From the NCBI GenBank assembly GCA_960531495.1, contig OY482850.1, forward strand, positions 405,343 to 469,342: DNA of 64,000 bases, read 5' to 3'. A program made the translations under genes and the position numbers. Below are positions 1 through 64,000 of the stretch, one piece after another; within the stretch, counting starts at the first letter, position 1; every line of letters begins with the position of its first letter. Source of the DNA: Zeus faber (lineage: Eukaryota; Chordata; Actinopteri; Zeiformes; Zeidae). A model generated the notes under the pieces. That model had not been told where the DNA came from. It saw only the letters and a list, made by a program, of their open reading frames with translations, and did not search any database.

Positions 1-235
1 TCCTGCACAGCCAGGCCCCAGGTGTTGGGTGGGAAGGCACATGTCCTGCACCCTCACGCTGAACACAGGATCCCCCCAGGGCTGCGTCCTCAGCCCCCTT
101 CTGTACTCCCTGTACACACATAATGGCGATGAGAAGGCCTACCGTGAGGAGGTGACTGACCTGAAGGATGGTGAAGGATCATGAAGGAAACTCACCACCC
201 CAACAACGAACTGTTCAAGCTACTGCGGTTGGGCC
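1..235 (+). mobile_element. CR1/L2-group LINE fragment (reverse transcriptase)
   Basis: A short piece of the reverse transcriptase of the same LINE family seen at 16.3-19.7, 48.6-49.6 and 53.2-55.7 kb. Around position 60-120 it reads as NTGSPQGCVLSPLLYSLYT, the conserved palm block. It then jumps to the C-terminal block (KD-HHPNNELF-like) near 175-230, so the middle of the domain is deleted. It is cut by the left edge of the window and is not functional. The family name rests on motif recall. Confidence 0.75.
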
Positions 236-284
236 AGCGCAACCAATAAGCAACTGGTATGCAGCCACCCTGACCCAATCACCT

Positions 285-340
285 AGATCCAGGCCAGGTG
301 TGGCTGCTCAAACCATCCCATCCCCATACCACCCCACAAT
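285..340. mobile_element. Fragment of the TGTGGTGGATGG-type MITE
   Basis: The end GTGGCTGCTCAAACCATCCC followed by CCACCCCACA resembles the right terminus of the two full MITE copies at 40924-41235 and 57255-57581. Only one end is visible, next to the LINE fragment. Confidence 0.4.
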
Positions 341-359
341 TTTCTTTCCTTAGTTTCTT

Positions 360-2180
360 ATTTGTATGGACAATAAAAAACATGAATTTAATTCACAGAA
401 TTGTAGCAAGTTTTGTTTTATTTATTCACAAAAAAAATTTTTAATAGGTATAACATCGATTTCCTGTAGATTTTATGTTAACATAATCCATGTTTTTCCG
501 AACAGAGCAAAGCTCGCACATTTAGCTCGGAAGCAGAGGGTACCGACTCAGTATTACAGAGTCTAACGGAAAGCAACAGCTGTAGCATCACTTTCTTTCA
601 TCACTTTCTCATCCATGTGAACAAGAGGGTGCAGGTAGTAGGTACCTCATCAACGACTGCTACAAGAACATGCAGAATAGATACTGAGTGAAACCAAAAG
701 TTTATTATCAATCAATTCGGTGTTCTGTAAAAGCCTGGCGATCCACTTGGTGTATGTTTTTCTCTGATTAATCTGATATTTTTGATTTACACTAAAATTA
801 TCGTGTATATGCAGGAATTTTTTAAGTGGGGAAACCAACTAAAAATAAGCAATTGACACCTTTCCAATTACCAGAAGAGGCCTGGTAATGGCAAAGTTTA
901 TGACTTTCTGTGTTTTCTTCTGATGTGTCACATTTGAAGTCAAGAACGCATCAGAAAAGGGGTGTGTCATATTTCCAGTGTGATTGGGATAAAAAAAGCA
1001 GACAGCAGCATGGAGTATGGAACACCTGCAGTGTCTGATGCACCGGTGGGGAGCGAACACGCTCCTCCGGTTCAGAGGCCAGCTTGAGGCGGTGCTGGAG
1101 TGGAGCATAGGGGTACTCCGCTCCCTACGCAATGGTTGGAGTGGTCCCCGCCGAGCAGTCCCCACACCCAAAACATTTTATGGTCTCGCATGCAGGAAAA
1201 AAAGTCAATAACTTCTGATTTCGATTTTGGAGTCCAAATCAGATATGAAATGATCGAATGATGCACCGAAATTCCTGTGTATTTACCTGCCAACGTCATG
1301 AAAATGGCTGAAAATAAGTGCATCTACCATGACTATTGCAAAGTCAATTATCCTGAGAATGAATGCCGAGTGTAGCCTTACCCATTGAAGGCAAAAGCCA
1401 GATGTTAGCGGGTGTTAGCTGGTTTTTGGTGCAGTGGAAAAGAGATTTGAGTAATTCTAGAGCTCAAGCTAGCAGGGGCCTTCATTTGTCTGGTCAGATA
1501 ATCCGCAGTGTAGTGTGACTAATGATGAATTTCCTTCTGAGCTCTTGCTTTATTTACCCTGGGAAAAGGAAGAGCTCAGAATTTGAGAGGAAGGCTGGAA
1601 TTCCGCTAGAGGATAAGATTAAAGAGGCTAGTAAAACGGCTAGCAGAAGAGTACTCAATATAAAAGTGAGCTCAAAAGATTCAAAAAGTTAAAGAAAAGG
1701 TCAAAGAAAGTCACTTTCACCCCTAATTTTTTTCAAACAGAAAATAGCAGAGCCCGTAGTTATAGAACGTAACGTATCATCAACACCATTGCAATTATTA
1801 TAAAACAAAGAAGATTATCATCTACACTAGGCTGGTAGGTACTGTTAATAATGGAGATGAGAAGAAACATTGCATAGCTAAAAAAAACTGACGAGACTTG
1901 CACAAAACTCACTTTCTCACTCTGAAAACTACTCACAAGCACACATTCACCAAAACTCATTCTTCCATCCTATAGGCCAAATCACAATGTGTCTATTGTG
2001 AAACCTACATATGGGGGGGGTCCACTGCCAAAATAGCTGATGCTAGGCAAAACACAGAGCCCACTGATCCTCTTTTTCTGTGTTACAGAGAATCCCTGTA
2101 GGTAGCCTCCTCTGTAGTGTAAATAGAGTGGGAAGGAGTGTTTGGCAATGCTTTTTTTTCTATCTACACTGCAAAACACA
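360..2180. other. Unassigned stretch
   Basis: I see no gene, RNA or recognisable repeat here. The 1000-1190 part is more GC-rich and carries overlapping short open frames on both strands, but none has domain-like content or splice signals I could trust. Confidence 0.4.
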
Positions 2181-2181
2181 A

Positions 2182-2345
2182 AAGATAAGATAAGATAAGA
2201 TAAGATAAGATTAAAAATAGATAAGATAGTACTTTATTTATCCCCCGAAGGGGAAATTCAAGCGTTGCAGCAGCTCAATGGGAAACATGTAGTACAGAGC
2301 AACAGAAGCAAAAGCAGGAGAATGTACATAGTAACACATGAACAC
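2182..2345 (-). mobile_element. LINE/SINE 3' end with (AAGAT)n tail
   Basis: On the minus strand this reads as a typical fish CR1/L2/Rex1-type 3' terminus: GAATTTCCCCTTCGGGGGAT followed by AATAAAGTACTATC and a run of about six TTATC/AAGAT units at 2182-2212. The short hairpin CCCCTTCGGGG is characteristic of such ends. The 5' part is missing, so this is a 5'-truncated copy. Confidence 0.65.
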
Positions 2346-2398
2346 ATAAACACAAAAAACAATACAACAATATATATAATTATATATATATATATGTA

Positions 2399-4004
2399 CC
2401 GTGGGGCAAAAAAGTATTTAGTCAGCCACCAATTGTGCAAGTTCTCCCACTTAAAAAGATGAGAGAGGCCTATTATTTTCATTATAGGTACACTTCGACT
2501 ACGAGAGACAAAATGAGGAAAAAAAACCCAGAAAATCACATTGTCTGATTTTTAAAGAATTTATTTGCAAATGATGGTGGAAAATAAGTATTTGGTCAAT
2601 AACAAAAGTTCATCTCAATACATTGTTATATACCCTTTGTTTGCAATGACAGAGGTCAAGCGTTTTCTGTAAGTCTTCACAAGGTTTTCACACACTGTTG
2701 CTGGTATTTTGGCCCATTCCTCCATGCAGATCTCCTCTAGAGCAGTGATGTTTTGGGCCTGTCTCTGGGCAACACGGACTTTCAACTCCCTCCAAAGATT
2801 TTCTATGGGGTTGAGATCTGGAGACTGGCTAGGCCACTCCAGGACCTTGAAATGCTTCTTACGAAGCCACTCCTTCGTTGCCCGGGCAGTGTGTTTGGGA
2901 TCATTGTCATGCTGAAAGACCCAGCCACGTTTCATCTTCAATGCCCTTGCTGATGGAAGAAGGTTTTCACTCAAAATCTCACGATACATGGCCCCATTCA
3001 TTCTTTCCTTTACACGGATCAGTCGTACTGGTCCCTTTGCAGAAAAACAGCCCCAAAGCATGATGTTTCCACCCCCATGCTTCACAGTAGGTATGGTGTT
3101 CATTGGATGCAACTCAGCTTTCTTTCTCCTCCAAACACGACAAGTTGAGTTTTTACCAAAAAGTTCTATTTTGGTTTCATCTGACCATATGACACTCTCC
3201 CAATCCTCTTCTGGATCATCCAAATGCTCTCTAGCAAACTTCAGATGGGCCTGGACATGTACTGGCTTAAGCAGGGGAACACGTCTGGCTCTGCAGGATT
3301 TGAGTCCCTGGTGGCATAGTGTGTTACTGATGGTAGCCTTTGTTACTTTGGTCCCAGCTCTCTGCAGGTCATTCACTAGGTCTCCCCGTGTGGCTCTGGG
3401 ATCTTTGCTCACTGTTCTTGTGATCATTTTGACACCAGGGGGTGAGATCTTGCGTGGAGCCCCAGATCGAGGGAGATTATCAGTGGTCTTGTATGTCTTC
3501 CATTTTCTAATAATTGCTCCCACAGTTGATTTCTTCACAACAAGCTGCTTACCTATTGCAGATTCAGTCTTCCCAGCCTGGTGCAGGTCTACAATTTTGT
3601 TTCTGGTGTCCTTTGACAGCTCTTTGGTCTTGGCCATAGTGGAGTTTGGAGTGTGACTGTTTGAGGTTGTGGACATGTGTCTTTTATACTGATAATGAGT
3701 TCAAACAGGTGCCTTTAATACAGGTAACGAGTGGAGGACAAAGGAGCCTCTTAAAGAAAAAGTTACAGGTCTGTGAAAGCCAGAAATCTTGCTTGCTTGT
3801 AGGTGACCAAATACTTATTTTACAGAGGAATTCACCAATTAATTCATTAAAAATCCTACAATATGATCTCCTGGATTCTTTCCCCCCATTCTGTCTCTCA
3901 TAGTCGAAATGTACCTATGATGAAAATTACAGGCCTCTCTCATCTTTTTAAGTGGGAGAACTTGCACAATTGGTGGCTGACTAAATACTTTTTTTGGCCC
4001 ACTG
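2399..4004 (-). mobile_element. Tc1-like transposon, complete, flanked by TA
   Basis: The element is 1606 bp. Its ends read CCGTGGGGCAAAAAAGTATT on the left and, inverted, CAGTGGGCCAAAAAAAGTAT on the right; long terminal inverted repeats continue inward through the shared AGTCAGCCACCAATTG block. TA dinucleotides flank it (2397-2398 and 4005-4006), as expected for a Tc1/mariner insertion. It carries one transposase frame on the minus strand. I recognise this as a Tc1 type widespread in fish genomes. It lies in an (AT)-rich microsatellite context, a common Tc1 target. The left terminus has C for the usual A (CCGTGG for CAGTGG) and the right end GGCCC for GGCAAA-like sequence, so end recognition could be weakened. 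Confidence 0.95.
2615..3676 (-). CDS. Tc1 transposase, intact frame
   Basis: The uninterrupted frame codes for 353 residues. The likely true start is Met14 ([10 protein letters not shown], position 3637), giving 340 residues, the usual Tc1 length. Domains: a paired-like DNA-binding region with two helix-turn-helix units (about residues 15-130), separated by a GRPR-like PRSGAPRK motif at 69-76, then the DDE catalytic core. The triad is visible: D166 in [10 protein letters not shown]257 in HDNDPKHTA and E292 in PIENLW. The spacing D257 to E292 is the DD34E of Tc1. A glycine-rich box ([13 protein letters not shown], about 199-211) is present. The protein would bind the terminal repeats and cut and paste the element at TA sites in the nucleus. 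I see no stop or frameshift, so it could encode an active enzyme; whether it is expressed cannot be judged here. Confidence 0.95.
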
Positions 4005-4038
4005 TATACTGTATATATATATACAGTATATATATACA

Positions 4039-4042
<4 letters not shown>

Positions 4043-4097
<55 letters not shown>
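4043..4097. repeat. (AT)n microsatellite
   Basis: A perfect AT run directly right of the Tc1 element, preceded by degenerate TATACAGTATA units at 4007-4042. Confidence 0.95.
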
Positions 4098-4101
<4 letters not shown>

Positions 4102-4103
<2 letters not shown>

Positions 4104-4397
4104 GGTACTCCTCCTAACGACCTCCCAGTTTAACGACCGTTCGGCCTTACGACCAGCTATACCATACAATACCCAGCATGCGTACTGTGTGCGCAGCGCC
4201 TCAGCGTCAAGCATCTCACCAGCATCACCATTCTTAGTCTCAGTCTCATTCCCGCAGTAGGTCAGTATTCACTACACAAGTGTTCGCAATTGCCACGCCT
4301 CCTTACCGTGAAATAACACGAGTCCTTGCTTATCGACCAATTCGCTTAACGACCTGGTTGTAGGAAGGGAACTCGGTGGTTAAGTGAGGAGTACATG
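4102..4397. mobile_element. Tigger/pogo-like MITE
   Basis: A 296-bp segment with terminal inverted repeats: CAGGTACTCCTCCTAACGAC on the left and, inverted, CATGTACTCCTCACTTAACC on the right. The CAGGTA-CTCCTC-TAACGACC pattern resembles the termini of TcMar-Tigger elements. There is no coding sequence. It sits between the AT tract and the next Tc1 element. Confidence 0.65.
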
Positions 4398-4405
4398 TAT
4401 ATATA

Positions 4406-5925
4406 AACTACTCACAAAAAGTTAGGGATATTTGGCTTTCGGGTGAAATTTATGGAAAATGTAAAATGTTCACGCTACAGTGATATTATATGATGAAAGT
4501 AGGGCATTTAAGTAGAAGCATGCAATGGTGATTTCCTCATCTCAAACAATTTATTGAAACAAAAGCCAACAACAGCGGTTGGTATACCACAACAAAAAAT
4601 GTCAGTGTCTCAATAACTTGTCATGTGCCCTTGAGCATCAAGTACAGCTTGTCAACAACATCTCATGCTGTTCACAAGTCGACTTATTGTCTGCTGAGGC
4701 ATGGCACCCCACTCTTGTTGAAGGGCGGCCCTCACGTCATTGAGGTTCTGGAGTACAGAGTTACGAGCCTCTACACGGTGACTCAGCTGATCCCATAGGT
4801 TTTCTATGGGATTCAGGTCTAGAGAAAGTGCAGGCAACTCCATTTGAGGCACCCCAGTCTCCAGCAGCCGTTCCCTAATGATGCAACCTCGATGAGCTGG
4901 AGCATTGTCGTCCATGAAGATTAAATTAGGCCTGTGTTGTTCATGCAGGGGCACAATGACTGGATTAATGATGTTATTCAGGTAGTATGGGCTTGTCACT
5001 GTACCTTTCACAAAGTGTAGGGCAGTTCTTTATTGACTAGACACACCTGCCCACACTGTAACACCACCACCACCAAAGGCTCGTCTGGTGACAACAGTGG
5101 CTGATGCATAGCGCTCTCCTTGATGTCTCCAACATCGTTGGCGGCCATCATTTCTGCTCAACGTGAATCAACTTTCATCAGACAACAGCACTGAGGCCCA
5201 CTGGTCCCTCGTCCAGCGTAAATGCTCCCTGGCCCATGCAAGATGATGATGCCTGTGCCTGGTGGTGTGGTCAGGTACCCTTGCAGGTCGTCTAGCACGC
5301 AGACCATGCTGATGTAAACGGGTTTCGAATGGTCTGACGTGACACTTGGGTGCCTCTCACCTCCCTTCAATGTGGCTCGAGTTGAGTGGCATTCATCATC
5401 CGGTTCCGCAGGGCACTGTTCACAATGAAGCGGTCATCAGTGTGGGATGTGGCCAAAGGACGTCCACTTCTATGCCTTTCTGTGACTCTTCCAGTCTCTC
5501 TGTATCTCTGTTGCAGCCTGCTGATGACACTCTGTGACACTCTAAGCTCAGTGGCCACTTCCCTCTGAGAACATCCTGTTTGAAGCCTTGCAATGGCGAG
5601 GTACTGTTGATCAATTGTTAGGTGTCGTCTTGGTCTCATGATGTCAAAATGTGAACAGCATGATGAAGAGGACTGTTTAAATACCAATTCTAATTGAACC
5701 AGGAAATGTATTGGTCGATTCATGGATCAAACACCTGTTAGAGTTACCCTTGTTAGAGAACAGCAAGTTGTGCAAAAAGTACTGAGACATTGAACAGTTG
5801 GACATGTGCATTCAAAAAATTTGAGAAGGTCAAATTAAGTTCACCTGTAAAGGTAATAGTGCATTTTAGGTTCATCCTGAAATTTCACCCGAAAGCCGAA
5901 TATCCCTAACTTTTTGTGAGTAGTG
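4406..5925 (-). mobile_element. Tc1-like transposon, broken, flanked by TA
   Basis: A 1520-bp element with TA on both sides. Its inverted ends read AACTACTCACAAAAAGTTAG on the left and CACTACTCACAAAAAGTTAG on the right, continuing through the shared GGCTTTCGGGTGAAATTT block. It differs from the Tc1 at 2399-4004 in both ends and protein. The transposase is on the minus strand but interrupted (see the separate entry). It abuts the TIR element starting at 5931. Confidence 0.93.
4652..5723 (-). pseudogene. Tc1 transposase, broken
   Basis: The N-terminal part (5723-5367) starts at an internal Met near 5640 (MRPRRHLTID) and holds a helix-turn-helix domain (QREVATELRVSQSVISRLQQ) and the GRP-type linker RSGRPLATS. 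The C-terminal part (5011-4652) holds the second catalytic D in FMDDNAPAHR and the E in [12 protein letters not shown]. The middle, with the first D in LLSDES at about 5170-5185, is in yet another frame segment. It is interrupted by a TGA just after DES (Arg CGA to TGA is the obvious origin) and by at least two further breaks. The protein cannot be made whole. The family is a distinct Tc1 lineage with a DNAPAHR core in place of NDPKHT. Confidence 0.9.
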
Positions 5926-5930
5926 TATAT

Positions 5931-6574
5931 ATGTGACCCACCTTCGATTTTAGGTACTTTTGGTGCCGTTTCAACTTTTTTTTTATTTTTTACTGCAATA
6001 AAGTGGAGAATCAGAGCTTAAAAACAAGGTTTCACTTGTGTGAATCAAGCAAATATTTTTAAAGCAATGGCTTGTTAATGACGAGGGTGCAGCATACTGT
6101 GTTTCTGAGATAATCACCTTCAAAGTTTTCTGAAGGCTCCACTTCTTGTTCATGGAAGTGACGTCAGCTTTCCTTATTCTCGTGTTACGCCACCTACACA
6201 ACAATGAATCGAGGTGTGTGTATAAAACACGTAAGATTTAAAGGCTGAACTCTATCAAAACTGTTTCACATTCGGTCTTCACCTGGACGGTCGCTTTAAA
6301 GGAAACGACAGATCGGCGTTCGCACTGTTCAGCGTGAACAGTGTTTCCCCATGTAATCTAATGGGAATATTTAACTCCATGGTTTAACATTTACCTACTA
6401 TTTATAAATCAAACTCAGCTTTGAAGATACATTGAGAGATAAAAAAAAACACAAAAGAACACAAATTTGGAAAAATCTAATTTTCCTTATAGAAAGGTTA
6501 ATTCAAGTTATTTGGTGGCTCGTGGTGATTTTAGAAATGCGCGACAATGTGGGTTTTGCTGCAGTGGGTCACAT
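5931..6574. mobile_element. Non-autonomous TIR element (ATGTGACCCAC ends)
   Basis: The segment begins ATGTGACCCAC (5931-5941) and ends GTGGGTCACAT (6564-6574), a perfect 11-bp inverted repeat. It has no transposase. Its interior is homologous, in inverted orientation, to about 19866-20620 (shared blocks include AGATAATCACCT near 6110 and CGCGCATTTCTAA near 6535). Family not assigned; a non-autonomous DNA transposon is likely. Confidence 0.6.
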
Positions 6575-6849
6575 ACTGTATATATTAGCTTCTTCTATAT
6601 TAGCCTGGAATTGTATGTGTGATTATTCAGTTAGCTTTGAAAAAATACTTTGGAAAAAAGCTAATTTTAGGAAAATTAAATAGAAAATAAATTTGCTTTG
6701 TTTAAGAGGTCAACTTTTGAAGAAAATTCAAGAAAACGTTATTGCTTGATTGCATGACAGTTTGATTTTAAATATACAATGATTAGTGGATTGTTTGACT
6801 TTTATGAGACTTTCTTTGCTTAATTTCTTTGCTTTAATTCAAGTATTTA

Positions 6850-6855
<6 letters not shown>

Positions 6856-6892
<37 letters not shown>
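6856..6892. repeat. (AT)n microsatellite with GATATA satellites
   Basis: AT run followed by degenerate GATATA/TATAGA units to about 6980. Confidence 0.9.
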
Positions 6893-6897
<5 letters not shown>

Positions 6898-7052
6898 CAT
6901 ATATATAAGATATATATATAGATATAGATATAGACATCGATATAGATAGTATGATATATATAGCTATATATAGATATACGTATGTGTGTCTTTTTTCAAA
7001 TCAATTTTTGATCATTTTGAAGATTGGTCAGAGACAGCTTACAGAAACTCAC

Positions 7053-7439
7053 ATCCTCATCTTTCTCTAGCTCCAGCCCCATGTCTCGGAGGTTCCTCTC
7101 AAATTCCTCCCTCCTGGATCTTTTGTCGTCCTCCTGATAATCCAGGCTGTCGCTCTGGAAACCCAGCTCCTCGTCTGCGGCCCCCGGGCAAGGTGAGGAC
7201 ATTGGGTAGTCTGAGTGCCGACTGTTCTCCTGTGGGGCCGGGCGCATGCGGGCACCTCTGCGAAGGCTGCGGGCGAAGGCGTTGTCAGTAAGCAGCCTTG
7301 AGGGCTGGAGGCTGTAGCGCCCCCCGCTGGGCCTTTTGACATGGTAGGTTAGGATGTAGTCCACACGCCGCTGGCCATCCTGGAAGTAGAGCCCGTGCTG
7401 GCATTGCGTATTCTCCTCTGGCGTCAGGGCCTTCAGCAG
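7053..7439 (-). CDS. ano1: Anoctamin (likely ANO1/TMEM16A) coding exon
   Basis: A 387-nt exon (129 codons) on the minus strand. The acceptor is a pyrimidine-rich tract ending CCCCCTGCCAG (down to 7440) and the donor is GAT/GTGAGT at 7053/7052. It encodes part of the N-terminal cytoplasmic (anoctamin dimerisation) region. Diagnostic stretches are CQHGLYFQDGQRRVDYILTY and HVKRPSG near the start and DYQEDDKRSRREEFERNL followed by GLELEKDED at the end. As I recall it, human ANO1 has CKYGLYFRDGRRKVDYILVY, HHKRPSG, DYHEDDKRFRREEYEGNL and GLELERDED at the same places. ANO2 differs more in the acidic block, so ANO1 is preferred. The channel conducts chloride on calcium rise at the plasma membrane. 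The next exon (expected to start HGVGFVKIHAPW-like) was not found at lower coordinates and probably lies outside the window. The exon's 3' flank is the AT-rich repeat at 6.85-6.98 kb. Confidence 0.93.
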
Positions 7440-7521
7440 CTGGCAGGGGGCACAGAGAGAGAGACAGGGAGGGACGGGCATTTAGGATGGAAAGGGACAC
7501 AGCCACAGCCAAGTTGATGGG

Positions 7522-7522
<1 letters not shown>

Positions 7523-7608
<86 letters not shown>
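7523..7608. repeat. (GT)n microsatellite in ano1 intron
   Basis: About 42 GT units, 84 bp upstream of the ano1 exon acceptor in gene orientation (as CA on the sense strand). Open frames through it are repeat artefacts. Confidence 0.97.
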
Positions 7609-7610
<2 letters not shown>

Positions 7611-7745
7611 GGTATGTGTGTGTGTGTATGAATGTGTGTGTGCGTGCGCACGTGCATGAGAGGTTTGGTTTCGTCACTCTTTGTGTGCAGGATTAAGAAC
7701 AACGGGGCAAACAATCACATGCATAGTGGTGAGTGTGCTGAGGGC

Positions 7746-7747
<2 letters not shown>

Positions 7748-7818
<71 letters not shown>
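7748..7818. repeat. (GT)n microsatellite
   Basis: About 35 GT units; second long GT tract within 150 bp of the first. Confidence 0.97.
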
Positions 7819-7820
<2 letters not shown>

Positions 7821-7879
7821 ATGTGTGGGGTTAAAGGCATAAGTTTTCTTTTTTGTCATGACTGTGATATTCTATAATA

Positions 7880-8235
7880 CAGTGGTACCTCGACTTCCGA
7901 CTGTAATTCGTTCTAAAAAACTCTTTTGTTAAAACAGTCGCATGTCGAAGCAATTTTTCCCATATAAATTGAAATCATGAAGGGTGAAAATAAACAAAAG
8001 ACAGCACAAACACAGTAAATATGAAAAATATATTTATAAGCCACAAACTATGTGCACACACGATGTAGGTTGCCCGCTGACTGACTGCTGACTGGCCGCC
8101 GACGCGCCAACTGCAAATTTCCACGGTCGTATCTTGGAGCAGTCGGTCGCAAGTCGATACAAATTTTCGCGACTATCGCTACTCGTATCTTGGATTAGTC
8201 GTAAGTAGATGCAGTCGTAAGTCGAGGTACCACTG
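7880..8235. mobile_element. Tigger-like MITE flanked by TA
   Basis: A 356-bp element with inverted ends CAGTGGTACCTCGACTTCCG and (inverted right end) CAGTGGTACCTCGACTTACG, and TA on both sides (7878-7879, 8236-8237). Those termini are typical of TcMar-Tigger derivatives. There is no coding capacity. Confidence 0.85.
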
Positions 8236-8258
8236 TACAATTATTAATATTAAATTAC

Positions 8259-8291
8259 CGCTCAGCCAAATCAGTGCGATTTGGCTGAGCG
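8259..8291. repeat. Perfect 14-bp hairpin
   Basis: CGCTCAGCCAAATC at 8259-8272, loop AGTGC, then the exact reverse complement at 8278-8291. It lies just right of the MITE and is not part of its TIR. Confidence 0.9.
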
Positions 8292-8577
8292 CACATGCGA
8301 CTGTCAAATGCGTATCAAACGCTATGTCTTTACAGAAGTTTGTTTCTTTTAGATTATTGTATTTATTTCATATTTATGGGTCACACTGTGAGTAAACGTC
8401 TCGAATATTCTGTTCATTTGTAACAAAATGCAAATTATTAATGGCTCTGTCATGAACTACGTTGCATATATCTCAAGGGAGTGTATGAGACAGATAGTGG
8501 TGGGCACATGGGGGGATTGTTCCGCAGTTAGTGCTGGTATAGTGAGGTCAGTGATATCGTCAATCATAGAGGTCAGT

Positions 8578-8985
8578 CAATTATAGTGCCTCCAAGCAGC
8601 AATAGGGCTCTGCAGCTACTCACGAGCCCCACTACCACAGACATCCCACAATGGCAAGACCATTCCAAGCCCAAAGCACCGCAGCCGCAGAAGATCCCTG
8701 AACCTGGAGAGAAGCCAAGAGCCCACAGAGAAACACCCACACACGTCCTCAAGACACGCAACCAGTTCCCAAATACACAAGATGAACCTGCTGCACCCCT
8801 GAAGCATACACACAACCTACCTTCATGCTCAGGCATAAAACGCACAAGCAAGTGCAGAACGTGGGCCAAGTACGCACCTACGCACCCACGTAACCAAATG
8901 CATGCCTATAGCAAGCCACGTAACAGATGCAAGGCCAACGGCAACCCTAGGTACAGCCTACCCACACCTATGATGGTGACAAACA
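8578..8985 (-). repeat. GC-rich repeat, possibly a diverged L1 3'-UTR copy
   Basis: The start GCCTCCAAGCAGC and the later CACCGCAGCCGCAGAAGA block resemble the antisense GC-rich 3' region of the L1 family seen at 36.3-36.6 and 37.6-38.1 kb (there GGCGCCTTCAAGCAGCAG and GCGGCCACAGAAG). The resemblance is partial and I cannot align it throughout. The open frames on both strands are by-products of base composition. Confidence 0.35.
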
Positions 8986-8999
8986 AACAAACAAATAAA

Positions 9000-10500
9000 C
9001 AAAGCAAGCTTTGCTAAAATGTTGTCAAAAATGTGCAAACCTATTCTTTAAGTGGTGATAAATAGAAGTAACGGCAAAAGACCACAAATAGATTAGGCTT
9101 CAACATATTGTGAATATTTTCCACGTAGATGACTTTGTCATGAACAAACTGTTAAGGACCTGCATAACACTGGGACAAAGAGAAGGTACATACAATTACA
9201 TTTCAAGGCCATCATAGGCATGAAATGTAAATCTACAGGGTCACTGCACAGACACAAGTCCGCACAATAGTTTTTGCTGTAATCTGAGTAGTCTAGCCTG
9301 CCTATGTTTCAAAACTGGATGAACCAGATGGTCCTACTCAAATCCACACAAACATGGGAAGTCCTTGCAATCTTCCTGGCAGGAGTTCATTGCTCCATTT
9401 TCGACTTTTAATCTTGAAATCACAAGTTTACTTCAACACTATGCTATCCCTGACCCAAGACAGGATTCCTTAAATCGGCCATTATATTTTGGTTCAATGA
9501 ACAATCTATTTGACTGTGACTAAAAAATAAATGGTTTCACTCTCCTGAAAAAAACCCAGCTACGACTATCTCATGTCACAGTAGTCTACTTACCGAGGCA
9601 TCATCATTTAAAAACATATCTGTTGGCTAAACAGAATGTTTATGCAAGAGATAACAAGGGTATTTGTAAAATAATTCTATTTTTCTACTTGCCAGAAGTT
9701 AAAGTAAAATGGACTATGGCATAAAACTGAACAGCCTACATAACATCACAACAACACTCATAGAGAAAAAAATGGGCCACCTCATAAGGCAACATGATTG
9801 TGGATTAAATGAGAATTACAATTTCATTGATTGGAATTGAGATCACGATTCTCTCACGGTTCTTTGCGACAGATAAATATAGACACATGCATATACAGTA
9901 TAACACTCCCCATGAAAAACTAATTCAGGGAAATTAGGAAAAACGAATATACACATACACTTCACATTATGTAGTGAGATGCACAGCATGATGCAGCTTG
10001 CTATATATTTTTTTAATTTGCTTGTAAGAAGATCTGGCCTCCTGTAGGAATCAGATTGCATGGAGGAATAAATCGCTTTTGCGATTGAATGCGATTAATC
10101 TTGCAGCCCTACCATCATTGCAACTCATGTGTAACTAATTGAACTCACTCTTTAGTGGTCAAGTTTATCTAAAATATGCTGTAGCATTGGTATGCTGTTA
10201 CACCACAAATAATGAAATGTACTTTTGTACCTACATTTTTCCTCCAAATTTCATTGAAAAACTCCAATGACAATAAATGTGTAATTTTTATTTATCACAC
10301 GGATGAGGAGTAAATATTTTATTTTGTAAAATGGATCAATGAACTTGTGGTTTCCTTACCAAGTGCAAGAATGAACCGCAACTCCACCACACAGCGTAGA
10401 CTGAAATTTTGCACAAAATAACAAAGCATCCAATACTGTAAAACCTACATTCTTCTTTTCCCTCTGACTTTTCCTTCCCTCCCCGTCTTGCTCTGGATAT
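9000..10500. other. Unassigned intronic stretch
   Basis: AT-rich DNA within the presumed ano1 intron. The block GATTGAATGCGATTAATC near 10080, followed by TTGCAGCCCTA, looks like the end of a dispersed fish repeat. I cannot name it. No exon was recognised. Confidence 0.3.
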
Positions 10501-10510
10501 CACACTCACT

Positions 10511-10624
10511 TGAAACTTGCCATGGAGGACGATGTCCTGAAGGAAATGTGCTGGCTGTCGCTCGGCGCAGGAGGCTGGAAGGCAGCCAGGAGTCTCTTCT
10601 CCTTCATTTGCCATTTTCCCATAA
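10511..10624 (-). other. Candidate alternative exon in the ano1 intron
   Basis: A GC-rich island in AT-rich DNA. On the minus strand it has a pyrimidine-rich acceptor (TATCCCTCTGTCAG) and a strong donor (TTTCAA/GTGAGT). It also has an ATG in good context (GGGAAAATGG) opening a frame that runs in phase 0 to the donor (about 35 codons, MANEGEETPG...). Phase 0 would allow splicing to the exon at 7439. If it is joined to the 21-kb exon instead, the frame hits a stop, so it could only be an alternative first exon. The plus strand is also open across it (MEDDVLKEMCW...). No homology is recognised; it may not be an exon at all. Confidence 0.3.
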
Positions 10625-10642
10625 CAGCTGACAGAGGGATAG

Positions 10643-10644
<2 letters not shown>

Positions 10645-10704
<60 letters not shown>
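10645..10704. repeat. (AT)n microsatellite
   Basis: About 30 AT units, adjacent to the GC-rich candidate exon. Confidence 0.95.
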
Positions 10705-10710
<6 letters not shown>

Positions 10711-10919
10711 ACCGATGGAAAATGGAGGCATTGGGGAGAGAGCTGCAGAATATTATCGATACTTCCAAAAATTCTATTGTATTCTTGTTCTTATCTGTTA
10801 AAATACAGTTTTCATCTGCACTGTCTACATTGTCTGAAGACATTCCAAATTTACCTTTTCTCAGCTGTCTCTTGTGTCTTCTAGCTCTCGTTTTTGACTG
10901 AATCTCTTCTCTTTTTCTG

Positions 10920-10955
10920 TCTCTTTCTCTTTCTCCCTCTCTCTCTATATCTCTC

Positions 10956-10996
<41 letters not shown>
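10920..10996. repeat. (CT)n-rich tract
   Basis: Imperfect then perfect CT repeat, with a pure run at about 10964-10995. Confidence 0.9.
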
Positions 10997-10999
<3 letters not shown>

Positions 11000-11499
11000 T
11001 CAAGTGTGTGTGCGCAAGTTTTTGTTTCAGAATGCCACAGTCTTGTTACTTGAGAAGTGGTTGCGGAGGCCAAATCTAAACTTAGACAACGATGAAGCTG
11101 TGATACATATGTGTGGTGTGCTCTCCTCACCCCACCCAACCTCCTAATTGCTAAGAACAACCCCAGCAAAGCTACTCAAACTTCCTACAGGGTTTACTGT
11201 ATTTCTCTCCGTCTCCCATCCCCTTCTCTCGGACTATGCAGTGCCAGCAGCTGCTAATCACTGCGGGGTCGAGGTTAAGATGCATTACATGTCAGAGCAG
11301 AGTAAACACTGCTCAGGGAACCGTATCATTTCCCAAGAGCCCTCTCATAGCGCAGAATGACTCAGGAGCTTGTTTGTGTGTCGGAGTGTCAGAGAAAGAG
11401 AGGGGGAGGAAGAGAGAGAATTTTCAGACAATCTTTTTTTTCTCCTTTTTGTTCCCACAGTGTACATGTGCAAAGAAATCCAATGAGAAAGTCTCGCCA

Positions 11500-11720
11500 C
11501 TAACTGATGGAATGGCAAATTCCGGAAGCTAAGGTTCTCAATGTTATGCAGAACACCCCCCATAGACATTTTCTCTACAGGCTGATCCAATCACACTTAA
11601 ACTGCGTTCCTTGGTTCTTGACCACTGATTCAGGGAATAGAATTCTCACAATAATTAATAAAGATTCACTCGCTGCCAGAATGACCATCCCCCAAGTTAT
11701 TGAAAAGATGTGTTCCCTGT
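11500..11720. repeat. Unclassified repeat, copy 1 (partner at 21820-22250)
   Basis: Blocks such as CACTAACTGATG, GGCAAATTCC, GGTTCTTGAC and AAAGATTCACT followed by GCTGCCAGA occur in the same order and orientation at 21.82-22.24 kb. There is no coding content that survives in both copies. Confidence 0.6.
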
Positions 11721-11778
11721 GAAGTAATTGCTTGCAATTCTTGCATCACTCGTCTCTAAAGCTGCTTTCACACATGGA

Positions 11779-11833
11779 CTCCGGACAATGTCCAGATAAT
11801 GTCCGGACGTGATTATCCAGACATTGTCAGGAG
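11779..11833. repeat. Imperfect 22-bp hairpin
   Basis: Arms 11779-11800 (starting CTCCGGACAATGTC) and 11812-11833 (ending GACATTGTCAGGAG) pair at 19 of 22 positions around an 11-nt loop. The surrounding TTTCACACATGGACTCCGG and TTTCACACCTG motifs suggest a DNA-transposon terminus, family unknown. Confidence 0.65.
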
Positions 11834-11839
11834 TTACCC

Positions 11840-13220
11840 TTTCACACCTGTAGCAAAAAAAAATGGAGATTGTCGGTGTCAGACGCATTTACACTACCTG
11901 GAAATAATCTGTTTGGTTAAGACGAGGGGCGGAGCCTGAGTAGAGCATGCAAGAGGCAGGACATGATGCAATGACGCTGCAGAGTTTTACAGCACACCCA
12001 AGATAGAAGACGAGGCTACAGACTTATCAGTAGTTGGGCTTTTTTTGCATTTGGTACTCATACATGTATTTGGATGTATCCACAATACAAACAAGAGTGG
12101 AAAGAAATAATTAAAAAAGCAGAAAGGAGAACGCAACAGCTACATTCAGTGCGCGAAGATCCGCACAAAGGTAAATAACTGGTGCATGATAGAGATGTCA
12201 TCAACATGATGCTCAATGCTGGAGAATGGTCTGCCAATGCGGCCCCACATTGTCTCCACCATTGATATTGAGTACCTGACTGTTTAGCTTATTGTTTAGG
12301 AGTAATAAAATAACATGATATTTTTCCAACCAAACGCTCAGGTTTTCCAGCATTGGGAGTTGGTGGGGATCATTTGAGTGATGCAGATGTTCATCGCGTC
12401 TCCTCTGGTATTTCAATTTATATTTATTATTTTTTTATATTAATATTAAATTCCTTCTCCCATTTTCCATTAATGTATTTTGTTGAGAGACCCCTTGACA
12501 GTAAAATACCTTGGTTTAGTGGGCCAATGATTCTTCTAATACCTCCGGATTTATAGGCATCAATGAAGATCCACAACACCGTTGATGGTAGACCTTTCAC
12601 TTCCTTCTGAAAGTAATTTTGGACCTGCATATACCTATACAATTTTAATCTCATCAAAAAATAAATCAATAAATAAATACTAACAACACAATTATATTCT
12701 GATTTGCTAATCTCACAAGTCCATATTTTCTACTCAGAGTCTCAAAGCGCTCAAGATCCCAGTCATTTGTAATAAGGCACATTGATGTGATATCATCCCA
12801 TGTCCATTGTCTGTATCTACTGTATAGTCTATTGCCGTTGGCATAATGTCAGGATCGTATGCAGGCCAAATCAGTCATTTAAGCTCTGTATATATTGGGG
12901 ATTGTTTCAAACTCAACCAGGTTTTTGATTGATTGCAGCCTGATACAGATTGTAGGGGCGTATCTATTAGTGACAGCTCTTTTCATTTGGCCCCATATTC
13001 AGAATGACACCAGTAGCCAAGGGGTCTGAGCTGTGTTGCCAGATAGTAGTGTCACAGCCCCAGCCGTGCCTTCCTGCCTCTTTATGTCTCTCCTCCTTCT
13101 CCCTCTTGTATCTAGTATGTATATTGTGGACAGTCAGGTAATTTCCTGGCTTTCTGTCCTGTTTGGCCAAAATACAATGCTCACCCGTAGCTGTGGGGAG
13201 ACTGGTGAGCAAAATTTCTG
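11840..13220. other. Unassigned intronic stretch
   Basis: No gene or recognised repeat apart from the hairpin just upstream. Short open frames show no domain content. Confidence 0.3.
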
Positions 13221-13224
13221 AATC

Positions 13225-13900
13225 TAAGACCCCACCCCCTAGGTTGCAGGCCCAAGCTACCCTGTGCCACAACATTCCATTATTAGCTTTGGTCGATTCC
13301 AGTGCCGAGTTTTCTCGACTCGCCTTAAGTCTCCCAGTCCGGCATCTCTGTGAAACCCCTTGATTGTCCCATGAACGTTGGTGCTATTGATCGTAGCGTT
13401 CTGGCGCAGGTCACACACCAGACCGAACCACTGCTGATCATATTGTCTGAGAACCAACGAGAATACATTCATTTTTTCCTCACCTCACACCCCCCTGGTC
13501 ATTGGACACCCCTGGCTCGGACTGCACAACCCTCACGTCGATTGGTCCGCCAAAAAGATCGTTGGGTGGAGTTCCCTATGCCATTCTAAATGTCTGTGTT
13601 CTGCTCTTCCCCCTGTTCCCACCGATGTCTCTGTCTCTCCTGTTACTCTGGACCTGTCTGTTGTACCTCCTGAATATCATGATTGAGGGGAGGTGTTCAG
13701 TAAAGAGCAGGCGCTCTCTCTGCCACCCCATCGCCCGTACAACTGTAACTGATCTACCGCCTGGTGGCTCCCTGCCCTCCAGTCGTCTCCACAACCTGTC
13801 CCGTCCTGAGCGTGAAACCATGGAGAGGTACATCACCAAGTCTCTCTACAGGTATCATCCGACCTTCTTCTTCTCCAAAATCTATCCAAAAACAATACTA
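13225..13900 (+). mobile_element. Ty3/Gypsy (sushi-like) fossil, protease to early RT
   Basis: A fossil piece of an LTR retrotransposon pol gene in plus orientation. The order of blocks fits the teleost sushi-type Gypsy family: an aspartic protease region (ALVDSSAE-like near 13290), a middle linker, the segment before RT (EVFSKEQALSLPPHRPY-like near 13695) and the RT entry (SSRLHNLSRPERETMERYI near 13780). It is broken in several places. Neither LTR is visible. It is probably old. Confidence 0.75.
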
Positions 13901-14023
13901 GTGCTGCTTATTCTGAGAAAAGGTTTACTGCCTGTGCTATTCAGTTGTTTGATACTATGAAAACAATTCCCTATTGGAAGTCACAAAAGTGTAAAAATTA
14001 TTTCATGTAATTTTCAGGGTTAT

Positions 14024-14042
14024 GGTTAGGGTTACCCTAACC
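14024..14042. repeat. Head-to-head telomere-type motif
   Basis: GGTTAGGGTTACCCTAACC: a 9-bp inverted pair of telomere-repeat units around a single T. Confidence 0.85.
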
Positions 14043-14049
14043 CTTCATA

Positions 14050-15410
14050 CCTTATACAACACCATACAATAAATGACCACTGTACTTTAATCCAGCTGTC
14101 TTTATGGGCTCAGCTATTGTGTTCATGTATTTTGAATCCTTTGAAACCTTTAATTTAGAATATAATATATCATATAAATATATAGTCACAAAAATCACAA
14201 AAAATATGAATTTGAAAAAGTAAAATTACTCTCATCAAATTAGATTTTTAATTTTAAAAACTCTCACCTGACCTCACAAAACCAAGGTACTTGGCATTGA
14301 TCAAGGCTTTGAGAATAAAAAAAGAATAGAAATCGGGAGATGTCTTACCTACTTCAATGTTTTTGGGGACCCTTGACAGACATCATGCGTTATTTTTCTT
14401 AACCAGTTTAATGTACGATAGAATGACCAAATAAGTTAATTTTCCCCCATTGAAAGCACACCAGGAAACTGTCTTCCACAACTGTTTAGTTTGTGACCCA
14501 AGATCGGGGAAACCTTCTGCGCAGTCCCTCATTCTATCCTGACATTTCAATCGCTGGAGTCTTACATAACACTCGTCTCTCACATCCGGGCTGGAATGGT
14601 ATTTTTAGACATTAAGAGCAAAAAAGGGAAAGAAAAAAAGCAGGGACCTTGTAGAGCCCAGGCTCACCACGCTCCCAGGGGAAAACATATGTCTTAGTCG
14701 ACACTGGGAGCAGGAAGTGGGGATGAGAGGTCACCTCTCACAGGAAACGCCAGGATGCCATCTGCCTCTCTGCAGCTCTGCAGCACTGTTCAGTTATGTC
14801 AGCTGGATGACAAAACGGACAAAAGTTATGGACTCACTGCAATCTGTTGGCCAGCTCTAGCCAACATTTCACATTGAAAACTGTTCTGCCTGACAAAAAG
14901 CTTAAATAACCGGCAAGTAGTTCAACATAACAATTTGCCACACCACCTTATAACACATGCCATAATACATCAGCCGTTTGCCAAATACGGCTTGGAACAA
15001 GAGCTTGAAATGTTAACCTTTTGGTAATAAAATACTGTATTTAACATGTGAATTTCATTGAATTACAACAAATAACAAAGTTGAAAGAAAATTATATGCA
15101 TGATAAGTTTAGCTTTTAATAAGGTACTATTCTGATTTGAATACTAAACATTTTATACTAAGGCTTCTCGAGGATTTCATGAAATGAGGCGTAACTTGCA
15201 GAGAACATTGTCAGAAACCTCAACGGCGCAACATGGTCCTACGCCCTTATGGGCAGACCAATCCCTATTGCTCTATCTGCTTTGCTCACTGCTTGCTGCC
15301 TGCTTAGCAGTCGAGCCCAAGAAACCAAACTCAAACGATGCTAAATAGATAAAAATGATTTAAAATTAAATCTAAGAGTTGTGGCTCCCAAGGCACTGCT
15401 CAGGAAGGTT
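14050..15410. other. Unassigned intronic stretch
   Basis: No recognisable gene or repeat; AT-rich with a more balanced middle (14.6-14.8 kb). Confidence 0.3.
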
Positions 15411-15414
15411 GGAG

Positions 15415-15981
15415 ATCTGGGATGGTTGTTGATGGCTGCTCTATCTTCCCACCCCCCGAAGTACGCAACCTAGTCGTCATCTTTGATTCAACCCTTTCAT
15501 TTCACTCACACATACTAAGCCCTGGCAGCACATCACCCCCCCCTCATCCATTTCCATTGGCTCCCTGTCAAATCCCGTATTTCATACGAAAACCTACTAT
15601 TAACCTACAAATCCCTCCACGCCCTTGCCCCGCAGTACATAATAGACCTCCTCCACCCCTACCCCCTGTGCCGGAAGCTGCTGTCCTCGGACACGGGTCT
15701 GTTCTCCACACCCCGCATGAGGCTACGAACCTTTGGGGAGAGACCCTTCAGTGTGGCAGCCCCCACCCTCTGGAACTCTCTCCCCACTGACATTCAAAAT
15801 GCACCATCCCTGGCCACCTTCAAAAGCCTCCTCAAAACCTACCTGTTCAACGAGGCCTACTGCCCCTGACCCTTTTTTCTGTTCTTTATTTATTTCAATT
15901 TGTCTATCCTGTCTTGTTTTGTTTTTTGTTTTTCCATTGTAAAGTGTCCTCAGGTTTGTGAAAGGTGCTATATTAATCCCA

Positions 15982-15985
<4 letters not shown>
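15415..15985 (+). mobile_element. L2-like LINE 3' end
   Basis: The plus-strand translation gives a LINE C-terminal block: LHWLPVKSRISYENLLLTYK near 15545, LHALAPQYIIDLL near 15620, and FGERPFSVAAPTLWNSLP followed by SLATFKSLLKTYLFNEAY near 15735-15865. These are the closing motifs of L2-type reverse transcriptases. The 3' UTR ends GTGAAAGGTGCTATATTAAT and runs into an (ATT)n tail, as such elements do. It is 5'-truncated and broken by indels upstream of 15560. Confidence 0.8.
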
Positions 15986-16069
<84 letters not shown>

Positions 16070-16105
16070 TTAGCATTAGTATTAGTATTATTAGTATTAT
16101 TATTG
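15982..16105. repeat. (ATT)n/(GTA)n tail of the L2-like LINE
   Basis: About 16 ATT units followed by about 11 GTA units and mixed TTAGTA units. It probably grew from the LINE's 3' tail. Confidence 0.9.
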
Positions 16106-16324
16106 TCAGAAATATCATTAACAATGAATGATTTCCAATCGAGGAGTACCATCTATAGAATATGTCATATATCACATATTGTAACTTTGATTTTCTGAAA
16201 CAGGGTTGTAGAAATACTTAATTTCACAGTATGGTTAATTTCAATACGGAGCCCAACAGTGTGAAGTGGAGTAGCATGCTGAGTCTGAAATCATGTACTA
16301 CATACAACATATCATTCATTGTAC

Positions 16325-19300
16325 TTTAGATTCAAGATTGAAGAGATTCAAGGGGTTTATTTGTCACATACATATACATACGTTCATACATATAGTGTGC
16401 AGTGAAATGTCATTGCATCGCACCCGGAGATTATGTACAAGAGTTTCTAAACCGAACATAATAGCTAACCTAATTTCTACCTAGCTAAATAACTGAAACT
16501 AACTGATTCCTAAAATCTAATGCAGTTAGCGAATAGTAATATAATAATAATAATCTAATATAATTTAAATAAAATGAAATAAACATTGACTCAAAAAGGT
16601 AATACAGAGTGGGGGTACAAAATAAAAGTAATGGGGATAAAGTTATGGGATAATACTGAAGAAATAAAGGGAATAGAGGCAATTTGTAGATACAGATATG
16701 TGCAGTAAAGTGCATGTGAATAAAGTGTGTATGGAGATATACAGTATAGTATACAACAGCAGTACCCAACAGAACAGCAATACAGTGCAGTATGCAGTAA
16801 CCCAGAACAATGATACAGTAATTTGCAGTACAGTATGCTACATATAAGTATATAAGTACAGTAAGGCAGTGGGGCCTACGTGAGGGTCTCAGTGCTTTTT
16901 GTTAGGACCCCTGGTGAGTTCAGCATTGACAGTCCTCATGGCTTGCGGGAAGAAACTCAGTCTCATTCTCTCTGTCCTTGCTGTGGGGCTACAGAGGCGC
17001 TTGCCTGACAGCAGCAGCTGGAACAGTCCATTTTTGGGGTGATGAGGATCCTTCATGATCCTGCGAGCTCTGCTACTACACCTCCTGGTGTATAAGTCCT
17101 GCAGGGGAGGGAGGGTAGTTCCAGTGGTACGTTGGGATGAATGCACCAACCTCTGCAGGGCCCGCCTGTCCTGAGCAGTACAGTTCCCAAACCAGGCAGT
17201 GATATTGCCTGTCAGAATGCTCTCCACTGCTCCAGAGTAGAAGGACTTCACCGAGAACCGGAATTTCTTCAGCTGCCTGAGGTGGTAAAGACAATGCCTC
17301 GCCTTTCTCACCGGAGCCCCATTAATCACCAACGGTGTATGCGTCCTTGTTTGTAATCCCCTCCTAAAGTCCACAATCAGCTTCTTAGTTTTGTTGACGT
17401 TCAGGAGGAGGCTGTTGTCCTGGCACCAGAGAGACAGATCAGCCACCTCCTTGCAGTAGGCCTTCTCATCGTCGTCGTTGATCAGGCCCAACACAACGGT
17501 GTCATCAGCAAACTTGATAATGGTCTTGGAGATGAGGAAGCAGCCCTGGGGGGGATCCTGTTTTCAGGGTGAGGGTGCTGGACATGTGCCTCCTCACCCT
17601 AACCACCTGGGGGCGGGCTGGGAGGAAGTCCAGGATCCAGGCACACAGCGGAGTGCTCAGTCCTAGCTCCTGCAGCTTGACAGCCAGTCTGGTGAGAACT
17701 ATGGTATTGAAAGCTGAACTATAATTGATAACCAGCAATCTCACATAGGCCCCCTTCCGGTCATCAAGGTGCGTGAACGTGGTGGTACTTGGGAGACCGC
17801 GTCGTCTGTGGCTCTGTTCAGCCGGTACGCGATCTGCAGCGGGTCCAAGGTGCGGAGAAGCGAGGCACTGATGTAATACTTAATCACCCTCTCGAAGCAC
17901 TTCATGACCACCAAGGTGAGGGCCACCGGTTGGTAGTCATTCAAGCAGGCTGGAGAGGCGATCTTCAGAACAGGAATGATGGTTGACCTTAAAGCAGGAC
18001 GGGACCACTGGCTCGGCCAGGGAGACATTGAAAATCCTAGTGAACACCGGGGCTAGCTGGTTAGCATAGGTCCATAGCTTTCCTGGTGGTCACACGCATC
18101 AGAGCCCTCCTGACGTCATCCTCGGACACTGAGAGTGCGCCCTCATCCCCAGTGGTGTAACTCCAATTAGCCGGCAAGCTAGCTGTGTTGTTGCGAGACT
18201 CAAATCGCACATAAAAGAACTTCAGTTCATTGGCTAGGGATGCGTCCACACTCGTGGCTGAGGAGGAGCCGTTGTTTAAGTTTGTAATAGTCCGCAGCCC
18301 CTGCAACAAGCGCCTGGTGTACCGTTGCTCCATCTGTCGCTCCCCTCTGTCCCTGTAGGTCCGTTTAGCACTCTTCACTGCCCTCAGCAGATTGTATGAC
18401 GTCACTTTGTAATTTCCCATATTACAGGATACAAGACCGTCGTTGTAAGCAGCCGTGCGAGCATTCAGAGCGCCACGGATGGATTTATTGACCCATGGTT
18501 TATGGTTAGGAAATATCCAAACTTTCACTGTGGGAACGATGCTTTCCGCTACATTGCTATGAAGCTTGTAGCTACTTCCGTTAACTCACTGACATCACTG
18601 GAACTTGATTGAAACATGTCAGTAAGAGCATCCTGAAGCGCAGTCTCTGATTGGTCCGACCATCACTTTACTTCCCTCATCACTATCGTTCCACGCACGA
18701 TACACGACTTGTAAACAGGAAGCAACAAAATAGCGTAATGATCCGATTTTCCAATAGCACGGAGCGAGATGGTCTTGCATCCATTCTTGTACGGTGTGTA
18801 GCAGTGGTCCAAATTTCTATCTCCCCTGGTGGCACACATGATGTGTTGGTGGAAATTAATGCAGAACTTTTTTAAGGTTCGCCCTGTTTAAGTCCACAGC
18901 CACCACCACAGCCGCGTCAGGAAGTTTGTTCTGAAGTCTGCACACCACATCATATAGATACGATAGTGCCTTGCGGTGGAACATAAAAGACCGTGATGAT
19001 GACCGTGCTGAATTCCCTGGGGAGGTAGAATGGACGGCATGAGATGGTCAGCTGTTCCAGTTTCGGCGAGCAGGAGCGGAAGAGTCTTGGTGTTGCTGGG
19101 GTTACACCAGCAGCTGTTTATCATGAGGCAGACTCCACCCTTGGATTTCCCCGACTCCTCCAACCTTTCGGCGCAGAACACGGGGAAGGACTCGCCTGGA
19201 CGAATGGCTTCATCCGGCACCAGCAGGTTCAGCGATGTCTCCATCAGGCAGAGGACACAACAGTTTATCTTATCCCATTGGAATGTAATCCTCCCTGGAA

Positions 19301-19670
19301 GGTCATCCATCTTGTTCTCCAGGGACTGGACATGAGCAAGAATGATGCTTGGCAGAGGTGGACGGTCAGGTTGTGTCCTCATTGTGACCCTAATGCTGCC
19401 ACGTTTACCGTGGTGCATCCTCCGTGGGCCCACCGGTGGAACAGCGCCTCCATTGTTGCTGTTGTTGTTGTTGTTGTTGTTGTTATTGTTGTTGTTGAAA
19501 GCATTGATGCGTAAAATCTCCGGGGCCACTCTGGATCCACGGATAAAAAGTTCCCAAGTTGATCTTTCAGGGAAATTTTTATATCGTCGAGTGCATCGCG
19601 GCCGTAGGAGATCACAGCCGATGAGTTTTTGATGGACATAAGTTATATAAAACAAATAAAAATACAAAAA
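16325..19670 (-). mobile_element. CR1/L2-group LINE, nearly full length, broken
   Basis: On the minus strand the order is: endonuclease (about 19420-18890; PSIILAHVQSLENKMDDLPG, then LCLMETSLN and GGVCLMINSCWC), linker (18528-18061), RT fingers (18000-17790; CLNDYQPVALTLVVMKCFER, TLDPLQIAYRLNRATDDAV), palm (17744-17505), the FADDT-type block just before 17494, and thumb/C-terminus (17494-16889; TGNITAWFGNC, YTRRCSSRARRIMKDPHH, GLFQLL). The 3' UTR runs to about 16325 and ends with the TTGAATCT-type tail. The palm block PQGCVLSPLLYSLYTDD seen in other copies is missing, and there are at least four frame breaks. An (AAC)n stretch in the sense strand (19454-19495) has expanded before the endonuclease. 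It cannot move by itself. Confidence 0.88.
19454..19495. repeat. (GTT)n microsatellite inside the LINE
   Basis: About 14 GTT units with one TAT interruption; in the LINE frame it codes for poly-Asn. Confidence 0.95.
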
Positions 19671-19865
19671 TGTGCATAATCAATGCAGAGCGCCTGTGCA
19701 GGCAGCCACAACAGGTGGCGCCACGTCATCACTGCCGTTTAGTATGTATGTTTGAATAAACAATGGCTTCTCGAATATACTATGTCGTTCTGTATCCACC
19801 GTACTTCCTTTCAGCACGTCTCTGGTTGATGACGACACTGCATATGTGTTCCACCACAACAAAAG

Positions 19866-20620
19866 CCGCCATCTCGCGCATTTCTAAACAACGTATTTTG
19901 ATAACCGAGTTTGATTTATGAATAGTAGAAAAATGTTAAACCATAGAGTTATTCGCGTTAGATTGGGGTAACACAGTTCACTTATAAGATGCAGAAAAAC
20001 AATGAACAATGCCGATTGATCGTTTCCTTTAAAGCGACCGTATAGGTAAAGATCATTCATCCATATTCTATGTGATATGAAGTCCCAACGTGAAACTGTT
20101 TTGATAGAATTCAACCTTTAAATTGTACTACTTTTATACACATGGAGCCACTGTTGTGAAACGGCAAAGAAGAAAAACCCTTCACGTCACACACCTACGT
20201 CACTTCCGTAAACAGACGGTTAAAGTGCACCAGATTTTCTCAGACTCATAATATTGATGGACTCCACATTTTTTTGTGTTGTCCGTACTTTTGAACTCCA
20301 AAATAATTCCACTTTCATAAAACATGTATATTCTTACTGTTAAATAAAAGCTTTTTTAAAACAAAATTTGTTGTGTGTTGTTGACGCTGTTCTTGATTGG
20401 CCCATTCAGCAGTATGTTAATTAGCCATGAGGCTTTGTTTGTCCGCCAACCCCATTTGCATTCAGGGAGCTGGCTGAATGAACCTGGTGTGGGAAAAACT
20501 TTGGAGGTGATTATCTCAGAATCACAGTTTGCCACACCCTTGTCATTAACAAGTCCGTTTTAAAAATATTTGCCTGATTTTCAAAAGTGACACCTTGTTT
20601 GGAAGCTCTGACACTTTCAA
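19866..20620. mobile_element. Second copy of the 5931-6574 element, inverted
   Basis: The reverse complement of this stretch matches 5990-6550 in several blocks: CGCGCATTTCTAA near 19871, CTTTAAAGCGACCGT near 20029, AACTGTTTTGATAGA near 20095, AGGTGATTATCTCAGA near 20506. It is longer (about 750 bp) because of inserted sequence at 20140-20460. The terminal ATGTGACCCAC repeats are not preserved here. Confidence 0.65.
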
Positions 20621-20649
20621 ATTAGACAAAAAAGAAAAAAACTTCTTGC

Positions 20650-21060
20650 CCTTGAGTTTTGCATTGTGGCATACATTTGCCAACATAGTGTTCGCAAATG
20701 GATTATGCATTAAGATCTTTCATTGGATGGAGTATGCCATGCTAGTACTATTCACATACAATTTGGATACATACATACATGCATACTAGGGCTTCAGACT
20801 TGGCATACTAAATAGCATGTGACTATGGACACAGCAACAGTGTTCCTAGTTTGAGATATTGAAAAAAGTGATCCAAAAAGATTCATTTCAGAGATTTATT
20901 TGAATTTAAATTAAATACAATACACCTTTCTGTCATCCCAAAGAAAGTTTGAATACAATAAATAAATTGGAGTCCAAAGTCTTTCATTCTAAAATGTGCA
21001 CAACCTCAATGTCTGGTTAACACATTGTTTTATTGGCATGCATGATATATTGTGTAAAGT
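20650..21060. other. Unassigned stretch downstream of the ano1 exon
   Basis: AT-rich, no recognised element. Confidence 0.3.
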
Positions 21061-21068
21061 TGACTCAC

Positions 21069-21136
21069 TATTTTCTCCTGCTCAAAGATTCCAGTGTCAT
21101 CGATCTCCTTCATGGTGATAATGGCCACCTCCTTTT
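21069..21136 (-). CDS. ano1: Anoctamin (likely ANO1) upstream coding exon
   Basis: A 68-nt exon on the minus strand. The acceptor is TCTGTTCCAG (ends 21137) and the donor is AAAATA/GTGAGT (21069/21068). It enters one nucleotide into a codon and leaves in phase 0, which fits the phase-0 start of the exon at 7439. It encodes KEVAIITMKEIDDTGIFEQE plus KI. Joined to LLKALTPEENTQCQHGLYF of the next exon, it aligns without any gap to the human ANO1 N-terminus as I recall it (SVHIINICAIEDIGYLPSEG, then T and LLNSLSVDPDAECKYGLYF). Identity is low in this part (V, II, I, D, G, E), but length, phase and position agree. The residues belong to the N-terminal cytoplasmic segment. The exon with the start codon must lie further up (above 21.2 kb) and was not found. 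Confidence 0.8.
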
Positions 21137-21139
21137 CTG

Positions 21140-21815
21140 GAACAGATTTTTTCTTTTAACGGGGTAATGAAGCTCCAGCACAGTTGGGTGTTTGAGGAGA
21201 TGAACTGAATGAGAAAAACCTGTTAAAAGGCAAATAACAAGGTCATATTTATTTTGGTAAGACTTGACACCTGCTTTCCTGAAATATGTAAGAATGAAAT
21301 TAGTTTCAGGTATAGAATATTCGACATACATAATACACACGGTTCTAGGGTACATTCAAAAACACTCAGCTATATGATATTTAGTGGTAACAACAGAATG
21401 TGTACAAACTGTAAGCATCTGAATACTTGGGCCATTATTTAGAAACTTACAATGTGTTCCTCACAATGTTACTCACTGGGCAGTTGGTTCAGCCACTTAA
21501 AAAATAGATATAATATTTTTTTGCTTTGCTTTAACCATTTACCCCATTTTTGAGACCTGACAAGCTTTAGCCAAGTAGTCAGGTTGTCAAAGCAGGCATG
21601 ACTAAAAGAGCAATCACCTTGCAACTCATTCAAATTGTCATCTGCACCGGATATACCAGAATGTGCATGATGTACGGACTGTGAACAGCACTGGTGCATC
21701 TCTCATGAACGGGTTTATTATGACACAAAGTCACAATGTAATAATAACAGGCGGATCTATCATCAGGGCGTCTAGGGCACCCACCCAGGGGAATAAAATT
21801 CAATGGGGAAGTCAA
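21140..21815. other. Unassigned stretch upstream of the ano1 exon
   Basis: No recognised element or first exon; short open frames only. Confidence 0.3.
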
Positions 21816-21819
21816 GGCA

Positions 21820-22250
21820 CTAACTGATGAAGATGAAAAGGCAAATTCCAGGAGCTAACATTCTCAGTGACATAACACACCTCCCATGTAAATTTTCACT
21901 ATAGACTAATACAATCACAATTAAATAAGAAAGATAGTAAAAAGTGAGCCATGGTTGGTTTATTATTGCAGTGTGAAACAGAAGTGCGGTCTCAAAGTGA
22001 TGAAAGGTACAACTCATTCAGATTTAGATTGGGTTCTTGACAAGTGACTCAGTAGAAAGAGTCGTTCATCTTGATTCAGTTGGTGTATTGTACGGTGAGC
22101 GAGGGAGGACTTCCAGTGAGCAATGAATGGGAATCAAAAAGGTTGAGTCTGAGTTAGCTCTAAGTTGTGAAGGGAATTGTTACAAAAACTAAATCTTTGA
22201 GGCAAAGATTCACTAGCTGCCAGAGTGACTCCTGAGTAATTTAAAATAGT
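21820..22250. repeat. Unclassified repeat, copy 2 (partner at 11500-11720)
   Basis: Same blocks and order as at 11.5-11.72 kb (CACTAACTGATG, GGCAAATTCC, GGTTCTTGAC, AAAGATTCACT, GCTGCCAGAGTGAC). About 200 bp longer because of internal sequence. Confidence 0.6.
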
Positions 22251-22748
22251 TGTTTCACTTTACAACATGGCACAAGACAAGGATGTCTACTCTCCCCTTT
22301 ACTATTCGCCATCTTTATTGGTTAACATCCAGGTGCCCCACGCTGAGCACACTCTGCTATGTGGATGGGCACTCGACACTCACGCCGGGTGGGGCATCTG
22401 GTCGGCTGCGGTGGGGCGGGCGTGGGTGGGAACGGGGGCCGGCTTGGGATCTATGCCTGCGGCTGTGTCTTCTGCCTGTACTTGGGGATGGGTTGCATGA
22501 GTGCCCCTGGGGTGCAGGGTCTCCTCGTGCTCCCTGGGACTGGGTTATGCTCCTCAGGGCCCTGTGGCTTCTCTAGGGGGCCGGGGGTCTTCTGTGGCCA
22601 CAGGGCAGGGTGCTCGGGGCTTTCCTGTAGCCGTAGGGTGTCTACGCCGCTTGGGGGCCCTTTACGCTGCTTGGAGGCGCCACGACATAATACCGATCTA
22701 ATACACAGAACCAAATGGGATAAGTCCTGTACGCTCATGGTGGACACC

Positions 22749-22797
<49 letters not shown>

Positions 22798-23300
22798 CAC
22801 CCACACCTGCTTCGAGTGCACCCCAGCACCCTCCTGGTTGCATTCCTCTCCTTTCCTCCCTCATTTACTGCCATAACTATGACAGGAAGAGGCCACGTGA
22901 CCAGTTGTAGTTCCAGTTTTCCTGGATCTAACTGTTTTTCAATACATGTTGTCATCCAATGTTTATGTTTTTGTGTAAATGTTGTTTGGTTGTTTGGTTT
23001 GGTGGTGTTTATTTGTCTCACTCATGGTGATTCTCCCCCTCTCGGAGTAATGATCAGTTGATTATAGTTGGTGGTGGTTCTCTATAACCAAAAGCCATGC
23101 CCTTGTCATCCTACAGGTCTTCCACAGGACAGAGTTATTGCAGCAGTTCTTGATGATTTAAGAAATAATAAAGAGTTGCATTGCAGGTTGAGAACTTGAA
23201 CTCCACTTGCAGACTAACTCTGTCCTAGATGCAATGGCATACAAATACTCATTGTCTGTGCTGACAGCACAGGTTAAAAATAAAAAAATGAAAAAATAGA
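22251..23300 (+). mobile_element. L1 3' end copy (plus strand)
   Basis: It starts with a scrap of L1 ORF2 (CTTTACAACATGGCACAAGA and CTCTCCCCTTT, the block that in the full L1 at 37.18 kb precedes the RT catalytic region). It then jumps to the GC-rich 3' UTR (22340-22700), a (CA)n tract, the 3' UTR proper and an A-rich tail after GCTGACAGCACAGGTTAAAA (23262-23300). No protein is encoded; the 183-codon frame here is in UTR. Confidence 0.75.
22749..22796. repeat. (CA)n microsatellite inside the L1 3' UTR
   Basis: About 23 CA units, at the same place in the UTR as the GT tracts at 36117 and 37425 (those copies are antisense). Confidence 0.95.
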
Positions 23301-23911
23301 ATAAATATACACATCTCTGATTTGAAAGAATGAATGATTTGAAAGAATGAATGAATCAGTGTTTTTTTTTATTAAATAAAACTAATGAAAACACTGTGTG
23401 TCACCGTTTAATTTACTCAAAAAAAGTGAAATATTGCAACAAATTTAAAATTTGTTCTGAAAGCTCTGTTGAGAGAAACTTATTCAGGTCCTGCCCCAGG
23501 ACACGGACCGAACCTTCAGCGATGGAAGAACCGGTGATGGGTCTGGGTGGGGACCAGCCCACATACACTCAGCGGTAATAAAAAACACGACAAATAATAA
23601 AATAAAGTTTGCTTTACGGAAGTTGGAACAAACTTTTAAATTATATCTTGTAGATCAAATATGAGTGAAGATCCAGCAATTGGACTGATTATTTCTTGCC
23701 TCAAATTTGTTCAGAAACAAATTTTTGTGGAAGGATAAGATGAAATCAGTGAATGTTAAGGAGTAAGTACAACACGGAGCTCGTTCTGAAACATCGTTGG
23801 ATGACGTCACATCAGCATTACCAGTGCCAGTGCCAGGTTCTCAGGGAGTACCCACGTGTGTGAAAACACATTGCATTGTATTATGAGGTCCCAGATGATA
23901 AATATTCCCAC

Positions 23912-23915
<4 letters not shown>
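23300..23915. other. Unassigned stretch
   Basis: Contains a short GC-richer patch (23480-23575) with open frames on both strands but no usable splice pattern; no known repeat seen. Confidence 0.3.

Positions 23916-23917
<2 letters not shown>

Positions 23918-23995
<78 letters not shown>
23918..23995. repeat. (AT)n microsatellite
   Basis: About 39 AT units with further ATACAT units to 24060, at the outer edge of the giant inverted repeat. Confidence 0.95.
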
Positions 23996-23997
<2 letters not shown>

Positions 23998-24087
23998 TGT
24001 ATACATACATATATATATATAGGAGTGGGAATATATATATATCTATATGTATACACGTACCCACACACGCACGTACGCACACACACA

Positions 24088-25375
24088 CACATAGTTGGAG
24101 CCACTTGAAGATGGGCTCTTCCTGCCGGCTGACAGCCGAATTGCAACCAGCTTCCAGTCAGCTTCCAATCAACCACCAGGAGCCTCCGAGCCGGCTGCCA
24201 TTCGGCTGGAATCCCCGCTCCTTCTCATGTGTCCTGACAGGGTGTGTTTAATTTCAACTGTAAACACACCTATTTATTCAATTGCAGTGTCACCATGAGA
24301 TGGCGCTAACTCCACAAAAAACACAATCACACTCCGGAGAGATTTCAGATTTCCACCTCTAACCCTCACCCATTACCTGAGATATTGTCCTTGAACCCTG
24401 ACCAGAGGTCATCCTTCAAAGTTCAATTGTTTAATTGTCATATGAATAAGAACAGGTCTTAATGATTTATTTTAATCTACATGTTGCACAACTTTTTAAT
24501 TTCAAAATGTGAGCTGTTTTTTATTTACATTTTTAAAATAACAAAGTTCAATGGCTTTGTAATGAGAGCACTCAAACCAGGTATATGTAATATTAGTTTA
24601 AAGTTTATTGTCAAATACTTGATAACAATGCAAGCATCATTACCAGTAATAAGATTCTTAGTCTCAGAGCTAACTTAACTTTACATAATATGTAAAATAA
24701 GAGTACTGATTAAAATAAAGTATAAGGTAGTATTTAAAAACTGAATTTTAAGAGTATTTAAACAGTTAATTTTTAAACAAAACTTAAAAATCAAAATTGG
24801 AAAGAAGTTGTACAGAATCAAATAAAAGTATTTAACTAAAAGAAAGACAAAATAAAATGTAGACAATAATGACAGTGAATCAACTTGATAGTGGAAATCT
24901 TAAATAGTCGTGGGCCACAACAATGTAATGTCATACTGAATGGTAAAATAGACAGTGTTTTAAGACAAAAACTGCAATATACTAGTAAGAGGTAAGATAA
25001 AACTGTTATGCAATACTTGATAAATTAAAGTGACTAGTTTTAAAGTTTTACTTGCAAATTTTTGAAGTGGCCAAGTGTGTGGATTTATAGGTTCTAGTCT
25101 TCAGCCATTTGATTTAAAAATTTGGGTTTTTGAACTATCTAATTTTGATTTTACTTAGAATAATTGTGAAATATCACAACAAATTTCTGCATTTGAGCCT
25201 CTGTCTGAGAAACGCCCCCCCCCCCCCCCCCATCAAAGTTCCAAAAAACAACAATGGCACAATAAAATGTTAAAAATCAATCAATAAAAGTTGATTGAAT
25301 AAAATCAACACCAGTGATATTTGAATAAGTGAATAATTTGTACACACTTTAAAGAGACTTAACAGGAAAGACTAA
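24088..25375. repeat. Giant inverted repeat, left arm
   Basis: The arm begins AGTTGGAGCCACTTGAAGAT near 24091 and its reverse complement recurs at 26715-27945. Matching landmarks: GACCAGAGGTCATCCTTCAA near 24400, CTACATGTTGCACA near 24477, AATGCAAGCATCATTACCAG near 24629, AAAGTGACTAGTTTTAAAGT near 25028, CAACTTTTATTGATTG-type (inverted) near 25290. The arms look roughly four-fifths identical by eye. There is no coding sequence. A poly-C run (25217-25230) marks a variable spot that is G-rich in the other arm. Confidence 0.85.
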
Positions 25376-26714
25376 ACTCCTTCTGAACAATGAAGATTGT
25401 TTTGCTGTTGATACAGTTGATAAACTCCATGGTTTACTTCACGGATTAATTGCCAACTATTAAATAAAATCGCCATATGATAGTAAACTGGGAATGTGAT
25501 TCCCCCTCTACAGAGAGGAATTTTCACCTCTCATGGAGAAAGTGGTTAATTGCTCCATTGAGATGTGGAGATTTTTGTCAATGGGTCTGTCTTTGCATAT
25601 GTACGGGTTAGGTGTGATGGCTTCCAGACCTGTTGGGTGACACAATGATCGGAAATTAAGTGCAAACAAAGAGATAGCCCAAGTTTTTATCTGCAGTCTG
25701 CTTGGTAGTCAATCAAAAAATGTGTACTGCGGCAATTAGAGACAGGTACTGTACCCTTGTGTAAAGTTGTAGACTGGGAGGCTCCGATAAAAATGATTAT
25801 AAAAAAATACAGAAAGTAGGAAGCAACAGGTAAAACAACAAAAACATGTGATAAACACTAAAGGCTGATGTAGCAATACAGATAAGAATGATCTCATACA
25901 ATCAATAGTCATAATGCACAGATGGTCAATTACACTTATGTGTGTGCGTGTGCATTAGTTGTCATTCTAATAAGGAACAGGGATTGATAGATACTAACAA
26001 TATACTTCAAATAAGTATTCCATAGAGTAGTAGTAATAAGTAATAATAACTTATAAGGTGCGCAAACGGCACACAGTGACAAAAAAAAACCCGCTCTCAT
26101 TCTCAGAGTTAGGTTTACATCACACAAAATGAGTTGAAGACAACAAAGAGTTGAAGATGGGTTAGGGTTAGGGTAAGGGTAAGGGTTAGGGTTAGCATGA
26201 TTATATTCATGCATTTATCAATTCACAGTAAAGCAGCAGAAATTGACATCATGCTTAACCGGCATACTGAACACATGCTGTATAACAGGCACTTGTAGTT
26301 CATCCTTGCATTTTCCCCTAACCCTGATCTTAATTTGAAGTAGGGCTTGAGCCTTTATTTGTTTGTGTTGACCACACCCCTGGCATTTATTAGAGGCCCA
26401 GTTTTTATTTAAATAACTGTTTATATTTGAGGAAATATGGTAACTCAAATATATGAATTACCTTATCTTCTTAACCTTACACTGCTAGTATGTACACCAT
26501 CACCTCAATGCTAACCCTGCTTTTTGTTGTTGTTTTCAGTGTGTTTGATGTTGTTTTGATTGTTGTCATTCATTGTCAAAGAGGAATATTTTTTTGAAAG
26601 TTTTGTGTTTATTTATTTAAACACAGTATGGAACCAGATGAGAATGGCACACTATTATTTTATATATACATACAGTATATAAAAAAAAATATATATATAT
26701 ATATACCCATATAC
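25376..26714. other. Spacer of the giant inverted repeat
   Basis: About 1.34 kb of AT-rich DNA with no recognised gene. It holds a telomere-type tract at 26161-26195. No transposase remnant was seen, so the element would be non-autonomous. Confidence 0.5.
26161..26195 (+). repeat. Interstitial telomere-type repeat
   Basis: Six tandem units of TTAGGG with two TAAGGG variants, inside the spacer of the inverted repeat. Confidence 0.85.
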
Positions 26715-27945
26715 TGTTTAGTCTCTTTAACATTTGTACAAATTACTATTATATCCCTGGTGTTAATTTTATTCGATCAACTTTTATTGATTGAGTTTTA
26801 ACATTTTATTGTGCCATTGTTGTTTTTTGGAATGTGGAAAATCAATCTATTAAATGGGGGGGCAGGGGGGAGGGGGTGTTCTCCTACAGAGAGGCACAAA
26901 TGCAGAAATTAGTTGTGATTTTTCACAATTATTTTAAGTAAACTAAAAATGTGATAGTTCAAAAGGCCAAACACGAGAACCTATAAATCCACACACTTGG
27001 CAACTTTAAAAAGAGGCTAGTAAAACTTTAAAACTAGTCACTTTAATATATCAAGTGTTGTATTGCATAGCTGTTTTGTCTTATGTCTTAGTAGTACAGT
27101 GCAGTGCTTGCCTTACAGCACTGAGTCTATCTTACCATTCAGTATGACACTGCATTGTTGTGGCTTCGAACTATTTAAGATGCTCACTGTCAAGTTGATC
27201 ACTGTCATTATTGTCTGCATTTAATTTAATCTTTCTTTGAGGTAAATACATTTATATTACGTATAGTACACCACTCCTTTCCATTTGAGATTTTTAAAAT
27301 GTTGTTTTTAAAAGCTGTTTAAATACTCTTTAAATTCTGTTTTCAAATACTGTTTTATTTGAATCACTACTGTGCCCTTATTTTAAGTATTATGTAAAGT
27401 TGAGTTGGCTCAACATCACTGGTAATGATGCTTGCATTGTTATCAAGTATTTCACAATAATCTTGAAACTATAAATAATTACATAGACTTAGTTTGAGAG
27501 CTCTCATTACAAAGCATTGAACTTTGTAATTTACAAAAAAGTAAATTAAAAAACAGCTCACATTTTGAAATTCAAAAGCTGTGCAACATGTAGATTAAAA
27601 TAAAGCATTAAGACCTGTTCTCATTCATATGACAAAAAAAACAATTGAACTTTGAAAGATGACCTCTGGTCAGGGTTCAAAGGAAAATATCTCAGGTAAT
27701 GGGTTAGGGTTAGGGTTAGGGGTGAATATCTTAAATCTCTCGAGAATGTGATTGTGTTTTTTGTGAAGTTAGGGCCATCTCATGGTGACACACTGCAACT
27801 GAATAAATGGGTGTGTTTACAAATCAAAGGACACATGAAAAGGAGGGGCAATTCCACAAATCTGGTGGTTGGCTGGAAGCTGGTTGAAATTTGGCTGTCA
27901 ACCAGCTGGAAGAGCCCTCTTGAAGTGGCTCCTACTGTATATTAG
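26715..27945. repeat. Giant inverted repeat, right arm
   Basis: Reverse complement of the left arm, ending GAAGTGGCTCCTACTGTATA. Near 27701-27720 it carries three to four TTAGGG units where the left arm has a single CTAACCCTCACCC-type stretch, so the telomere-like motif expanded in this arm only. Confidence 0.85.
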
Positions 27946-27949
27946 CCTT

Positions 27950-28960
27950 TATCTCCCTTGTAGCAAGATGCTGTATTTCACTTTTATGGAAGTCTCCTAA
28001 AGCTCTGTCTATCTCATTGGCTTAGAGATGTTATACCCTATCTTAAGCTGGAAAAGATAAGAATCACAGTGAAAGGCAACACTGTTAAATTATTTCATAA
28101 ATGGAACCGTGTCATAGATTACTTTAACTGCTTTTCTGTTTCCCTCCCTTCTATTTTTTGGTATTTATTCATTCATGTATTTGTATTATTGTCAATGTTA
28201 CCAATTATTCACTCTACTTTTTTATTTTATTTTTATTTTTTATTTTTTCTCTCTGACACTCTGTTTTACCTGTAATTAGCTATCCGTGCGTTTTAAATAT
28301 TAGTAGTTACGTGACCTTCCATACAGAGACAATGTTCCACTGTTTTTGTACCTGCAGCTCTGATCAGAGCGATCCTTTCTCCAAACAAAGCAAATACAAA
28401 CTCTAGATGTATTTAATTGACTCCATTTCCTGCTGCTGCTCTGCTGTGGAGCAGATCGCTCCTGAAAGAAATCCTGCCCATGTTCTCACAGTCCGGTGGC
28501 AAATCCGTGTCCCAGCCGGTCAGCAAGCCGGTGGTTGGGAAGCTCTGCACTGGAGGACATTCAATTGGTGTTGGTTGGGTTTATTTCCCACTTTGATCGC
28601 CACATCTGTGGAATTACTGGACATTCTGGTCAAAGGTCAAATGCACACAGGTGCGGTATATATATATTTTTTTTTTTAATTTATATAAATAAATAAAACA
28701 TGTAAATATAAATCTAATTTATATAACATATACATGTACAATGGCTATGTGCTATTTACCATTGAAAATGAATCCCTCGGCTACTTACACTGACCACTTT
28801 TTTTAGCGAGCACTACGAATGTATCACTGGGCTCCTATGCATACAGTTCCAGTTACATATATATTTTGCAATAATTCTGCCTAGTGCTATATCAAATTCA
28901 AACAAACCTTGATCGACTAAAATACCAGAACAAATTCAATAACGAACAGTAGACAAAAAT
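27950..28960. other. Unassigned stretch
   Basis: AT-rich ends and a GC-balanced middle (28.4-28.6 kb, with an open frame of 90 codons and no recognised domain). I cannot assign it. Confidence 0.3.
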
Positions 28961-28969
28961 CTCAAAAAT

Positions 28970-30440
28970 CTGCAAATAGCGAGCTACATATCAAATAAGA
29001 AATAGTGTGTCGATGGATTGGAGGAGTCCGCAAAAGCACGGAGCATGAAAATGACCAAAAAGCGACAAGAAAAGTCACGTAAACGGTGCCTTTTTTCCAA
29101 CATGAAATTCAAGGCTGTGCCACGCCGACACCGTGTGACGAAAACCAAGTCTTGTAGGCACTTGCCGAGTTTGAGGTCGATCTGATAAATGGTCTAGGAG
29201 GAGTTTGCGAAAGTAAAAAGCATGAAAATGACCAAAAAGTGACTACAATTGCACCTTTAATCCAATATGGCCAACTTCCTGTTGGGTTTTGGTCATGGCG
29301 GCAATATATATCTTTTTTAAGTGAAGCGATGTCACATATATGTACCGAATTTCGTGAGCTTTCCTGGAAAAAAGTGAATAGGTTTGATTTTATTATTTTT
29401 TCGGTGCACAAGTGAGCTGAGTATTTTGATATGCCCATGCACGGGACCCATAGAATATCAAATGACACACCGGGACTGACGAGTGAGCAAAGTCTTGTGA
29501 GTGTTCGAGTTTCTTAAAGCCCCAAAAGTCACGTAAAAAAAGTGTTTTTTCGAACATGAAATTCAACGTGTTGCCACACCCACATTATGTGACGAAGGAA
29601 AAATATTTTAATAACTTTTTATCCCCAAGGTGTTTTGTAGGCACTCCCCAAGTTAGAAGTTGATGGGATGAAGCCCCTTGGAGGAGGTCGCGAAAGTACA
29701 AAACATAAAAAGTGCCTAAAATATCACGAAAACACAGCTTTTGTTAGAACATAAAATTAAATGCCCTGCCCACATCATTACATGACTGTAGCAGATTTTG
29801 TGAGTATTCATGGAAAAAAAGTGGATAGGTTTGATTTTTTTAAATTTTAAAGAGGGTATGGTCGTCCATTTTGTCACGCCCATGTAGGGGACCCATATAA
29901 TATTGATGGGGGAACCAGAACTAACGTGTGTGAAACATTTTCTGAGTTTTTGAGTTTCTTAATGTGGCCAAAAGCCGATTCAATTTGGCTGAAGAAGAAT
30001 AAGAATAAACAGAGCAATAACAATAGGATCCTCATCCTACATTCTATAGATGAGGACCCTAATAAAAGCTGCAAGCAGCGATGACCGGGTCTTCAAAGTG
30101 CAAGTGTCGGCGGGACCCAATAACTCGGATTGGAGGAGTCCGTGAACGCACAGAGCATGGAAATAACCAAAAAGTGACTAAAATTGCACCTTTAATCCAA
30201 TATTGGATTCGGTAATGGCAGCAAAGACATTTTTTTAATTATAGTGATGTTAAACATGTGTACCAAATTCCGTGAGTTTTCATGGAAAAAAGTTAATAGG
30301 TTTGATGTTTTGAAATTGTCAAGAGGTCATGGCCAGCCATTTTGCCACGCAAGGAAACCCATAGAATATAAGTTGCCATATTGGCACTGATGAGTGTGCA
30401 AAGTTTTGTGAATTTCCAAGTATCTTTTGGATCATGAAAT
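28970..30440. repeat. Unclassified interspersed repeat with internal duplication
   Basis: Blocks such as GGAGGAGT(T/C)(T/C)G(C/T)GAA, ATGACCAAAAAGTGAC, TTGCACCTTTAATCCAATAT, GTGAG(C/T)TTTC(C/A)TGGAAAAAAG and ACCCATAGAATAT recur at 29.0-29.5, 29.6-29.95 and 30.1-30.4 kb in one orientation. The segment CCTAATAAAAGCTGCAAGCA at about 30057 joins two units, as in a dispersed fish repeat I have seen but cannot name. No coding content. Confidence 0.65.
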
Positions 30441-30894
30441 GCCCCAGACCCAGACCAGGGGGTCCTTTCACTGCGATAATTACACGATTTGGTGTTTTTA
30501 TTTTTCTCCTCCACTCTTTATCATTGTTGTGAGATTTTAGAAATCAGCCCCAAACAATGAAAAGAAAAATGAATACCTAATTAAGCAAAAACTCCGCACT
30601 GTCCCCCGGTGAGACCTGTGTGCCGCTGGCAGAACCAAGAACACCTGCAGAGTCTGGACGGAGCCTCTCCCACAACACTGCGTCTGTTTGTTGGCTTTTT
30701 AACCTTTTTTTTCATTCAATGAGCATAAAGCTGTCCCTGCACCTGCTCAGCTGGCGGTTAAAAAATAATAGAGCGCACGGTAGCGTCTTACAATCAAAGC
30801 CCATTTACTTGCATGCACAAAGAGGATGTGGATGTATGCAAGATTCAAGTGTGTTTTGTGTAGTACTTTATTCAAATGCAATTTTACTGAATAT

Positions 30895-31203
30895 CTGTAT
30901 GTACAAATAGCCTATTCCATATACATAAGTCTATTCCCGTTAATTCTATTTTGTACCCCCACTCTGTATTACCTTTTTGAGTCTTATTTGATTTAATTTT
31001 ATTTTATATTATTCTATTTACTAACTGCATTACGTTTTAGGAATCAGTTTGTTTCAGTTAGTAAGTTAGGTAGGAATTAGGTAGCTATTGTGTTCAGTTT
31101 ATGACTTGTTATGCATAATCTCCGGGTGCGTTGCAATGACATTTCAATGCATATATGTATGTGACAAATAAACCTCTTGAATCCTCTTGAATCTTGAATC
31201 TAT
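30895..31203 (+). mobile_element. 3' UTR and tail of a CR1/L2-group LINE
   Basis: The same 3' UTR as in the LINEs at 16.3 kb (inverted) and 54.15-55.71 kb: CATTACGTTTTAGGAATCAG, CTCCGGGTGCGTTGCAATGA, GTGACAAATAAACCTCTTGA, then TTGAATC-type tail units. 5'-truncated. Confidence 0.8.
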
Positions 31204-31444
31204 TACATGTGGAAAAAGATTCAAATGAAAGGTATAAGAGATACTTGTATTGCACGATTTCAAATTACAGAATATAAAAACAACATATTCAATAAAAAAA
31301 ACATAAATTAAATGTGACATTGTAGCTAAACAAAAAAGCAAACATAAATAAAGAGAAATGTACTAGAGAGATAGGCATGCATATGGTGGCAAGGAGATGC
31401 AATTGGGGGCATTTGTTTGTCTAAAAGTATATAATTCTATACAA

Positions 31445-31790
31445 GAAGTACAGTTAGCAATTGCACTGCTGCCACACAGCAAGAAGGTCCTGGGTCCTCC
31501 CGCCTGGGGAGCTGTTGGCACCATGCTCCGGCGGGTTATCTCCCAAATAGGAGCCTTTCCGTGTGGAGTTTGCATGTTCTCCCGGTGCTCACACCAGGTC
31601 CTTGGGAACGTCGACGATTGCTGCACACTGCTCCTGGATGGCCCCCCCGGAGGAAGGACAAGCCAGGTTGGATGAAATGCAGAGGCCACATTTCACCGGC
31701 CACCACCCAAAAAAAAAAGTGCGTGTGTGTATATATATATGCATGTGTTGTAGTGTGGTGTGTCGTGTGACCAATAAAGATTCTTCCTCT
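31445..31790 (+). mobile_element. tRNA-type SINE copy
   Basis: It matches the SINE at 50147 over CAGCAAGAAGGTCCTG, CGCCTGGGG and GCTCCGGCGGGTTATCTCCC. It then continues with GTGTGGAGTTTGCATGTTCT and ends in an A-run and GT/AT tail (31706-31740). The promoter B box is degraded. Not coding; frames across it are chance. Confidence 0.7.
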
Positions 31791-31939
31791 TCTACCAAGT
31801 GCAGTGAAAACGATGCTTTCCCCAACTTCCTTGACTACCACTTCATAATACACCAACAAACATTATGTGCAAAAATGTTAAACATGAAATAGAAAATGGA
31901 TGTGGCAACAAAAATCGTCTGTTCTATTCAAGTGAGATC

Positions 31940-32116
31940 TCTTTAAAGACGGCTGTTCCATGCTCATCTGGAGGAGGCTGACTGCAACTACTTTGACCTC
32001 TTGCTACACACTGATGTGAGATGGCTAAATAGGGGGAAATTCCTGTAGAGATTTCGAGAGCTCTGTCCGGAGATAAAGGAGTTTCTACTTATCAGTAAAA
32101 ATGCAGAATACAAGCA
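31940..32116 (+). pseudogene. hAT transposase fragment
   Basis: The plus-strand translation gives NYFDLLLHTDVRWLNRGKFL, a stop, then RFRELCPEIKEFLLISKNAE. HTDVRWLSRGKFL-RFxELxPEIKEFL is a signature of the ZBED/GTF2IRD2-like hAT transposases. Only about 55 codons remain, with an in-frame stop. It abuts the L1 that begins near 32115. Confidence 0.75.
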
Positions 32117-32510
32117 ACTTAATGAAAATTAGTGGCTGCACCCCTGCTGTAGAGGTTAGTGTTTTGGATGATATATACAAGAACCTGGACATGCTTGGTC
32201 CGCTTCTCAAGAGATTCGAGAGGTTTATCCAAGACATTTCCGAGATCAAAGCCAGCCTTGATTTCGTGCACCGCAGGGTCAGAAAGATGCAAAAAGACAA
32301 TGCAGATCTAAAAACTTTCGCAAAGCATCTCACAACGGAGGTGGAAGTTTAAAAAAAAATGTAATAAAATAATGAAAGAGACTATCCTGGATATCCAATC
32401 CAGAAGTATACGGGACAACCAAAACTATTCTGGGATCCCGGAGAACAACAGAGTCACCAGAAAACATGATGAAAGACTTCCTCCACAACGCCCTGAAAGG
32501 AAGGTTCACC
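32101..32510 (+). pseudogene. L1 ORF1-like remnant (coiled coil and RRM start)
   Basis: The frame from 32101 codes for about 83 residues with a heptad-like stretch (LDDIYKNLDMLGPLLKRFER, then FIQDISEIKASLDFVHRRVR). It then shifts into another frame reading ILDIQSRSIRDNQNYSGIPE, the start of the L1 ORF1 RNA-recognition domain. ORF1 protein binds L1 RNA. The C-terminal end (FEHFKHKELVKSKGEELNGT, then NQFPWEINDRWK) resumes at about 33800 beyond the L2 insertion. Confidence 0.75.
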
Positions 32511-32603
32511 ACCTTTTAATACAGATCACCTTTTAAGGCAGATCACTTTCCACCGGGTTCACCAATTGGGACACCGCGTGGTGAACCCGCGCCACTCCAT
32601 CAT

Positions 32604-33787
32604 TTACATTTACATTTACATTTAGTCATTTAGCAGACGCTTTTATCCAAAGCCACTTACAAGGGAGAATAACATTCAGCTACATTGCGACAGAGATTAG
32701 TGTAACAACAACATTGGTGTAACAATAAATACTGCAAGGTGGTGCTAAGTAATTGTAGATTAGGACAGGAGGTACTCACTGAAGAGCTGGGTCTTCAGGT
32801 GCTTCTTAAAGACAGAGAGGGAGGTCCCCGCTCTGGTCATTTTTGGCAGCTCGTTCCACCAACGTGGAACTACAAATGAGAATAGCCTGGATTGCCGTGG
32901 CTGTATGGCCGGCAGAGCCAGGCGACGCTCATTTGACGAGCGCAGCATCCGGGGGGCAACATGTGCTCTTACAAGAGCACTTAAGTAGGCGGGAGCATTC
33001 CCAGCAATCACTCTGTAGGCCAGCATAAGAGACTTGAACTTGATGCGAGCGGCTACAGGTAACCAGTGGAGCTCGATGAGCAGCGGAGTGACATGTGCCC
33101 TCTTTGGCTGGTTGAACACCAGTCGCGCCGCCGCATTCTGTATCATCTGAAGTGGCTTCACCGCACAGGCCTCAAGCCTGTTAAGAGGGCATTGCAGTAG
33201 TCGAGACGGGACATCACCAAGGTTTGTACCAGCAGTTGAGTGGCATATTGGGTCAGGTACGGCCTGACTTTTCGGATGTTGAGTAGTGTGAAGCGGCAGG
33301 ACCGGGAGACGGCGGCAACTTGGTCCGAGAATGTCAGTTGGTCATCAATAATGACACCAAGATTCCTTGCAGCCTTGGTAGGAATCAATCAGGAAGCAAT
33401 GTTGTGATAAATACCTTGTTTGGCCGGGAAGACCAGCAGTTCCGTTTTCGCCAGATTTAGTTGAAGATGATAATCCTTCATCCATGTGGATATGTCAGCG
33501 AGACAATCCGAGATCCGCGTCGAGACAGTAGGGTCGTCGGGCGGGAAGGACAGATAGAGTTGAGTATCATCCGCATAGCAGTGATATGAAAAGCCATGTG
33601 AGCGGATGATCGGGCCCAGTGAGGTGGTGTATATGGCAAAGAGGAGGGGTCCTAGCACCGAGCCTTGGGGCACCCCTGTGGTGAGGTTGTGAGGCACAGA
33701 CAGCTGGCCTCGCCATGTCACACTGAACGAGCGCCCAGTAAGGTAAGATTCGAACCAGGAAAGTGCACTGCCCGTTATGCCCATGTT
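32604..33787 (-). mobile_element. L2 LINE, 5'-truncated, inserted into the L1
   Basis: Minus-strand frames follow each other: 33784-33389 (RT palm: GVPQGSVLGPLLFAIYTTSL, YADDTQLYLSF), 33388-33158 (NLGVIIDDQLTFSDQ, RLDYCNALLTGL) and 33161-32760 (IQNAAARLVFNQPKRAHVTP, LHWLPVAARIKFK, WWNELP). Only about two frame breaks separate them, so the copy is fairly young. The 3' end reads AAGTGGCTTTGGATAAAAGC, GTCTGCTAAATGACTAAATG and ATGTAA repeats, the classic fish L2 tail. Confidence 0.93.
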
Positions 33788-35597
33788 GATCCATCCCTAA
33801 GTTTGAACACTTTAAGCATAAGGAGCTGGTTAAAAGCAAAGGAGAAGAACTGAATGGAACCACACTGGTTAATCAATTCCCCTGGGAGATCAACGACCGA
33901 TGGAAGGTGCTGCACTCCAGACTCCACCACACCCTGTTTATTCTGATAATTATGCATGTATTCTAGTAATTCTGGTAATTGTATATGCAAGATGTAGAAA
34001 TTAGCATCCTATCTATGTGAGGATCTAAGATATTGCTCACTCTCATCATCTCCCCTTCCCAATCCCTCCCTCCCTACTTCTCTCATCACTCTCACTCTAC
34101 TCAGTCTCTTACTATATGTATGTCAAACTCTGCAAGGTTCTCTGTTTATCTTTGTCTATTTGTCATTTGTTTGTGGAGATATGTATCTCTACAAACTTGC
34201 TGCAATACTTGGACAGTAAAAAGGAATGTAAAGGAGGAAAATTCCGATTTATCTATCGGAAAACATGGGCACGGTAGTATAACTGCTGCCTTGGATGCAC
34301 TGTGCCAACACCCCGTAACTAGCCTCAATGACACCCATAAAGTTTATTCGTGGATATGTGAAATGCTTGGGCTCACCAGCTAAACGTAGCAAAATCCGAA
34401 CTCACCTCACCAGGATGAACCCCAGCTTCTGTCTACTGTAAGAAACTCACCTCACTGTATCCGAGCACCTCAAACTCAAAGCTAAATGGGATAATCAGAT
34501 GTCTTCTGCATCATACAACAAAAAGGTGTTGTTGTGTGTTAGGTGTTTTTACTGTATACTGATCAATAAAAGTATCCTATATCAGAATAAAACCACAATA
34601 TCAGACACAGAAGTGTGTTACTTAATGATGAACATAATTTTATTTAACATCAAATTAACCATAGCTAAGTGACATCGCCCCAATGTGGACGACCCAAATT
34701 TCTTTCACAATATATGTTCAAGACTCTGAGCATTCTCTGACTGAATTATTATAGTGGGTGAAGACTTCAACACAGTACTTGATCCAAGTTCAGACCGTTC
34801 ATAAAGCAGAAATAACCACTATAAAATAATAATATAAAACAATATATCAGTTATCTTGTTCTTGGCGATTGTTGGCGATCAAATAATCTACAAAATAGAG
34901 AAAACACATATTGTTCACCACCCCACCAAAGCTTCTCTAGAATTGACTTTTTCTTGACAAGTAACTCTGAATTGTCCACAATGACTAATGCTGTAATCTC
35001 CGATAATGGGCCGATTCGTCTCAACCTCATCAATAAAACCAACCGGAACCCTCCCGGAAGGTGACGGTTTAACATCTCACTTACTTACCATCCTTACGCT
35101 GAAAAACGGCTTAGGTAGCTCTAAGAGGAAGTATTATTTCATTCTCCACTCTCAAGAAAAAGAAAGGACAAGAATGCCAAAATAAACTCGAACAACAATT
35201 AAAGGACTTGCACTCCCAACCAGCCCACTCACCCACTGAGCAAATCCATAATGAGATCCGGACAATTACATCTCAACTTGATAATATCAAACATCAAAAG
35301 ACACAATTTCTCATGAAACGAACAAGACACAATTATTTTGAATTCAATAACAAATCAGGTATATTTCTTGCCAATCAGTCGAAACGCGATAGAGAAAAAA
35401 CACTTATCACAATCACCAAAGATCCACAGGGTAGGATAAAATACACCCTGCAAGAAATCAATTACATATTTAGAGACTTTTATGAGAAGCTATATCACTC
35501 GGATAATGAATAACATTTATTAAACATTAAATCATTCCTTGATGATATTGACCTCCGTAAACTTTCCACAGAGCAGGCTACCACATTAGATCAACAA

Positions 35598-36122
35598 CTT
35601 TTTTATTTATTTACTTTTTTCTTTAATCTTCATGCCATTGCATCTAGGACAAATAGTCTGCAAGTGGAGTTCAAGATCTCAACCTACAATGCAACTCTTT
35701 ATTAATTCTTAAATAATCAAGGACTGCTGCAATAACCCTGTCCTGTGGATGACCTGTAGAATGACAAGAGCACAGTTTTTGGTTATAGAGAACCACCACC
35801 AACCCCCCTCTTTGGAGAACTATTTATCATGTTTGGGTATATAAACCACTGATCACTACTCCAAGAGGGGGAGAATCACCACAGGTGAGACAAATAAACA
35901 TAGAAACAAACAACATTTACATAAAAACATAAACATTGGATGACATGTACTGAAAAACAGTTAATTAGGTCCAGGAAAACTGGAACTACAACTTGTCACG
36001 GGGCCTCTTCCTGTCATAGTTATAGCAGTAAACGAGGGAGGAAAGGAGAGGAATGCAACCAGGAGGGTGCTGGGGTGTGGGGGTGAGTGCGTGTGTGTGT
36101 GTGATGGGACCACCTGTATGTG

Positions 36123-36219
<97 letters not shown>

Positions 36220-36645
36220 TGTCCACCAGTGAGTGTACATGATTTATCTCCATTGGTATTGGGGTAGAAGGTCGGTATTCTGTCGCCTTGTAGACACCCT
36301 ACGGCTGCAGGAAAGCCCCAAGCACCCTGCTCTGCGGCCACAGAAGTCCCCCGGGCCCCCAGTGAAGCCAGAGGGCCGTGGAACAACTCCCACACCCAGC
36401 CCCATTACCTAGTCCCAGGGAGCACGAGGAAAACCCGCACCCCAGGGGCACACACATATCCCGGCCCCACGGCGACAGACTGACACCCCGCCCGGACCGC
36501 CCGCCCCACAGGCAAGCCGGCCGGACACCCATGCCCGCCCACGGGGAAGGCCCCGGGGAAGGGGAAGGCCCGCCCCACTGCAGCCGACCAGACGCCCCAC
36601 CGGGCGTGAGAGCCAAGTGCCCATACACGTAGCAGAGTGTGCTCT
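35598..36645 (-). mobile_element. Antisense L1 3' end inserted in the L1 ORF2 (copy b)
   Basis: Starts with a T-rich run (the poly-A tail of a minus-strand copy), followed by the inverted 3' UTR (GACTATTTGTCC- and AATAACCCTGTCCTGTGG-type blocks), a (GT)n tract and the inverted GC-rich UTR, ending near AGCAGAGTGTGCTC. The host L1 resumes at GAATTCTATAAAC. A target duplication could not be read with certainty. Confidence 0.8.
36117..36216. repeat. (GT)n microsatellite in antisense L1 UTR
   Basis: About 49 GT units with one GCGT interruption. Confidence 0.97.
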
Positions 36646-37379
36646 ACTCTGTGGAATTCTATAAACACTCCTGGCCACTTATATCCCCATTATTCATCAG
36701 AATGGTTATAGAGATTAAGTTAACCTCCACCATGCCTTCGCACATAAATACTGCTCTCATTTAGATTTTGCTCAAAACCCAAAATGGACCCAACACTCAC
36801 CTCTAGTTATAGACCCATAGGCCTAATAAATTTTGATTTAAAGATTATTAGTAAAACACTAACCAACAGAATTTAAAAAGTAATTCCATTCATAATTTTG
36901 CCCAGATCAAACAGTCTTTGTCAAGGGCAGACACTCATCCAGCAATATGCGCAGTTTATTCAGTCTGATCAGCATATCTCAAAGGAACAATTTAAATACT
37001 GTTATTGCCTCTTAACATGCCGAAAAAGCATTTTACAGAGTAAATTGGACATATCTCTTTTCAACCCTCAACAAATCTGGCTTTGGAGAGTCCCTCATTA
37101 AATGGATCAGAATCCTGTACAACTCACCCACGGCTTCTGTCATCACCAATGGTTACACTTCACCGCGCTTCACATTACAAAACGGCACAAGACAAGGACG
37201 TCCACTCTCCCCATTAATATATTCGCCATCTTTATTGAACCCCTCGCGGCAGCCATCCATAAAAACAGCAATATAATTGGCCTACAAACCGGAAACTCTG
37301 TTCACGAAATTTTGAGTTTGTATGCAGACAATATTTTATTGGACTTACGGAATCCAATATCATCACTACCGGAGGTGTT

Positions 37380-37421
37380 TTTTTTTTGTTTTTTTTTACC
37401 TGTGCTGTCAGCATGCTGAGC

Positions 37422-37488
<67 letters not shown>

Positions 37489-39055
37489 TGTCCACCGGTG
37501 AGTGTACATGACTTATCCCCATTGGTACTGGTGTAGAAGGTCGGTATTATGCTGCGGCGCCTTCAAGCAGCAGAAAGGGCCCCGAAACCCCCCAAATTCC
37601 GCAGCCTTGTAGACACACTACGGCTGCAGGAAAGCCCTGAGTACCCTGCCCTGCTACCACAGAAGACCCCCGGGGCCCCAGAGAAGCCAGAGGGCTGTGG
37701 AGCAACCCCCACGCCCAACCCCGAGGAGCATTACCCAGTCCCAGGGAGCACAAGGAGATCCCACACCCCAGGGGCGCAAACATACAACCAACCTCCAGGT
37801 GCAGGCACAAGACACAGCTGCCGGCACAGAACCTGGGCCGCAGGCGCAAGGCACGGACCACAGGCCCGGATCCCGGATGCCGGCCCACCGTCCGAGCCGT
37901 CGCCTCGTGCCACCCATCCACGCCCTGCACAAGGGGGAGGCCCGCCCTACCACAGCCGACCACACCCACAAAGGCAAGCAGCCCGCCCAGGGGCCCCGGA
38001 AGGCACCCAATGGCGCTCTCCGCAGCCCCGCCAGGTTGCAGCACATCTAAAGCACACCCGACTGCCCGGCGGTCAACCACGTCCCCACACCAACCCACCA
38101 GCCCCCGGCCACCCCAGAAGATCCCACTACTCAATGTGTGCTGTTGGTAATTGCAGTTAAAATTGCAGGGTTGGGGGTGCGAGTACTTCAGGCAAGTCGA
38201 ACCCAAATCACTCACACCCCTCCTGCCCCACAGACCCTGGTCCGCTGGAGTGTTGTTCGGAGTACAGACAGACCAGAAGTACACTGGGGCAGGAGCGTGA
38301 CAAGCAAGATGGCAGCTGCCCGCCGTATCCCCACCCACATAGCTTGCACCCCGCCCATCCCGCAAGCCCTCAGCCTATTGTGTGGTGTATATATTGAGTA
38401 TGAGTTTTGGCACTGGGAGAGACAGCCAAATCGTGACTGGATCGATCCAGGGGCGCAGCAGGCCGGGGAGCAAACATGTGGACCCCCTCCCGCCCGGACT
38501 CAACAGCGCCCACCTCCCGTACCTGCTGGCAGCCAATCTACAGCGATCCGCCATGCACCTCCGCCAGGCTAGGCAGCTCCGCGGCCCCACCAGGCCCCTG
38601 GTCAGCCCCCAGCCGCCAAGCATGCGGACCATAGAACAGAGGGCGGCAGACCCCCACCCACAGCCCAACCCCCCAGCGGCGAGTGCCCTGCACAACGAGA
38701 GCGCCAGAAGACAGGTACCCCTGCAGCCGGTGTGACGACAGGTGACCGCCCCCCACCGAAGGAAGCCAAATGGTGAGCCCCACGCCTTGCACAGCCAGCC
38801 AGGTTCAGGACCATGGTTGACAAGACTAGACGGAATGCCTCACAAGCCCCAGCACGACGAGCCACCCCCCCCACGGGATGCGGAAAGACACACAAGCCCA
38901 GCCTCCCCGCCCATAGTGCGGGCGACCCCAGCGGTGCGCCGACTCGCCAACCACGGGGCCGAGACCCGAACCAGCGACTCACACCCCCCACCTCCAACCC
39001 GAGCCCCAGAACCCACAACCACACCCCCAACCAGCAACCACGCCCAGAACCTACT
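37380..39055 (-). mobile_element. Antisense L1 3' end inserted in the L1 ORF2 (copy c), with TSD
   Basis: A 1676-bp insertion flanked by the 9-bp duplication GGAGGTGTT (37371-37379 and 39056-39064). The host L1 reads on from one to the other (ISSLPEVF, then NLVSKFSAISDYS). It begins with T-runs, TGCTGTCAGCATGC, a (GT)n tract (37425-37484), then the inverted GC-rich UTR. The 272-codon frame across it is non-coding UTR. Confidence 0.88.
37425..37484. repeat. (GT)n microsatellite in antisense L1 UTR
   Basis: About 30 GT units. Confidence 0.97.
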
Positions 39056-40923
39056 GGAGGTGTTCAATCTTGTATCTAAATTCTCAGCTATCTCAGACTA
39101 TTCAATAAATTGGACTAAAACCACGGTCTTACCACTCAGTGGGGAGGACTGGAATGCTGTAACCCAGAAAATTCCCTGAACCATAACAAACGGGCAACAT
39201 TAGATGCCTTGGTATTGATATCGCCATCAATCTGTGAAATTTGTTTACCCTTCACTTTACTCCATTGCTCAAATCCATTGAAGAAGACCGAATTCAATGG
39301 AACAACCTACCCATCTCACTAATTGGTAGGATAACAGCAGTGAAAATGAATATACTACCAAAAATAAACTATACATTTCCAATGACCCCAGACCAACCAA
39401 CAGTACATTGCTTTAATACTTTAGACTCAACAATCAGACACTTTATCTTTGCCGACCATGGAATGGGAAAGAGACCTTGCTGTTTCCACCAATATCAACC
39501 TGTGGAAGCTAATTTGCAACTACACCGTTTCTATGACCCGCAATTCCAAAATGCAACTCATCCAATATAAGATTCTGCACAGAGATCATATCACGGAACA
39601 CAAAATGTTTAAAATGGGTTTTATGGATTAAGACGTTTGCTCTCACTGTTAATATAATAAACCGTTAATACCAGCAATGACTACTTTCATGCCATCTGGT
39701 TCTGCCCACCTATCCTAGCATTCTGGACCAACATCACCAAGAAGCTATCAACCTTTCTGGGTCACAGCATTCCAGTCTCCCCAACTGTATATCTCCCAGG
39801 TGACTGCTCCTCAGTTGACCCACCCCTGAAACACCAACAACCCATTTTGATTGGCTTAACACTTTCCAAGAAAATAATATTGAAAAAACAGAGATTATCT
39901 CACAACATCCCAATGGTTACATTCATTAGTAGAATACATCGAAATGGAAAAGCTATTGGCATCCGTGTGTTGGTTTGAGGCGTGGCTGCCGGTTCGGGGC
40001 TTGGGTTGGGGGCAGAGGGTGCAGGTTAGGGTCTTGGTCAGCGGAATGGTGCGCTAATGTGGTCGAAGTAAACAATAAGCCTAGGGCTTGCGAGAGGGGT
40101 GGTGTGCGAGCGATGTGGGTGGGGATGTGGCGGGTGGCTGCAATCATGCCACGCTCCTGCCACAACGTGCTTCTCGACCATCCCGAAATTTGAATCTCAC
40201 TCATATTAGCCGAGAACTCATACACCCACACACCAATCCTACTCCGAACAACACACACCAGGGTCTGCAGGGCAGGAGGGGTGCGAGTGATTAGGGCTCG
40301 ACTTGCTTGGAGGACTCGCACCCCCACACCCTGCAATTTTAATTACAATTGCCAACAGCACACATTGAGCTGGGGTGAAACTGGAGTTTTCCGGGGTGGC
40401 GGGTCACTGGTGGGTCGATGTGGGGGCTTGGTTGGCCTGCTGGCTGAGCTCCTGCTGCAGACCGTGCCTGGCGCCCCAGGTCCAAGTACTGTGCCTACGG
40501 CTGCGTCTTGTGCCTGCACTTGGGTGTGAGTTGTATGTGTGCGCCCCGTGGTTGCAGGGTCTCCTTGGGCTTCCTTCCTCTGGGCCGGGCATGGGGGTTG
40601 CTCTGCGGGCTTCCTGCTTCTCTGGGGTCCCCGGGGGTCTTCTGTGGCTGCAGTGCGGGATGCTCAGGGCTTTCCTGCAGCCTTGGGGTGTCTATGCGGC
40701 TGCGGTGCAAAGGGGTGGCTTCGGAACACTTTCTGCTGCTTGGAGGCGCCACAACTTAATACCAACCAAGTCCTGTACACTCACTGGTGGACACCTCAAA
40801 CACACACACACCACCAACACTTGCTTTGAACGCACGTTGCATTCCTCTCCTTTCCGCCCTCATTTCCCAATTGCTGTTCCAGTTTACCTGGACCTGATTA
40901 ACTCTGTTTTTTCAATAAATGTT

Positions 40924-41235
40924 TGTGGTGGATGGGATGGCTTGACCAGCCACACCTGACACTAGTTGGTTGGGCTAACGAGCGGCACTGTGGCAGATTC
41001 GCCACCACATGCCATCCAGGTGGCGTTTTCAGGGCCCTTCGGCACAGAGACACAGTCGACGGGGGGTTGTTAACACCAGTTTATTTTAGAGATGAGGCTA
41101 GGTGGAATTAGCCAGGAGCAGCTGGAACATGTCAAGACAGGGCTCCTATCCTGAGTTTGTGTGTGGTTGGGTTTTTAATCTGCCGCTCGTTAGCCCAACC
41201 AACGAGTGGCTGCTCAAGCCATCCCATCCACCACA
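40924..41235. mobile_element. MITE with TGTGGTGGATGG ends and ATGTT target duplication
   Basis: A 312-bp element inserted in the L1 3' UTR. The ends are TGTGGTGGATGGGATGGCTT and its inverse near-match (CAAGCCATCCCATCCACCAC A), with a subterminal GTTGGTTGGGCTAACGAGC inverted pair. The target duplication is ATGTT (40919-40923 and 41236-41240; AATGTT is equally possible). Other L1 copies lack it at this spot (22945, 35935), which confirms the empty site. No coding sequence. A second copy is at 57255-57581. Confidence 0.88.
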
Positions 41236-41639
41236 ATGTTGTCGTCTGATGTTTATGTTTTTCCGTGTACATGTTGTTTGGTTCTATGTTTAATTGTCTC
41301 ACCTGTGGTAATTCTCCCTCTCTTGGAGTAGTGATTAGTTGTTTTTAGACCTAAACATGGTAAAAAAGTTCTCCAAAGAGGGGGATTCTTCACGGCTCTG
41401 TGTAACAAAAAACTGTGCTCTTGCCATCCTACAGGTCCTCTACAGGACAGAGTTATTGCAGCAGTTCTTGATGATTTAAGAATAAATAAAGAGTTGCATT
41501 GCAGGTTGAGAAGTTGAACTCCACTTGCAGACTAACTCTGTCTTAGATGCTATAGCATAGAAATACTCTGTGTTGTATAACTCACATGCTGACAGCACAG
41601 GTTAAAAAAAGGCTTGCATTTTGCCCACATTTTCAATAT

Positions 41640-42206
41640 TTTATTAGCTATTTTCTTCAAATATCAAGATATCACAGGGGCACTTGGTAGACATGTTGCC
41701 ATCAGGTTTTTGTCTGCCTGACAAATTTCAAGTGAATGTATTACTGTGTCATGTTTTTACAGCAAATGTTATGTTTTTGCCAAATTCTTGAAATAGATTG
41801 CCTAATAATTTCGCCAATTTTTGACCAATCCCTTTTTCGCAAACGATATCATGGGTATCCCATGGACCTGCCCTGCAAATTTCGTGTCATTCAGACTTGA
41901 GAAGATTTCTTAAGGGTTTTTACCAAATTAAAATGGCGGAAAAAACTATAAGTGGACCGTATAGGTCCAAATTGCATAAGTGTTCTGAATGTCCAGCTGC
42001 ATATGTGTATCAAGTGTCACTTTTATCAGACAGACGTGGTTACAGTAATGAGCCTTGAATTTGAATGCGTATAATAGTGCACCCTATGGGCCAATCTGCG
42101 CCATTGTTTGTGTCCAGGTTACCAGTGGCCTGGACTATAGGTGTGCCGAAATGGACAAAAAGTTCCCAATGAATGGATGAGTTATTGGACAAAATACAGG
42201 AGGAAA

Positions 42207-42239
<33 letters not shown>

Positions 42240-42920
42240 AACAATAATAATAATAATAATAATAATAATAGTATTAATACGAATTCCAGCAAACACGATA
42301 GGTTTCCCTGCTTTGCAGTGGAACCTCCTACAGTGTGTTACGACTTGCTCGAATGCGGCAAAATAGGGAGGCACACGGCACCGGGTTAGATGTGACCAGA
42401 ATGCGTTTATATTTACAGAAAGAGCAAACGAGATCAAATATCAAACAAGAGCCCCGGCGACGTCAAGCAGGTAGCAGGCAATATACACGGACACACGTGC
42501 GCGCAGTATGCAACCATTACAGAGTAGGGTTACCACGGCTACCGGTATTACACAGTGTTCGGCCATACACCGACTTGCCCACTGCGCCCACCGTGTTTTT
42601 TGGGTTTTTTTTAAATAAAACCCATTTAATTATTTTTTGTGTATCAGCGCCCACGTTCATCAAATAAAAAGCAGCACCGTGCATAACAGGGTTTTTCACT
42701 AATTCCTGCTCCGAATGTGGGCTGGACCCCTAATAATAGGAATTCCAGCAATTACAATTGTTTTTCCCTGCTTGCAGATAAACCCTAATAATAATAATAA
42801 TAATAATAACAATAATAATAATAATAATAGGAATTCCAGCAATTACAATATGTTTCCCTGCTTCGCAGTGGAACCCTAATAACATGAAATATTACACACA
42901 ATTTATTTACAGTTTTGATA
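41640..42920. repeat. Unclassified interspersed repeat with (AAT)n blocks
   Basis: The unit GGAATTCCAGCAATTACAAT, GTTTCCCTGCTTCGCAGT, GGAACCCTAATAA recurs at about 42282, 42740 and 42830, each next to (AAT)/(ATT)n runs (42207-42270, 42780-42828). The left part (41640-42130) resembles a dispersed fish repeat with CAAATTTCGTGTCATTCAGA-type blocks. A 380-bp foreign-looking piece (42325-42700) splits it. Not classified. Confidence 0.6.
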
Positions 42921-44700
42921 ACGGGAAAAGGAGGTTAAGCCATTTTACGCACCTTCCCCTAAGAGACACACCAATAATGGCCAACAGAGTACAAACATTT
43001 TACCAAAAAATTATTCTGGTAAAAGTGAAAGTCACTGATTAGAATACTAATTGAGTAATAGTCTCAAAGTAGCTGATAAGAAGCATGTTACTTCACACTG
43101 AATTTACCTACCACTCAACATGAAGTAATGTAAAATATATAATGCATTTATTCAAATCAACGCATGGATATTAAGATACTATCATTACGCGGCTCAGATG
43201 TTATTCACTCTCAACAGAAAGAAAAAACCTATACTGTAGGTGTTTTCTGTTTAATTAATTTACTGTTGACCTTCTCATCTGAATCTGGGTACGATGGACA
43301 AAAAGTGCATTTCCCCAAAGAAACCGTGCCCATTTAAAAGGTAGGTGTGTGATTGGTGTCTTAAGAGGTTTTCTTTTGCAAGACACAGAAATTTGCGCTA
43401 CTTTCGTCCTCAATCAAACGACTTTCCCCCTGTGACTGAGTGTTCCTTTCTTCTTCCATTTCTCTCTCTTCCTCTGGGTCTATTCCCTCCTACCTTGCTC
43501 CCCCTCCTCTCTTTACTCCCCGTCACTCTCTTCCTCTCTGTCTCTTCCTCCTCCACCCCACCCCCAATAACTCTCCCTTTCTCTTCTCTTAATTTACCCC
43601 CCACCCCACCCTTCTCTCTCTTGTGAGCACAGAAGGCAGTTTATTTCTTAATTAAATGTCCATGATAGCCTGTTGACTGTTTTCCAATTGAGGGATGCCG
43701 ATTCAATACAATTCGAACACTTTGAGTATTCCTTCACAACACGTTATTTTTTAAATGGTAAAAGCAACAAAAAACACATTAATCAAACTTGTCTCACACT
43801 CACTTTTAGTTAGTGTGAGACAGTGCAGTTCAGACTCCATTCAGAGTTTGTTCCTCAAACCACAAGAATATAACTGTTTATTACACTGAATCACATGAAG
43901 TGGACGACTTTTAAGGAAGAGTACGCCAGTATGTTGTGTACCTCATTCTCTACCGGAGACCTAACAAACCATTATCATTGTGAGAATAACATCGAAATAG
44001 CGCGAGATTATAATCATGGTGTAACCTGCAGAGGATTAAGTCAAAACGCTGAGATTAAAGACGAAATGTAGAGATTAACGTAAACAGATTAAGATCAACT
44101 GCGAATAGAGACAAGTTTGTACAGTTTATTCAACTAATGATTAAAATAATATTGTGGCGATGTCAGAACGTGACATAAAGGCATCCTGCTTTGTCTTTAT
44201 TCTCAAAGGAATGTTTTCTTTATTAAAATTTGAATCTCGCAAACGTACTTCGTGTTTCATCTGAGATTGTCGGCTGTTGAAAGAGTCCACATTTCTGGAC
44301 TCTTTATTATTTCGGGTTTAATATCGTAACAGAATGTACAGCATGACAAAAGGACATTGTTTTTACCTGAGGATCCGACTGGTTAACGGGTTTCATATGT
44401 CCAAAGCATCCGACGAACCGCAGACCGGACGAGGGAGACCGTGTCTCTGCACACTGTCGTCCTGGTTTCCCCAGTTTGGCGTGTGGTAAAAAGTTGGGGG
44501 TTGGGGTGGGGGGTACAATCCCGCCTTCTTTACTGTGTTATTTCTCCTCTGTTTCTCTCCTCCCATCTGGGTGGAAGAGGAGTTCAGCCAACGAGAGCAG
44601 CAGGGATTGTAGAGAATTCAACGGTCTGTCAGCGGACCATGGTGCCTAACAAGGACAACTGGTTACGACCACTAGGGGCGCTGAAGCTTGTGGTCCGGAC
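42920..44700. other. Unassigned stretch, including a polypyrimidine tract
   Basis: No gene recognised. 43440-43622 is an almost pure C/T stretch. 44150-44335 starts TGTGGCGATG and ends TATCGTAACA and might be an old LTR, but a second copy is not in the window. Confidence 0.35.
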
Positions 44701-44709
44701 CAGTTGGTG

Positions 44710-45405
44710 CAGGGATCGGGAACCTATGGCTCGCGAGCCAATTCTGTCCACAGGTAAGGGTTTAGGGAGGGAGATGGAGTCTTTCTGGCTGTGCGCCGAT
44801 CCCCTCTGTAAGACAGAAAACATTACGAAAACTCCCTGCCTCGAGTCGGACCAATCAGCTGAACACAAGTGGACAGAAATGGAAAAAAACATCAATATGT
44901 ATGTGACAAATAATCTCTTCAACTTGAACTTAAACCTAAAGACCAGCTGATTCTTAAAACGTCACATACCACACAATGCAGCGTGTGAGTATTGCCGTAT
45001 TGACCATTGTTTGGCTCTACATACGCATGTGAGCAGTATTTCTTGCATCTGAGAAACATTAAGACCAACCTACGCACACGTTTAACTGATGGAAGCCTCA
45101 ACGCCTGCATGAAGCTTAACCTCACTACGTACGAACCAGAATACAGGCCATCAGCAAAACCATGCAGGACTGTTTCTTCTTCTTCTTTCAATATTATTAA
45201 AAAGAATAAAGATACATTTATTATATATAGTGCTTTTTGAAGTACTCAGAGATGTGTTATATGTTAAAAATACATGCCTTACTTAAAAAAATGCACGCAT
45301 TAAGTTGCATTAAATTTTATTAAATATTATATGTCTCACAAGGAAATACATTTAGAAATATTTGGCTTTTATGGCTCTCCCAGCCAAAAAGGTTCCCGAC
45401 CCCTG
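44710..45405 (+). mobile_element. hAT element, internally deleted, with 8-bp TSD
   Basis: Ends CAGGGATCGGGAACCTATGG and (inverted) CAGGGGTCGGGAACCTTTTT, 696 bp long, flanked by AGTTGGTG (44702-44709) and AGTTAGTG (45406-45413), an 8-bp duplication with one later change, as hAT elements make. The remaining coding part (45004-45215, plus strand) is the hAT C-terminal dimerisation region: MFGSTYACEQYFLHLRNIKT, then RTRLTDGSLNACMKLNLTTY. The N-terminal and catalytic parts are gone. Confidence 0.88.
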
Positions 45406-45778
45406 AGTTAGTGAGTCGTTTGTTGAGTGGTCTTTGTGGTCGGTCCGTGGTCTTTGTGGTCGGTCCTTGGTCCTTGTGGTCTGTAGGTACCACATGTGTA
45501 TGGCTGCAGCATAGCACCGTATGTTCGCGTCACAGTCAAATTTAAATGAGCTAATTTTAATTGTGAAATTGTTTGTTTATAGAAAGAGATCTACATCTCA
45601 TACCATGTATATATATATTAACGTAAAAAAAGATTTAATTCTGTATTTAATTATGTGCTCCACATAAATGTTTTATTGCAATCTGGGACTAATATTTATT
45701 AGTAAACAAATATAAATGCCAATATTTACATCAAAAAATACATCTTTCTATAGATATATGTATTTTAATAATACAATA

Positions 45779-45780
<2 letters not shown>

Positions 45781-45842
<62 letters not shown>
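45781..45842. repeat. (AT)n microsatellite
   Basis: About 31 AT units followed by TTTA units. Confidence 0.95.
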
Positions 45843-45844
<2 letters not shown>

Positions 45845-45924
45845 TTATTTATTTTTATTTTACACATATACATTGCTCAGGAAAATTTCTCTGAATATTA
45901 AAGGTTAACTAAACAAGAACTAAG

Positions 45925-46310
45925 CAGAAGTTCCGAACACGGTTTACATCTCGTTTGAACTGTATCAAACTGTAACATCTCGTGGTTCAACTTTTATCCA
46001 AATTCATCCACATATAGAGCAGAATTGAGTGGAAAAACCAACCAAATTGGACTCAAATCACAGACATGGTCGTGACTCACCAACACGCAAAAGTATCTAC
46101 AACAGGGATAAAACTATTTGAAACAGAACAATGACAGAAGCTATGAACACAGTTGACGTCCCATTTGAACTGGTATGTCGCAATCATCTCATGGTTCAAC
46201 TTTCATCCAAATCGATCCCCATATGGAGCACAAATGAGTGAAAAACGGATCAAATTTGACCCACGGTAGCCGGAGGGTCATGCTTCACCGACATGCCAAC
46301 TTTGGAAAAC
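45925..46310. repeat. Two diverged tandem units of about 210 bp
   Basis: Unit 1 from 45925 and unit 2 from 46135 both open with CAGAAG and share (C/T)GAACAC(G/A)GTT, CGTTTGAACTG-type, TGGTTCAACTTT(T/C)ATCCAAAT, CCACATATAGAGCA/CCCCATATGGAGCA and AA(T/A)TGAGTG. They lie just left of the open frame at 46499. Function unknown. Confidence 0.65.
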
Positions 46311-46439
46311 AAATGAAACAAGATGAGATTTACAGTAAGACACTTTATGACATCATCAGACTATGTACTATAAATGTGCAGGTTCTGATCAAGAATGTAC
46401 ATTGACATCGTGTCCAGTGTGTGATCTAGACTCTGTAGT

Positions 46440-46890
46440 GGTTAGAGATTACAAACAAGGTGTGTATGTGTGACCTCTGTGATATGTCTTCTGTCTAAAT
46501 GAATCTCCCAGAGCTGGTCAGGTTTGTTGTAACAGCAGGTTTATTCCACATCTGCATTTTTGACGAAGGACAAAGTAGAATGGTCATCTCTTATGGACAA
46601 ACCGCACATGCTTTGTCTCATGGACAAACCTTTTTAAACCTGAGGATTACCTATGATCCTTTGCAATCACTACGAAATGCAGGTGCAATTTTACAACAGC
46701 AGATGGCATAGTTGTCCCATTTAGGGGGATTTAACTCGAACCTTTTCCACTATGTTACATATGTGTGTGTTTATGTACCTTCTTACCTGGTAGTCTGTGG
46801 AATTGTACAATTTATATTTTATCTCTTTGGTTCCCATTAGATTGCCAGGTTCCTGGAAAAACACGATCCTTTAAATCCCTTTAAATCCTG
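46440..46890 (+). repeat. Duplicated segment, copy 1 (partner 55713-56135)
   Basis: About 420 bp, near 88 % identical by eye to the segment at 55.7 kb, in direct orientation. It holds a 70-codon frame from 46499: MNLPELVRFVVTAGLFHICI, then FDEGQSRMVISYGQTAHALS. The frame opens with a hydrophobic stretch like a signal peptide and lacks any domain I know. In this copy it ends early (TAG near 46709) compared with 106 codons in the other copy. It may be an exon of an unknown gene, a dispersed repeat or a chance frame. Confidence 0.5.
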
Positions 46891-48596
46891 TTAAATTGTG
46901 GCAGAATGAGCGACAAAAATACAAAAGATACTGTTACAAAACTCCAGTTGTGTAGTTATAAGAGCATTACCCAGTTTAGGTCAGTTACTTGGAAATAATT
47001 CAGCGAAGGGGTTGGCAAGTCCCTGTGCTAACATAGAATCGAAATGCAGTGTACACCTCTCATATTGTAAACAATGCTCTTTAACAGAGATATGTAATGT
47101 AATGTAATGTAATAACCCTATGATACCTAAGGCAAGTATTAGTGCAAAAAAAATTCTCCAAAAATGCAGTAATCTATCCAGAAAACATGTTCCTCACAAA
47201 AGAAAACAAAGAATTAACTGTCAACACTGAGGCATCTATAATCTGTTTGTGCATTTCACACATAAGTCGAACTGGGGGTTTTACAGATTCTACCTGCCCT
47301 AGTGCAAAGTGGTGGTGGCTGTGTGGAAACTTTATGGTCCTGTGTCAGTGCACCTGCTAGTGTGTCAGTTGCATGTGCAGGACTGGGGACATGCTGAATT
47401 GGGTCCACTGAGGGCTGGGAGCGGGCATCATGTGACAGCACACATTCAGCAGAGGACCCAGGGGAAGGCAACAGTGCAGCATGTACTGGAGAATCAGAGT
47501 TATTCGATACCTCACACACAGCATGCGGAACGGTTACGTCTGTCTCCGAGGCCGGGGCATTCACAGCCACAACAGTTGCATCGCTCGATGGTATGCGATT
47601 TCTGGTTACCAGCCGTCTCCAGGAACCCTTTAATGAGTTGACTTTCATAATTGGCCCCCTGATCCGAATAATTGCATTCAGGGAAAGCATTTGCGCAGAA
47701 AAAGTCATTCCAGAAATGACGGCAACCTGCTTCGCTGGTTTTTACATGGGGATGCATGGGACAGTTTGGAAAAGGGATCTGTGTCAACGAAAACGTGAAC
47801 ACACTTCCTGTTAGCCTGCTCAGCAGCCCAAAAGTCAATACAGACTAGCTCCATCGGTTCAGAGGTGCGAAGACTTTGAGCAGGTGCTTGGCTGTTAGGC
47901 TCTGGGGTCTTTCCAACCACACAGCTAAAGCAGTTCCTGACATGACTGATGATGTCACGCCATCCCTACCCAAAAGAACCTTTGCCTGGCGAGAGAAAGT
48001 GTCTGATCCTGCCCCTGATGACCAGCTGAGTCGTGGAGGCCTTGGAGGACCTGGGCCTTCAGGGAGCCCGGAACAACTTGCTGGTCAATTGTCTTGTTCA
48101 TTTGTCTGCCTTTCTTTACCTTGTACAGCATGCCATCCATGATCGACAGCTTTGGCCAGAGTCTCAACATCTTGCTCTTGCAGATTGACCAGTTCACTTT
48201 GTGGTAGAGAGGCAGTCTGGTCGACACTGGCAAGTAGTGGAATAGCTGGTCCTGTGCCTCTCACTTGGCAGATACCTCCAGAGTCGTGTGCATAGAACAA
48301 GGCTGAGACGTCATCTGAAGAGAGGGACCCCTGAGGGGGAGGCGGGGTGACAAAAACTTCCTCCTCGGAGTGATCATCAACTAACTGGCAGTTAGTAGTA
48401 CACATGAATGCATCTTGTACTGTTCCACTTACTTGGTTCAGTAACGAGGCATAAGGTTCAGTTACAAGACGGTTGCCCATGCATGACTGGACAAATGGCT
48501 CTCCACTCAACGCATCAGCAACCACATTCTTTGCACCAGGGACATAGTTTAAATCAAAAGTATATGCTGCAAGCTTTGAAACCCATCTCAAGATTC

Positions 48597-49640
48597 AAGA
48601 TTCAAGATTTTTTATTTGTCACATACATATACATACTTCCATACATATATGCAGTGAAATGTAATGCAACGCACCCGGTGATAGCACACAATATGTCCTA
48701 GGAAAAAAATAAAAAATAAAATAAAATAAAAAGTAGAAAATTCCTTTCTAATAGACCGACTAACTGACTCCTAAAACGTAATACAGTAAGTGGAATACTT
48801 ATAGAATAAGATAAAAATATAAAGAATAAAATACAATAAAAATAAATTGAAATAAAATGGAATAGATAGAAGGAATATGCCTATGTGTATACAGATATGT
48901 GCATTTAAAGTGGCATGTGAATTAAAGTGGCATGTGAATGTGAATAGAGGGAGTAGTGTTTGGGATAATACAGCACAGTATACAACAGTACGGCGCAGCA
49001 ATACGGCATCACGAACAACCCTGAACAGTGACACAGTATGCGGTACAGTATGCTACATACAGTACACTAGGTAGTGGAGCCTAGTGCATGGCTCGGTTAG
49101 GACCCCTGGTGAGGTCAGCGTTGACAGTTCTGATGGCGTGCGGGAAAAAACTCCGTCTCAGTCTCTCTGTTCTCGCTGCGTGACTGCTGAGGCGCTTGCC
49201 TGACCGCAGCAGCTGAAACAGTCCGTTGTTGGGGTGATGAGGATCCTTCATGATCCTACGGGCTCTGCTACTACACCTCCTGGTGTATAACTCCTGCAAG
49301 GGGGGGAGGGTAGTTCCAGTGGTACGTTCAGCTGAACGCACCACCCTCTCAAGGGCCCGCCTGTCCTGGGCAGTACAGTTCCCAAACCAGGCAGTGATGT
49401 TGCCTGTCAGGATGCTCTCCACTGCTCCAGAGTAGAAGGACTTGAGGATCCTCACCGAGACCCGGAATTTCCTCAGCTGCCTGAGGTGGTCGAGACGCTG
49501 CCTCGCCTTTCTCACCAGAGTGTCTGTGTGAACAGTCCATGTTAAGTCCTCTGTGATGTGGACTCCCAGATATCTGAAGCTGCTCACCCTATCGACAGAA
49601 GTCCCATTAATCCACAAGGGCACGTGCGTCATCTCTGTTC
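48597..49640 (-). mobile_element. CR1/L2-group LINE copy inside the Gypsy fossil
   Basis: Its 3' end lies at 48597 (inverted TTGAATCTTGAATCTT tail, then GTCACATACATATACATAC). The RT C-terminus is an uninterrupted frame at 49632-49081 (183 residues): RVSSFRYLGVHITEDLTW, FYSGAVESILTGNITAWFGN, YTRRCSSRARRIMKDPHH. The copy is 5'-truncated just upstream of that frame. The clean frame suggests a fairly recent insertion compared with the copy at 16.3-19.7 kb. Confidence 0.92.
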
Positions 49641-50144
49641 ACATGGATCTCACCTGGGCTTCGTCAAGATGTACGTCAATGGATGATTATCTGTCCAGAC
49701 GTGAAACATCAGCCTTTCACCAGTGGCTAAACTTGTCATAGACCGCCCATTTAAGAGCAAGAAACTTCAGCCAATGTGCTGGATAGTTCAGCTGGGAGTG
49801 TGAGAGTGTCTTGCTGGCGAATGCCATGGGTCAGGCAATCTTTCCGTCAGGAGGCAACTCTGAGAGGACAGCACCTAAGCAATCAAAGGAGGCATCAATC
49901 ACGAGGATGAATGGTGCATTAAAGTCCGGATGGGCTGATGTGACACTGTGGACAAGCTCATGTTTCAAAAGTCTGAATGCTTCTTTGCGCTCATTGGTCC
50001 AGTCAGTTGGAGGCATATACGTGGCATATATTTTTTTTAACTTAGGTTTATGGCCTCTCCCTCTCTTGAGTGGAATGGCAGGCTAAGCCACAAGGCTGAA
50101 GAGCAGCTTAGCTTTAGCAGAACACCCCTCAATGACATGATGGT

Positions 50145-50280
50145 AGTAGGCACGGTGGCGCAGTGCATTGCACTGCAGCCTCACAGCAAGAAGGTCCTGT
50201 GTTCGATTCCCGCCTGGGGTGCTGTTGGCACCGTGCTCCGGCGGGTTATCTCCCAAATAGGAGCCGGCAGCAAGGCATGA
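50145..50280 (+). mobile_element. tRNA-type SINE head inside the Gypsy fossil
   Basis: GGCACGGTGGCGCAGTGCAT resembles a tRNA A box, and GTGTTCGATTCCC is a good B box, so the tRNA-derived RNA polymerase III promoter is preserved. It continues with CGCCTGGGGTGCTGTTGGCA and stops at about 50280 (AGCCGGCAGCAAGG), so it is 3'-truncated. It resembles the AFC-type SINEs of fish. Confidence 0.78.
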
Positions 50281-53239
50281 GAAAACCATCTGAAACCCCT
50301 CAAGTGCAACCTGTTCAGATGGAGCATAGACCATAAGGTCATCCAGGTAACATAACAGGCTTGTGAAGTTCTCATTGCCAAAGATGAACATCATCATTCG
50401 CATAAAAGTGGCAGGACTGTTTGTCAGGCTCTTGGGGCATCCTGTTATATTCATGGAGACCGAATGGGGATGAGGATGCTGTGTATTATTTGTCGTACTC
50501 ATGCAGTCTCACATTGTATAAGCCTGATGTGAGGTCCATTGTGGAGAAGAACACATCCCTGTCAAGTGCAGCGAGGGTGTCTGTCTGATGATGAAATGGA
50601 TGTGCATCTTTTACTGTTCTTATGTTCAAACACCTGAAATCATTGCAGATGTGAAGATCACCATTTGGCTTAACATCTCAGTAAGAGCCGTCCGAAGCTT
50701 GCCATAATGTCACGGTGAGACCTGCCTGTATGGAAATTTGAAGGGCTTGTCAGCCACTGGGCGGATTCTGTGAACAAGGCCTTTCACCTCACCACAGTCC
50801 CTTTTGTGTCTCAAAAAGATGGACTCATACTGCTCAATGATCCGCAGCAGTGTATCTTTCCACTCGAGGGAGACTTCACAAGATGACAGGTCCCCATCCT
50901 GTAACCCCATGTCACTCAAAACATGTGAGATCTCCTCCTCTGACCTTGGCGTAGGTGATGAGCTCTGTGTGTACTGCATACTGGATTGAATGCGATCCAG
51001 TTCCAGGTAAGTCCTGCACAGAAGGACAGGGGGACACATCTACAATCTTTGCATTTTTTTTTAAGAATGAGTGGCTTTTCCGTGGGATTTACTATTTTGA
51101 CTGGAACCCAGCCACCGCCTCATAAGGAAGTGACAACTCTCCCCACCAGAATTTGTGCACGTCTGGTCCTGGACTGGGTGGGTTCGACAATGACTGTACT
51201 CCTCACTGCAGAGATGTCAAGTGCAGGCAATTCAGCCCACACCAAATCATCATCTGGGTGGGACAGCAGGGATACTAAATGGGCTAGTTCATCATCCTGA
51301 GTACCATTAACTGGAGATGCGACGTCTCGGTCATGAACAGTCTCTTTCAGCTGTGAAATTAGCCACTTGATGGCATTACTACCGAGAATCATTTCCTTAG
51401 TTTTGCCCGGCACAATGAGAACAGGAACAATCACTTTGTTGTCAAAAAACTGATGCAGTGAAGTCATCCATGGCATAAGGTGTGACTAGGTGTCACACAC
51501 AACCAACAATGCCCGCTATCAGTAGTCACATCAGTCACATCACGTGTAGAATAGGCTATCAGTCTTAGAGAGTATCTGCAGGCTTTGCACAATCAGTGTT
51601 TTTGGGGATGACACTATGTTGCTGGAGGTTTGATACAATGATTCATTATCATTTATGTCTGTGAAATCCAAGGTGAAAGGCTCACTCATTTGATCTGCAC
51701 AGCCCTCCCCTGTACGCAAATCATTCCATTTCCCTGCTTACCATGGAAAGAAGGACGTCTCCCCTCTTGACAGTTGCGTCTTGAATGGCCAGGTAAATGA
51801 CACAGGAAGCACAGCCTGTTCTCCGGACCGTGAGTGAGGGCAGAGTGAGAGATGCCTTTACATATGGAACACGGTGTGTCATTTAAGCCCTCAGCTTTTG
51901 GTAGCCTGTTGTTGGTATGTGGCTTTCAATTTGCTTGAGCATAACCCAGGCACTGGAAGGGTAATACTGGACGGACACCTTCTCCAGCATGCCAATCAAC
52001 CTCTCTAAAGTAGAATTGTCATGACTCACATATTTCTTCTGTTCGGGGATATCTGAAACTAAAGTGGCATTTGGGCTAACCTCTTCTGCTACTCCTCTCT
52101 GTAGAAGACCTGAGCCCGTTCTCTACATGGTATTCATCCAACACTTTCTGAACCTCACAAGCTGGCAATTTATCGATTGTCTTGGACCTAAAGGTGAGAG
52201 CTAAATCTCTACTGAGGCAGTGTCTGATGAACATATGCGTCAAACATTTTACCCTGCTATTTTAGACAATCCGCGGCAACATCAGCAGCCCTGTTCAAGT
52301 CAATATTCAGGTGGATCCTCCTGTTCTTTTGGCAGGGTGGAATAAAAGTCAGCAAGAGGCACAGAGGAGCAATGGCTAGAGCTGAAATGTTTGCGCAGGA
52401 GTCCATAGATGGCCTGCAGGTTATGTTAGACATCAGTTCCACCATCCCTTATTCCAAATCTCACAACATCCTTCGCTCTGCCTCTCAGGTGGATGAGGAT
52501 TTCCTCAGCTTGGTTTTCCAGCTGAACACCAATTTTTCTGATATAGGTCCTCATTGATTCCTCCCATTCATCAACAGCCAGTGTATTGGAACTTTCCCCT
52601 CAAAGGCGGATCTTTGACTACACTGTGAGAGATCAGCCGGTCTTGGGAGAGATCCAGCATGTGGCTGGAGGAGTCGTTTTTATTGTGTGCTTCTTCATGA
52701 CTTGTATGAACAGCAGCTGTAGGGCTAGATGTGTTGAGGTGTGACATACAATATCAGCTATCAGCCAGCTGCTGGCCTATCTGCTGCACAGTAGTACTCA
52801 TTTTGTCAACTGGTCTCGCATCATCAGGAGGAGTGTTTGGAACAGTGTGCTGTGGCAGATGTAACTTGACCATAGGACTATGAGGTGTCACTGCATCACT
52901 GCATACATTCGGCAGGACTATGCACTTAATCCGCACCGAAAGCTATTTATCCTCCACCTGATGGTTACCATGCGAAAATGAAACAGGTGTGCTCTTAAAT
53001 ACTCTACCCCTACCAAAACCTAGAGGAGCCATATTAGACGAACCAAATTTGCTGAGATCTAGTCTCGATAGTAAAATCCCCACACAGATAAAATTACAGT
53101 CCTAAGGGAATGTGGCTGTTAATAACTAGGTAAACCTGACAGTTTCGATACGCTGAAGAAAGGATTGTGGCTCTAAAACGATGTAGTGGTGAGAAGACAT
53201 CTGCCCGGTCCGGTGTAGTCATGGACAAGCCACAGTCCC

Positions 53240-54305
53240 AATGTGAATGAACACAGGATCCCCCCGGGGCTGCGTCCTCAGCCCCCTACTGTACTCCCTG
53301 TACACAGATGACTGTGTGGCCAGGTCCAGCTCCAACACCATCATCAAGTTGATGAGAAGGCCTACCGCAAGGAGGTGGCTGACCTGTCACTCTTGTGCCA
53401 GGACAACAGCCTCCACCTGAACGTCAGCAAAACTAAGGAGCTGATTGTGGACTTTGCGCCTTTGGTGATTAATGGGACTTCTGTCGACAGGGTGAGCAGC
53501 TTCAAGTACCTGGGAGTCCACATCACAGACGATTTAACATGGACTTTACAAACAGACACTCTGGTGAGAAAGGCAAAGCAGCGTCTTTACCACCTCAGGC
53601 AGCTGAGGAAATTCCGGGTCTCGGTGAGGATCCTCGAGACCTTCTACTTTGGAGCAGAGGAGAGCATCCTGACAGGCAACATCACTGCCTGGTTTGGGAA
53701 CTCTACTGCTCAGGACAGGCGGGCCTGGCAGAGGGTGGTGCGTTCAGCTGAACGTACCACTGGAACTACACTCCCCTCCCTGCAGGACTTATACACCAGG
53801 AGGTGTAGTAGCAGAGCTCGCAGGATCATGAAGGATCCTCACCACCCCAACAACGGACTGTTCCAGCTGCTGCGGTCAGGCAAGCGCCTCCGCAGTCACA
53901 CAGCATTTTTTCCCGCAAGCCATAAGAACTGTCAATGCTGACCTCACCAGGGGTCCTCACTGAGCCACACACATAGGCTCCACTACCTAAGTGTACTGTA
54001 TGTATCATATTGTACCGTATACTGTGTCACTGTTCTGGGTTGTTCGGTGTTATCGTATTGCGGTGCCGTACTGTTGTATGCTGTGCTGTATATCTCACAA
54101 ACGCTACCTCACTTTTTTCACGTGCCACTTTAATGCACATATCTGTATATACATAATTAGCCTATCCCATATACATAAGTCTATCCCATATGCATAAGCC
54201 TATTCCCTTTATCTATTTAATTTTATTTAATTTTATTTAATTCTATATATTTTTATTTTATTCTATAGCATTCGACTGCATTACATTTTAGGAATCAGTT
54301 AGTTG
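53240..54305 (+). mobile_element. CR1/L2-group LINE copy, plus strand (5' part)
   Basis: Begins with the palm block NTGSPRGCVLSPLLYSLYTD (53252-53310). The main frame 53375-53941 (188 residues) then has the C-terminal blocks LCQDNSLHLNVSKTKELIVD, SSFKYLGVHITDDLTW, TGNITAWFGNSTAQDRRAWQ and YTRRCSSRARRIMKDPHH. A short deletion removes the FADD region near 53345. The 3' UTR is interrupted at 54313 by a hAT element and resumes at 55562-55711, ending in TTGAATCT units. Confidence 0.92.
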
Positions 54306-54313
54306 GTCTTGTA

Positions 54314-55561
54314 TAGGGGTTGGCAACCTTCAGCATTAAAAGAGCCATTTGTGTGCAATTCCTGCCAAATAAAACCCACCTGGAGTCGCAAAACGTATTT
54401 GACAGCTATAATGAAGATAACACCGCATATATAGTTTCATTACACTCATGCTATGTATATAAGAACTGTAGTTTGTTGCATTCATGAAATAAAATAACTA
54501 CAGACTGATAAAGAATTTCATTTTATTTCTGTGCTTGACACAGCAAAACACTAAATTATTTTGAACTCTAAAAAAAGAAAAAAACAAAAAAGGAATACCC
54601 GCACGTATCATTTTCCTTTGAAATAAAATAAAAAATGCAGGTCCTTCACTTATTTGTTTATTTGAAAAAAAAAAAAAAATATTCAGTTTAATTAAAAGGG
54701 GCGAAAGAAATGTTAGTTTATGTTTTATCACGACTTAAGTCTATTTCAGTGCGCCATCACCCGGGACAATTTTCTCAGTCAACCATCAACCTGAATATGA
54801 ACCACAGCTACATCCATTCAGGGTCCAATATAAATATCTGTATTTGCAAAATTAATAGCTTGTTTCTCTCACCTGCTTAATGTGATTTCTGCCCCTGAAC
54901 TTCAATGCAGAGCTTCTCCATATCGGGGCTGTATAATGTAACTTTGAGCTTCAGCTGTCATCAGTGAGTCACAACCTATTTTTGCTATTTATGAAGTTGA
55001 TGGTGGAGAACACTTGCTCACCAAATCTCACCAAAAGTAGTATGTGGATCCAAAGATGGACAGGACCCCAAATGCTTACTTCTTCATGTTCAAATAGGTG
55101 TCGGGGATGGCACCCATGTCTCGATTCCACTCCGCATTCCATGAAACGAACTTAAACGTTCTATTTTCCTCAGAAACTTTTCCTTTTTTGGATGTACCCA
55201 TGGTTAGCTTACCGGGGGTCGAGAGCTCAAAATAAGTCACCAGCCTTTCGACAACAGGTGACGCATACAAGGTACGACGCATATTTTGATCGACAAAATA
55301 TTAAAACATTTTATTTCACTGTTACAAGATCACCTACATCTCCAGAATCATAACTATTACATTGAAAAAATTGACTAAATAGAATAAAATTTATTTAAAT
55401 TAAATAACCATTATTGATTCACATTATTTTCTGAAAGCCACAGGGAGCCACAGCAGAGGGATGAAAGAGCCGCATGTGGCTCCAGAGCCGCATGTGGCTC
55501 CAGAGCCGCATGTGGCTCCAGAGCCGCATGTGGCTCCAGGGCCGCGGGTTGCCAACCCCTG
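54314..55561 (-). mobile_element. hAT element inserted in the LINE 3' UTR, with 8-bp TSD
   Basis: A 1248-bp element with ends TAGGGGTTGGCAACC and (inverted) CAGGGGTTGGCAACC. It is flanked by GTCTTGTA (54306-54313) and GTCTAGTA (55562-55569), an 8-bp duplication with one change, and the LINE reads on across it. Minus-strand remains: an N-terminal transposase start (MGTSKKGKVSEENRTFKF, about 55200-55140) and decayed C-terminal dimerisation sequence with LHHQLHK-like and PDMEKLCIEVQGQKSH blocks (about 55010-54880). The catalytic middle is deleted. Confidence 0.88.
55467..55538. repeat. Four tandem 18-bp units in the hAT end
   Basis: Unit GAGCCGCATGTGGCTCCA, four near-perfect copies. Each unit holds an inverted GAGCC/GGCTC pair, so the block can fold on itself. 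Confidence 0.93.
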
Positions 55562-55711
55562 GTCTAGTAGAAATTCTTAGGTAGCTACTGTGTTCAGTCT
55601 AGGACATATTGTGTGAAATCACCGGGTGCGTTGCATTGACATTTCACTGCATATGTGTATGAAAATATGTATATGTATGTGACGAACAAACCTCTTGAAT
55701 CTTGAATCTTG
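55562..55711 (+). mobile_element. 3' end of the LINE begun at 53240
   Basis: GTCTAGTAGAAATTCTTAGG, then ACCGGGTGCGTTGCATTGAC, GTGACGAACAAACCTCTTGA and two to three TTGAATC tail units. Confidence 0.9.
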
Positions 55712-55712
55712 A

Positions 55713-56135
55713 ATGTGACCTCTGTCATATGTCCTCTGTCTAAATGAATCTCCCAGAACTGGTCAGCTTTGTGGTAACAGCAGGTTTATTCCACATCTGC
55801 ATTTTTGACAAAGGAAAAAGTAGAATGGTCATCTCTTGTGGACAAACAGCACATGCTTTGTCCCTTAGACAATCCTTCATAAATCTGAGGATTACCCACA
55901 ATCCTTTGCATCACTACACAATGAGGTGCAATTTTACAACAGCAGATGGTTGGCAGAAGTTTTCCCATTTAGCGGGATTTAACCAGAACTTTTCCACTAT
56001 GTTACATACAGTATGTGTGTGTTTATGTACGTTCTTAACTGGAAGATGTCTGTGGATCTGTTGATTAATATTTTATCTCCTTGTTCCCTTTACGTTGCCA
56101 GGTTCCTGAAAAAACACGAAAAACATCAATCCACT
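55713..56135 (+). repeat. Duplicated segment, copy 2 (partner 46440-46890)
   Basis: Starts directly after the LINE tail. The frame from 55744 runs 106 codons: MNLPELVSFVVTAGLFHICI, FDKGKSRMVISCGQTAHALS, then NLRITHNPLHHYTMRCNFTT and beyond. Against copy 1 there are about 20 nucleotide differences in 210, many changing the residue, so there is no clear sign of selection on the protein. Not identified. Confidence 0.5.
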
Positions 56136-56139
56136 AAAA

Positions 56140-56815
56140 CTCGTGACCACGTCGAGTCGAGTCCACTTGACTGTGCGAGTAAGTGATGCATTCCAGATCC
56201 AGAAAGGCATCGGAAAAATAGAAGATATCGAAAAATATAAATAGATAAAAATAGATATGGTAATTACTCACAGAAATACAGTTTTTCGTATTTCATGGAA
56301 ATGTAACTTATCTAAAATTTAATTCAAGGAAAGAAGTCACCACTAAAATTACGTAAGTTCGACTATGTTCTCAAACCTCCGTAAATACCTAAACCTGCGT
56401 ACGTCATCTGCCGTGACTCCAGATGTACTTTCACACACAACAAGGTAAGTTATAACAATGACAAGTTTTGGTTTAAAGTGGAAAATATATGGTTGTATTA
56501 TTGAAACTTTATGTTAATACAGTTTTCTCCAGCTAAATTTAGCAAAGTTAAATGAAAAGGCAGAAGGTGTTAGTTATTGACAAGTTCTTCCATAATAATT
56601 CTAATGGCAAATTATTTTTAAAGTTCCACAAATGTTGTCTGCATTACAATATAGACAAGTAATCTATTCGACTGAATTTTCCAATTGTAGATTATTAAAA
56701 TAAAAAATATAATGAAGTTCTTATTAAAACTAACATTTATTTATTTTGTTTATGAATATTATGTATGTATTAATACTGTTATGTAAAGCAATTACAAAGA
56801 TAGTTTCTGTTATTG
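56140..56815. other. Unassigned stretch
   Basis: AT-rich, no gene or known repeat recognised. Confidence 0.3.
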
Positions 56816-56820
56816 TTCCA

Positions 56821-58030
56821 GATGCCGAAAAATAGCCGAAAGTCTAAGACAATAAAGACACAATTGGCCAAAAATCCAGTCCTTGAGGTCAGTGACAATA
56901 TCCTTTGCTAAAAAAGAAACATATCTACACAAATGCCCAAAAATTGATAGTTATGTTTTCCAAATTGGACCTTCTGGTTGACTATGGATTTGTTTCACAT
57001 GTCACAGGAAAATTATTTTAGGTAAAGTTCCAGAGAAAAGTACTGTAAACAATTCATCTTTAGATCCTCTTCCACCAGAAATAAAAGGATTAAACTCAGT
57101 GGAACAGCACTTAATTGCCAGGATTCCATATTCCAATCATGAAAATACTAGCTTTCCAAAAGGTGGACAAAATGGTGTTCATGGGCCAGTTACATATGTA
57201 CCTTCAGATATCGCCGATGTAACAAATGTATTTCCAAGAGCTGATGATAATGACTGAGGTGGATTGGGTGGCGTGAGCAGCCACACGTGGTGCTCGTTGG
57301 TTGGGCTGACGAGCATCAGGTTTAAAAACCCCGTCCACACACTAGGTCAAGATGGGAGCCCTCTGTCATGACATGTTCCATCTGCTCCTGGCTAATTCCA
57401 CCCAGCCTCATCTCTGCAACAAACTGCTCTTCAAAACTTCCCGTTGTCTATGTCTCTGCGCCAGAGGGTTGTGAAGACAAGTTTATTGTAGAGATGAGGC
57501 CGGGTGGGAATGAAACCTGATGCTCGTTAGCCCAATCAACGAGCATCAGGTGTGGCTATTCAAGCCACCCCATCCAGCACAATGACCTTATGATTCATGT
57601 TCAATTGAAGAGGAAGTCAACTTATAAAAGCCATTATAAATATCAACACGTCCATACAAATAAAATACAAAACAGAATTGGCATATTTGAGAATACATAA
57701 CAAGTGGTATAAAGATGTAGAATTCAATAATGAATGGAATAATCCTCTTCCCAGAATTGAAGGTCCAAAAACCACAAACAACAATACAATGAATGTATGT
57801 GGATTGATAACATTGAAAATCCAGATTTAAGTTCAGAAGATGAAAATATTGATGAAACATTTACTGATTAACATTAACATGGTTCTGTTAATGGACACAT
57901 GTTTACAACCAGTTAATATTGTACAGGAAATATTACACCAGCACTTTGATGACATTTTGTTCGTAAGCACCAGCAGCAGGGTACAACCCTCTATGATTAT
58001 TGGCAGATGAAACCAATGAAGCTAAATGTT
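56821..58030 (+). mobile_element. Helitron/DUF6570-like protein remnant, split by a MITE
   Basis: Plus-strand translation gives MPKNSRKSKTIKTQLAKNPV at 56821, then LPPEIKGLNSVEQHLIARIP near 57070, PKGGQNGVHGPVTYVPSDIA near 57160, and after the MITE LMIHVQLKRKSTYKSHYKYQ near 57590. The pattern (PPEL-GL-EE-LIAR..., GGQ-G-KG-V...P-D) matches my memory of the DUF6570 region next to Helitron-like N domains in large eukaryotic mobile genes. Several stops and frame changes follow (57.85-58.2 kb). No helicase or Rep motifs are present, so only an N-terminal part remains. Could also be another DUF6570-bearing element. Confidence 0.5.
57255..57581. mobile_element. MITE, second copy, with ATGAC target duplication
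   Basis: A 327-bp relative of the element at 40924-41235. The ends are TGAGGTGGATTGGGTGGC and (inverted) TGTGCTGGATGGGGTGGC, with inner GTTGGTTGGGCTGACGAGCA and its inverse. Target duplication ATGAC (57250-57254 and 57582-57586), or AATGAC if one base is counted as target. Confidence 0.88.
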
Positions 58031-58039
58031 TCCCAGTTC

Positions 58040-58900
58040 TTTACAAACTCATCAAAAATTTGAGAAAATTGGGGTTTTTTTAGAACACAGTCACTTTGTA
58101 ACATCATGAACCAATGGCATATAAATCCACAGTTCGTCTCTGAGTGGCCGTAAAAATCAAAAGTTTTAAGTCGTGCTACATTGCACAGATTCCAGAGAAC
58201 TGTAATACCTATCTAACACAACTAAACTGCACCCTGTGTATCGCTGCCTGCAGCTATATTTATTATTATTGTTGTTATTATTATTATTATGAAAAATAAA
58301 CAATAATCTGATGAATTGTTGTTTGATCACTCCAAAAGTGTGGCAGCCTGCTAATGTTCACAATGTAAACTGTTAGCATGAGTGAATCAGCAGTTCACAG
58401 GTCAAACTCATTTGACGAGAATCTCTGACCCATAGGTGTATGAGTACAAACAATGTACATGGCAGAAGCACTTTTCATTAGCATATTCTCCGGCCGTTAT
58501 TCAGATCATATATTTTGAACTGTGTTTACCTGACAGTTAGTCTTAATATTGCTTTCTTTGGAATAGTAACTGAACATCAGTGTGCATGTGAACACAAGGG
58601 ATAGTTGTTTGCTTTTGACTTTAGCTATGAATGTTCTCTCATATGCAGGGAATTCCTTTTTTTCTTTCAAATTAGCAATACAACGGTTCCGTATTTTTCC
58701 GTGTTGTTCAACATCAGCATTTAGCATCTGAATACACAGAGCGACCTTTATTTAAACATCGCAGGGTTCGTTCATAACAATTAAATTAAATAATTTAATT
58801 TGTAATTCCCGTAAGTACCATTTCCAAAGAATGAACGGGACATCTGGCAGTCATGCGGGGGACATTAGCTGTTAAGGGACAGTAGTTGTAACTTACTAGC
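58040..58900. other. Unassigned stretch
   Basis: Contains an (ATT)-rich patch at 58258-58290. No gene recognised. Confidence 0.3.
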
Positions 58901-58902
58901 TT

Positions 58903-60113
58903 CAGGGGCGAATTCACAAAAGGATTGTGCAGCTTTTGCAGCCGCTAAACCTGTACAAATGACACAAGAAGCAACTGTCTTGGAAATTACCACAGCACGC
59001 CAATCGGTACCCAAAAGGTGAATTAAAAAGCACAAAAACTTTTGTCCTGATTATACAGCTTCGAACATGTCTCTGCGCTGAACTCTGAGGGACAAATAAA
59101 CACAGGTCTATATAGAGCCTGATATACATTAATTGTGTCATCTGCTGATATTGGAACAAGTTATCTTACATTTCCCCCCTTTAAGATTTATTAGTGTCAT
59201 AAATTCATAATACATTCAGACATAAATTAATCACTAAAAATCCAATGCAGCTAGATAAGATTGAAGGGAAGAAGGGTGAGTAGACCAAAATACATCATTA
59301 TGTAAAAACAGCCTGCTTACAACAGTATATAAAGAACAAGGCAAGCATGAAAACTAATCATCATCCTATGATCATCAGTAAATTGGGTATTGTAATAAAA
59401 CATTTTCAAATATCACTATTAAGCCATATAATGTATGTTTTACAATTTATAAGTATGTGCTTACTATAGTAAACAGCATCCTCCTGCATGTATGGTGGGT
59501 GTGATAAGAACCTAACCCATGACTACAGCAGCCTGTGGCAGATAGAGAGGATGTGAAGACACCAGATGTTTCCTGTTTTCCTGTTTTTCCTCTGTCCATC
59601 TATTGTGCCTCATAAACACTTATTGATTGCCTCCCTTCCTGTGTTTGTAAGGCAGATGACAAAATTAACGTATACAATATTATTATATATTACTGTATTA
59701 TATTATATTTTATATTATACTCAGCAATATTAAGAGATGCAGTGTGATCGAGAATTTCTTAAGCAATTTTTTTTATATGTACACATTTTATTCATTTAAT
59801 AAATTAACTGTGTGGGAGAAGTATGTTTTATTATCAATTTAGTCACACCATTTAAATGTTTTATAGTCACTGCACATAAACCTGAAAATACTAAGTAAAT
59901 TTTAATCTAAAAGTATAGCATGTTTGAATCTGCAAAACAAGGCCAAATTGCACTCAGCAGAAAAACTTTATGGGCGTATTTGCGCTGTCATATCATTAGC
60001 GCAATATCTTTTGTAAATTAGACGTTGAGACGGCGAAGATAGCGGGTGCAATTAATGAGTGCAAATCATAGAACTATTAGCAGCCGCAATGCATTCTTTC
60101 CTAATTTGCCCCT
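58903..60113. mobile_element. Candidate non-autonomous DNA transposon (GGGGCGAATTC ends)
   Basis: Left end CAGGGGCGAATTCACAAAAG and right end CTAATTTGCCCCT give imperfect inverted termini (GGGGC(G/A)AATT). Subterminal TTTTGCAGCCGCTAAACC (left) and TTAGCAGCCGCAATGC-type (right) also pair partly. The ends resemble PIF/Harbinger-type fish repeats I have seen. No transposase is visible and no clear target duplication is readable. Confidence 0.5.
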
Positions 60114-60355
60114 AAGTGTATTAAGTTATTATAAACTGAGCCCAATATGTCACATGGTGAACCAATTTCATTGAATTTTCAACTGCATATGGTGAAATTG
60201 AACACAGGACTCTGGTGATTCATGATAAACTAAAATACAGAAATAATAATAGTAAAAAAAAAACTCCTAACAAAAAAGAAAAATAGAAGCAACCGCTGGG
60301 TCTGTTCCAGTTAGGTGTGACAATGATGAAACTGTATTAGAGGGACACTTTAAAA

Positions 60356-61307
60356 CAGGGGTGCCATATACGTCGATCGCGATCGACCGGTAGATCGCAA
60401 AGGTAGTGCGCCATTCAAATATACTGTATATATTTTTTCAACCGATCTGACCAACATGTTGAATGAGCTTGATTTAGAGCTGCAAAGAAAATAAAAAAAC
60501 GTGGTCAACATGATCAGTTCAGTTAATGCTTTCAGACGAAAAATGCAACTTCTGTCCTCAAAGCTGCAGCGCCATGATTTGGGGATCTTTCAAAACCTTG
60601 CATCAGAGCTGGAGGATCAAGGGAAGGCGTGTGCACAACTTGACAGTGCGCGCTACAGAGCAGACTGAAAAACGGTTTCAAGACTTTGCTTTACTCGAGC
60701 CAATTTCTACATTTATGTGCTACCCATTTAGGGAAGATATTGAGGTTGATTCACTTGCATCAAAAATTGCAACACTGTTTCACCTGAACTCATCTGCAGT
60801 GGAGAATGAGATGTTGACACTATCGGCTGACATTCAGCTGAAGTCCAGGGCTCATGGACAGTTTTGGAACTTACTCACAGAGGAAGAGTACCCAAACATG
60901 AGGAAATGTGCTACCTCCTTGACTGCATTATTCGGCTCTACTTATTTATGCGAGTCAGCCTTTTCCCACATGAAGATTATTTAGTCCAAATACCGTTCCA
61001 CCATGACTGATGATAATTTGGAAACCTGTTTGAGGCTGGCTACCTGCAGCTACTGCCCAGACTATGCAACCCTGGCCGACTCCATTCAATGCAAGTCATC
61101 AGAGTAAGGTAGTGACCATGAACGTATTTAATTGTATTGTGCCATAGGGTTCATGCAGTGATGCAAGGTATGCCAACATACAGGATCTTCTATATATAAA
61201 GTATATATCTAAATAAATATATTTAGCATTTTTTTAATGCAGGTAGATCATTTTGACCTGGTCATTTTAAAAGTAGCTCACAAGCCGAAAAAGTGTGGGC
61301 ACCCCTG
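60356..61307 (+). mobile_element. hAT element, internally deleted
   Basis: Left end CAGGGGTGCCATATACGTCG and (inverted) right end CAGGGGTGCCCACACTTTTT, with subterminal GTAGATC and AGTAGCTC motifs typical of one hAT group. An 8-bp target duplication could not be read. The transposase C-terminal half is inside (next entry). Confidence 0.85.
60526..61107 (+). pseudogene. hAT transposase C-terminal half, broken
   Basis: The frame 60526-60984 is open: KRFQDFALLEPISTFMCYPF, REDIEVDSLASKIATLFHLN, EMLTLSADIQLKSRAHGQFW, then the hAT dimerisation motif TALFGSTYLCESAFSHMKII. A TAG follows at once (60985-60987), after which the same frame reads SKYRSTMTDDNLETCLRLAT and ends at 61107. The N-terminal BED finger and the first catalytic acids are missing. 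The type is the GTF2IRD2/ZBED-like hAT family, perhaps the same group as the scrap at 31.95 kb. Confidence 0.88.
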
Positions 61308-61639
61308 TACTAAAGGATTTAATGTAAAAGGGCTTCAGAACATATATGGCTCAGGGCTCTAAGACAAATTTTACTTCTACTTCCTATCTTATTTAGCTGA
61401 AATTCATATAGAAAAATCTGAAAATTTAACCAGACATCGGGGGTCATGTCATATCGCTACGGTGAGCAGGCACTTGCAGGGGGCGTGGCAAAAATGCCTC
61501 AAACCAGAGCTGGGGGATTCATGTACCTTCTCCTATTTTTTTTACTTGAGCACTTGCCCCTCTTAACAGCTCTGCATGGACCTGAAGGGGGGTATGAATA
61601 ATCCGGATTTAACACAGTGGCTTAAAACAGTGGATGTGC

Positions 61640-61990
61640 TACACTCTTTGCAGAGATTTTAGGTAGGGGCTCCACTTCATATCACGGTGCATAATCCACC
61701 CGGATTTACACAAAGTGGTGTCCCCGGTCCAATGGCCTGATGACATCCATCCCAATACTTCTGAAAGGTACTTCAACTAAGGGAAGGGGACACTGAGGAG
61801 GTTTTGAGGTGTGCGGCAGATTGACTAATTGGCATTTGTGGCAGGATGCACACCACCGCCATCGCCCATCTGCACAAATTCCCCGCCAATGGCTATGATC
61901 CTGTTCAGTGGTTTTATCATATGCCAGATGACCAGCCAAAGGGCTGTGAGATGGAAAACCAGATCACAGATGGCTTTCCGGCTCCAGTAA
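61640..61990 (-). mobile_element. Ty3/Gypsy integrase fossil scrap
   Basis: Minus-strand fragment of integrase: the H2C2 zinc-binding end (MAGHLAYDKTTEQDHSHW, then CASCHKCQLVN) and the start of the core (VEVPFRSIGMDVI). Isolated from the 47-53 kb fossil and of a different Gypsy lineage. Short, broken, no LTR seen. Confidence 0.8.
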
Positions 61991-62060
61991 TTGTGTACCT
62001 TCTTCTGTTCTTGTGACGAGTGTCACGACTCACTCTGTACTGTACAGTCTTTTCTGTCTT

Positions 62061-62130
62061 CTCCTTGGAGCCAGTTTGGGTCTGGAAACAGGCTGTGGCT
62101 GCCACCCATCTTTCTGCTGGCTCCAAGGAG
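62061..62130. repeat. Perfect 14-bp inverted repeat
   Basis: CTCCTTGGAGCCAG at 62061-62074 and CTGGCTCCAAGGAG at 62117-62130 with a 42-nt interval. Confidence 0.9.
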
Positions 62131-62139
62131 GGATGGAGA

Positions 62140-63090
62140 GGTGTTTCTCTGCCAGGGGCACCCCAGCGTCAGGAACGAAGGAAAAGTGAGGCGCACCGCC
62201 TCCGCAGAAAATAAGTTCCTTTCAGAATGGTGCATGTCAAACATTTCCTATTGTCTGAGGCGGTGGTTGTGTGTGTGGCATCCCTTTTGTTACATATAAG
62301 TAGAGTATAGTTTTCGACACAATTGTCATGGATGCTTATTCTATATAAGCATGTAATAGCATATATGTTGTAAACGCGATAAATGCTAAGTTGTAGGAAC
62401 AGCCTTAATTGAGGCCGATTGACTGAACAGATAGGCACGGTATGCATGATCCGGCACCGCACATGTATTTTGAAATATAAACATGTTTTGATTGTTTTCC
62501 TATTATTTGTTATTTAAGGGTATGTCATTTTTGGATGTAATTGATTTTTAATGCCTTTTACCTTTAGTGCCCAATTGCTTGTGATGGGTATAACTAGGAG
62601 CCATAGTGTTTTAATGTAGTCCTCCCCTTCTAATTGTGGGAGAGTCGCTTTAAAATGTCCCTTGTCTGGCAAACAGTAAGCTCTGTGAGCGGATCGCACT
62701 TTATCTTTACTTGAACTTGGATAGATACCAGGAGTTCTCTGTGTACATTGTTGAATTACTAGCAACCTTAAGTACAGCTCTTTCAGTGCCTTTTATCAAA
62801 TTACTAGCTATTAGAACTACAGTGCACATTATTGAATTACTAGTGGCCACAGTATCCCTCAGTATTTTTGTCAGCAGGGTTTAAAAAGCAGAGGCTCGTT
62901 AGGGCATTGTACATCAGCACTTTGTCTTTTTTGTTTGATCCAAGCTGCCTCTTGTGAATTTTTAAATATTCAGTGAAAATACATTTGTACCTTTTAAAAC
63001 TCAAAGACTGAGAATGTTTGCTATTCATGGTCCAGGACATATACATATTCATGCACTCCTTATGAGTGTTAGTGACATAATCAACTGGTT
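62140..63090. other. Unassigned stretch
   Basis: No gene recognised. The sentence-like repeats ATTATTGAATTACTAG near 62750 and 62830 are a short local duplication. Confidence 0.3.
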
Positions 63091-63094
63091 CTGG

Positions 63095-63957
63095 GTTCTG
63101 GGTTCTGTGCCTGCGGCTGTGTCTTGTGTCTGCCCAGGGTCTCCTCATGCTCCCTGGGACTTGGTAATGCTCCTCGGGGCCGGGTGTGGGGGTTGCTCCG
63201 CGGCGCTCCAGCTTCTCTGGGGGGCCTGGGGGTCTTCTGTGGCCGCAGGGCGGGTGGTCAGAGCAGCCGTAGGGTGTCTACAAGGCTGCAGAGCTCGGGG
63301 GGCCCTTTCAGTTGCTTGGAGGTGCCACAACATAATACCGACCTTATACACCAGAACCAATTGGGATAAGTCATGAACACTCACCGGTGGACACCTTATA
63401 CACATACAGGCGGTCCCATCACACACACACATGCACAAACCACCACACCTGCTTCCAATGCACCCTAGCACCCTCCTGGTTGCATTCCACTCCTTTCTGC
63501 TCATACTGCCAAAACTATGACAGGAAGAGGCCACGTGCCCAATTGTAGTTCTAATTTTCCTGGACCTAATAAATTGTTTTTTAATGTTGTCTTCCAATGT
63601 TAATGTTTTCATGTAAATGTTGTTTGGTCCATGTTAAATTGTCTCACCCGTGGTGATTCTCCCCCTCTTGGAGTAGTGATCAGTTGTTTATAGATCCAAA
63701 CGTGAGAAATAGTTCTCCAAAGAGGGGGGTTGGTGGTGGTTCTCTATAACCAAAAACTGTCATCCTAAAGGTCATCAACAGGAGAGAGTTATCGCAACAG
63801 TTCTTGATGATTTAAGAATTAATAAAGAGTTGAATTGCAGGTTGAGAACTTGAACTCCACTTGCAGACTAACTCTGTCCTAGATGCAATGGCTTACAAAT
63901 ACTCTGTGTTGTATGTCCAGCTTGCTGAGAGCACAGGATAAAAATAAAAAAAAAGAA
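63095..63957 (+). mobile_element. L1 3' end copy (plus strand, 5'-truncated)
   Basis: GC-rich UTR (CTGTGCCTGCGGCTGTGTCT onward), short CA stretches at 63400-63430, then the 3' UTR (GGTGATTCTCCCCCTCTTGG, CAGTTCTTGATGATTTAAGA, CTTGCAGACTAACTCTGTCC) and a tail after GAGAGCACAGGATAAAAATA. Same family as at 22.3, 36, 38 and 41 kb. Confidence 0.88.
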
Positions 63958-64000
63958 GGCTGAACGTCCTTAGCTGCCACAGGAAATACGTCCTCTGCTG

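Follow-up and report, generated by a model that had tools for sequence, protein, structure and literature searches.

Foldback or long-TIR elements such as Tetris and Galileo contain long inverted arms around a spacer, and the locus described here was found to have the same outward form. The dispersed family to which its arms belong is most like the vertebrate non-autonomous Tc1/mariner-type elements, which contain TA flanks, CAGT... ends and a short terminal inverted repeat (TIR). MuTAnT of Medicago is a Mutator-like element that targets TA microsatellites (PMC4486113), and one event at the present locus would share with it an insertion into TA-rich sequence. No name for the family was met in the titles and abstract openings on foldback elements, Bari, MuTAnT and palindromes.

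The locus lies in a window of 64 kb, the whole stretch of DNA that was analysed. With a probability of about 0.88, its inverted repeat consists of the 5′ parts of A and B, two independent members of a single family, with the 5′ ends directed outward and A nested in the oppositely oriented B. The most likely account is thus a nest of two old non-autonomous TA-transposon copies, and hence ordinary genome history. The initial annotation had proposed a single foldback element or a local inverted duplication; its statement that a transposase is lacking agrees with the ORFs, in none of which one was recognised, and the outer arm ends that it described proved to be those of a transposon and to occur at many places in the genome, whereas the reading of the arms as TIRs proved wrong and the local duplication was not supported.

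The two arms of the inverted repeat

The left arm (24093-25365, plus strand) was found to pair with the right arm (26714-27936, minus strand) in the best local alignment against the reverse complement, with 1043 identities in 1164 aligned positions (89.6%) and 168 gap columns. The local score was 1375 against a maximum of 41 across 50 shuffles, and the giant inverted repeat with 1.2-kb arms is therefore real, as had been claimed. In blastn, where gaps are counted, the identity of the arms was 77.8% over 1327 columns, with many indels. The spacer between the arms occupies 25366-26713 (1348 bp). The outer arm ends were found to contain AGT(T/A)GGAGCCACTT, in agreement with the earlier description. 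The borders given previously (24088..27945) enclose the right region, with the start placed 5 bases and the end 8-9 bases too far out; the start at 24088 takes in a CA microsatellite.

The differences between the arms comprise 47 transitions and 74 transversions scattered along their length, and the longest identical run was found to be 45 with gaps ignored, against about 48.5 expected by permutation. An excess of transversions over transitions is unusual in neutral vertebrate DNA. Because the arms are this divergent, an assembly duplicate would be an unlikely origin for them, judging from the sequence differences. A further candidate, in which each arm is a transposon with TIRs of its own, was rejected, as the two ends of an arm were found to pair no better than shuffles.

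A dispersed family with TA flanks

The search space for the left arm (L) was the 803-Mb genome in 153 contigs, in which 886 loose first-look candidates were found; of these, 40 were scored, the window included, and every one matched with E of 1.5e-269 or less. A search of the genome for the same ends had been suggested in the initial annotation, and many places were found to carry them. Twenty other copies were fetched with roughly 4 kb per side; these were chosen by resemblance to copy A, which biases them toward similarity between A and the others. In 17 of the 20 copies, L was found to be continued by the spacer sequence (S) without a change of strand (hits over 100 bp), the exceptions being L025, which contained 37 bp of S, and L021 and L022, which contained none. 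A second long inverted L was found nearby in one copy of the 20 (L012), in which both L pieces are shortened and about 2 kb of unmatched DNA lies between them. Since S is present in the same unit in 17/20 copies and an inverted L in 1/20, the spacer, unlike the second arm, forms part of the repeat unit. Matches of 37-41 bp in the opposite orientation to L at about 1052-1094 were found in L013, L016, L018 and L019; the same match is carried by the 3′ parts of L023 and L040 (at 2623-2663 in L040), and this 37-42-bp stretch is therefore a short internal repeat of the family.

The family unit was found to run from CAGTAGGAGCCACTTG to CAAGTGGCTCCTACTG, with ends of about 24 bp and a TA directly outside each end. 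The 5′ end is sharp (CAGTAGGAGCCACTTGAAGAGG) and is preceded by TA in 14 of the 20 copies; the common 3′ end type was recovered in 11 of the 20 copies, 9 of which contain TA directly behind it, against a background TA frequency of 0.069. In 8 of the 11 copies, the 5′ and 3′ ends agree at 17-21 of 24 positions, which constitutes a short TIR. The other end matches were 13 (L017), 9 (L024) and 6 (L019) of 24 positions, the first two because the 5′ end is lost and the last because a one-base difference at the 3′ end caused it to be read out of register. The terminus pattern, taken as an exact match to TA plus the end, was found in at least 100 places (at least 50 per strand) on contigs C1 to C21, against 0 for the reversed control. 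Among the matches listed, two terminus pairs were found within 8 kb (C8 and C13), each containing a 5′-type with a 3′-type end, and no pair of two 5′-type ends within 8 kb was found among these at least 100 matches.

One of these two pairs is the full member L040, which was found to be 3.57 kb long and to have the order L-S-T, with both ends intact and TA on either side. The other pair is L039, a form of 897 bp with the middle deleted and TA on either side. At the loci L031, L035, L036 and L038, no more than about 50-170 bp of family sequence was found behind the exact termini, which suggests a wider group with the same ends, or deletions. Opposite pieces with their 5′ ends outward and other DNA between them were observed at L029/L030 (C21:5.253-5.259 Mb) and at L045/L038 (C1:50.376-50.379 Mb).

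These copies bear on the reading of the locus as one non-autonomous long-TIR or foldback element of the form L-S-L′. Both arms do have the termini of an element at their outer sides, and a TA lies directly beyond B, but the geometry of the window was absent from the 20 fetched copies, of which L012 alone has a long inverted L. Moreover, the terminus pairs among the matches listed are those of an ordinary element, the distance between the two arms is no smaller than that of other pairs, and the other copies, including the full member, contain the arm and the spacer followed by a different 3′ part and bear only a short TIR. A single foldback element is accordingly considered extremely improbable.

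With respect to coding capacity, no protein family was found above the curated cut-offs in the 15 ORFs of 60 aa or more overlapping 24093-27937, and no transposase was recognised among them, as had been stated before. A coding remnant in the inverted repeat was considered and rejected, since its three ORF hits at E up to 1 (Bunya_G2 0.47, DUF520 0.021 and Phage_coat 0.12) all lie beneath these cut-offs. L040 was found to contain 4 ORFs, without a Pfam match. No autonomous partner was seen at eight terminus loci and five further stretches, in which the ORFs were judged by eye rather than scanned and pieces resembling other inserted elements were set aside. As the search for a TA-target transposase gave none, the family is called non-autonomous. 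Elsewhere in the window, an open Tc1-like transposase frame of 361 aa is present at 2618-3700 (minus strand), with matches to HTH_SB (7.6e-24), HTH_Tnp_Tc3_2 (8.9e-20) and DDE_3 (1.8e-15).

Independence of the arms and order of the pieces

A tree and a distance matrix were made from 21 L segments, namely 19 other copies, A and B; several rows of the matrix are partial L segments, and L024 was left out of both because its 5′ end is lost. The tree was found to contain long end branches and short inner branches, of which 3 of 18 were well supported, and A and B were not sisters in it. The A-B distance was 0.144 against a mean of 0.137 over 210 pairs, with 145 of the 210 pairs closer. Among the 19 other copies, 11 were found to be nearer to A than B is, and 15 to be nearer to B than A is, the latter despite the choice of copies by resemblance to A. 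The arms are no more alike than other members, as two independent family copies would be, which argues both against a local duplication and against the spread of the arms as one element. An inverted duplication of L beside A, for example by template switching, would account for two L segments in opposite orientation in one place, but its arms should then be more alike than either is to the other copies, which they are not, and the right arm stops at the family 5′ terminus with a TA behind it, as would be expected of an insertion. Hardly any likelihood is left to it.

The locus was mapped with 11 two-ended copies, with runs kept if 4 or more hits covered them; some copies also matched the TA tract at about 23916-24060 more weakly on the plus strand, and these matches were excluded from the family pieces. 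Copy A (24093..26669, plus strand) was found to contain L (24093-25365) followed by S (25366-26669), matching L023 (2-2583) and other two-ended copies, and most of the "spacer" is therefore the S segment of A. The right arm was found to be the 5′ part of copy B (26707..27937, minus strand), with CAGTAGGAGCCACTTCAAG as its outer end and a TA directly beyond it at 27938-27939. To the left of A, the same map gave a family 3′ part on the minus strand (23295..24021) in the pieces 23295-23448, 23473-23540 and 23610-24021, which is probably copy B continuing beyond A and could instead belong to a third copy. The 3′ part is followed by a TA/CA microsatellite (24022..24092) at the 5′ end of A, which resembles a microsatellite between S and T in other copies and would be that of B, and the landing place of A. 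A TA-rich junction (26670..26706) connects the S of A to B at about 1.3 kb from the 5′ end of B and is the putative deletion point.

Minus-strand family pieces of complementary content were thus found on both sides of A, as in a nest. Against this pattern, the inner copy A is without its 3′ part, which may be explained by a later deletion, and its 5′ end contains CA+TAGT where TA+CAGT is expected, so that the flank is CA rather than TA. A separate dispersed repeat (22345..23288) adjoins the lost 3′ end of B, with relatives in the window at about 35.6-36.6, 37.4-37.8, 40.5-41.6 and 63.1-64.0 kb. The final ~325 bp of B and its 3′ end were not found to the left of 23295 (window positions 15001-23300), where the scores of seven 330-bp tails (21-26) spanned the same range as those of their shuffles (21-26, one per tail). 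Since the 3′ end of A and the last ~325 bp of B are missing, neither target duplication is verifiable at both ends.

Two or three truncated insertions lying side by side, without nesting, are considered very unlikely. With the ends of A and B missing, the events could have come in more than one order, and opposite-oriented pieces with no visible nest are present at two other loci (L012/L029/L030 on C21 and L038/L045 on C1), but the minus-strand pieces flank A, with the 5′ part on its right and the 3′ part on its left.

In the preferred account of nesting, A would have inserted in the opposite orientation into the internal TA-rich microsatellite of B. A subsequent single deletion of about 2.5 kb, reaching from the internal microsatellite of A to the 5′/middle boundary of B, would have removed the 3′ part of A and the middle of B, leaving L(A)-S(A)-L′(B). 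If A inserted whole, its 3′ part and the middle of B would be neighbours, and one deletion of ~2.5 kb would therefore suffice. The proposed deletion point was found to sit in TA-rich sequence. A broader proposal is that the internal TA-rich microsatellite serves the family as a preferred landing site, so that it tends to insert into itself, the opposite-oriented nests being trimmed at the palindrome centre by deletion. Besides the window, opposite-oriented L pieces close together were found in 2 of the 28 other loci examined (L012 and L038), and the proposal is regarded as unlikely; if true, it would provide a built-in route to stable inverted repeats genome-wide.

Setting of the locus and comparison with known systems

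The window was found to contain a second inverted repeat, 48753-49621 against 53458-54309, with 83% identity and about 3.8 kb apart. It consists of two LINE-like 3′ pieces, the ORFs of which resemble reverse transcriptase ends by eye. A third copy is present at 16332-17316, and a 97% copy is inserted in L024; the related frame 16892-17563 gave no convincing Pfam hit. A UnaL2 LINE 3′ element is located at 32620-32673 (minus strand; Rfam RF00436, 55.9 bits). The LINE-like pair shows how such inverted repeats arise in repeat-rich DNA.

An anoctamin-1-like exon was found at 7053-7439 (minus strand; Anoct_dimer PF16178, 3e-10; match to a probe, 1.85e-25), and no first exon was recognised in the 64-kb window with a short probe. 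Together with the UnaL2 element, this exon suggests a fish-like vertebrate as the host. The inverted repeat could lie in an early intron or upstream of this anoctamin-1-like gene. The ability of the arms to pair as RNA, raised in the initial annotation, is predicted by duplexfold, with -1402.7 kcal/mol against -315 to -360 kcal/mol for 5 shuffles, and the arm pair, if transcribed, could give rise to double-stranded RNA or make the locus unstable. The account of nesting does not imply a present function. A striking 1.2-kb inverted repeat can arise by ordinary nesting of one repeat family, and most of the question is settled once the arms are compared with copies elsewhere in the genome.

The terminal sequence CAGTAGGAGCC occurs in print in 12 papers, and among the matches listed all were unrelated by title, Repbase and Dfam being outside this scope. 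No match to the TIR pattern was found in the viral and prokaryote collections, or to the L-S-L′ block in phages.

The TA flanks, read as target-site duplications, and the short CAGT ends would place the family with the Tc1/mariner-type, a placement from sequence that is not proven. The family is like non-autonomous members of that type in its internal-deletion forms and in that no protein family was found in it, and differs in having no linked transposase to prove the superfamily. A length of 3.57 kb is long for a non-coding Tc1/mariner-type member. MuTAnT is Mutator-like, whereas the insertion into a TA tract proposed here would be a single event. In contrast to foldback elements such as Tetris and Galileo, the arms of the present locus do not form the termini of a single mobile unit, and the TIR of the family is about 24 bp long.
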